31,318 nt of DNA, from IMG/VR virus record IMGVR_UViG_3300044568_000183, positions 1 to 31,318 of that record. One strand, written 5' to 3'. A program made the translations under genes and the position numbers. This document shows positions 1 to 31,318 of the stretch, piece after piece. Every line of letters starts with the position of its first letter. Position 1 is the stretch's first letter. Under the pieces are notes generated by a model. That model did no database searches, was not told where the DNA came from, and saw nothing but the letters and a program-made list of their open reading frames with translations. Source of the DNA: a virus.

Positions 1-40
1 TAACTTCTTCTTGTTCACAAACTAGAATAAATAGTTAGGG

Positions 41-68
41 ATGCGGCGGTAATCGCCGCATTCTTTTT
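41..68 (+). terminator. Intrinsic terminator after an upstream gene
   Basis: A perfect 8-bp stem (ATGCGGCG at 41-48, CGCCGCAT at 54-61) with a 5-nt loop is followed by a T-rich tail at 61-68. It stands out as GC-rich in an AT-rich phage. It probably ends the transcript of the gene left of the window. In related phages a capsid gene often lies there, but that gene is not visible. Positions 1-40 hold no gene I can support. Confidence 0.85.
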
Positions 69-88
69 AATAAATTAAATCACATCAA

Positions 89-829
89 ATGAAAAATCAA
101 TCAGTACCAGTAGATAAGATCTACATTCTAAAGGGAGACACAACTCCACTTACTTACATGTTGTCATCAAGGAATACACGTAGAGCACCTCTACTTCACT
201 TTGATGGAAAATCAAACAGGGCATTACGATATGCTATAAACCAGAAGACACCATTCGAGGAAGAACAGGACGGAAACTCTATACTAGAGCCAATTGTCTT
301 TGTTGATGGGGCACTAATTGTTCCTAAAACAAATCCTGTGTTACAGGAGTTCTTATCTTTACATCCAGGTTATGGAGACATATTTGAGGAGGTAAACAAT
401 GAGAAGAATGCTGCAAGCGATATCGAATACTTTAATGCAGAACTAGACGCTTTATTGGCAGCTAGAGAGTTAAACATAGAGATGCTAGAGGCAGTATCTA
501 GAGTTTTATTAGGGGCAAACATCGAGAAGATGTCCACAGCAGAGCTTAAGAGAGACGTGTTTGTTTACGCTAAGTCGTACCCAACAGATTTCTTGAGTAT
601 GCTTAACGATCCTATGTTGAAGCTACAGAATACCTGTGCTAAGTTCTTTGAGTACAATATAATTGTTATGAAGAATAAGGATAGAGACATTTACTTTAAC
701 TTACCACAGAATAAAAAGAAGGTTCTAACCGTCCCATATGGGGAGGATAAAAATTATATACTGGCATCATACCTTCAGACAGACGAAGGGATTGAGGTTC
801 TTAAGTTATTAGAAAATCACGTAAAGTAA
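89..829 (+). CDS. Conserved head-associated virion protein of crAss-like phages
   Basis: This 246-residue protein has no signal peptide or membrane segment. Its pattern (TPLTYMLSSRNTRRAPLLHFD near 20-40, then NRALRYAINQ, EPIVFVDG and FLSLHPGYGDIFEEV near 90) is one I recall from a protein encoded beside the capsid gene in crAss-like phages, usually labelled virion structural protein. The C-terminal half is helical (ELNIEMLEAVSRVLL, STAELKRDVFVYAK). It sits between two intrinsic terminators, so it may be a monocistronic unit. The exact role, such as an auxiliary capsid or head-completion factor, is not shown by the sequence. Family membership is fairly secure; function is inference. Confidence 0.7.
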   Translation: MKNQSVPVDKIYILKGDTTPLTYMLSSRNTRRAPLLHFDGKSNRALRYAINQKTPFEEEQDGNSILEPIVFVDGALIVPKTNPVLQEFLSLHPGYGDIFEEVNNEKNAASDIEYFNAELDALLAARELNIEMLEAVSRVLLGANIEKMSTAELKRDVFVYAKSYPTDFLSMLNDPMLKLQNTCAKFFEYNIIVMKNKDRDIYFNLPQNKKKVLTVPYGEDKNYILASYLQTDEGIEVLKLLENHVK

Positions 830-837
830 TTGAAATT

Positions 838-867
838 AAACACTCCAAAATAAGGGGTGTTTTTTTT
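838..867 (+). terminator. Intrinsic terminator after the head-associated gene
   Basis: AAACACTCC (838-846) pairs with GGGGTGTTT (854-862), a 9-bp stem with one G-T wobble. The loop is 7 nt and a T-run extends to 867. It lies just past the stop codon at 829, and a promoter-like -7 box follows within a few bases. Confidence 0.85.
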
Positions 868-869
868 GC

Positions 870-877
870 TATCTTTG
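870..877 (+). promoter_or_regulatory. Bacteroidota-type -7 box TATCTTTG
   Basis: TATCTTTG matches the TAnnTTTG -7 consensus of the Bacteroidota primary sigma factor. It is directly downstream of a terminator and 16 nt before the next ATG at 894, the right place to start the long structural operon. No clear TTTG -33 element is present at the expected spacing, because the terminator T-run occupies nearby bases. Confidence 0.5.
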
Positions 878-893
878 TAAAAAGTTTTTAATA

Positions 894-1586
894 ATGATAG
901 ACTCAGTAAGAAACACAGTCCTGGCTGCTGTAAATAAAAATAATTTTGGATACATAACCCCAGATGACTTTAATTTATATGCTAAGCAGGCACAGATAGA
1001 TATATTTGAAGATTATTTTTACCAGTACAACACGTGGATAAATAAGATGAACAATAGACAGTCTGGTACTGGATATGCGGACATGGTTAAACTTGTAGAG
1101 GAGGTCATAGATAGCCTATCTTCTACCGCAACGCTTGACCCACTTGGGTTAGGTTCAAACATATTCGAGCTTCCTGAGGACTACTACTACTCAAATACAA
1201 TTAGATACGGTTCAAAGGAGATAGATAGACTATCACATGACAAGGTATTAAACCTACTTTCGTCTAATCTAACATCACCATCTAAGTCATATCCAGCCTA
1301 CACTCAGGAGGGAAATTATATTACAGTGTACCCAGATACAATTACATCTAATGTTAAGTCTCAGTACATAAGAATACCAAAGGATCCTAAGTGGACATAT
1401 ATAATGGTTAATGGGGCTCCTATATTTAATCAAAATAGTGACTACCAAGACTTTGAGCTTCCTCTTACTGACGAGCCTCTACTAGTGGCAAAGATATTAA
1501 AGTATGCTGGCCTATCTATTAGAGAGGGTGATGTGTACCAATTTGGCACTAACGAGCAGAATAGTAATAAACAAATACAAGGATAA
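894..1586 (+). CDS. Head-tail connector / ring-type structural protein
   Basis: This 230-residue soluble protein begins with a helical region (MIDSVRNTVLAAVNKNNFGY, then ITPDDFNLYAKQAQIDIFEDYF). The middle is beta-rich with a DYYYSNTIRYG segment, and the C-terminal part fits a connector fold (PLTDEPLLVAKILKYAGLSIREGDVYQFG). In crAss-like phages a protein of this size lies directly before the ring protein and muzzle. The family is thought to form a ring below the portal, similar in role to P22 gp4. It is the first gene after the promoter-like box and ends 2 nt before the next start. Placement is strong; assignment to a particular ring is inference. Confidence 0.6.
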   Translation: MIDSVRNTVLAAVNKNNFGYITPDDFNLYAKQAQIDIFEDYFYQYNTWINKMNNRQSGTGYADMVKLVEEVIDSLSSTATLDPLGLGSNIFELPEDYYYSNTIRYGSKEIDRLSHDKVLNLLSSNLTSPSKSYPAYTQEGNYITVYPDTITSNVKSQYIRIPKDPKWTYIMVNGAPIFNQNSDYQDFELPLTDEPLLVAKILKYAGLSIREGDVYQFGTNEQNSNKQIQG

Positions 1587-1588
1587 TA

Positions 1589-2506
1589 ATGGCATACTTA
1601 ACTGGTTATCAGTACTATGAAAATTCTGGAGAGAATCCAGAGGGAGAGAACTGGGGTTCGTACCAGTACCTGTCTCTAGAGGATGTTGTAAATAACTTTA
1701 TGTTGATGTATGTTGGTAACGACAAGTTAATAAACAACGTGTCAAGATACAATGTACTGTTCCATGCAAAGAGAGGTATTCAAGAGATAAATTACGATGC
1801 ACTTAAGGAGATAAAGGTTCTTGAGATAAGTATATGTGACGACCTTAAGTTTGTTCTTCCAGATAATTATGTAAACTACGTAAGGATTTCCTTATATAAG
1901 GACGGAATACTTCGTCCACTTACAGAGAACATACAGACAAACTATAGTAACAGTTACCTACAGGACAACAACTGTAGAATTTTATTTGATCAGGATGGTG
2001 ATATCTTAGAGGGTACGTCTATTATGGACAACGATAGAATAACTAACCAACAGAAGACTATGTATCCAGGATCTGGTCCGTTTAGTGGCAGAGAGGGTTT
2101 CAATTACAATGGAATGTGGTACTTCGACTACCCTATTGGTTCTAGATTTGGTCTTAATACAGAAACAGCTAACATTAATCCTACATACAGAATTGATAAG
2201 AAGTCTGGAGTTATAAACTTTGGTTCTGGAATGGCTGGTGAGCTATGTATCCTTGAGTACGTTTCAGATGGTATGGAGAACGGTGACGACTCTAGCGTAA
2301 GTGTAAACAAGATGGCAGAGGAGTTTATATATGCTTATATTAAGTACCAGATACTTAACTCTAAGTTTGGTGTTCAGGAGTACGTTGTACAGAGAGCCAA
2401 GAAGGAGAAGACCGCTATACTAAGGAACACTAGAATAAGAATTGGAAATATTCACCCAGGCAGACTTCTTATGAATATGAGAGGTAAAGATAAATGGATT
2501 AAATAG
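1589..2506 (+). CDS. crAss-like ring protein
   Basis: This 305-residue protein has a highly recognisable N-terminus (MAYLTGYQYYENSGE, then NWGSYQYLSLEDVVNNFMLM). Other conserved blocks are ILFDQDGDILEG near 130, YFDYPIGSRFGLNTETANIN near 175-195, FGSGMAGELCILEYVSDGM near 215 and the C-terminal NIHPGRLLMNMRGKDKWIK. I recall this pattern as a near-universal structural protein of crAss-like phages, now assigned to the portal-proximal ring stack. The start follows the previous stop by 2 nt and the gene stops with TAG 2 nt before the muzzle gene. It is the best single marker for the phage group in this window. Confidence 0.75.
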   Translation: MAYLTGYQYYENSGENPEGENWGSYQYLSLEDVVNNFMLMYVGNDKLINNVSRYNVLFHAKRGIQEINYDALKEIKVLEISICDDLKFVLPDNYVNYVRISLYKDGILRPLTENIQTNYSNSYLQDNNCRILFDQDGDILEGTSIMDNDRITNQQKTMYPGSGPFSGREGFNYNGMWYFDYPIGSRFGLNTETANINPTYRIDKKSGVINFGSGMAGELCILEYVSDGMENGDDSSVSVNKMAEEFIYAYIKYQILNSKFGVQEYVVQRAKKEKTAILRNTRIRIGNIHPGRLLMNMRGKDKWIK

Positions 2507-2508
2507 AT

Positions 2509-5500
2509 ATGGCAGATGCACTAAATACAGCTGAGGCATTATTCTATGCTGGTAAAATGAATAAGGATCTTGACGAGAGATTTATTAAACCAGGTGAATA
2601 TATTGACGCTTTAAATATAAGAATTGGATCATCAGAGCTTGGAGCCTCTAGCAACTCAGACTTAGGAAGTGTTGGTGCTATAGAGAACTCTAAGGGAAAT
2701 ACTCTACTAACACCAAACATACAGTACATAAGTGGTGATGCTAGATGTATAGGTGCGTACGAGGACAGTTCAAAAGAGACCATATATTGGTTTGTAACAT
2801 CTACAGATGCTGACCTTGTCTTGTCATACAACACAAACACTAGCACTTTATTTTACCACCTAGTATCTTTATCGTTAAATCCTATTTTAAAATTCGATAA
2901 GGATTACCTTATAAACGGTATTAATAAGATTGACGACTTATTGTTTTGGACGGACAACTTGAACCCTCCAAGGAGAATTAATGTAAATAGCAGCTACACT
3001 ACATTTGATGAGAGTGACATATCTGTTATAGTTGCTCCACCTATGAGTGCTCCAGAAGTTTCGTTATATGACTCTGGAGGAGATGAGAACTATGTTCTAG
3101 AAAAATTTCTATCTTTTTCGTATAGGTACAAGTATGACAATGGAGAGTACAGTGCTCTTTCTCAGTTTTCAGACATAGCATTTGAGCCAAAACAGTTTGA
3201 TTTAGATTATAATAATTTTGAAAACTTAGGAATGACAAATTCTTTTAATTCAATAATTATAAAGTTTAATACTGGTCCAAGACAGGTTGTAGGTATAGAC
3301 GTATGCTTTAAATCTTCAGACTCAAATATAATAAATGTAATAGAAAAGTTTGATAAGAAAAAAGAGGGATGGTTAAATAACTATCCAAATCAGTCATTAG
3401 TATTTACAAATAGAAAGATATATACTGTACTTTTAGAGAGTGAGTTGTTGAGATTATATGATAATGTCCCTAGGATAGCAAAGGCTCAGACATCTATTGG
3501 AAATAGGATAATGTATGGGAACTACGTAGATGGATACGATGTAGGTCAGGTAAACTATTCACTAGATGTTGTAAGCACATATGCATCAGAAGACACGGTA
3601 AATGTCACATATAGTAATGGAATTCCATATACAATAGATACGACTAAAAATATTCCGTTATCTATGTTAAATATAGATCTTACAGGAAAGAGTTTAAAAA
3701 AAGATTATGCATTAATAATTAATTTTGAAATTATACATGACTCGTACTCTGGAAATCCTGCATTTAATACTACTGAATCTCCAGGTCCAGGTTCTGCAAA
3801 TAACTTTTCATATTCGTTTATTTTTGTATTGTCAAAAGACTATAGCTCTGTATTTGAGATGGCTACAAGTCAGGAATTTAAAGACGCAGTATCAACTCAC
3901 AAGCCATACGCTGATGCAACTAAAGGGAACTCTCTAACAGATGTGTATAACAGGGATAAAGTTGGAAAACCAGGTGATGGAACATATCCTCAGTGGTACG
4001 ATATAGATAGTGGAATAACATCGATAGGAGGGGCGTTCTTAATAGATGCTACACCAGGTAGCAATATAATTGGGATACAGTGCCCTGCTGTAAAATTTGA
4101 AACAGAGTTTCCAACTGGGACTTTTTTATATGCGTATCAGTACTTTAAGAATTCAGTTACAGATGCTTTTTTTGCCAAATTAGGAGCTAAGAGAAGTTTA
4201 CACAGTAATAGAGATTACGAGCTTGCAATTGTGTATATGGATAATTATCTAAGAAGTTCTACAGCTCTTGTTGATACAAATAACACAGTATATATAGGTC
4301 CTAATAATTCAGACTCTATAAATAATATTAGGGCTACAATATATAGCCGCCCTCCTGATTGGGCTACAAAATATAAGTTTGTTCTAAAGCAGTCTGTATC
4401 TTCTTATGAGACCGTGTATTCAGGATTATTTTATCCTGATACTGCAGAAGAGATATGGTTTAAATTAGAGGGTGAGAATAGACAGAAGATAGTTGAAAAT
4501 CAAACGCTTATAGTTAAGTCTGACACAAATGGTATTGTTAACAATCTTATTGAGACAACTGTTTTAGGTCTTGTATCTCAGCCTAATAATTTTATAATCG
4601 GAAATAAGAATGAGGGTGGTTCAGAGATAATTGAGCCTTCAGGATTGTATATGAAACTTAGACCGTCAGGTTTTTCTGCAGAGTATGATCCTGACTCATT
4701 TAGATGGCCTGGACGTATAGCTAATAGAAATTACGTTCAGTATTACTTTGATGAGTTAAATCCAAAATTTAAACCACTTATAGCAGTATCTCCAACAAAT
4801 AGACAGTATAGACCATTTGCAATTCCTGCTGGAAGTCAGATATCTTTTTACGTTCATGCGGATAGAAACAGAAGAGGAAGCAGTTGTGATAGTTATTTTT
4901 ACACATACTCAAAAAACTTCGTATCAGGAAACAACTACGACAATATGTTCGACTGGTTTAATGCAGAGGGACCTAATCTGAATGAGATGACTCAAGGTGG
5001 CGGAGAAGGATCTCTTGGTAATCCAGTTGTCCGTACAACATTTTTAGGATGGTCAGAATCTTTAAATGATTTAAGTGGAAACTTTGTAAATAATTTTTTA
5101 TTTCAGGCAGAGAATGCAAGTACTGGAGACATAGAAATAAATAAATACGGACTTACTTATGAACAGGGAAGGCTTAGGTTTGTTGCAACAACAGGAATGC
5201 CTGGATGTAGTAGTCCAAATGGAAGAAGGTCTATGGTTAATGTAGATATAAAGGTTCAGACGGCAGCTGGAGTTTTAATATTTGAGACTAAAGCAGAGCC
5301 TTCAAACGGTGAGATATACTTTGAGAACAGTCAGAGCTTTGATATAGTTGATGGGTATCACATGAGTGGAAGTAGAGATAATGATCAGAATCAGACTGAG
5401 TCTCAGAATGCGATTATAGACTTAGAATTCTTTAACTGTTTCTCATTTGGAAATGGAGTTGAGAGTTATAAGATAAAAGACACTCTAACTGGAGCTCCAT

Positions 5501-6927
5501 TCTACTTAGGTAGCAGGGTTACTGCAGTATCTCAGGAAGACTTTAAGGAGGCTCACAGGTACGCTGGTATTACATACAGCGGTATATATAACGCAGAGAC
5601 AAATCTAAATAAACTTAACGAGTTCAACCTAGCCCTTGTAAACTGGAAGGACTGTGAGAAGTCGTTCGGACCAATTAATTTGATGCATGGAAGGAAGACA
5701 GATGTACTTGTGCTTCAAGAGGATAAGGTATCAAATGTGCTGGTTGGTAAGAACTTACTTTCTGATGCAGCTGGAGGTGGAGCGATAACAGCTACGCCAG
5801 AGGTTCTTGGAACTCAGATAGCTAGGATAGAGGAGTACGGAATAAGTAGTAACCCAGAGAGCTTTGTTGTGTACGGGTACGACTCGTACTTCACAGACAC
5901 TAAGAGGAACGTGGTTCTTAACTTAAAGGGAGACGACTTAATTCCTATATCTAACACTGGAATGAGTAGCTGGTTTAGGAACAAGTTTAAGGATAGAGTT
6001 GGATACCAGAATATTGGAGGTTACGACCCGTATATGAAGGAGTACGTACTATCTCTTAATAACAATAAGTTACCATCAGAACCAATAGTCTACAACTGTG
6101 GAACAACAATATCTCAGCAAAATACATCTACTCCATCATTTTTTTATGTTGAGGTTGGAAGTATGATTGGTGATGTTGATATAGACTATAACTTCTCTAG
6201 TGGAAGCTCTGACATAATTGTTAGGTACAATGGGGCTGTGGTTGTAGACAGAACAATTACTGGAAGTGGATTCTATTCGTTCAATAAGACGCTGGTAGAT
6301 CCAACCATAATAGAGGTGGAGATGTATCCTGTTGACGCTACTTATAGTATACTATTTAATTGTGCAGCATCTGAAGAGATCACAGTAGTTAGAATAGTTT
6401 TAAACTCTGTTGATGACCTAGGAAAGACCATACATAATAACTATAACTGGACGCTTGGATCTCACACAAGTTCAACTAATACTGACTTTGTAATAATGGA
6501 GAGCGACACTGTGTCTCTATACGATACAGATACAGCGATGGCATCTTTTGGACCTATACCTGCGTTTGGAAGTACAGTTAAAATGAGCTCTAATAAACTA
6601 ACTGACGACACGTTTGTGTTTGATAATAATAACTTTAAGTATCTAGTGTCTGACACTCTATACTCAGAGAGTGAGGTTGACTTGTTAAAGTATGAATTAG
6701 ACGTGGCGACTCCAGTTTTAAATCCATCAACTGGAAACTACGAGGCTAGCTTTTTATACGATAACCCAAACAGATACAAGTACCTGTACCTTGTGTGGGA
6801 CTATATGATAAGCACATCTATAGATATATGTTATAACGAGTTGTCTTTTACTGAGGCGTGTAATTGCGTTTTATCAGATTATAACATATTAGATTATTCA
6901 GCAACAGATTATTCAGTAACAATTTAA
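2509..6927 (+). CDS. Muzzle / tail-hub protein (crAss-like, P22 gp10-like role)
   Basis: This 1472-residue, mainly beta protein starts MADALNTAEALFYAGKMNKD and DERFIKPGEYIDALNIRIGS, the N-terminus I recall for the large tail-stabilisation or muzzle protein of crAss-like phages, which closes the tail beneath the ring proteins. It has no signal peptide or membrane helix. Aromatic- and glycine-rich beta repeats dominate (for example VSTYASEDTVNVTYSNGIPY near 350). A cysteine-containing segment sits near the C-terminus (CYNELSFTEACNC). Codon use changes along the gene: the middle, roughly 3180-5200, is more AT-rich than the last third. It lies between the ring gene and the fibre cassette, matching the assembly order. 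Confidence 0.68.
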   Translation: MADALNTAEALFYAGKMNKDLDERFIKPGEYIDALNIRIGSSELGASSNSDLGSVGAIENSKGNTLLTPNIQYISGDARCIGAYEDSSKETIYWFVTSTDADLVLSYNTNTSTLFYHLVSLSLNPILKFDKDYLINGINKIDDLLFWTDNLNPPRRINVNSSYTTFDESDISVIVAPPMSAPEVSLYDSGGDENYVLEKFLSFSYRYKYDNGEYSALSQFSDIAFEPKQFDLDYNNFENLGMTNSFNSIIIKFNTGPRQVVGIDVCFKSSDSNIINVIEKFDKKKEGWLNNYPNQSLVFTNRKIYTVLLESELLRLYDNVPRIAKAQTSIGNRIMYGNYVDGYDVGQVNYSLDVVSTYASEDTVNVTYSNGIPYTIDTTKNIPLSMLNIDLTGKSLKKDYALIINFEIIHDSYSGNPAFNTTESPGPGSANNFSYSFIFVLSKDYSSVFEMATSQEFKDAVSTHKPYADATKGNSLTDVYNRDKVGKPGDGTYPQWYDIDSGITSIGGAFLIDATPGSNIIGIQCPAVKFETEFPTGTFLYAYQYFKNSVTDAFFAKLGAKRSLHSNRDYELAIVYMDNYLRSSTALVDTNNTVYIGPNNSDSINNIRATIYSRPPDWATKYKFVLKQSVSSYETVYSGLFYPDTAEEIWFKLEGENRQKIVENQTLIVKSDTNGIVNNLIETTVLGLVSQPNNFIIGNKNEGGSEIIEPSGLYMKLRPSGFSAEYDPDSFRWPGRIANRNYVQYYFDELNPKFKPLIAVSPTNRQYRPFAIPAGSQISFYVHADRNRRGSSCDSYFYTYSKNFVSGNNYDNMFDWFNAEGPNLNEMTQGGGEGSLGNPVVRTTFLGWSESLNDLSGNFVNNFLFQAENASTGDIEINKYGLTYEQGRLRFVATTGMPGCSSPNGRRSMVNVDIKVQTAAGVLIFETKAEPSNGEIYFENSQSFDIVDGYHMSGSRDNDQNQTESQNAIIDLEFFNCFSFGNGVESYKIKDTLTGAPFYLGSRVTAVSQEDFKEAHRYAGITYSGIYNAETNLNKLNEFNLALVNWKDCEKSFGPINLMHGRKTDVLVLQEDKVSNVLVGKNLLSDAAGGGAITATPEVLGTQIARIEEYGISSNPESFVVYGYDSYFTDTKRNVVLNLKGDDLIPISNTGMSSWFRNKFKDRVGYQNIGGYDPYMKEYVLSLNNNKLPSEPIVYNCGTTISQQNTSTPSFFYVEVGSMIGDVDIDYNFSSGSSDIIVRYNGAVVVDRTITGSGFYSFNKTLVDPTIIEVEMYPVDATYSILFNCAASEEITVVRIVLNSVDDLGKTIHNNYNWTLGSHTSSTNTDFVIMESDTVSLYDTDTAMASFGPIPAFGSTVKMSSNKLTDDTFVFDNNNFKYLVSDTLYSESEVDLLKYELDVATPVLNPSTGNYEASFLYDNPNRYKYLYLVWDYMISTSIDICYNELSFTEACNCVLSDYNILDYSATDYSVTI

Positions 6928-6939
6928 AAATATATAAAA

Positions 6940-7371
6940 ATGGCAACAAGATCAGCTTTAACAACATTAATAAATACAAATTTAGAGTCTGGAACAAGTA
7001 TTACAGCAGAGTTACATAGAGAAGTAGAACAGGCTATTGTTGATTCTTCAGTTCCATATAACAGAGGTACAATACTATTAGGTGACCTTGACATATCTCC
7101 TGGAACTTTTACTACTACAGGAGATATATCATCAGCAGTCTGTTCTTCAACATTAACAGGAATATTATGTACAATGCAAAATGAAATGCCAAACACTAAT
7201 TATTTAGTAAGATTACATGTTCAAAGTCTTGGCACTCTTTCATCAGATGCACAAATAATGTGCCCTGTATTTTCCACTGTATCAACAACTCAATTTAGAT
7301 TTCATATATATGAAATAGGAAATTATACTCAAAATATAAAAATGAATGTTGAAGTAATATCATTAGATTAA
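6940..7371 (+). CDS. Small tail-fibre-associated protein
   Basis: This 143-residue protein has a helical N-terminal adapter (MATRSALTTLINTNLESGTS and ITAELHREVEQAIVDSS) followed by a beta-strand-rich C-terminal domain. I recall the adapter as the start of many small fibre or appendage proteins in Bacteroidota podoviruses, where it probably docks to the tail hub and is followed by a variable receptor-side domain. It begins 12 nt after the muzzle gene and ends 1 nt before the next gene. The AT-rich codon use differs from the 3' end of the muzzle gene. The function is inferred from position and N-terminal pattern. Confidence 0.55.
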   Translation: MATRSALTTLINTNLESGTSITAELHREVEQAIVDSSVPYNRGTILLGDLDISPGTFTTTGDISSAVCSSTLTGILCTMQNEMPNTNYLVRLHVQSLGTLSSDAQIMCPVFSTVSTTQFRFHIYEIGNYTQNIKMNVEVISLD

Positions 7372-7372
7372 T

Positions 7373-8176
7373 ATGATTGTATATATAGACTCGGCAAGTT
7401 TTTCAAATGCAACATCAGTATTCCTGGATGAGTTGCTAACTATTATAGCACCAGATGGGTACTACTCTGATGACTCTTACTATAGACAACAAATAGATGG
7501 TAAGTTAATAGATCTGCTTCCTTGTGTTGGTATATACACTGTGTCTATAACTGCTGTTGGAGAAACTACAGCAACCTTTAATGGAAACCTCATAAACAAT
7601 GGTGGAGATGTTAACGCGGTTAGAGGATTCGTTTATGGAACAAGTACGAATCCAACTACTTCTAATAGTGTAATAACAGATACTGTAATGGCTCAGGGAA
7701 CCTACTCGTTAAACGTGACTGGACTAACAACTGGAGTTACGTACTACGTTAGGGCGTACACTATAGTATTTGGAGAGACAATATATGGGGATGAGTTAAG
7801 TTTTACGACAGTAGCTACAGCAAACTTAACATACGTTAATGATGTATCACCTGACCCGCTATGTGGTAGCTCTGTATTAGTTACAATTAGTCCTAATGTA
7901 AATACTTTAGTAAATATTACAGCTTCCTTTGCATCAGGAGGAAATGCACTGTGGAATTCTGGCTATACTCCAGAGGCAGGAGTTACTGAAGTGTATTCAA
8001 ATCTTTCAAATGATGTAGTAAGTGCTGGAGTTACTAAAAAATATAGATATGGTATAGCGGCAGGAGCAGGTAATACATATACAAGTAGTATAACTATTGT
8101 AGTTAAAAATGCTTCTACTAATGCAACTTTGGCTACCCATGTTTTTACTAGAACACATGATGGCACACAATGTTAA
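7373..8176 (+). CDS. Fibronectin-III-like tail fibre / adhesin
   Basis: This 267-residue protein has an N-terminal anchor-like part (about 1-50, MIVYIDSASFSNATSVFLDE) and then a probable fibronectin type III or similar Ig-like domain at about 53-145. That domain shows the typical ATFNGNLINNGG, RGFVYGTSTNP, LTGLTTGVTYYVRAY-type pattern and ends YGDELSFTT. The C-terminal 110 residues are another beta domain rich in Asn, Thr and Ser. There is no secretion signal, so a virion role is more likely than a secreted one. It sits in the variable fibre cassette and probably contributes to contact with host surface glycans or proteins. The receptor is unknown. Confidence 0.6.
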   Translation: MIVYIDSASFSNATSVFLDELLTIIAPDGYYSDDSYYRQQIDGKLIDLLPCVGIYTVSITAVGETTATFNGNLINNGGDVNAVRGFVYGTSTNPTTSNSVITDTVMAQGTYSLNVTGLTTGVTYYVRAYTIVFGETIYGDELSFTTVATANLTYVNDVSPDPLCGSSVLVTISPNVNTLVNITASFASGGNALWNSGYTPEAGVTEVYSNLSNDVVSAGVTKKYRYGIAAGAGNTYTSSITIVVKNASTNATLATHVFTRTHDGTQC

Positions 8177-8192
8177 ATATAGCAATAACAAT

Positions 8193-8954
8193 ATGGCAAA
8201 CACAATAGCGTACAGCGACTCGTCTCAGGGGTGGACATCATTCTTCTCTTACATACCAGAAAAGATAATAGGGATGAACAGTTACCTCTATACATTTAAG
8301 GGAGGTAACCTGTACAGGCACAACACAAACGAGCTTAGAAATAATTTCTATGGGGAGCAGTATACATCAAAGGTTGCTGGAGTGTTCAACTTGGACCCGA
8401 CATCTGTTAAGAATTTTAACACGTTCTCTACAGATAATGACACCCCATGGGACTGCACGTTCTATACAGACCTATCCAAGGGGCATATACTTTCCTCTCA
8501 GTTTGTTGAGAAGGAGGGTGGATACTTTGCGTACATAAGGAGCTCTTCAAATAGTAACGACTTAAGGCTGAGGTCTTCTCAAGGTATCGGTGTTCCAGTG
8601 TCTGTTGATTCGTCTAATACATCTGCTGTTGTAGTCACGTTCTCAGGAAATATAGGGAGCATTCTTAGTGTAGGAGATAACGTGTTAGCTGGTGCTATAG
8701 TATCTAATGCAGTATCATCAACTAGATTTATAGGTGTTGTAACGGCAAGGACTAGCAAGTCAATAACAATAAACACCACTGTTATAGGTGGAAGCCTTCC
8801 ACTTGTAACTGATATGGTATTATATACAAAAAATATGGACGCTGAGTCTTATGGACTGAGGGGGTACTTCATGCAGTTTGAACTAGAGAATACCGCGACT
8901 AGTAGGATACAGCTGTACAATGTGCAGTCAAGTATTTTCAAAAGTAATCCTTAA
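8193..8954 (+). CDS. Tail/appendage structural protein of Bacteroidota podoviruses
   Basis: I place the start at the ATG at 8193 (MANTIAYSDSSQGWTSFFSY). An in-frame ATG at 8109 exists, but it would overlap the previous gene by 68 nt and add a low-complexity leader unlike the family. The 253-residue protein has the conserved pattern YSD..QGWTSFFSYIPE, then MNSYLYTFKGGNLYRHN and a NNFYGEQY segment near 50. I recall this from tail-associated proteins of many Bacteroidota phages. The C-terminal half contains a beta domain with repeated Ser/Val strands (about 130-200). It closes the fibre cassette, and the codon use becomes more GC-rich again at its start. Confidence 0.6.
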   Translation: MANTIAYSDSSQGWTSFFSYIPEKIIGMNSYLYTFKGGNLYRHNTNELRNNFYGEQYTSKVAGVFNLDPTSVKNFNTFSTDNDTPWDCTFYTDLSKGHILSSQFVEKEGGYFAYIRSSSNSNDLRLRSSQGIGVPVSVDSSNTSAVVVTFSGNIGSILSVGDNVLAGAIVSNAVSSTRFIGVVTARTSKSITINTTVIGGSLPLVTDMVLYTKNMDAESYGLRGYFMQFELENTATSRIQLYNVQSSIFKSNP

Positions 8955-8962
8955 AAATTCAC

Positions 8963-8970
8963 TACCTTTG
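8963..8970 (+). promoter_or_regulatory. -7 box TACCTTTG directly before the GNAT gene
   Basis: TACCTTTG matches TAnnTTTG and ends 4 nt before the ATG at 8975. In Bacteroidota the transcript starts a few bases after this box, so a transcript from here would be leaderless or nearly so. The upstream sequence is AT-rich but has no clean TTTG -33 element at standard spacing, so the call is tentative. Confidence 0.4.
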
Positions 8971-8974
8971 CAGT

Positions 8975-9379
8975 ATGTATATACGAAAGTTAGAGCATAG
9001 CGACTACGACGATATATTGTCTAAGTGGTGGAAGGACTGGAGATGGTCAGCACCTCCAAGAGATTTCTTACCAGAGGATGCTACAGGGGGTCTAATTATA
9101 TATGACGGAGAGGTTCCAGTTTGCGCTGGATTTGTCTACATGACAAACTCTAAGGTTGGATGGGTTGAGTTCATTGTCTCAAATATGGAGTACAAGGATA
9201 AAGAGAATAGAAAATTATATCTATCAACTCTTATTAACTCGCTAGGAAATATACTAAAGAACGTAGGGGCAAAGTACACGTACGTGTCTCTAAAGAACGA
9301 GAGTCTAATAAAAATATACGAGGAACTTGGTTACGTAAAGGGATCCCAGGGATGTTTAGAAATGATAAAACAATTATAG
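8975..9379 (+). CDS. GNAT-family N-acetyltransferase-like protein
   Basis: This 134-residue protein reads as a compact GNAT fold. It has MYIRKLEHSDYDDILSKWWK at the start and central strands (GGLIIYDGEVPVCAGFVYM, then VGWVEFIVSN). A helix follows (LYLSTLINSLGNILKNVGA), then the C-terminal YVSLKNESLIKIYEELGYVK that is typical of GNAT motif B. The acetyl-CoA loop consensus RxxGxG/A is not clear, so activity and substrate are uncertain. Similar GNAT-like proteins sit inside structural operons of Bacteroidota phages. The ATG lies 20 nt after the previous stop, behind a promoter-like box, and the stop is 1 nt from the next ATG. Confidence 0.68.
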   Translation: MYIRKLEHSDYDDILSKWWKDWRWSAPPRDFLPEDATGGLIIYDGEVPVCAGFVYMTNSKVGWVEFIVSNMEYKDKENRKLYLSTLINSLGNILKNVGAKYTYVSLKNESLIKIYEELGYVKGSQGCLEMIKQL

Positions 9380-9380
9380 A

Positions 9381-10127
9381 ATGGCAGTAGTAACAGGAAC
9401 AGTTATAGGTGCGGTAGGAACATTAACCTCAGTAGGTATGAACCTATCGGCAGCGGCCAAGCAGTCAAAGGCTCAGTCTGCAGCAGAGCAGGCAGCTGGT
9501 GAGGCTGCAGCAAAGGCAGAAGCAGAGTACCAGAGAGAGTTTGCAGGTGGCGTACAGCTACCAATGGAGGCGTACCAACAGGCTGGAAGAGAGGGAACTG
9601 CACAGCAGATGCAGGCACTACAGGCACTACAGGAGTCTGACACACGGTCACTTGCTGCTGGTGTTGGTAAGGTTCAGGCAGCAGCCACAGAGGCTCAGAC
9701 TGGAATAACAGAGCAGATGAGGGAAGATCTTTTTGCGTTAGAGTCTACTCAATTGAAAGAAAAGATGGCAAACAGGGACCAGATAGCTAGGATGAATGAG
9801 GAACGTGCTAGAGGTGCACAGATAGCTGCAGCAAATGCACAGGCAGCTAAGACAGCTGCTATTACAGGTGCTATATCTGGAGTTGCTAGTTTAGGTGAGC
9901 AGATTGTAAAGGCTGCTCCTTTGTTTAAAGGAGAAGGAGAAAAAGAAGATTTCTCGGGAGTTTATGTAGGAAACACAACAGGAATGGGAGGCTCAATTAA
10001 TACAAATCAACAGTCTCCAGCTTCTAATAGATTTGGAGCTCCTGCTGCCGCTCCTCAAGCATTTGGACCACAGAATGCATATGGTATTTTTGAACAGTAT
10101 CCTGGACTAACATATAATTCTAAATAA
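9381..10127 (+). CDS. Internal virion / ejection-type protein, Ala-Gln rich
   Basis: This 248-residue protein starts with a glycine- and alanine-rich hydrophobic segment (about 1-28, with GTVIGAVGTLTSVGMNLSAA), a possible membrane-inserting glycine-zipper helix. A long Ala/Gln/Glu helix and probable coiled coil follows at about 30-150. A second Gly/Ala hydrophobic stretch (TAAITGAISGVASLG) is near 160. The tail is disordered and rich in Asn, Gln, Pro and Ala. This is the usual look of podovirus ejection or cargo proteins released into the host envelope. It sits directly before two other candidate internal proteins. The C-terminal tail is more AT-rich than the rest. Function is inferred from composition and position. 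Confidence 0.55.
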   Translation: MAVVTGTVIGAVGTLTSVGMNLSAAAKQSKAQSAAEQAAGEAAAKAEAEYQREFAGGVQLPMEAYQQAGREGTAQQMQALQALQESDTRSLAAGVGKVQAAATEAQTGITEQMREDLFALESTQLKEKMANRDQIARMNEERARGAQIAAANAQAAKTAAITGAISGVASLGEQIVKAAPLFKGEGEKEDFSGVYVGNTTGMGGSINTNQQSPASNRFGAPAAAPQAFGPQNAYGIFEQYPGLTYNSK

Positions 10128-10131
10128 ATAA

Positions 10132-11616
10132 ATGGAATACTACGGATATAAGGACAGAGGTGAGGCAGGTAACCCTATAGTTGACTGGGGTAAGATTGCA
10201 AGCGACCTTACACAGAATCTAACAAAGATTGAAGAGGGTAGGGAGGCAAAGCGTAAGGAGATCGATGAGGTAACCCAAGGCTTTGTTGAAGAGATAGGCA
10301 AGGTTGACTTTGGTCATAGTCAGTCTATGGGCACGTTCATCCAAGACTCAGCAAACTCTACCAAGCAGTACACGCTACTACAACAGAAGTTACTCAAGCA
10401 GGGTAAGATAGACCCAAACCAGTACAAGATGAATCTTCAGAATCAGAAGGACTCATGGAATTCATTCACCAATGTAACAAAGAACTGGAACTCTAACTAC
10501 GACAGGTTTGTGGATATGCAGGCCAAGGGACTAGTTGGACAGCAGGCCGCTGACCAGATGGAATTGTTAGGTAACATGCAGAACTTCCAGAATAAGAAAT
10601 CCTTCATAGATCCAGCCAGTGGCAACTTATATGTTGCTGAGTATGACAAGGAAGGTAAGATAGATACCACAAAGTTTCAGCCACAGAGCGCAACTGGTAT
10701 GTTTAAGATTATGGGAGATATTCCTACAAAAGTAAATATTACAGCTGAGGTTGCTAAGAATAATAAGATTGCAGAGTTCAAGAAGATGACTGCTGGAATG
10801 ATGGTATCAGATCCAACAGCAAGACCAGAGTACACAAAAATGGCAGACCAGGTTGCTAACAGTGTTCTGTCAACAGACAGAGCTATTGGAAGCGTACTTA
10901 TGGATACTGTGGGTGGATATACGACAACATACCAGCCAGATCCTAGTAAGTATACAGACGAAGAGAAGACAGCCGCTAAGGCAGGAAAACTGATCGTATA
11001 CAAGAGAGACGGAACTGGAAACTACAACCCAGCCGACTTTACACCAGCACAGATGGAAGAGGCTAAGAAGGCTGTTAAGGACAACCTAAGGTCACAGCTT
11101 GGATACGAGGCTGAGCCTGTAAAGACTACAAGTGGAAGAGGTGGAGATAAGGGACTTACTGCTGGACAGTTGTTAGAGTACCAAGCTAAGCAACCTATAT
11201 TTGGAGATCCAACTCCAGATAAAGGAATGAAAGGAAAGACTGTTGTAGATGTTAGAAACGCTGCTATCTCAATAGGTAAGAGTGGTGACGTTCAGAATAT
11301 TACACAAATAGGATACTCTCCAAGACTCAAGAGTTTGTACTTATTATATGACAAATACACTGGTGTAAAGGACGAGTTTGACTTCGCATCAGGTAAAAAG
11401 ATGAATACAGTAGTAGTAAAGGAAGGAGACCCTTCATTTAGCTCTATATTGAAACAGTTAAATGTTGATAAGGGGCAACTTCAAAGTTTAAAACCAAGTG
11501 GTGGTGCTACTAAAACAAAAAGCTCTTCTTATAAAATAAAAGGAAAGACATATACATTGAAGCAATTGACAGATATGGGATATACTGAAGAAGATGTTAA
11601 AAGTTATAAATTATAA
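10132..11616 (+). CDS. Internal virion / cargo-like helical protein
   Basis: This 494-residue protein is mostly charged and helical, with a coiled-coil-like region at about 20-180 (LTQNLTKIEEGREAKRKEID). It has a middle domain (about 200-350) and a Lys/Gly-rich C-terminal part. The last 30 residues form a distinct mini-motif (YKIKGKTYTLKQLTDMGYTE) that looks like a separate C-terminal tag. There is no signal peptide or membrane helix. It starts 4 nt after the previous stop and ends 2 nt before the giant gene. Its final ~400 nt turn AT-rich. I infer a packaged internal protein from context; I cannot name a family. Confidence 0.5.
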   Translation: MEYYGYKDRGEAGNPIVDWGKIASDLTQNLTKIEEGREAKRKEIDEVTQGFVEEIGKVDFGHSQSMGTFIQDSANSTKQYTLLQQKLLKQGKIDPNQYKMNLQNQKDSWNSFTNVTKNWNSNYDRFVDMQAKGLVGQQAADQMELLGNMQNFQNKKSFIDPASGNLYVAEYDKEGKIDTTKFQPQSATGMFKIMGDIPTKVNITAEVAKNNKIAEFKKMTAGMMVSDPTARPEYTKMADQVANSVLSTDRAIGSVLMDTVGGYTTTYQPDPSKYTDEEKTAAKAGKLIVYKRDGTGNYNPADFTPAQMEEAKKAVKDNLRSQLGYEAEPVKTTSGRGGDKGLTAGQLLEYQAKQPIFGDPTPDKGMKGKTVVDVRNAAISIGKSGDVQNITQIGYSPRLKSLYLLYDKYTGVKDEFDFASGKKMNTVVVKEGDPSFSSILKQLNVDKGQLQSLKPSGGATKTKSSSYKIKGKTYTLKQLTDMGYTEEDVKSYKL

Positions 11617-11618
11617 TT

Positions 11619-14600
11619 ATGATAGACCCGCTAGGAATTAAAAAAAATGACCCGTTAGGTTTAAAAAAAAAAGTAGATTCAAAGCCTCTTTCTCAAGAGG
11701 AACTGTGGGGATCAGATTCACAACCTCAAGATCTGTATACTTCTTTGGCTACAGGCGCACAGGAACCTCAACAGGAATCGGATGGTTTAGGTGGGCCGCC
11801 TAAAATGAAAACCTTTACTGGACTTACACCTGAAGAACAACAGACTCTTCAGGCTAAACCTGCTATAAAAGTTTCAAAGTCTGTAGAATTAACAAGCAAA
11901 AGACTAAAACTACAGAACGAATTATCTAAGACAAAGGTAACTCCAGAAAATCAAGCTGAAATATCTAGAAAAACAGACGAACTATCTTCTATAGTAAAGG
12001 AACAAGATAAGATAGGTAAGACTAGACTTTCTGAGTTAGAACAACAGTTTAAAAGTTCTAAGGATGAGAACTCCGCAAATGCTGAAGCTGAAGAAAGGTT
12101 AAACAATCTTATAACAAAAACTGGTGTTTGGAATAATGTAAAGTCAACATCAATAGATGTATACAATAGCGTTGTAGATGAGTTATCTGCACTCACAGAT
12201 GAGGTTGGGATTAAAGAATTAAAGGCAGACACTGATCCTCTATCAGAAGAAAAAAATAAAGTTATAAAGGATGCCTTAAAGAAAAAAATAAGATTAGATG
12301 AAAATCAAATAAACGAGGAAGCTAAAAAACTTTACAAGGAGAAGCAGGTAGAGTCTATAGAGACTGATAGGATAAACTCGTTTTTAGATGATTTAGATGA
12401 TGATGATAAGAACCTGTTAAAACAAGATAGATATAATAGATCTGTTCACCTACAGGAAGACAATGTAAAACAAGAAAAAATAATAAATGCTTACGAAGTA
12501 GTAGGAAATAAAAAAATAAAAGAGTACCAAGATATAGAGAATGAGCTTCTTAATTTTAAATCTCAAAATAAGGAAGTTCCTAAGGAGTTGTATGACTCAT
12601 ATATTAACTTAGGATTTGAGATAAAGGGAATATCTAACAGTATATCTAAAAGACAAAAATTATTACAAAAAAATAAAGAAGACTTAGGTGATGTAAATCA
12701 AGAGTTTGATTTTTTCAAGAGACAGTACGGAGATGTAGAAAACTTTTTATTAAATACTGGTACTATGGCTAGAAAATTAGCTGTAAATACATTAGGAGGT
12801 CTTAATTATGTTGGATCTTTAGGTGGTATAATTGGAGATAAAAACTTAGGCGTTCAAAAAGATGTTATAAGAATAAATGCAGAAATAGATGACCAAAGAG
12901 ATAGACTAAGAAAATCTGTTGAGACCATTGAAAGTCCTGAAGGATTTGTAAACTATGTGTCAGATGTAATGTCTAATCAGATACCAAGTCTAGTTGTAAC
13001 ATCTACTGGAGCTGGTGGTCTAGCTGCTATTGGAGTCTCAACTGCTGGAGAGAAGTACGCAGATATGAACAAAGAAGTTCTTGAAGGCAAGGCTACTTAC
13101 TCTCCATTACAGATGGCCTCTGTTCCTTTCTTATATGGAGCTGCTGAGGTTGTGTCTGAAATACCTACTGTATCAATATTAAAAAAGGGAGGAAGACTAC
13201 TAGAGTCGATAACTAAGAATGAGGCTGATTTAATAACTAAGTCTGTAAAGCAAAAGGCTAAAGAGTGGGCAAAGGACTGGTCTGTTGACACTGGAAAAGA
13301 AATTGCTGGAGAGGAGTTCACTAATTTTGCTCAAAACTTTACTGATAAGTATGTTCTAGGTAAAAAAGATGTTGGATTATTGGATAATGCTGGAACTGTT
13401 CTTAAGGACACGTTTACACTAACCAGTATACTTAAGGCAGCACCTCACGTGGCTGGAGCTATATTAAAACCACACCAGACTAATGAAGATTTACTTATAC
13501 TAGATGATAACTCAAGAAAGATAATAGAGTTCTCTAATCAAATAGATAGTAACGTACTTAGTGATAAGGAGAAGGCTGTTGTTACTAAACAGATGAATAA
13601 GTTAGTTGCTAAAAACTCTGAGATAATAGCAAACACTATAGACAAGGTCGATAATATGCCTGTAGATGTCTATAAAAAAGTTATAGAATTAAATGACAAG
13701 GCTGCTAATATTAAGTCAGAGGCCGTAACTATAAATGATGGTGTACTACCTAATAAAAATGATTTACTTAAAGAATTAAGTGTTGAATATAAGTCAGTTA
13801 GAGATCAAAGAAATGCTTTTTTAAATATAAAATATCAAGCTCCTGCAGTAGAAGAAGTAAAACCTGCCGAAGAACCCACAATAAAAGATAGTCAAATACC
13901 TTTAAAGAGAGAAACTTTTGAATTTGAAAGTGCTGAAGGAGATATTCTTGATGTACAAGTAACAACAAGAAAAGATGGAAGTAGAGACTTTGTAGCAAAA
14001 GATAAAGATGGTAGAATTGTAAGTTCTCAAAAAGTAGGTAAAGATAATACTTTGACTACTGAAGAATATGTTACAAAGGGTTATGGAGACATACAAGGAG
14101 AATCTAAATTAGAGCAGGGTAATGATATTATGGCTCCTGCTATGAAAGATAAACTAACTCCTGAGCAAAAAAAAGAACTAGGTATAACTGAGGAACCTGC
14201 AGTAGAAGAAGTAACTCCTGCAGTAGAAGAAGTAACTCCTGCGGAAGTTGCAGTAGAATATAATGGTACAGAGTATACTAAAAATGAATATAATAACTGG
14301 GTAAATACTAAGACTGGAAACGAAGTAAAAGGCATAGGAGATACTGGAAAGGAATTAATAAAGACCCTTGATGACCTATCTATTCCAAAGACTCAAGCAG
14401 AACAGTACTCCGAAGAGCTAGACAAGACCAAGGAGTCTGATCCAGAGGCATACTGGTCCGTAAGTCCAGTATCCGCTGCAGATGCAGCCAAGGGAACCAT
14501 TATAGATACACCTGATGGTGCCGCTATAGTTAAGCCTGACGGTGACATTGCTGGTCTGTTCAAGAAGGCCACGTCAAAGGCCAAGGGTGTTGCACAGGAC

Positions 14601-17600
14601 TTACTAAAGAGAGCTGTAGCCGCTGGAGGTAAGAAGCTGGACAACTTTGACACGTACCTTACGCCACAGTACATTAAGGCTGGATTCAGAGTTGTATCTA
14701 GAACTCCGTTCAATGAGGAGTATGCTCCTCCAGGATGGAACAAGGAGCTACACGGAACACCAGATGTGGTTGCAATGGTCTACGACCCAGAGAATAAGCT
14801 AGATATAGAGGAGAAGACGTTTAACGACTACGACGAAGCTATCGCGTACAGAGACTCTATCCTTGAAATCGATGCGGAGCTTGAGGGCCTAGCAAAACTA
14901 TTTGATGAGAGTGAGAAGGGATTTAGAGAATCACAGGTTGACAACGCCAAGGAGGCACTAAAGGGAATACTTCCTGGTGTTGAGTTTATTGTTCACGAGA
15001 CTAACGAGGCGTATAAGAAGGCTACAGGAGAGTCAGGTTCTGGTGGTATGTACATATACAGTTCAGGAGGAGACAAGGTGATCCACATAAATAAACAGAA
15101 GGCAAACGGCAGGACTGTAGCTCACGAGGTGTTCCACGCTGTGATCCTAGACAAGATAAAGGGCGACAAGGCCGTTCAGGAGATAACCGCCCGTATGGTT
15201 GACGCTGTCTACAAGACCGCAAGTCCAGAGCTAAGGTCTGAGCTGGACGCGTTCGCTGCAAGGTACACAGACAAGACTATACGTGATGAGGAGAGGCTTG
15301 CAGAGCTAATCGGTATCATAGCTGATGGGTATCCAAAGATGTCTCCAGCTAACAAGAGCATTGTTAAGAGATGGTTAGACGCACTGGCTAAGACATTTGG
15401 ATTTAAGCCATTCACAGACAACGAGGTAATAGACCTACTCAACACACTAGCTGGAAAGATATCCACTGGTGAGGTTATTAGTGCGGAGGATGTTGCTATA
15501 TTTAAAGGAGGTAAAAAAGTAAATACTCCATCCGATGGTTTAACAAAAAGATTTCAATATGGAAATGATAAAGTAAAACTTGAAATTACATATTTAGAAC
15601 AAGATAGAGTAGAAGAATTAAAAGAAAAAGGTTTGTTAATAGAGCCTGAAAATTTATCTGGTTTAAATGGTAAAAAAGTTGTTACAACTTCTCCAGATGA
15701 TATGCTAGTTGGATCTATATTTGTAAACGGAAAAGAAGTAGCTACTGGAAACGGTGGTGTTTATTTTGTAACTAAATTTGGAGATGTTTGGGCAAACTCT
15801 AATAAAGCAGTAGCTAATGGATTAGCAAAAGCTATTAATGAAACGTTTGATCCTGTTACTGGAAAATCATATTTAGCTTTAGTAAAAGGAACAGATGCTA
15901 AATTAGTTAGTAGCCCTCAAGGAGTTACCTCAAGTTTAGCTGTTACTGAATCTATGATAGATGCTGGGTTATTTAGTTTATCTGATTTTAGATCAGCTGT
16001 TAGATCAGCTGTTAAATCAAGTGGAGGAAGTATATCTTTATCTCCTAACGGAAGTGCTAAAGTATTAAAATCAGAAGTAGATAATTTCTTTAAAGACGTA
16101 ACTTCATCTACATTTGAAAAAAGAGGGAACGTATTGAGAGATATAGTTTCTAATTTGGCTAAGTCTGAAAGTGCAAAAACAAATAAAACAGAAATTATTA
16201 AGTTTTTAAATGGTGATGAAAGTAAAGGACTTGGAGTTGGTAAAACTGAAAAATCACAAAGTCTAATCGACTTAATAGCAACCACATCTGCTGAGAAATT
16301 AACTAAAGGATTAAATACTGGAGACGTATATGCTGTAATAGAAATAGATGGAAAAGTAAAAGTAGTACAAGATAGTCATCAATCATATCCATATCACATT
16401 AAAATTGTAGATGAAAATGGAAATATATCTAATAAAAAACCTGTATTAATTCTTCCTAAAAACAGAAGAAATGGTAAGGAAATTTTAACAAGTGTAGATG
16501 GAAAAACTGCTAAAGAATTAGGAACTGCTTTTTCTGGAAAGGTAGGGGCTACTGCTAATATGCCTTATGGTAAAGGTATTATTATGGACGATTCTGTATC
16601 AACTATCAAACGCTCACAGTTAACAGAAGGTAAAGTTGATACAGTATCTGAATCTTTTTTCAATGATGCTGATAAAATTTTTCCTAATGACCATATATTA
16701 GGAGGTTATGCTGTTACAGATTATAAAGGAAAACTTATTGGTAGGGTTAAGTTATCTGAAGTTAATGACAATACTGTTAAGATAGATGAAGTAGTTAGTG
16801 AGAAAAAAGGAGAAAGAACAGGTAATGGATCTGCAATCATGAAGATGGTTGTTGATAATGCAGATAAAAATAATACTAAACTTACTCTTACAGCTAATTT
16901 AATATTAGGTATTAAAGCAAAAGGATTTGAGACAGCTAAAAAATTACAATCATTTTATGAGAAGTTTGGTTTTGTAAAAGGATCTAATGGTCTTATGACA
17001 AGAGAACCTGTTATAGTTAAAAAACTACAGCAGGCAAACACCATAGAAGATATGGTTAGGATAGCCAAGGAGGCCAAGTACTCTGACGCTGCTATATCCG
17101 CGTTTCTTAAAACAAAAGGTTTCTCTGATGCAGAGATAACTAGCGCGCTTGCTACTGATAGACCATCTGTAAATAAGATATACGAAGACAGTAAGAAGGC
17201 TATAGATGACAAGAAAAAAAGAGTATCTATAAAGGATCTTGCTCCGTTCCTTAGGAAGTCACTCCTTGACAGACAGGCTTACATAAAGAGAGTAATAAAC
17301 AGGATCGACAACAAGTCTGCTAAGAAGGCTTATGACTTACTTGTAACAAAGGCTGGGGCATCTGCACTTGCATCTGAAAGATTTAAGCGTGCAGAGAAGA
17401 AGATATACGGAGGACTAAGCTCTGAGGATGTGAGCACACTTGACAAGATTATATATGCCAAGAGGATGGTTGCAGTTAACGAGAGCAGAGCCAAGCTAGG
17501 TCTTGAACCATACAAGGGTATGGACGGTTACTCGATAGATGATGCTAATAGAGATCTTGCAGACTTTAAGAGCTCACTAGGTGATAAGAAATTCAATGAT

Positions 17601-19991
17601 CTGAGTAACAGAGCTACGGAGTACTTTGATGTGTTTAAGTTAAACCTTAAGAAGCTGTACGAGTCTGGTAGAATTAGTGAGGAGACCTATGAGTCTCTAA
17701 AGGATACCGAGTACTCTCCAATAAAGACAATCAAGTACATCATAGGTGACAACCTAAGCGTTGACGAGATAGATACCCAGGCAAAGTCATTGGGTATATC
17801 TAGAAACGATATAATGAAGTTGTCTGACAACAATGAGAACGAAATAATATTGGACTCTAAGTGGCTTCTTGCTATGAGTATAAATAGCGTAGAGGGTAGA
17901 GCATTTGAGAACAACATGCTGAGAGAGTTTGACAAGGCCATAAAGGAAGCAACTCCAGAGGAGAAGAAGGCATTTGAGGATATAATACTTGACAACCCAG
18001 TTGTAGGTACTAAGAAGGATGGTGGTTTGAAGTACAAGTACGACGACACTAGGTTGCCAGTTGGATACACTAAGGTGTCATACTTCAATGACGGTAACAA
18101 GGTGGAGATTGTACTTAAGGATCAGTACGCAAAGCAACTTCTTGACGTAAAGAATAAGAACAAGGCACTAGAGACACTAGGTAAACTAACTGGAACTAAG
18201 ATACTTAGGTTCTTTGCTACTGGTGGTAACCCGTTGTTTATTATTGGTAACACCGCTGTCGATTTCCAGAACATCGCGTTCTTCTCTGACGTGTACTCTA
18301 AGTTCAAGCCTATGGCCACAGCTCAGTTAGCCAGAGACTATACCAAGAACTTTGTAAAGAAACTGTTTGTCTCTAACGAGTACAACAAGGTATTTAACGA
18401 GTATATAAACCACGGTGGTGCTTTAGACTATATGGCCAGTGATGGTCTTAGATCTCTAGAGTCAATGAACCCAGTTAAGGGGGTTACCAAGGCAGTTCAG
18501 AAGGGTCTTATTGCGTACGGAAGGGCTATGTCATTACTTGGTGAGACATCAGAGGTTGCGTTTAGACTGTCTGTGTTCCAGAAGGTTAAGGAGGACTCTA
18601 TAAAAGAGTTTAAGAAAGAGAACAACAGAGAACCAAACGCGCAGGAGCTTGATGACATCATGTGGAACGCTGGAAGACAGTCTAGAGAGACTATGGACTT
18701 TAGTCAGGGAGGCGATGTAGCTAAGAACATAGATGCTGTGTTCCCTTACTTTAACGCTGCGCTTCAGGGTATAAGAAGGCCAATTGACTTCGCTAAGAAG
18801 GATCCTGTTGGGTTCTCAAGCAGCGTGCTTCAGTACACGGTTATGGCTTCAAGTTTAGCAGCTGGTTCGTTTGCAATGCTTATCAATGCAGTAGGTGGTG
18901 ATGATGACGAGGACAGAGCTAAAAAGATAATGGATGCTATGAACTCTTTGAGTGAGTACGAGAAGGCCAACTACCACATCATGTTCACTGGTGAGAAAAA
19001 TAAGGATGGTGAGTACGAGTACTATAGAGTTAAAAAACTTCCAGTACTATCTGTTATCAGTACAGTTGCAGAGCAGCTAATATACAAGGAGTTCTTTAAT
19101 TCTAAGGGAATAGATTACGACATGGACTCTAAGGTTATGCTAGAGGCAGTCAACAAATCAAATCCTTTACCAGTAACTGTTCAGGAGGTAGCTGGTAAGA
19201 ACCCTGTCGCGTCTGGTCTTGTTAGCTACTGGGCAAACAAGGACACGTTCACTGGAGATAAGATCTTCAGAGAGCCTAACAACAAAAAAATATTACCAGA
19301 GGCAGAGGGGATGTTTGATGACAGAGTTGATCAGATATACAAGGACCTGGCTCCTGGATTTGGATTGTCACCAGCCAGAACTAAGGTTATGGTAGAGAAG
19401 GTTATAACAAGCGCGAACACTAATCCTACAATTCCTTTAATATACTCTGCGTACGATGGACTGTTCAATAAGAGTGACGGACTAGGTTCTGAGGTTAAGG
19501 AGGCTATGTCAGGTGTTGGTGATGCCTTCGGAAAGAAGGTTGTAAGGTACACTGACAAGAAAATCATAAGGTACAAGGATCAAGATGAGAAAGAGTACCA
19601 AGAGAGCTTACTAGAGACTAAGGTATGGAATAGCGAGCAGAAGGTGTACAACGAGATAAAGAAAAAGTACGATGGAGGAGGTAATCTAACAAAGAAGGAG
19701 CTTATTGATCTTGTAAAAGAAAACTTCGAGCCTATGGACTATATGAAGTATGCTAAAAAATATAACGCATACATACACAATATGAACATAGACAAGTCTG
19801 TTTTAGACATTATATTCGAAGACGTTCCAGAGGTTCAGGCCATGAAGTTAAATCAGAGGTACGGACCTAACTTAGAGGGTGAGGAGTTGAAGGAGTTGGG
19901 AAGAGCTATGAACTCAGCTGGTAAGAGGATAAATAATAAGTCTATCTACATATACAATAAAAAATATAAGAACAGAAATAAAGCCCAGTAA
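11619..19991 (+). CDS. Giant polyvalent internal virion protein (zincin, GNAT, LPD38-like)
   Basis: This 2790-residue protein opens with a doubled motif (DPLGIKKNDPLGLKKK). A charged coiled-coil region runs about 60-390. A Gly/Ala-rich, possibly membrane-active segment (about 440-540) is followed by Glu/Pro linkers (about 740-880). The zincin has HEVFH at 1169-1173 and a likely third ligand in the DEERLAE stretch at 1223-1229. A conserved module (about 1300-1640, with GVYFVTKFGDVWANSNK) is next. A GNAT-like domain spans about 1670-1790 (KGERTGNGSAIMK, SFYEKFGFVKG). A UBA-like helical piece is near 1810-1845. The C-terminal region resembles LPD38 (NPLFIIGN near 2204; SRETMDFSQGG at 2355; then FPYFNAALQG) with a hydrophobic helix near 2405-2428. 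It is probably ejected with the DNA. No RNA polymerase DxDGD motif was found. Confidence 0.75.
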   Translation: MIDPLGIKKNDPLGLKKKVDSKPLSQEELWGSDSQPQDLYTSLATGAQEPQQESDGLGGPPKMKTFTGLTPEEQQTLQAKPAIKVSKSVELTSKRLKLQNELSKTKVTPENQAEISRKTDELSSIVKEQDKIGKTRLSELEQQFKSSKDENSANAEAEERLNNLITKTGVWNNVKSTSIDVYNSVVDELSALTDEVGIKELKADTDPLSEEKNKVIKDALKKKIRLDENQINEEAKKLYKEKQVESIETDRINSFLDDLDDDDKNLLKQDRYNRSVHLQEDNVKQEKIINAYEVVGNKKIKEYQDIENELLNFKSQNKEVPKELYDSYINLGFEIKGISNSISKRQKLLQKNKEDLGDVNQEFDFFKRQYGDVENFLLNTGTMARKLAVNTLGGLNYVGSLGGIIGDKNLGVQKDVIRINAEIDDQRDRLRKSVETIESPEGFVNYVSDVMSNQIPSLVVTSTGAGGLAAIGVSTAGEKYADMNKEVLEGKATYSPLQMASVPFLYGAAEVVSEIPTVSILKKGGRLLESITKNEADLITKSVKQKAKEWAKDWSVDTGKEIAGEEFTNFAQNFTDKYVLGKKDVGLLDNAGTVLKDTFTLTSILKAAPHVAGAILKPHQTNEDLLILDDNSRKIIEFSNQIDSNVLSDKEKAVVTKQMNKLVAKNSEIIANTIDKVDNMPVDVYKKVIELNDKAANIKSEAVTINDGVLPNKNDLLKELSVEYKSVRDQRNAFLNIKYQAPAVEEVKPAEEPTIKDSQIPLKRETFEFESAEGDILDVQVTTRKDGSRDFVAKDKDGRIVSSQKVGKDNTLTTEEYVTKGYGDIQGESKLEQGNDIMAPAMKDKLTPEQKKELGITEEPAVEEVTPAVEEVTPAEVAVEYNGTEYTKNEYNNWVNTKTGNEVKGIGDTGKELIKTLDDLSIPKTQAEQYSEELDKTKESDPEAYWSVSPVSAADAAKGTIIDTPDGAAIVKPDGDIAGLFKKATSKAKGVAQDLLKRAVAAGGKKLDNFDTYLTPQYIKAGFRVVSRTPFNEEYAPPGWNKELHGTPDVVAMVYDPENKLDIEEKTFNDYDEAIAYRDSILEIDAELEGLAKLFDESEKGFRESQVDNAKEALKGILPGVEFIVHETNEAYKKATGESGSGGMYIYSSGGDKVIHINKQKANGRTVAHEVFHAVILDKIKGDKAVQEITARMVDAVYKTASPELRSELDAFAARYTDKTIRDEERLAELIGIIADGYPKMSPANKSIVKRWLDALAKTFGFKPFTDNEVIDLLNTLAGKISTGEVISAEDVAIFKGGKKVNTPSDGLTKRFQYGNDKVKLEITYLEQDRVEELKEKGLLIEPENLSGLNGKKVVTTSPDDMLVGSIFVNGKEVATGNGGVYFVTKFGDVWANSNKAVANGLAKAINETFDPVTGKSYLALVKGTDAKLVSSPQGVTSSLAVTESMIDAGLFSLSDFRSAVRSAVKSSGGSISLSPNGSAKVLKSEVDNFFKDVTSSTFEKRGNVLRDIVSNLAKSESAKTNKTEIIKFLNGDESKGLGVGKTEKSQSLIDLIATTSAEKLTKGLNTGDVYAVIEIDGKVKVVQDSHQSYPYHIKIVDENGNISNKKPVLILPKNRRNGKEILTSVDGKTAKELGTAFSGKVGATANMPYGKGIIMDDSVSTIKRSQLTEGKVDTVSESFFNDADKIFPNDHILGGYAVTDYKGKLIGRVKLSEVNDNTVKIDEVVSEKKGERTGNGSAIMKMVVDNADKNNTKLTLTANLILGIKAKGFETAKKLQSFYEKFGFVKGSNGLMTREPVIVKKLQQANTIEDMVRIAKEAKYSDAAISAFLKTKGFSDAEITSALATDRPSVNKIYEDSKKAIDDKKKRVSIKDLAPFLRKSLLDRQAYIKRVINRIDNKSAKKAYDLLVTKAGASALASERFKRAEKKIYGGLSSEDVSTLDKIIYAKRMVAVNESRAKLGLEPYKGMDGYSIDDANRDLADFKSSLGDKKFNDLSNRATEYFDVFKLNLKKLYESGRISEETYESLKDTEYSPIKTIKYIIGDNLSVDEIDTQAKSLGISRNDIMKLSDNNENEIILDSKWLLAMSINSVEGRAFENNMLREFDKAIKEATPEEKKAFEDIILDNPVVGTKKDGGLKYKYDDTRLPVGYTKVSYFNDGNKVEIVLKDQYAKQLLDVKNKNKALETLGKLTGTKILRFFATGGNPLFIIGNTAVDFQNIAFFSDVYSKFKPMATAQLARDYTKNFVKKLFVSNEYNKVFNEYINHGGALDYMASDGLRSLESMNPVKGVTKAVQKGLIAYGRAMSLLGETSEVAFRLSVFQKVKEDSIKEFKKENNREPNAQELDDIMWNAGRQSRETMDFSQGGDVAKNIDAVFPYFNAALQGIRRPIDFAKKDPVGFSSSVLQYTVMASSLAAGSFAMLINAVGGDDDEDRAKKIMDAMNSLSEYEKANYHIMFTGEKNKDGEYEYYRVKKLPVLSVISTVAEQLIYKEFFNSKGIDYDMDSKVMLEAVNKSNPLPVTVQEVAGKNPVASGLVSYWANKDTFTGDKIFREPNNKKILPEAEGMFDDRVDQIYKDLAPGFGLSPARTKVMVEKVITSANTNPTIPLIYSAYDGLFNKSDGLGSEVKEAMSGVGDAFGKKVVRYTDKKIIRYKDQDEKEYQESLLETKVWNSEQKVYNEIKKKYDGGGNLTKKELIDLVKENFEPMDYMKYAKKYNAYIHNMNIDKSVLDIIFEDVPEVQAMKLNQRYGPNLEGEELKELGRAMNSAGKRINNKSIYIYNKKYKNRNKAQ
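13842..14237 (+). repeat. Linker repeats (PAVEEV) bounding a domain in the giant gene
   Basis: The 19-nt string CCTGCAGTAGAAGAAGTAA occurs at 13842-13860, again at 14196-14214 and again at 14217-14235. The last two are part of a perfect 21-nt tandem (14196-14216 and 14217-14237). A diverged fourth copy follows from 14238. They encode PAVEEV(T/K)-type linkers on both sides of a small beta-rich segment (ETFEFESAEGDILDVQ). Confidence 0.9.
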
Positions 19992-20001
19992 CCCTGGGCT
20001 T
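19981..20001. terminator. Possible bidirectional terminator between converging blocks
   Basis: AAGCCCAG (19981-19988) pairs with CTGGGCTT (19994-20001) around a 5-nt loop. The stop codon of the giant gene (19989-19991) lies in the loop. The minus-strand gene ends at 20009. T-rich tracts follow on both strands and are stronger on the minus strand, where TTTATTT directly follows the stem. One hairpin could therefore stop both convergent transcripts. Confidence 0.75.
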
Positions 20002-20008
20002 AATGTCT

Positions 20009-20284
20009 TTAAAGTGGTGTCTTGCTTGAGATCTCGTACTTCGCTGGATCTATTATCAGCTTCAGAAGGATGAACAGCTGCTCTGCCTCAGAGTAGTCAA
20101 TCCTGCCCTTCTCGTTGAACTTGACAACCAGTCCGTTGCCGTCGTCTTCAATCTTCAGTGCCACCTCTCCCCTCACGTGGTCAGACCACTGTGAAGCATA
20201 GCTCCTGCTTAGAGTGTGCACGTTGTCGTTTACTACCTCGTAGTCGTAGTCGTAGTTATCATCTACAAATATCTGCTTTTTCAT
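20009..20284 (-). CDS. Small acidic phage protein of unknown function
   Basis: This 91-residue protein has an Asp/Tyr-rich N-terminus (FVDDNYDYDYEVVND). Strands follow (GEVALKIEDDGNGLVVKFN), then a C-terminal helix (YSEAEQLFILLKLIIDPA). It is the last gene of the leftward operon and overlaps the end of the preceding gene by 26 nt, suggesting coupled translation. The strand-then-helix arrangement and the position of its terminal hydrophobic helix resemble those of the 99-residue gene two positions upstream, so the two may be distant paralogues. I do not recognise a named family. Confidence 0.7.
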   Translation of the reverse strand: MKKQIFVDDNYDYDYEVVNDNVHTLSRSYASQWSDHVRGEVALKIEDDGNGLVVKFNEKGRIDYSEAEQLFILLKLIIDPAKYEISSKTPL

Positions 20285-20627
20285 ATAATTCGTATATTGA
20301 GTTTGTTGTTTTGAATTTAATGTAGTCCTCTCTTTGTTCTATAATCTCTTTTATGTCTGTCGTCTGCCAGGTAAAGAACTGACTGAATGGAGACATTAGT
20401 AGGCTTCTTCCTACAGCTATGTCTTTGTGCTTTGCTTTGAACCTACCGTTCTCATCAAACTCTAGCCACATAACATCCTTGGACTGCTTTGTCAGTCCGT
20501 CTTCTCGAACTAGCTTGTACTCTTGGTTACAATATAGATCGTCAGTAAAACCAGTAGCTATAATCTTACTACAGCGATTGCATATCGTGGCTCCATTACC
20601 TCCATTTAGTTTGTGAATTGGTTTCAT
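20259..20627 (-). CDS. Zinc-ribbon-start small phage protein
   Basis: This 122-residue protein opens with a compact metal-binding-like segment: MKPIHKLNGGNGATICNRCS with C16, C19 and C33 (TDDLYC). I recall this beginning from short stand-alone zinc-ribbon proteins common in crAss-like phages. Here about 90 further residues follow, with a strand-rich part (MWLEFDENGRFKAKHKDIAV) and a helix (DIKEIIEQREDYIKF). This gives a two-part protein. Its ATG overlaps the previous stop as ATGA. The role is unknown; nucleic-acid binding is possible but unproven. Confidence 0.7.
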   Translation of the reverse strand: MKPIHKLNGGNGATICNRCSKIIATGFTDDLYCNQEYKLVREDGLTKQSKDVMWLEFDENGRFKAKHKDIAVGRSLLMSPFSQFFTWQTTDIKEIIEQREDYIKFKTTNSIYELYEKADICR

Positions 20628-20923
20628 TTCCCGAAGTATTTAAAGTGGTTCAGGCAAGCAAAGAATGTTTCTAGTTCGTCTGTATGAAGTTCAATTCTCT
20701 TACTCTCCCACCTTCCTTTACTGACTTCACTTTCGAAACTTACATCATAGCCCTCTCCATTTGCCCACTGAGTTAGTTTGCAGAAGGACTTTTTCATTCC
20801 ATCAATCTCGTACTCAACGGTCTTTCCTTCACCAAATAGCTTTGGCATGTAGTACTCTTCCTCAATAGCTTCTTCATTTTGTTTTGCAAGAAACCTACCT
20901 ATCTTACTTAATAATTTTTTCAT
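20624..20923 (-). CDS. Small phage protein of unknown function
   Basis: This 99-residue protein has a basic helical start (MKKLLSKIGRFLAKQNEEAI). Beta strands follow (KTVEYEIDGMKKSFCKLTQW, then GYDVSFESEV), and then a helix (TDELETFFACLNHFKYFG). It starts and ends with ATGA overlaps to its neighbours, which supports it being a real coupled gene. It shares its strand-then-terminal-helix plan with the 91-residue gene at the end of the operon. No named family is recognised. Confidence 0.7.
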   Translation of the reverse strand: MKKLLSKIGRFLAKQNEEAIEEEYYMPKLFGEGKTVEYEIDGMKKSFCKLTQWANGEGYDVSFESEVSKGRWESKRIELHTDELETFFACLNHFKYFGK

Positions 20924-21162
20924 TCTATCAGTTTATCAATGTTAATATCGTGTTCCTCAAGTATTTCTCCAATTCCATTAGCCATAAACTGGATTCCGTC
21001 AAATATGTCAGCTGTGTTATAGGCTATGTTCTCGCACTGTCTCTCTACCTTCTTACGAAGTTGTAGTATATCAAACAATGCACAGGCCATATCAAATGAC
21101 TTTATAGACCTGTAGAACTCCATCTGTTGTTCTGGTAGTTTAAACTCTAGCTTTGCTTTCAT
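20920..21162 (-). CDS. Conserved small phage protein (KLEFxLPEQ type)
   Basis: This 80-residue protein begins MKAKLEFKLPEQQMEFYRSI, a pattern I recall from many small phage proteins (KxEFxLPED...EF) of unknown function. These are usually encoded among early genes and are predicted all-helical after the first strand. The rest is helical (MACALFDILQLRKKVERQCE). Its start overlaps the stop of a 31-residue gene and its stop overlaps the next start, both as ATGA. Confidence 0.7.
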   Translation of the reverse strand: MKAKLEFKLPEQQMEFYRSIKSFDMACALFDILQLRKKVERQCENIAYNTADIFDGIQFMANGIGEILEEHDINIDKLIE

Positions 21163-21254
21163 TCTCCTTGTCCTTTTTTAATTAAATAATACCATAGCCA
21201 AATCAACTTCGACCTTATAAACTCATAAGCCATTAGAACTAGTAGGTACTTCAT
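21159..21254 (-). CDS. 31-residue membrane-like microprotein
   Basis: The ATG overlaps the stop of the phosphoesterase gene as ATGA (21251-21254). Its TGA overlaps the next start as ATGA (21159-21162). The intervening ORF therefore fits exactly between two coupled genes. The peptide begins MKYLLVLMAYEFIRSKLIWL and ends WYYLIKKGQGE. Two short hydrophobic blocks are separated by Glu and Arg/Lys, and the tail is basic, suggesting membrane association. Too short to assign a family. The double 4-nt overlap is the main support that it is real. Confidence 0.6.
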   Translation of the reverse strand: MKYLLVLMAYEFIRSKLIWLWYYLIKKGQGE

Positions 21255-22816
21255 AACGTGGTGTACTTATTGTTAATGATGTGTACGTGCTGTGACTTTC
21301 CGTTAGGGTAGATCACCACGTTGGTGTTCATCCAGCTCGATGCACCCTTGTTGTAGCCAACCCTTAGATGGGTCAAGGTTCCAACCGACGAGTGGCCGTC
21401 TTCCCTACACGGACTATGAGTGTGACCCGTTATGTTCTTGGTGTTCAGGTTCTTAAACTGGATGACTCCTCCCCTGCTACCATTGGCTCCTATGTGCCCG
21501 TGCACTCCGCACTCTATGTTAGCAACCCTGAAGCTGTCATTTATACCTAGGCAGTTCACGTTTGTAACTTGGTACTTGTTCAGTATAGCAGGGATGATAC
21601 CCTTGCCAATGGTGTCATTCTTAAGCACATGCGCCAGCTCCAGGTAGGTACTCTTGTTGGTACTCTTTCTCCAGTCCACGTCGTTAAGCCACCTGTCCAA
21701 GAACTCGTCGTGGTTGCTTCTGACCATCACAAAGTTAAAGTCTGAGTACCTGTCAAAGAACGCGGCCATGTTGTTTAGCTCCAGCATAAGGTCACCAGAA
21801 CCGTCCTCCTCCCTGGCCATAACCTGGAACGGTTGGTTACGCTCGTGGTGTGATATGGAGTGCCCGTTGAACACGTCGTGTAGTACTATATCCTCACAGT
21901 TCAGGTCCTCAGCCATCCTGAACGACACGTCTAGAACATCATCGTTAGTCTCACCAAGGTGTAGGTCACCAAACACCATAACAGTCCTGCTTGTCTCACG
22001 TATGGATCCAGCTATTACATTGTAGTGCAGGTCATAGAACGACCCGTCCTCGTCAGCTGTAACCTGCCTGATATGGAAGTCATCCTCGTCCAGCTCTATA
22101 ATAACAAAGCCTAGCGTGTGGTGGAACTCACCCTTCTTACCAGACTTGGTGTCTGTGTAGTTCTGTAGCGATATGGCTCCTGTAGTAACCAACAGCTTGT
22201 GTGGATAACCGTCAAGTATTGGCAGGGACTTAAGGTGCACCCTAGGGTGCCCAACGACGCAACTTTCAAGCCCTGTGAGGCCGTTAATCCCAGAAAGGGG
22301 AGTAGATGCTGTAGGCTGAATTTTAAGGTCTGAGAGGATGCACAGGTGCTTGTGTACCTTGTGCCTGTTTGCGTCTAGGTACCTCTCTACCCTTGGCGAC
22401 CATGAGTTCCTCTCCTCCTTCTCCTTTACCCTCTTGCTTGAGTTAAGCGATGTCGGGTTCTTATACCTTCCAGCTATGATGGATATCTCTGCGTCTATCT
22501 CGTTGGCGTACGCCTCTATGTTTGTAAGGAACTGCTCGTGTATCTCTGTGTCAGACTGGCACCAGGATACTATGAACCTCTGCTTGGTCTTGTCGAGCTC
22601 CCTCTTCTGGGCCTCTAGGAACATGTCCGACTCTGGTAGCTCCTTGTTATCGGTTACTCCAGTTCTCTCTAGGTGCTTAGACATTGTCCTACGAACCTGA
22701 TCCTCGTAAGGGATACCGAACTCAATGCACGCCATCTTTGTGGCATGAGTAATGTTGTGACCCATAGCTAGTGCTAGCCCTATGTACGCCTTAAACTCTT
22801 CTGAATACTTTCCCAT
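21251..22816 (-). CDS. Calcineurin-like metallophosphoesterase with HTH-like N-terminus
   Basis: This 521-residue protein has a helical N-terminus (MGKYSEEFKAYIGLALAMGH, then ITHATKMACIEFGI) that may be a helix-turn-helix. The last ~240 residues hold the metallophosphoesterase motifs: FGDLHLG near 281, an Asp in HDVFNGHS near 310, RSNHDEFLDRW near 365, GVHGHIGANG near 440 and TGHTHSP near 463. These are the usual dimetal-binding blocks (DxH, D, NHD/E, H, GHxH). Known relatives hydrolyse phosphodiesters or phosphoproteins; the phage substrate is unknown, possibly nucleic acid. The start overlaps the previous stop as TAATG. It heads the run of small genes and may be coupled to the oxygenase gene. 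Confidence 0.75.
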   Translation of the reverse strand: MGKYSEEFKAYIGLALAMGHNITHATKMACIEFGIPYEDQVRRTMSKHLERTGVTDNKELPESDMFLEAQKRELDKTKQRFIVSWCQSDTEIHEQFLTNIEAYANEIDAEISIIAGRYKNPTSLNSSKRVKEKEERNSWSPRVERYLDANRHKVHKHLCILSDLKIQPTASTPLSGINGLTGLESCVVGHPRVHLKSLPILDGYPHKLLVTTGAISLQNYTDTKSGKKGEFHHTLGFVIIELDEDDFHIRQVTADEDGSFYDLHYNVIAGSIRETSRTVMVFGDLHLGETNDDVLDVSFRMAEDLNCEDIVLHDVFNGHSISHHERNQPFQVMAREEDGSGDLMLELNNMAAFFDRYSDFNFVMVRSNHDEFLDRWLNDVDWRKSTNKSTYLELAHVLKNDTIGKGIIPAILNKYQVTNVNCLGINDSFRVANIECGVHGHIGANGSRGGVIQFKNLNTKNITGHTHSPCREDGHSSVGTLTHLRVGYNKGASSWMNTNVVIYPNGKSQHVHIINNKYTTL

Positions 22817-23367
22817 TATATCTTTGTGTAAAATGTTACTAAAACTTTTCTTATCCCCTCTGTTATCTCCTCTGGATACTTTGAGTGGAAGTAGTCTGCA
22901 TCATATGTCAGCATCCTGTTCGGCCTTGACGATATGTAGTCCTTCTTTAACCAATTGGATCTGTTATCGGCATCCTCAAGTAGTATCTTATCAAAGTCTG
23001 AATTCGTGCAGTCCTTTGGTAAGGTTCTTCCGTACACGTAGTGCTTCCAGAACGCGGTTCCGTTCTCGGTTACGTCTTCATCGTCGTTAATATATAGCAC
23101 AGAGGCTATGTCTATCTTCTTTCCCTGCACTATGTTGTCAGCGTGTATCCATAGGCTCGTGTCGAACCCCTTGTAGGCACTCCTGACAAACGACAGCACC
23201 ATCTCGTACCCGTCCATGTGCAGGTAGTTGTATATGCTACTTGGTGGAGTCAGGACTGAGAACGACTTGCCTGGAAAGTTAACTATCTCAAACAGGTTGT
23301 TGTCGCAGTACTCCTGCAACGACTTGAAATCATCCTCTGGGAGGAAGTTGTCTACTACACTAATCAT
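22816..23367 (-). CDS. 2-oxoglutarate/Fe(II) oxygenase-like protein
   Basis: This 183-residue protein has the layout of a prolyl-hydroxylase-type double-stranded beta-helix. A metal-ligand pair H75-x-D77 lies in LWIHADN, a distal ligand H161 in DADYFHSKYP, and a 2-oxoglutarate-binding R173 in GIRKVLVTFY. The N-terminus VVDNFLPEDDFKSLQEYCDN matches the usual opening helix of phage members, and YINDDEDVTENGTAFW matches the strand before them. Substrates of phage members are mostly unknown; protein hydroxylation or nucleobase modification are both possible. Its stop overlaps the phosphoesterase start (TAATG) and its start overlaps a 42-residue ORF. Confidence 0.72.
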   Translation of the reverse strand: MISVVDNFLPEDDFKSLQEYCDNNLFEIVNFPGKSFSVLTPPSSIYNYLHMDGYEMVLSFVRSAYKGFDTSLWIHADNIVQGKKIDIASVLYINDDEDVTENGTAFWKHYVYGRTLPKDCTNSDFDKILLEDADNRSNWLKKDYISSRPNRMLTYDADYFHSKYPEEITEGIRKVLVTFYTKI

Positions 23368-23488
23368 TAGCCTTGCAGATTATCTTCCTGTACACCTCGT
23401 TGACTGACTCCTTGTTGGCTCCTCGTGAGTACAGGTACTTCATCACTATGAGTATCCTCTGCTTCTTACTTATCTTGTGCTCTTTCAT
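23360..23488 (-). CDS. 42-residue basic small ORF
   Basis: This ORF starts inside the end of the preceding 89-residue gene (23-nt overlap) and ends 8 nt inside the oxygenase gene, so it bridges two genes that otherwise have a 100-nt gap. The peptide begins MKEHKISKKQRILIVMKYLY. It continues SRGANKESVNEVYRKIICKAND, basic and helical, with a possible helix-turn-helix shape. Filling the only gap in a packed operon supports it; the short length does not. Confidence 0.5.
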   Translation of the reverse strand: MKEHKISKKQRILIVMKYLYSRGANKESVNEVYRKIICKAND

Positions 23489-23735
23489 TTCTCTCGATTT
23501 CGATTATACTTCTCTTTAGATAGTTGGCCTGGTCTAGGCACTCCTCGTAAGCGTGTTGTAGCCACCCCTTCAGGTCTATGTCTGTCCTGTCTAGGGTGTT
23601 GTTGTACTTCTCTATACCTACATTAGATCTGTCTAGTAGGTCTTGTCTTACAGCCCTAACCACCGTGTCGATGGTAGGGTTGATTATCTTGTGGCCGTTC
23701 ACCACTATGTCTTTAGTCGTTGTTGCTGTTATCAT
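23466..23735 (-). CDS. Conserved small phage protein (nucleotide-metabolism-like helix pattern)
   Basis: This 89-residue protein contains KYNNTLDRTDIDLKGWLQHA followed by YEECLDQANYLKRSI. I recall this pattern (Y...LDR.D....WLQHA.EE.LD...YL) from many small phage proteins near MazG-like or modification genes. The acidic residues in the two helices could bind metal as in all-alpha NTP pyrophosphatases, but this is only a resemblance. It overlaps the zinc-binding gene by 23 nt and the next small ORF by 23 nt. Confidence 0.65.
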   Translation of the reverse strand: MITATTTKDIVVNGHKIINPTIDTVVRAVRQDLLDRSNVGIEKYNNTLDRTDIDLKGWLQHAYEECLDQANYLKRSIIEIERNERAQDK

Positions 23736-24099
23736 TCCTGTAGTCGATTTCTTTTTTGATTAATTTTATGTGCCACTCTGGGCCTCCGTAGTCAAGTATG
23801 GCATACAGCCAGTCCTCGTCCATGTCCTTCAACTTCACCCATGTAAGTGGTTCTGTCCCGTCCTTACCACGTCCACCCCTCTCGGCATACTCTCGTACCT
23901 CCTCGTATGGATCGTCGTCGTGAACTAGAAAAGGCTTCACCTTCTTTAGGTCTATCCCACCGTACCTTGAGTACGCTGTTCCTCCGTCAACCATCGTCTG
24001 GTTGTCACATCCGCACGTCTTGTAGTCGTGCCTGTGGTGTGACACAAGCACCTCATTACAGCTGAGGCACGTAACTGAGTTGTACACTAGCTGTCTCAC
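23713..24099 (-). CDS. Zinc-binding phage protein (DUF7695-like pattern)
   Basis: This 128-residue protein has an N-terminal metal site: C11-x-x-C14, histidines at 21, 22 and 24 (SHHRHDY), and C29-x-C31. It is followed by MVDGGTAYSRYGG, a pattern recalled from phage proteins annotated as DUF7695 (RNxxxC..C...SxHRHDF..C.C...VDGG). A second region (EPLTWVKLKDMDEDWLYAIL) leads to an Asp/Asn-rich tail. The start codon is GTG, overlapping the previous TGA as GTGA. The role is unknown; nucleic-acid or protein contact through the zinc site is plausible. Confidence 0.7.
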   Translation of the reverse strand: MRQLVYNSVTCLSCNEVLVSHHRHDYKTCGCDNQTMVDGGTAYSRYGGIDLKKVKPFLVHDDDPYEEVREYAERGGRGKDGTEPLTWVKLKDMDEDWLYAILDYGGPEWHIKLIKKEIDYRNDNSNND

Positions 24100-24254
24100 A
24101 GTTCGGTCTTCATTGAGGTCTGGATCTCCTTTAGCAGTGCAACTAGCTCAGCTATTGTCTTGTTTAGCGCAACGTAGTCCTTGTCCGCTAGGCTCTCGTA
24201 TATGTCATCCGTTAGATTATTAATAGATAACATTGTCTTATTCACATATTCCAT
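24096..24254 (-). CDS. 52-residue helical small protein
   Basis: The ORF begins MEYVNKTMLSINNLTDDIYE and ends KEIQTSMKTEL, all predicted helical with leucine spacing suggestive of a short coiled coil. It lies 14 nt downstream of a TACATTTG promoter-like box and its TGA overlaps the next gene's GTG as GTGA. It fills the gap between the HTH gene and the zinc-binding gene. Function unknown. Confidence 0.6.
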   Translation of the reverse strand: MEYVNKTMLSINNLTDDIYESLADKDYVALNKTIAELVALLKEIQTSMKTEL

Positions 24255-24267
24255 ATTGTTTTTTTAT

Positions 24268-24275
24268 CAAATGTA
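24268..24275 (-). promoter_or_regulatory. -7 box TACATTTG for the downstream small-gene operon
   Basis: On the minus strand TACATTTG matches the Bacteroidota TAnnTTTG consensus. It is 13 nt before the ATG at 24254, in the only real gap of this part of the operon, just after the HTH gene ends with consecutive stop codons. There is no convincing TTTG at -33. It could allow separate control of the phosphoesterase/oxygenase segment. Confidence 0.45.
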
Positions 24276-24294
24276 TAAATTAACGTACTTACTA

Positions 24295-24651
24295 TTAAAA
24301 AAAGTTATCAACATTCATCCTCGATGCCACTACCACACACCCTGTCTCGAGGTACTCGTTTAGCACAGTGTTTACGTTTGTCACGCTTATGTCCATGGCG
24401 CTGGCGATCTCTGACTGTGTGTTGTACCTGTGCGTGAGGTAGAAGTCTACTATGCTTATCTTCTTCTTAGAGTACCTGAAGTAGTTCGTGGACATCGTCC
24501 TCTTGTACTTCTGTATGGCATCTATCTGTTTGTCGTTCCACATGAATACTCCTGACTCTCTCCTAGCAACAAGGCCAATTAATTTAGCCCTCTTTCTGAA
24601 CGCGTCTGTCTTCATGTTTATCTCCTTGCAGGCCTCTACTGTTGTGTACAT
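24295..24651 (-). CDS. Helix-turn-helix DNA-binding protein
   Basis: This 118-residue protein appears to have two DNA-binding-like segments. The N-terminal one (MYTTVEACKEINMKTDAFRK, then RAKLIGLVARRESG) resembles a MerR/excisionase-type start. The C-terminal one (TQSEIASAMDISVTNVNTVL) is a classic helix-turn-helix. It overlaps the VRR-NUC gene by 16 nt. In-frame stops TAA, TAG and TAA follow in a row at its end. It could regulate the promoter just downstream or another phage promoter. Confidence 0.7.
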   Translation of the reverse strand: MYTTVEACKEINMKTDAFRKRAKLIGLVARRESGVFMWNDKQIDAIQKYKRTMSTNYFRYSKKKISIVDFYLTHRYNTQSEIASAMDISVTNVNTVLNEYLETGCVVVASRMNVDNFF

Positions 24652-24905
24652 TCTGGATATATCTGTCCCTTGGTTGCGTGGAGGCAGTAAGCCTCGAAAC
24701 CTCTGGATATTAGGTCATCTATTCTGTACTCCTGTAGCGGCTTAAGCGTGTCACCGTCCTCCTTACACTCTATGAAGACTGCCTTTCCATCCTTTAGACA
24801 GATCAGGTCTGGGTAACCGCTATCGCTCAGCTTGATTGTGTTTAGCACGATCCATCCATCGGCCTTGAACCTTGTTATTGTCTTTGTTTGAAATCTACTA
24901 GCCAT
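24636..24905 (-). CDS. VRR-NUC domain nuclease
   Basis: This 89-residue protein is a minimal VRR-NUC (PD-(D/E)XK superfamily) domain. Catalytic-type residues are D33 in SGYPDLICL, E46-x-K48 in VFIECKED, and Q58 in KPLQEYRID. The ATG at 24905 is chosen because the in-frame codon three upstream is TTG. Phage VRR-NUC proteins act as junction- or structure-specific nucleases and usually sit beside a helicase, as here. It overlaps a 44-residue ORF on its 5' side and the HTH gene on its 3' side. Confidence 0.85.
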   Translation of the reverse strand: MASRFQTKTITRFKADGWIVLNTIKLSDSGYPDLICLKDGKAVFIECKEDGDTLKPLQEYRIDDLISRGFEAYCLHATKGQIYPECTQQ

Positions 24906-25009
24906 TGTTTCCAAAATTGTTTTAAGTTGTTAGGTATTGTCTCCCACGTGTACAAGGGTACATCTTTCTCCTGTCCCTCGTTCATTTTATTTATTATTTT
25001 TTGTTTCAT
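24875..25009 (-). CDS. 44-residue small ORF between helicase and nuclease
   Basis: The ATG lies inside the last codons of the helicase gene and the TAA lies 31 nt inside the VRR-NUC gene. The peptide starts MKQKIINKMNEGQEKDVPLY and continues TWETIPNNLKQFWKQWLVDF, with several aromatic residues in a helix. It fills the only gap between these two genes. It may be a small accessory factor of the helicase-nuclease pair, but nothing in the sequence proves that. Confidence 0.5.
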   Translation of the reverse strand: MKQKIINKMNEGQEKDVPLYTWETIPNNLKQFWKQWLVDFKQRQ

Positions 25010-26213
25010 TTTTAAAGTGTGATAATGTGAAATTCTTTTTCTTAAGTACCTGCTTGTATATGTCCTGCTCTATTCCTCCCTTGGAGAATATCCAGTACAC
25101 CTTGTTAAACTTGCGCTCCATAGTGGTCATACGATCCCTGGCCTGCCAGTAACTCGTGGCCGAGAAGTCTATGTTGTAGAACACGATGAACTCAGCATTC
25201 CTCAAACTTATCCCCTCCCTACCAGATACGATCTGTAGTGCTATGGACTTGTCTGTGGTGTTGAACTCCTCAAGGTCAGTTGTCAAGTTTCCATATACTT
25301 GACGTATTGCGTCCAACTCAGCAACAAACTTATAGAATATTCCGATTTTGGTATGTTTGAACATATCAAATATAAACTGTGCCTTGCTATCGTCTATCAC
25401 CATCCTGTTACCAGACTCGAACTTGATCGTGCCTGAGTAGATCTGGTGTAGCTTCTGCATCAACTTGACGCCCGTGTCGGCTAGTATAACCTCCTCCTTA
25501 CCCTGCACCACAAGGTCTCTGTTGAGCCTGTTCGCTAGGTTGTAGGTTGACTGCTTCATGTCCACGGTCAGAACCTCCTCCTCTATCTCTGATACAAAGC
25601 CTGCCTGCTCCTGCGTGTACGTTAGAACGTACGGCTCTATCACACTCATAACTAGGTCTATCTTTGCGTTGGAGTAGTCTGGTGCAGGCCCGTAACTCGT
25701 GTACTTCGTGCCAGGTATGACGTAGTCCTTAGCCCACTTGTAGAAGTTAACGTACTTGAATGGGCTACTGTGCGATACCCAGTACTGATGAAACAGCTGG
25801 CTGTAGTTCTCTGGGCTAGGTGTACCCGACAGGAACACCATCGGCAGGTGGCCGAACATCCTCTTGAATGTCTTGGTGGCCTTGCCAGGCTTAGGTATGG
25901 CTCCGAACCTGTGGTGCTCGTCGTGTATCACAAGGTCGTACTTGCCTACACACTTGTGCATAGACTCGTCGTTCATGATCTCTATCGAGAAGTCGAACCC
26001 GAAGTCTAGGTAGTCGCTGAGTATGTCTCCCATGGCCTTCTTCTTTGTCAGGAACAGAACCTTGTCGGCTCCGTACAACTTGGCTATCTGCATTGACGTG
26101 GCGGTCTTGCCCGTCCTTACGCTCATGCACAGGTAGACTAGACCCTTGTCCCTTAGTATCTTGACCCCCTTACCTGCTAGGTCTGACTGGTAATCCCTTA
26201 GTGTTTTCTTCAT
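24987..26213 (-). CDS. SF2 (SNF2-like) DNA helicase
   Basis: The start is the ATG at 26213 (MKKTLRDYQSDLAGKG). An earlier in-frame ATG at 26357 would overlap the upstream gene by 188 nt and add a low-complexity leader. The 408-residue protein has a Q-motif-like DYQ at 7-9, Walker A SVRTGKT at 31-37, DEHH at 98-101, SGTP at 129-132 and a motif VI stretch YWQARDRM near 365. Phage members with this compact layout are replication or recombination helicases, often next to VRR-NUC as here. It overlaps the upstream gene by 44 nt. Confidence 0.85.
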   Translation of the reverse strand: MKKTLRDYQSDLAGKGVKILRDKGLVYLCMSVRTGKTATSMQIAKLYGADKVLFLTKKKAMGDILSDYLDFGFDFSIEIMNDESMHKCVGKYDLVIHDEHHRFGAIPKPGKATKTFKRMFGHLPMVFLSGTPSPENYSQLFHQYWVSHSSPFKYVNFYKWAKDYVIPGTKYTSYGPAPDYSNAKIDLVMSVIEPYVLTYTQEQAGFVSEIEEEVLTVDMKQSTYNLANRLNRDLVVQGKEEVILADTGVKLMQKLHQIYSGTIKFESGNRMVIDDSKAQFIFDMFKHTKIGIFYKFVAELDAIRQVYGNLTTDLEEFNTTDKSIALQIVSGREGISLRNAEFIVFYNIDFSATSYWQARDRMTTMERKFNKVYWIFSKGGIEQDIYKQVLKKKNFTLSHFKNETKNNK

Positions 26214-26460
26214 ATAGGTACTTATAAACATCGTGTAACTTTGCTGACGCCATGTCAACACTCTTGTATCTAACCGAGCCTGTCCTCTCGTTACTGTAGT
26301 ACTCCATCCCCGTGTCTCTGTCGTAGTGGAAGTCCTTGCCGTTTGATGTGATGCCACCCTTACGGATCGCTATCTTAAAGTAATAACTCTCAGGCTTGAT
26401 GTAAACCTGAAAGTCATTCTCTATGCACCACCTAAAATAATATGCTGTCTTCGGACTCAT
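26170..26460 (-). CDS. Small protein between primase and helicase
   Basis: The ATG at 26460 (MSPKTAYYFRWCIENDFQVY) is preferred; the codons upstream include only a TTG start. The 96-residue protein has strands with aromatic and basic residues (YYFKIAIRKGGITSN, TGSVRYKSVD) and a C-terminal helix (AKLHDVYKYLYEE). It overlaps the primase gene by 29 nt and the helicase gene by 44 nt, so all three are probably translated together. I do not recognise the family. Confidence 0.7.
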   Translation of the reverse strand: MSPKTAYYFRWCIENDFQVYIKPESYYFKIAIRKGGITSNGKDFHYDRDTGMEYYSNERTGSVRYKSVDMASAKLHDVYKYLYEENTKGLPVRPSR

Positions 26461-28834
26461 CCTTGCCAACGAATTTAATCCACATTCCTGTACTGCTCCT
26501 GCCCTCTATAGGCTTGACACCTGATATGTATATACCGTAGGAGATCAGCCAGTTATAGAACTCTGTCCTAGAGATAGTCCTCTTAGCCTTGGGCTGGAAG
26601 TCTGGGTTGTCCTGAATGAAGTCTATGTACAGATCCTGCTTGTATATAACCTCACCTAGCACCAGCTTGTCGCTGTGTGCCTCACCGTTGATCAGTCCAC
26701 ACCAGTCGATGAACTCGTGGCATGTGTCTGCAGATAGCTTACGTATCTTAAGGTTCACGAACTCGCTCTTGAGTAGCCCTGATGTGAGGTACCTCTGAAG
26801 GCTCTTTATCATGTAGTTGTCGAACCTGCACCACTCCTGCTCGTCCCACTCCGTGAACAGTAGCCTGCCGAACTCGACCTGTGGAGTGAACTCCTTGGTG
26901 TAGAACTGCTTGAACTCCAACTCCCACTTACGTCTCTCGAACGAGTTACCCTTACCCTTGATGGCGTAGTTGGTCGTGATGATGATCTTTGGCGACTTGT
27001 TGAATGGTATGTGCATGGCCTGTTGGTTCTTCCTCTCTAGGGTGATACCCTCTGTGATGATCGAGAAAAGCCTCTCGAAGTTGAAGTGCTTCTTAACGTC
27101 ATCAAACGCTAGCACCTGAGTATCAACCGATACCGTCTGAAACGGGAAACCACTGTCAAAGTTGATACTCTTTCCATCTATGAATGCTAGCTTCTTCATC
27201 TGCGATATCGCGTTGGTGAACAGTCCCTTTCCTGTTCCTCCCTCTGGGTTGTCTGTTATGACCTCGTCATTTAGAATGACCGCAGGACAGTAAGATAGAT
27301 TCTTATATCCGTGCAGAAGGAACCCAATAGTACTCTCAACCGAGTTAATCCTAACTGTATCATCGTCCGATATGTTTGAAATGAATGTCTTGAAGTCGCA
27401 GTCCTCTACCTCGCACAGGTCGAACTCCCTGTCTATCACCTGATCCTTCCATATGTAACCGCCCAGGTCTAGGTAGTCTATAATACTTATGGTGTCCTTG
27501 GTGATGTTTACCGCACAGTTCGTGTAGTAAAGGTACGCGTTGTTCTTGTTGTCCTCCATGAAGTGCACGTCAACCGATGACAGCAGAGACAGGAAGTCCT
27601 CCTTGAAGAACCTTGTCTTGTCAGCGAAGAAGTTGTACACAGAGAGGTCGTCCACATTCTGTAGGTAGTTGAGCACGAAGTCCTTGATCTCGTCCTCTGA
27701 CGTGTGGTCTATCAGGTTGTTTGTGACACGTACGAATATAAAACTCTTGTTACCAACGGGCATGTACTTGTAGAACCCGTTGTCCTCCAAGAAGTCCCTG
27801 AACATGTAGTGCACGATGCTTATGGATCCCTTGTCCGACTTGCTCCAGAACTTGTTGACCGACTCGTCCTTGTCTATAGAGTCTATCACCGAGTCTATCG
27901 TGAAGCTAGGCAGGTTGGTCTCTGACAGGTCTGACTTGATCTCCTTCTTGGACACCCCTCGCTTGATCTTCTGACGAACCTGATTGATCATGTCGTCGTC
28001 CTCGAAGTACTTGGATCCGATCGACCCCGTGTTCTTGTAGGCTGAGTTTATGATGGTCTGTATCTCTGACATCGGGTGCTTCTGACTCACGAACTGACTC
28101 ATCACATACTCAGACAGTGACTTGTTAACACCGTAATCGTTTAATGCTGAGGCTAGTATGAACATATTGTTGTTTCTCTTGCCGTCAACCATCGGGTAAT
28201 TCTTTGACCACCACCTCATCAGGATCTCTACAACCTTGTTGTCGTTCGTTATCGGTATGGTTGTTACACTGCTAGACCTGTCTAGTTCAACGTACTCTGC
28301 CTCCTCCAACCTGTCCCATAACCTAGAGTCCACGTTTATGTATATCTCTGGGTCGTACGACTCGTAGCACACCCTAGATATGTTCTTGGACGTGGTGTCG
28401 AAGTACTTGGAGTCGAAGTGTTTCTCTAGTGAGTTGAAGTAGTTCTTGTGGTTGTCTATGTCCGCAGGTATCTTCACGATCACCTTTAGCCCGTTACCTG
28501 ATGGCGACACGAACACTGAGTAGCTGTGAGCGTCCTCTGACAGCCTTACCTTGTCAGCTAGTAGGTCATCCTCGGTCTCGTACCCATCAAAGTCAAGGCA
28601 TATAAAACCACTGTGGTCTACGATGGCCTTGTCCTCACGCTTGTTGAAGGTACCTGAGAAGCAGACCGAAGGCAGATCCCTCTTTAGTAGGTTCCTCCTC
28701 TCCTTGTCTGACTCGGTGCGGATCGCCTCGACCTTGTCCCTTGAGGATCCGTCCTTGATCCTCTGTAGAACCACACCTATACCCCTGAAGAATGGTGTGT
28801 CTGTGCTCTTTATGTTTGAAAATATTGTTATCAT
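26432..28834 (-). CDS. Primase-helicase (VirE/BT4734-like N-terminus, PriCT, SF3 D5-like)
   Basis: This 800-residue replication protein has an N-terminal VirE/BT4734-like region (about 1-190; FICLDFDGYE, VFVSPSGNGLKVIVK, YDPEIYINVD) typical of Bacteroidota elements. A PriCT-like helical segment (NNMFILASALNDYGV) is near 215-270. The SF3/D5-type helicase has Walker A EGGTGKGLF near 530, Walker B LAFDDVKKHF near 576 and sensor IIITTNYAIKG near 624. It probably synthesises primers and unwinds the phage DNA. It is preceded by a 154-nt spacer with several inverted repeats and overlaps the next gene by 29 nt. Confidence 0.85.
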   Translation of the reverse strand: MITIFSNIKSTDTPFFRGIGVVLQRIKDGSSRDKVEAIRTESDKERRNLLKRDLPSVCFSGTFNKREDKAIVDHSGFICLDFDGYETEDDLLADKVRLSEDAHSYSVFVSPSGNGLKVIVKIPADIDNHKNYFNSLEKHFDSKYFDTTSKNISRVCYESYDPEIYINVDSRLWDRLEEAEYVELDRSSSVTTIPITNDNKVVEILMRWWSKNYPMVDGKRNNNMFILASALNDYGVNKSLSEYVMSQFVSQKHPMSEIQTIINSAYKNTGSIGSKYFEDDDMINQVRQKIKRGVSKKEIKSDLSETNLPSFTIDSVIDSIDKDESVNKFWSKSDKGSISIVHYMFRDFLEDNGFYKYMPVGNKSFIFVRVTNNLIDHTSEDEIKDFVLNYLQNVDDLSVYNFFADKTRFFKEDFLSLLSSVDVHFMEDNKNNAYLYYTNCAVNITKDTISIIDYLDLGGYIWKDQVIDREFDLCEVEDCDFKTFISNISDDDTVRINSVESTIGFLLHGYKNLSYCPAVILNDEVITDNPEGGTGKGLFTNAISQMKKLAFIDGKSINFDSGFPFQTVSVDTQVLAFDDVKKHFNFERLFSIITEGITLERKNQQAMHIPFNKSPKIIITTNYAIKGKGNSFERRKWELEFKQFYTKEFTPQVEFGRLLFTEWDEQEWCRFDNYMIKSLQRYLTSGLLKSEFVNLKIRKLSADTCHEFIDWCGLINGEAHSDKLVLGEVIYKQDLYIDFIQDNPDFQPKAKRTISRTEFYNWLISYGIYISGVKPIEGRSSTGMWIKFVGKDESEDSILF

Positions 28835-28852
28835 AGTTCATTTTTTATCGAT

Positions 28853-28869
28853 GTTCATTGTTAATGAAC
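28853..28869. repeat. Inverted repeat GTTCATT-N3-AATGAAC upstream of the primase
   Basis: A perfect 7-bp inverted repeat (28853-28859 and 28863-28869) lies 19 nt before the primase ATG. Further copies of the core GTTCA/TGAAC lie at 28836-28840 and near 28881-28885. Such spacing fits an operator for an HTH repressor, or iteron-like sites for replication initiation. No regulator is assigned. Confidence 0.6.
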
Positions 28870-28888
28870 GTTACCTTTTACTGAACAA

Positions 28889-28953
28889 TAGACCCTATAA
28901 GTTGGGGTCTATCCTACCACACAAAGTAAAGTCCAGCCTGTGTAGACTGGACT
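28889..28953 (-). repeat. Two hairpins in the SSB-primase spacer
   Basis: One 7-bp hairpin is TAGACCC/GGGTCTA (28889-28895 with 28905-28911). The other is AGTCCAG/CTGGACT (28930-28936 with 28947-28953). Neither is followed by a strong T-run on the minus strand, though TTTACTTTG follows the second. They could be weak terminators, mRNA processing structures or part of a replication origin. The rest of 28835-28988 has no gene I can support. Confidence 0.6.
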
Positions 28954-28988
28954 ATTTACTGGCGCTAAACTAGGTTTTGTGCCGAAAT

Positions 28989-29315
28989 TTAGAATGGTAA
29001 ATCTGGGTCTGTAGTTACAGGCTCTGGTGCCTGTGTCTTCTTAGCGTCATCCCAATAGGATGTGAAACCCTCTCCGATGTAGACTGTGTCGGCCTTGGCC
29101 TCTCTCTCCTCCTTGGTCTGGATCACACACGCAAAGTGCGTCTTAACAATTCTCATCGTGTCCTTAGCAAAGATCTGCTTAGGCTCCTTAACCTCAACCA
29201 ACTCGAACTTAACCTCTTGTACATTTACATTTGTACCGTCCTTGCTCTCGTAACTTCTTGTAGAGATCAGGTTTCTTAACTTTGACGCGTCTAACGTCAC
29301 TTGAATTTTCGCCAT
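28989..29315 (-). CDS. SSB-like single-stranded DNA-binding protein
   Basis: This 108-residue protein starts MAKIQVTLDASKLRNLISTR and has strand-rich segments (VNVQEVKFELVEVKEPKQI, then FACVIQTKEEREA). It ends in a short disordered, acidic tail with the terminal sequence DPDLPF. That tail matches the SSB C-terminal signature (acidic residues then (I/L)PF) that recruits partner proteins. An OB-fold is plausible from the strand pattern but not proven. It lies between the recombination genes and the primase, a normal place for an SSB. It starts just after the RNA region's terminator. Confidence 0.65.
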   Translation of the reverse strand: MAKIQVTLDASKLRNLISTRSYESKDGTNVNVQEVKFELVEVKEPKQIFAKDTMRIVKTHFACVIQTKEEREAKADTVYIGEGFTSYWDDAKKTQAPEPVTTDPDLPF

Positions 29316-29368
29316 TTTATTAAATTTAATTTCGCCTACCTTTTTATTCTGTTGTCGGCTTTTCAGTT

Positions 29369-29419
29369 AAAAAAAAATGGCAGAGCTTGACCAGAAAATT
29401 GGTTCATACCTACTCTGCC
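29369..29419 (-). terminator. Strong intrinsic terminator of the tRNA/RNA region
   Basis: On the minus strand GGCAGAG (29413-29419) pairs with CTCTGCC (29379-29385), a 7-bp stem. A nested partial stem (ACCA/TGGT) lies inside it. A run of nine T follows at 29369-29377. It ends the transcript carrying the tRNA-like genes before the SSB gene. Confidence 0.85.
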
Positions 29420-29457
29420 TGACAGGTTTTCTTTTATGGTATCCACCAACCTGTAGG
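29418..29457 (-). ncRNA. Stem-loop with a 10-bp stem downstream of the tRNA-Leu-like gene
   Basis: CCTACAGGTT (minus strand, 29448-29457) pairs with AACCTGTCAGG (29418-29428) through ten base pairs with one bulged C. A small inner hairpin (GGTGGATACC) sits inside. It shares two bases with the terminator stem, so the two structures compete or stack. The function is unknown. The surrounding 29420-29523 also contains an ATCATC/GATGAT stem and no ORF of note. Confidence 0.55.
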
Positions 29458-29523
29458 ATCATCCGTGAGACTAGCTTCCTCCGATGATGGTTATCGTCCT
29501 AGTGCTAGATCAGATAACTGCTG

Positions 29524-29627
29524 TGATTGAGACAGGACTTGAACCTGTATGTTAATTCACGCTAAACTTAATCGCTACCTCTATTGTAATTAACTTTTTA
29601 TGCGTCTACCAATTCCGCCACTCAATC
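29524..29627 (-). tRNA. Oversized tRNA-Leu-like gene, anticodon unresolved
   Basis: Read on the minus strand, the acceptor stem is GATTGAG/CTCAATC (7 bp) with discriminator A. The D-arm GGCGGAATTGGTAGACGC is characteristic of tRNA-Leu. The T-arm is ACAGG-TTCAAGT-CCTGT. Between D- and T-arms there are 52 nt, about 20 more than a normal tRNA-Leu, and I cannot draw a standard 5-bp anticodon stem. Instead GTTAATT (29588-29594) and AATTAAC (29551-29557) form a 7-bp stem enclosing 30 nt. It may contain an insertion, have an unusual fold, or be a decayed tRNA. No CCA is encoded. Confidence 0.6.
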
Positions 29628-29704
29628 TGTACGGAGTTTTTGTTAATCTCTCTTAGGTTCTTCCGTTATTACCACTAAGTTCATTCAAGCGCTACTTGAC
29701 CTCG

Positions 29705-29776
29705 ATGCTGTGGCGGGACTCGAACCCGCATCTAGCCTATTAAACCAGGCCTATTCTACCGTTAAACTACACAACA
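29705..29776 (-). tRNA. tRNA with Gly-like body and an odd anticodon loop
   Basis: Read on the minus strand, the acceptor stem TGTTGTG/CACAGCA (one G-T pair) has discriminator T. The D-arm GTTTAACGGTAGAAT and T-arm GCGGG-TTCGAGT-CCCGC resemble tRNA-Gly. The anticodon stem GGCCT/AGGCT pairs fully only if the loop is 8 nt (GGTTTAAT), not 7. Placing U33 before a purine 37 gives an apparent UUA anticodon, which would read UAA. TAA is a common stop codon in this phage, so I do not assert an ochre suppressor. A Gly anticodon (TCC or GCC) does not fit the loop. No CCA is encoded. Confidence 0.65.
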
Positions 29777-29777
29777 C

Positions 29778-29910
29778 TACCAACCTGTGTCTTTCTTGTA
29801 GCTTTCCTCGTTAACAGTTACGGAGCTTATACAAGATCAAGGTTTCTGGTTTGCTGATCGTACTATAAACCCTTTTTCGTATGTCGTCAGCCTAACAGTT
29901 AGCGTTGGTA
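29778..29910 (-). ncRNA. Structured 133-nt RNA leader before the tRNA
   Basis: The ends form a perfect 7-bp stem, TACCAAC (29904-29910) with GTTGGTA (29778-29784). The closed region contains more complementary arms on the minus strand: GCTGA/TCAGC, and CTTGTA/TACAAG with further partial pairing inside. This gives a multibranch layout. It begins just after a TATATTTG promoter-like box and ends 1 nt before the tRNA 5' end. It holds no ORF I can support. It may be a stable phage ncRNA or a processing leader. Confidence 0.5.
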
Positions 29911-29918
29911 ATCCGCAA

Positions 29919-29926
29919 CAAATATA
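29919..29926 (-). promoter_or_regulatory. -7 box TATATTTG for the RNA region
   Basis: On the minus strand TATATTTG matches TAnnTTTG. It sits just upstream of the structured leader, beside a perfect 12-nt palindrome AACAAATTTGTT (29928-29939) that also overlaps the exonuclease stop codon. A TTTG lies 14 nt upstream of the box, shorter than the usual -33 spacing. It would drive a ~540-nt transcript ending at the terminator at 29369. Confidence 0.55.
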
Positions 29927-29937
29927 CAACAAATTTG

Positions 29938-30660
29938 TTACAAATCTTCCCTTATGAAGAAATTATTTATGTCCTCCTTAGGACTGTCTCCAAAGAACTT
30001 TTCGTAGACCTCTACCGCACGTAGCACCTTCTCTCTGCCTCCTAGTAGGAACTCTGCACTAGGTTCGAACACACCCAACTCATGCGTAGTCTTATCTATT
30101 ACGTAGAAAATCAAGGGTTTATCAAAGAACTGCTGATACAAATAAGACTGCGAGTCGTAGTTGTACTTCTTTGCCGACCACCTGAAGTCAGAGATCTTTG
30201 ACGTGGTCTTGATGTCAATAATAATCTCGTCTGTCACAATGTCTGCCTTTCCCTTGAACTTATGTCCGAACAACTCCATGATGGCGGGTTCCTCGTACAC
30301 GTTACCGTCCTTGTAGATGTTCTCGTAAAAGAAGAAGTTCGACTTAATCACGCGAACCATCTCGTCTAGGTTGTCACACTCATTCCTCAGGAGGAGTAGG
30401 TTGCCCTTGGACGCGTCCTTGTATATGTTTGTGTTACGAGTACTCGCCTCCACTATCTCAAAGTTGGCCAACTTCTCAGGCTCCAATATGGCCGTGTGGA
30501 AGTAGCTACCCTGTAGCATAGGAACCGTCGGCTCCTGCTTCACCTTAAACATCTTAGGGTTACTTAATAGTACACCCACTGCGCTATTACTTAGGAACTG
30601 CGATCCGTAGTCCCCGTAGTAGTCTTTGTCATTTCTTAGTCTATCCAACATATTTCCCAA
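29938..30660 (-). CDS. PD-(D/E)XK exonuclease (RecB/RecE-like)
   Basis: This 240-residue protein shows the RecB/exonuclease VIII-type nuclease pattern: G51-x-x-x-H55 in QGSYFHTAILEP, E124, D140 in KGKADIVTDE, D149-x-K151 in IIIDIKTT, and a downstream Gln/Tyr motif in YDSQSYLYQQF. It probably resects DNA ends for the annealing protein encoded just before it. It overlaps that gene's end by 20 nt. An alternative start at the fourth residue (ATG at 30651) is possible. The two genes form a phage recombination pair. Confidence 0.82.
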   Translation of the reverse strand: MGNMLDRLRNDKDYYGDYGSQFLSNSAVGVLLSNPKMFKVKQEPTVPMLQGSYFHTAILEPEKLANFEIVEASTRNTNIYKDASKGNLLLLRNECDNLDEMVRVIKSNFFFYENIYKDGNVYEEPAIMELFGHKFKGKADIVTDEIIIDIKTTSKISDFRWSAKKYNYDSQSYLYQQFFDKPLIFYVIDKTTHELGVFEPSAEFLLGGREKVLRAVEVYEKFFGDSPKEDINNFFIREDL

Positions 30661-31210
30661 GTTCTTTTTTGATTACGGTTGAAATTTTATACTTCGTCTC
30701 AAGGTTCTTGACTATCGTGGCCAAGCCAAGGTGCTTGTTGTCTTTGATGTACTTGATTACCTTATCCCAATTTGAATCACCTATGGTTAATTCTAGAGGG
30801 CCTGAAGGCTTCTCTACCTTGGTAGTTGTTACTAGGTCTTCACCACTCCACATCTGAAGGCCTAGTCCGTGAAGCGCCAACGCCTTAACTGTGCTCCTTT
30901 GGATAGTCTTTGACACCTCGAATGATGTTATGTTATCTATTCCAATTGACTTGTTGTTGTGGCTCATGATTGGTAGGTAGTCGATGTGCTCTAGACCCTC
31001 AATTATAATTCCAACCTTTACATAGCCACTCTTTCCATCGTTGAAGTAGTTCAGACCCGTGACTGAGTCCTCGTATACTATACGTTGTATTGACGGATAC
31101 TTTTGCTTTGCAAACCCCCACGCGTTAGCCCAACTGAGGTAGTTCTGACTACCCTTCTTCTCTACTTTTGACTTGATGTCAATCTCTGACAACTTCTTAA
31201 ATACTTCCAT
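30641..31210 (-). CDS. Single-strand annealing protein (DUF1071/Sak3-like)
   Basis: This 189-residue protein has the DUF1071/Sak3-type signature: QNYLSWANAWGFAKQKYPSI at 22-41, DYLPIMSHNNKSIG near 80, and TIQRSTVKALALHGLGLQMW with SGEDL near 105-130. The family anneals complementary single strands in phage recombination. The pairing with a RecE-like nuclease and an SSB fits. The C-terminal 50 residues are a basic helical tail. Its ATG overlaps the last codons of the preceding, partly visible gene by 14 nt. Confidence 0.82.
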   Translation of the reverse strand: MEVFKKLSEIDIKSKVEKKGSQNYLSWANAWGFAKQKYPSIQRIVYEDSVTGLNYFNDGKSGYVKVGIIIEGLEHIDYLPIMSHNNKSIGIDNITSFEVSKTIQRSTVKALALHGLGLQMWSGEDLVTTTKVEKPSGPLELTIGDSNWDKVIKYIKDNKHLGLATIVKNLETKYKISTVIKKELGKYVG

Positions 31211-31318
31211 TATACTTGATTTTTAAAACATTAGTGTACTTCTCCATTAGGTTCACTCTCATCGTCTTCAGATACTGGTAGTGCTTCTGATTGTTTCGAC
31301 TCCCTATCTCATCACGTA
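31197..31318 (-). CDS. 3' end of an upstream gene (partial)
   Basis: One minus-strand frame is open from the window edge to the TAA at 31197-31199, giving 39 visible residues ending NVLKIKYNGSI. It overlaps the annealing-protein start by 14 nt, like other operon overlaps here. The visible part is basic and helical (NQKHYQYLKTMRVNLMEKYT). The start and function are outside the window. Confidence 0.55.
   Translation of the reverse strand, partial: RDEIGSRNNQKHYQYLKTMRVNLMEKYTNVLKIKYNGSI

Follow-up and report, generated by a model that had tools for sequence, protein, structure and literature searches.

A 133-nt segment of the analysed DNA belongs to an undescribed, phage-borne family of compact structured RNAs, designated RNA1 here. 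This view, which covers the identity, structure, circular permutation and phage restriction of the family, is held with a probability of about 0.95. The window (the whole stretch of DNA that was analysed, 31,318 bases) is an IMG/VR virus record, and its genes indicate a phage of Bacteroidota; the markers include a BT4734-like primase protein, a Sak annealing protein, a PDDEXK protein and the TATATTTG box. No descriptions of RNA1, or of a second structured RNA (RNA2) in the same operon, were found in the open-access papers; both are called new here in the sense that they are neither in Rfam 15 nor in the open-access literature searched.

The RNA-only operon of the window

From 29926 to 29369, the minus strand carries in order the box, the 133-nt segment, a tRNA, a Leu-like tRNA-like gene, and about 145 nt that end with a stem and a T run. 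The features are:

29919-29926, minus: promoter-like -7 box TATATTTG, by sequence match to TAnnTTTG
29778-29910, minus: RNA1, a 133-nt family member in the helix-D-open permutation (blastn homologues, covariation, covariance-model match)
29705-29776, minus: tRNA gene with an enlarged anticodon loop (Rfam 46.5 bits; tRNA-??? in ARAGORN)
29524-29627, minus: Leu-like tRNA-like RNA with a non-standard anticodon region (Rfam 42.3 bits; uncalled by ARAGORN)
29379-29523, minus: RNA2, the second structured RNA (homologues at L017, L011, L179, L206 and L208 plus a distant group; covariation)
29419-29413 and 29385-29379, minus: terminator GGCAGAG / CTCTGCC followed by a T run, by sequence; also the last helix of RNA2

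The -7 promoter consensus of Bacteroidota is TAnnTTTG, and the TATATTTG box fits it. The interval 29315-29938 contains no ORF that reaches 60 aa. This would be a short RNA-only operon, in which the TATATTTG promoter is followed by RNA1 at the head, the tRNA, the tRNA-like RNA, RNA2 and the terminator; the transcription start is predicted at about the first base of RNA1 helix D. The initial annotation had proposed the promoter-like box, a minus-strand terminator (29369-29419), two tRNA-like genes and the lack of a good ORF, and these are borne out; both tRNA-like genes are matched by Rfam, and ARAGORN calls only the one at 29705-29776. At the gathering threshold, Rfam 15 gave only tRNA matches in the window.

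The folding-energy z values were -0.86 for 29778-29912, -2.1 for 29369-29458 and +0.77 for 29630-29703. The last segment is a spacer of the same operon; no homologue of it was found, it is without RNA1-like conservation, and the TCAAG/CTTGA hairpin that had been pointed out there (29685-29699) is at chance level. Energy-based detection misses RNA1, and only comparison reveals it. The earlier claim of more pairing than in tRNA spacers is thus right by comparison, for both RNA1 and RNA2, and does not hold by folding energy for RNA1. A previously undescribed structured phage RNA had also been suggested, and the region supports this twice, with RNA1 and RNA2. Covariation in homologues, which had been put forward as a check, is present in the RNA1 helices across 75 diverse cores, and RNA2 shows compensatory changes.

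Structure and distribution of RNA1

The elements of RNA1 in the window are as follows:

29904-29910, minus: helix D 5' strand TACCAAC, the closing stem, pairing with 29778-29784; kept in close relatives
29896-29898, minus: helix E 5' strand CUG, followed by the conserved bulge UUAG (29892-29895)
29887-29891, minus: helix A 5' strand GCUGA, pairing with 29853-29857
29873-29878, minus: GAAAAA (GAAWAA or GAACAA in the family), by conservation
29867-29872, minus: helix B 5' strand GGGUUU, pseudoknot, by covariation, with the pairing of B left free in the search
29861-29865, minus: UAGUA, by conservation
29853-29857, minus: helix A 3' strand UCAGC, by covariation
29846-29848, minus: helix E 3' strand CAG, preceded by the conserved AAAC (29849-29852)
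29839-29845, minus: helix B 3' strand AAACCUU, crossing E and A, by covariation
29795-29835, minus: hairpin C, CUUGU / ACAAG with inner AGCU/AGCU, with compensatory versions in close relatives
29786-29794, minus: single strand AAAGACACA (AACACCCA or AAGACCC in the family), by conservation
29778-29784, minus: helix D 3' strand GTTGGTA, pairing with 29904-29910

Helix D is the perfect 7-bp closing stem of the initial annotation, and unrelated yet complementary strands replace its sequence in other members. The circular order of the family is: D 3' strand, E (CUG or CUC), UUAG, A, an optional loop, F, GAAWAA, B, N-UAGUA, F, A, AAAC, E (CAG or GAG), B, UG, hairpin C, ACACCCA, and D 5' strand. Helices E, A and F are nested, and helix B crosses them as a pseudoknot. 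In the fold, helix D is closed, E and A stack continuously, and the B pseudoknot connects the loop on the A side with the strand that follows E on its 3' side. The unpaired invariant bases are GAAWAA, UAGUA, AAAC, UUAG and ACCC(A); the GAA and AGUA beside helix F may resemble a bulged-G (loop E) motif. The compensatory versions of hairpin C in close relatives are CATG/CATG and AGCC/GGCT, and the hairpin is missing or different in other members.

Covariation was counted in the cores of 75 diverse members, which were cut into a common rotated register; L114 was left out, its partner strand being part of a tRNA. The core pairs in 96.2% of the cells, against 68.8% with shuffled partners and 31-44% with partners slid by 1-3 columns. 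Double changes occur in 14 of the 18 pairs, and both sides are changed in 5 of the 7 helix B pairs. Nearly every standard pair type is found at the inner positions of helix A, and helix E is CUG/CAG in 61 cores and CUC/GAG in 14. Members had been accepted partly on pairing, and therefore a separate unbiased count was made using a pattern with B and CTGTTAG left free. Among the 65 distinct matches, all six B positions pair in 58 and five of the six in another four; the three exceptions are a coding family (L092, L094, L109 and copies), which fits the pattern, has only three of the six B pairs and no CTGTTAG, and was excluded from RNA1. Exactly one CTGTTAG lies within 255 nt in 58 of the 62 B-pairing matches, and helix A is then complete (6/6) in 43 of these 58. 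Helix F holds in the permutation whose 5' end it closes, with 67 of 71 members pairing at its first two pairs and shuffles reaching no more than 51 and 40; it does not hold in the RNA1 of the window. The shuffle and slide controls ignore the tree; with pair types and phage groups as diverse as these, relatedness probably does not explain the covariation.

Sequence inspection showed that the family comprises three circular permutations. The CUGUUAG strand is downstream of the core in 71 of 98 members and upstream in 27. The chain opens between A and F in most members (71/98). It opens at helix D in the window, L002, L006 and L147 (coliphage mogra); other helix D strands include GCGG/CCGC in mogra and TTATTAAC/GTTAATAA in Pectobacterium phage PM2. 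It opens at helix C in L019 (ATTAGTACCTCT/AGAGGTACTAAT), L053 (AAGGCTTCC/GGAAGCCTT) and L118. The natural circular permutations listed in a 2023 paper are those of the hammerhead and twister ribozymes, 5S rRNA and group II introns (PMC10085705). Natural permutation indicates that the position of the chain ends does not matter for RNA1, and such independence of the termini is supportive, though not defining, of self-cleaving ribozymes.

Relatives of RNA1 were found at no fewer than about 90 distinct loci, in T4-like, T5-like, P100/A511-like Listeria, Vequintavirinae, jumbo Klebsiella (RaK2) and Bacteroidota phages. The blastn search with the window region matched Flavobacterium phage immuto (79.5% over 78 nt), at least 50 Listeria phages and at least six Vibrio phages, in unannotated DNA within tRNA clusters; the 133-nt segment alone also matched Bacillus phage Eldridge and PM2. 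Queries from other members added the T4-like coliphages mogra and FL31, the T5-like Stubb, My1 and IME260, the Vequintavirinae VLCpiM5b and Hena1, the jumbo phages RaK2 and K64-1, and Rhizobium and Providencia phages. None of the phage records examined annotates RNA1, and the overlapping features are a hypothetical protein or the neighbouring gene. Pattern scans of IMG/VR gave 70, 92 and 17 stretches. The lengths range from 72 to 135 nt, and minimal members have about 72 nt (L026). The core covariance model R1, built partly on the window sequence, matched the window at 29838-29882 (59.9 bits, E = 5e-12). It found exactly one copy per record in the 15 phage or genome records searched whole, including phages of 346-382 kb, and no match in the T4 genome.

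RNA1 is almost restricted to phages. It was absent from 5,426 E. coli genomes (mogra query) and from the plasmid collection (Vibrio-type query), and was present in one of 392 genomes of one bacterial phylum, that one being the seed itself. A pattern scan of 84,980 species genomes matched 24 bacterial contigs; roughly seven of these, mostly metagenome bins, are true members as judged by a pairing test (L126, L128, L129, L131, L133, L135 and L144), which the others fail.

A same-strand tRNA lies within 1.5 kb in 56 of 97 instances, often 3-7 nt off, and no tRNA was detected within this distance in the other 41. The tRNAs near RNA1 number 229 on the same strand and none on the opposite strand. 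RNA1 also occurs downstream of protein genes, ahead of terminators and within a group I intron. The next transcribed feature after RNA1 is a tRNA, a tmRNA or a terminator in the window and many relatives. For example, a permuted, two-piece tmRNA of the alphaproteobacterial type lies directly 3' of RNA1 at L025 (2180-2642) and L026 (9022-9425). Compared with phages ATK47 and JS09, mogra has a clean insertion of about 96 nt with RNA1 between tRNA-Met and tRNA-Arg, the DNA being otherwise nearly identical. RNA1 thus behaves as an accessory cassette, present or absent, in Mosigvirus coliphages, and these loci (L147 versus L177 and L178) provide a natural experiment on its presence. In Klebsiella phage VLCpiM5b (L150), RNA1 (about 1475-1582) is located inside a group I intron (Rfam 1360-1664) that splits the DNA polymerase gene into two fragments. 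It is closed there by CTTGTC/GACAAG and looks to be in the P6 loop of the intron; the P6 loop of phage introns often carries an endonuclease ORF.

Very abundant noncoding RNAs near the tRNAs are reported for Listeria phage CKA15, where the noncoding region 26,236-26,727 accounts for up to two thirds of the late phage transcripts (PMC12282133). The RNA1 of CKA15 (L146) is at 30,573-30,617, about 4 kb away within the same tRNA cluster; as the coordinates differ, this transcriptome was rejected as evidence for RNA1 expression.

RNA2 and the tRNA-like gene

The stems of RNA2 in the window include:

29513-29518, minus: stem 1 5' strand GUUAUC, pairing with 29490-29495; four of the six pairs changed on both sides in relatives
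29460-29463, minus: stem 3 3' strand, pairing with 29483-29486, by covariation
29422-29454, minus: stem ACAGGTT/AACCTGT; GTAGG/CCTGC and GTAGG/CCTAC in relatives

The last of these (29454-29448 with 29428-29422), together with inner pairs, is the stem-loop reported at first as 10 bp at 29418-29457. Homologues of RNA2 with 78-84% identity occur at L017 (660-750) and L011 (2691-2811), and others at L179, L206 and L208; a more distant group comprises about 29 contigs, and the loci include L023, L028 and L179-L208. BLAST revealed nothing convincing in isolated phages, the weak matches covering the terminator-like 3' end of the query. Stems 1, 3 and 4 pair in 100% of the cells, against 31-51% when slid, and 8 of the 13 pairs are changed on both sides, in 14 sequences with only a small number of independent events. 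Stems 1 and 4 have complementary loops that, by eye, change in concert (CTAGC/GCTAG, TTAGC/GCTAA, CAAAT/ATTTG, GCAAA/TTTGC), which is a predicted kissing interaction. A pistol-like topology was rejected for RNA2, since the 3' hairpin loop pairs back with the stem-1 loop as kissing loops. L017 and L011 have compensatory changes in both the 29422-29454 stem and the terminator stem, with no T run after the latter; the last helix, GGCAGAG/CTCTGCC, doubles as the putative terminator in the window.

In the 25 true sequences tabulated, RNA2 starts directly after the 3' end of a tRNA, a tRNA-like gene or a tmRNA; the 3' end was recognised from the acceptor-strand sequence just ahead of RNA2 and, for genes called by them, from ARAGORN or Rfam. 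For example, it directly follows a tmRNA at L189, L196, L201 and L205, yet it is no part of the tmRNA. The theta ribozymes also start exactly at tRNA 3' ends, whereas RNA2 is without the HDV-like strand order. The tRNA-processing leader of the initial annotation may still apply to RNA2, whose start is an exact tRNA or tmRNA 3' end.

The Rfam tRNA match of the Leu-like gene has a long unaligned insert in the anticodon region; the gene lacks a seven-base anticodon loop with a defined anticodon, and ARAGORN reports no tRNA. In nine relatives, the acceptor stem (GATTGAG/CTCAATC) and the T arm show little or no variation and the D arm can be recognised; the anticodon region is hypervariable, giving overall lengths of 69-111 nt. 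Judged by its sequence, the Leu-like gene is not a normal tRNA; different from a tmRNA, it has no tag ORF recognised by ARAGORN. Similar tRNA-like genes occur at L180, L181, L184, L185, L195, L198, L199 and L203, some of only 69 nt. Genes with such a hypervariable anticodon region may be tRNA mimics rather than decoding tRNAs. Phage tmRNAs with unusual long tag peptides (such as ANAQIEANMNKVFSLLGEEVAVAA) were observed at L180, L196, L201, L205, L087 and L028.

Possible functions of RNA1

The activity of RNA1 would be carried by the fold itself, independent of where the chain starts or ends. Self-cleavage is the tentative first choice of mechanism, with a trans-acting aptamer or decoy as a close second. 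The core would most likely cleave itself, by which neighbouring RNAs of the transcript are separated or a defined end is released. The full account, in which a family member at the operon head has a fold-borne activity that is most likely core self-cleavage, is given a little less than an even chance. The free choice of chain ends, together with the host-independent invariant core, favours catalysis. Moreover, phages whose hosts belong to many phyla have the invariant unpaired core in common, and this speaks for an activity intrinsic to the RNA rather than for a partner specific to one host. The release of tRNAs cannot be the general role, because 41 of the 97 instances have no tRNA within 1.5 kb. 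The location in a P6-like loop argues against a ribozyme, since an essential gene depends on this intron and self-cleavage would sever the intron; nevertheless, trans-splicing is still possible for phage introns that are interrupted in P6. A wider version is possible as well, though we trust it less: RNA1 may be a new ribozyme class with three permutations, found in phages of many phyla and even within a group I intron, while RNA2 sets or uses the 3' ends of tRNAs and tmRNAs.

Alternatively, RNA1 could be a free-standing, trans-acting binding module (aptamer, decoy or sponge) with one copy per genome, carried in any stable RNA at hand such as a tRNA array, a 3' UTR or an excised intron. Its target might be the ribosome or another host RNA enzyme, a small molecule or an alarm nucleotide, in any case something broadly conserved. 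This explanation, also short of an even chance, ranks next. The single copy, the cassette behaviour between two tRNAs of near-identical E. coli phages and the intron setting favour such a binder, and one copy per genome is at least as compatible with an RNA acting in trans as with a repeated processing device. The occurrence in tRNA arrays, before terminators and in the intron loop, the aptamer-like conservation of unpaired bases, and the permutations, by which the ends are irrelevant, are also consistent with it. However, the hosts span several phyla and the target must then be near universal; moreover, there is no precedent with this fold among the described phage RNAs.

It is unlikely that RNA1 lacks its own activity and serves in the processing or stability of phage tRNA operons, as a leader or spacer that host RNases recognise. 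The 56 instances with a nearby same-strand tRNA agree with this role, which the initial annotation had offered, whereas the other 41 and those after protein genes, before terminators and in the group I intron do not. Furthermore, host RNases vary between phyla and the invariant core does not, and the spacer 29630-29703 of the same operon shows no such conservation.

There is very little chance that RNA1 is an unrecognised theta (HDV-like), hammerhead, twister, pistol or hatchet ribozyme, a GOLLD, a ROOL, a tmRNA piece, a Y RNA or the T4 RNA C or D. The habitat in tRNA clusters is common to RNA1, theta ribozymes, GOLLD, ROOL and T4 RNA C and D. Nevertheless, no Rfam 15 match overlaps RNA1; in a permissive search it was unmatched up to E = 5 in the window and E = 3 in six relatives, save for weak sub-threshold or unrelated matches. 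The strand order and conserved bases are also unlike the HDV, pistol and hammerhead cores. T4 RNA C and D, theta ribozymes, GOLLD/ROOL, Y RNA and ToxI-like antitoxins were considered as identities and not adopted.

The theta ribozymes are HDV-like, occur next to tRNAs in Caudoviricetes and are rare in bacterial genomes (Kienbeck et al. 2024, PMC10879173). They share with RNA1 that they are small pseudoknotted Caudoviricetes RNAs, linked to tRNAs and almost absent from bacterial genomes; RNA1, in contrast, occurs in circular permutations, need not lie at the tRNA 3' end, has another strand order and other conserved bases, and ranges well past the phages of gut Bacteroidota and Bacillota. The HDV-like ribozyme is a nested double pseudoknot (P1-P2-P3-P1'-P4-P2') that cleaves at the 5' end of P1 and has its catalytic C in J4/2. 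RNA1 has the order E5-A5-B5-A3-E3-B3-(C)-(D) in three permutations and no Rfam HDV match, and the placing of theta cleavage sites, at most 5 nt from a tRNA 3' end, is not a rule of the RNA1 family, given the 41 instances away from tRNAs.

The hammerhead is a three-way junction with a CUGANGA and GAAA core and a NUH cleavage site. RNA1 contains CUGUUAG and GAAWAA, but it has the crossing helix B, no such three-way core and no Rfam match. The hammerhead (types I/II/III) and twister (P1/P3/P5) ribozymes resemble RNA1 in having three permutations, with any of three peripheral helices open, and a compact conserved core; however, RNA1 has the pseudoknot B across E and A and a CUGUUAG...GAAWAA...UAGUA...AAACCAG core, and is only a candidate for cleavage. 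GOLLD and ROOL, like RNA1, are structured phage RNAs near tRNA islands; they have several hundred nt and form multimeric cages (PMC12286853), whereas RNA1 has 72-135 nt and an unrelated sequence. T4 RNA C and D are small stable RNAs that, like RNA1, lie in the tRNA cluster of a T4-like phage; however, the RNA1 model has no match in T4, and RNA C has a tRNA T arm, which RNA1 does not. Finally, chance pairing in an AT-rich tRNA spacer, which would suit the modest energy z of the 133-nt segment, is refuted by covariation and conservation across many phage groups and is given practically no weight.

RNA1 has much invariant and covarying structure and belongs to no known family, yet it is carried by well-studied phages such as P100 and A511 of Listeria, RaK2 of Klebsiella and T4-like coliphages on K-12, which indicates substantial unexplained phage biology. 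The pair of mogra, with the cassette, and ATK47, without it, makes the question directly testable. The RNA2 and the tRNA-like gene with its hypervariable anticodon region raise a second question, that of a phage activity at tRNA 3' ends. If RNA1 binds something, the target would be common to bacterial phyla. If it cleaves itself, it would be a new class in the short list of natural ribozymes, and the third self-cleaving class with natural circular permutations after the hammerhead and twister.
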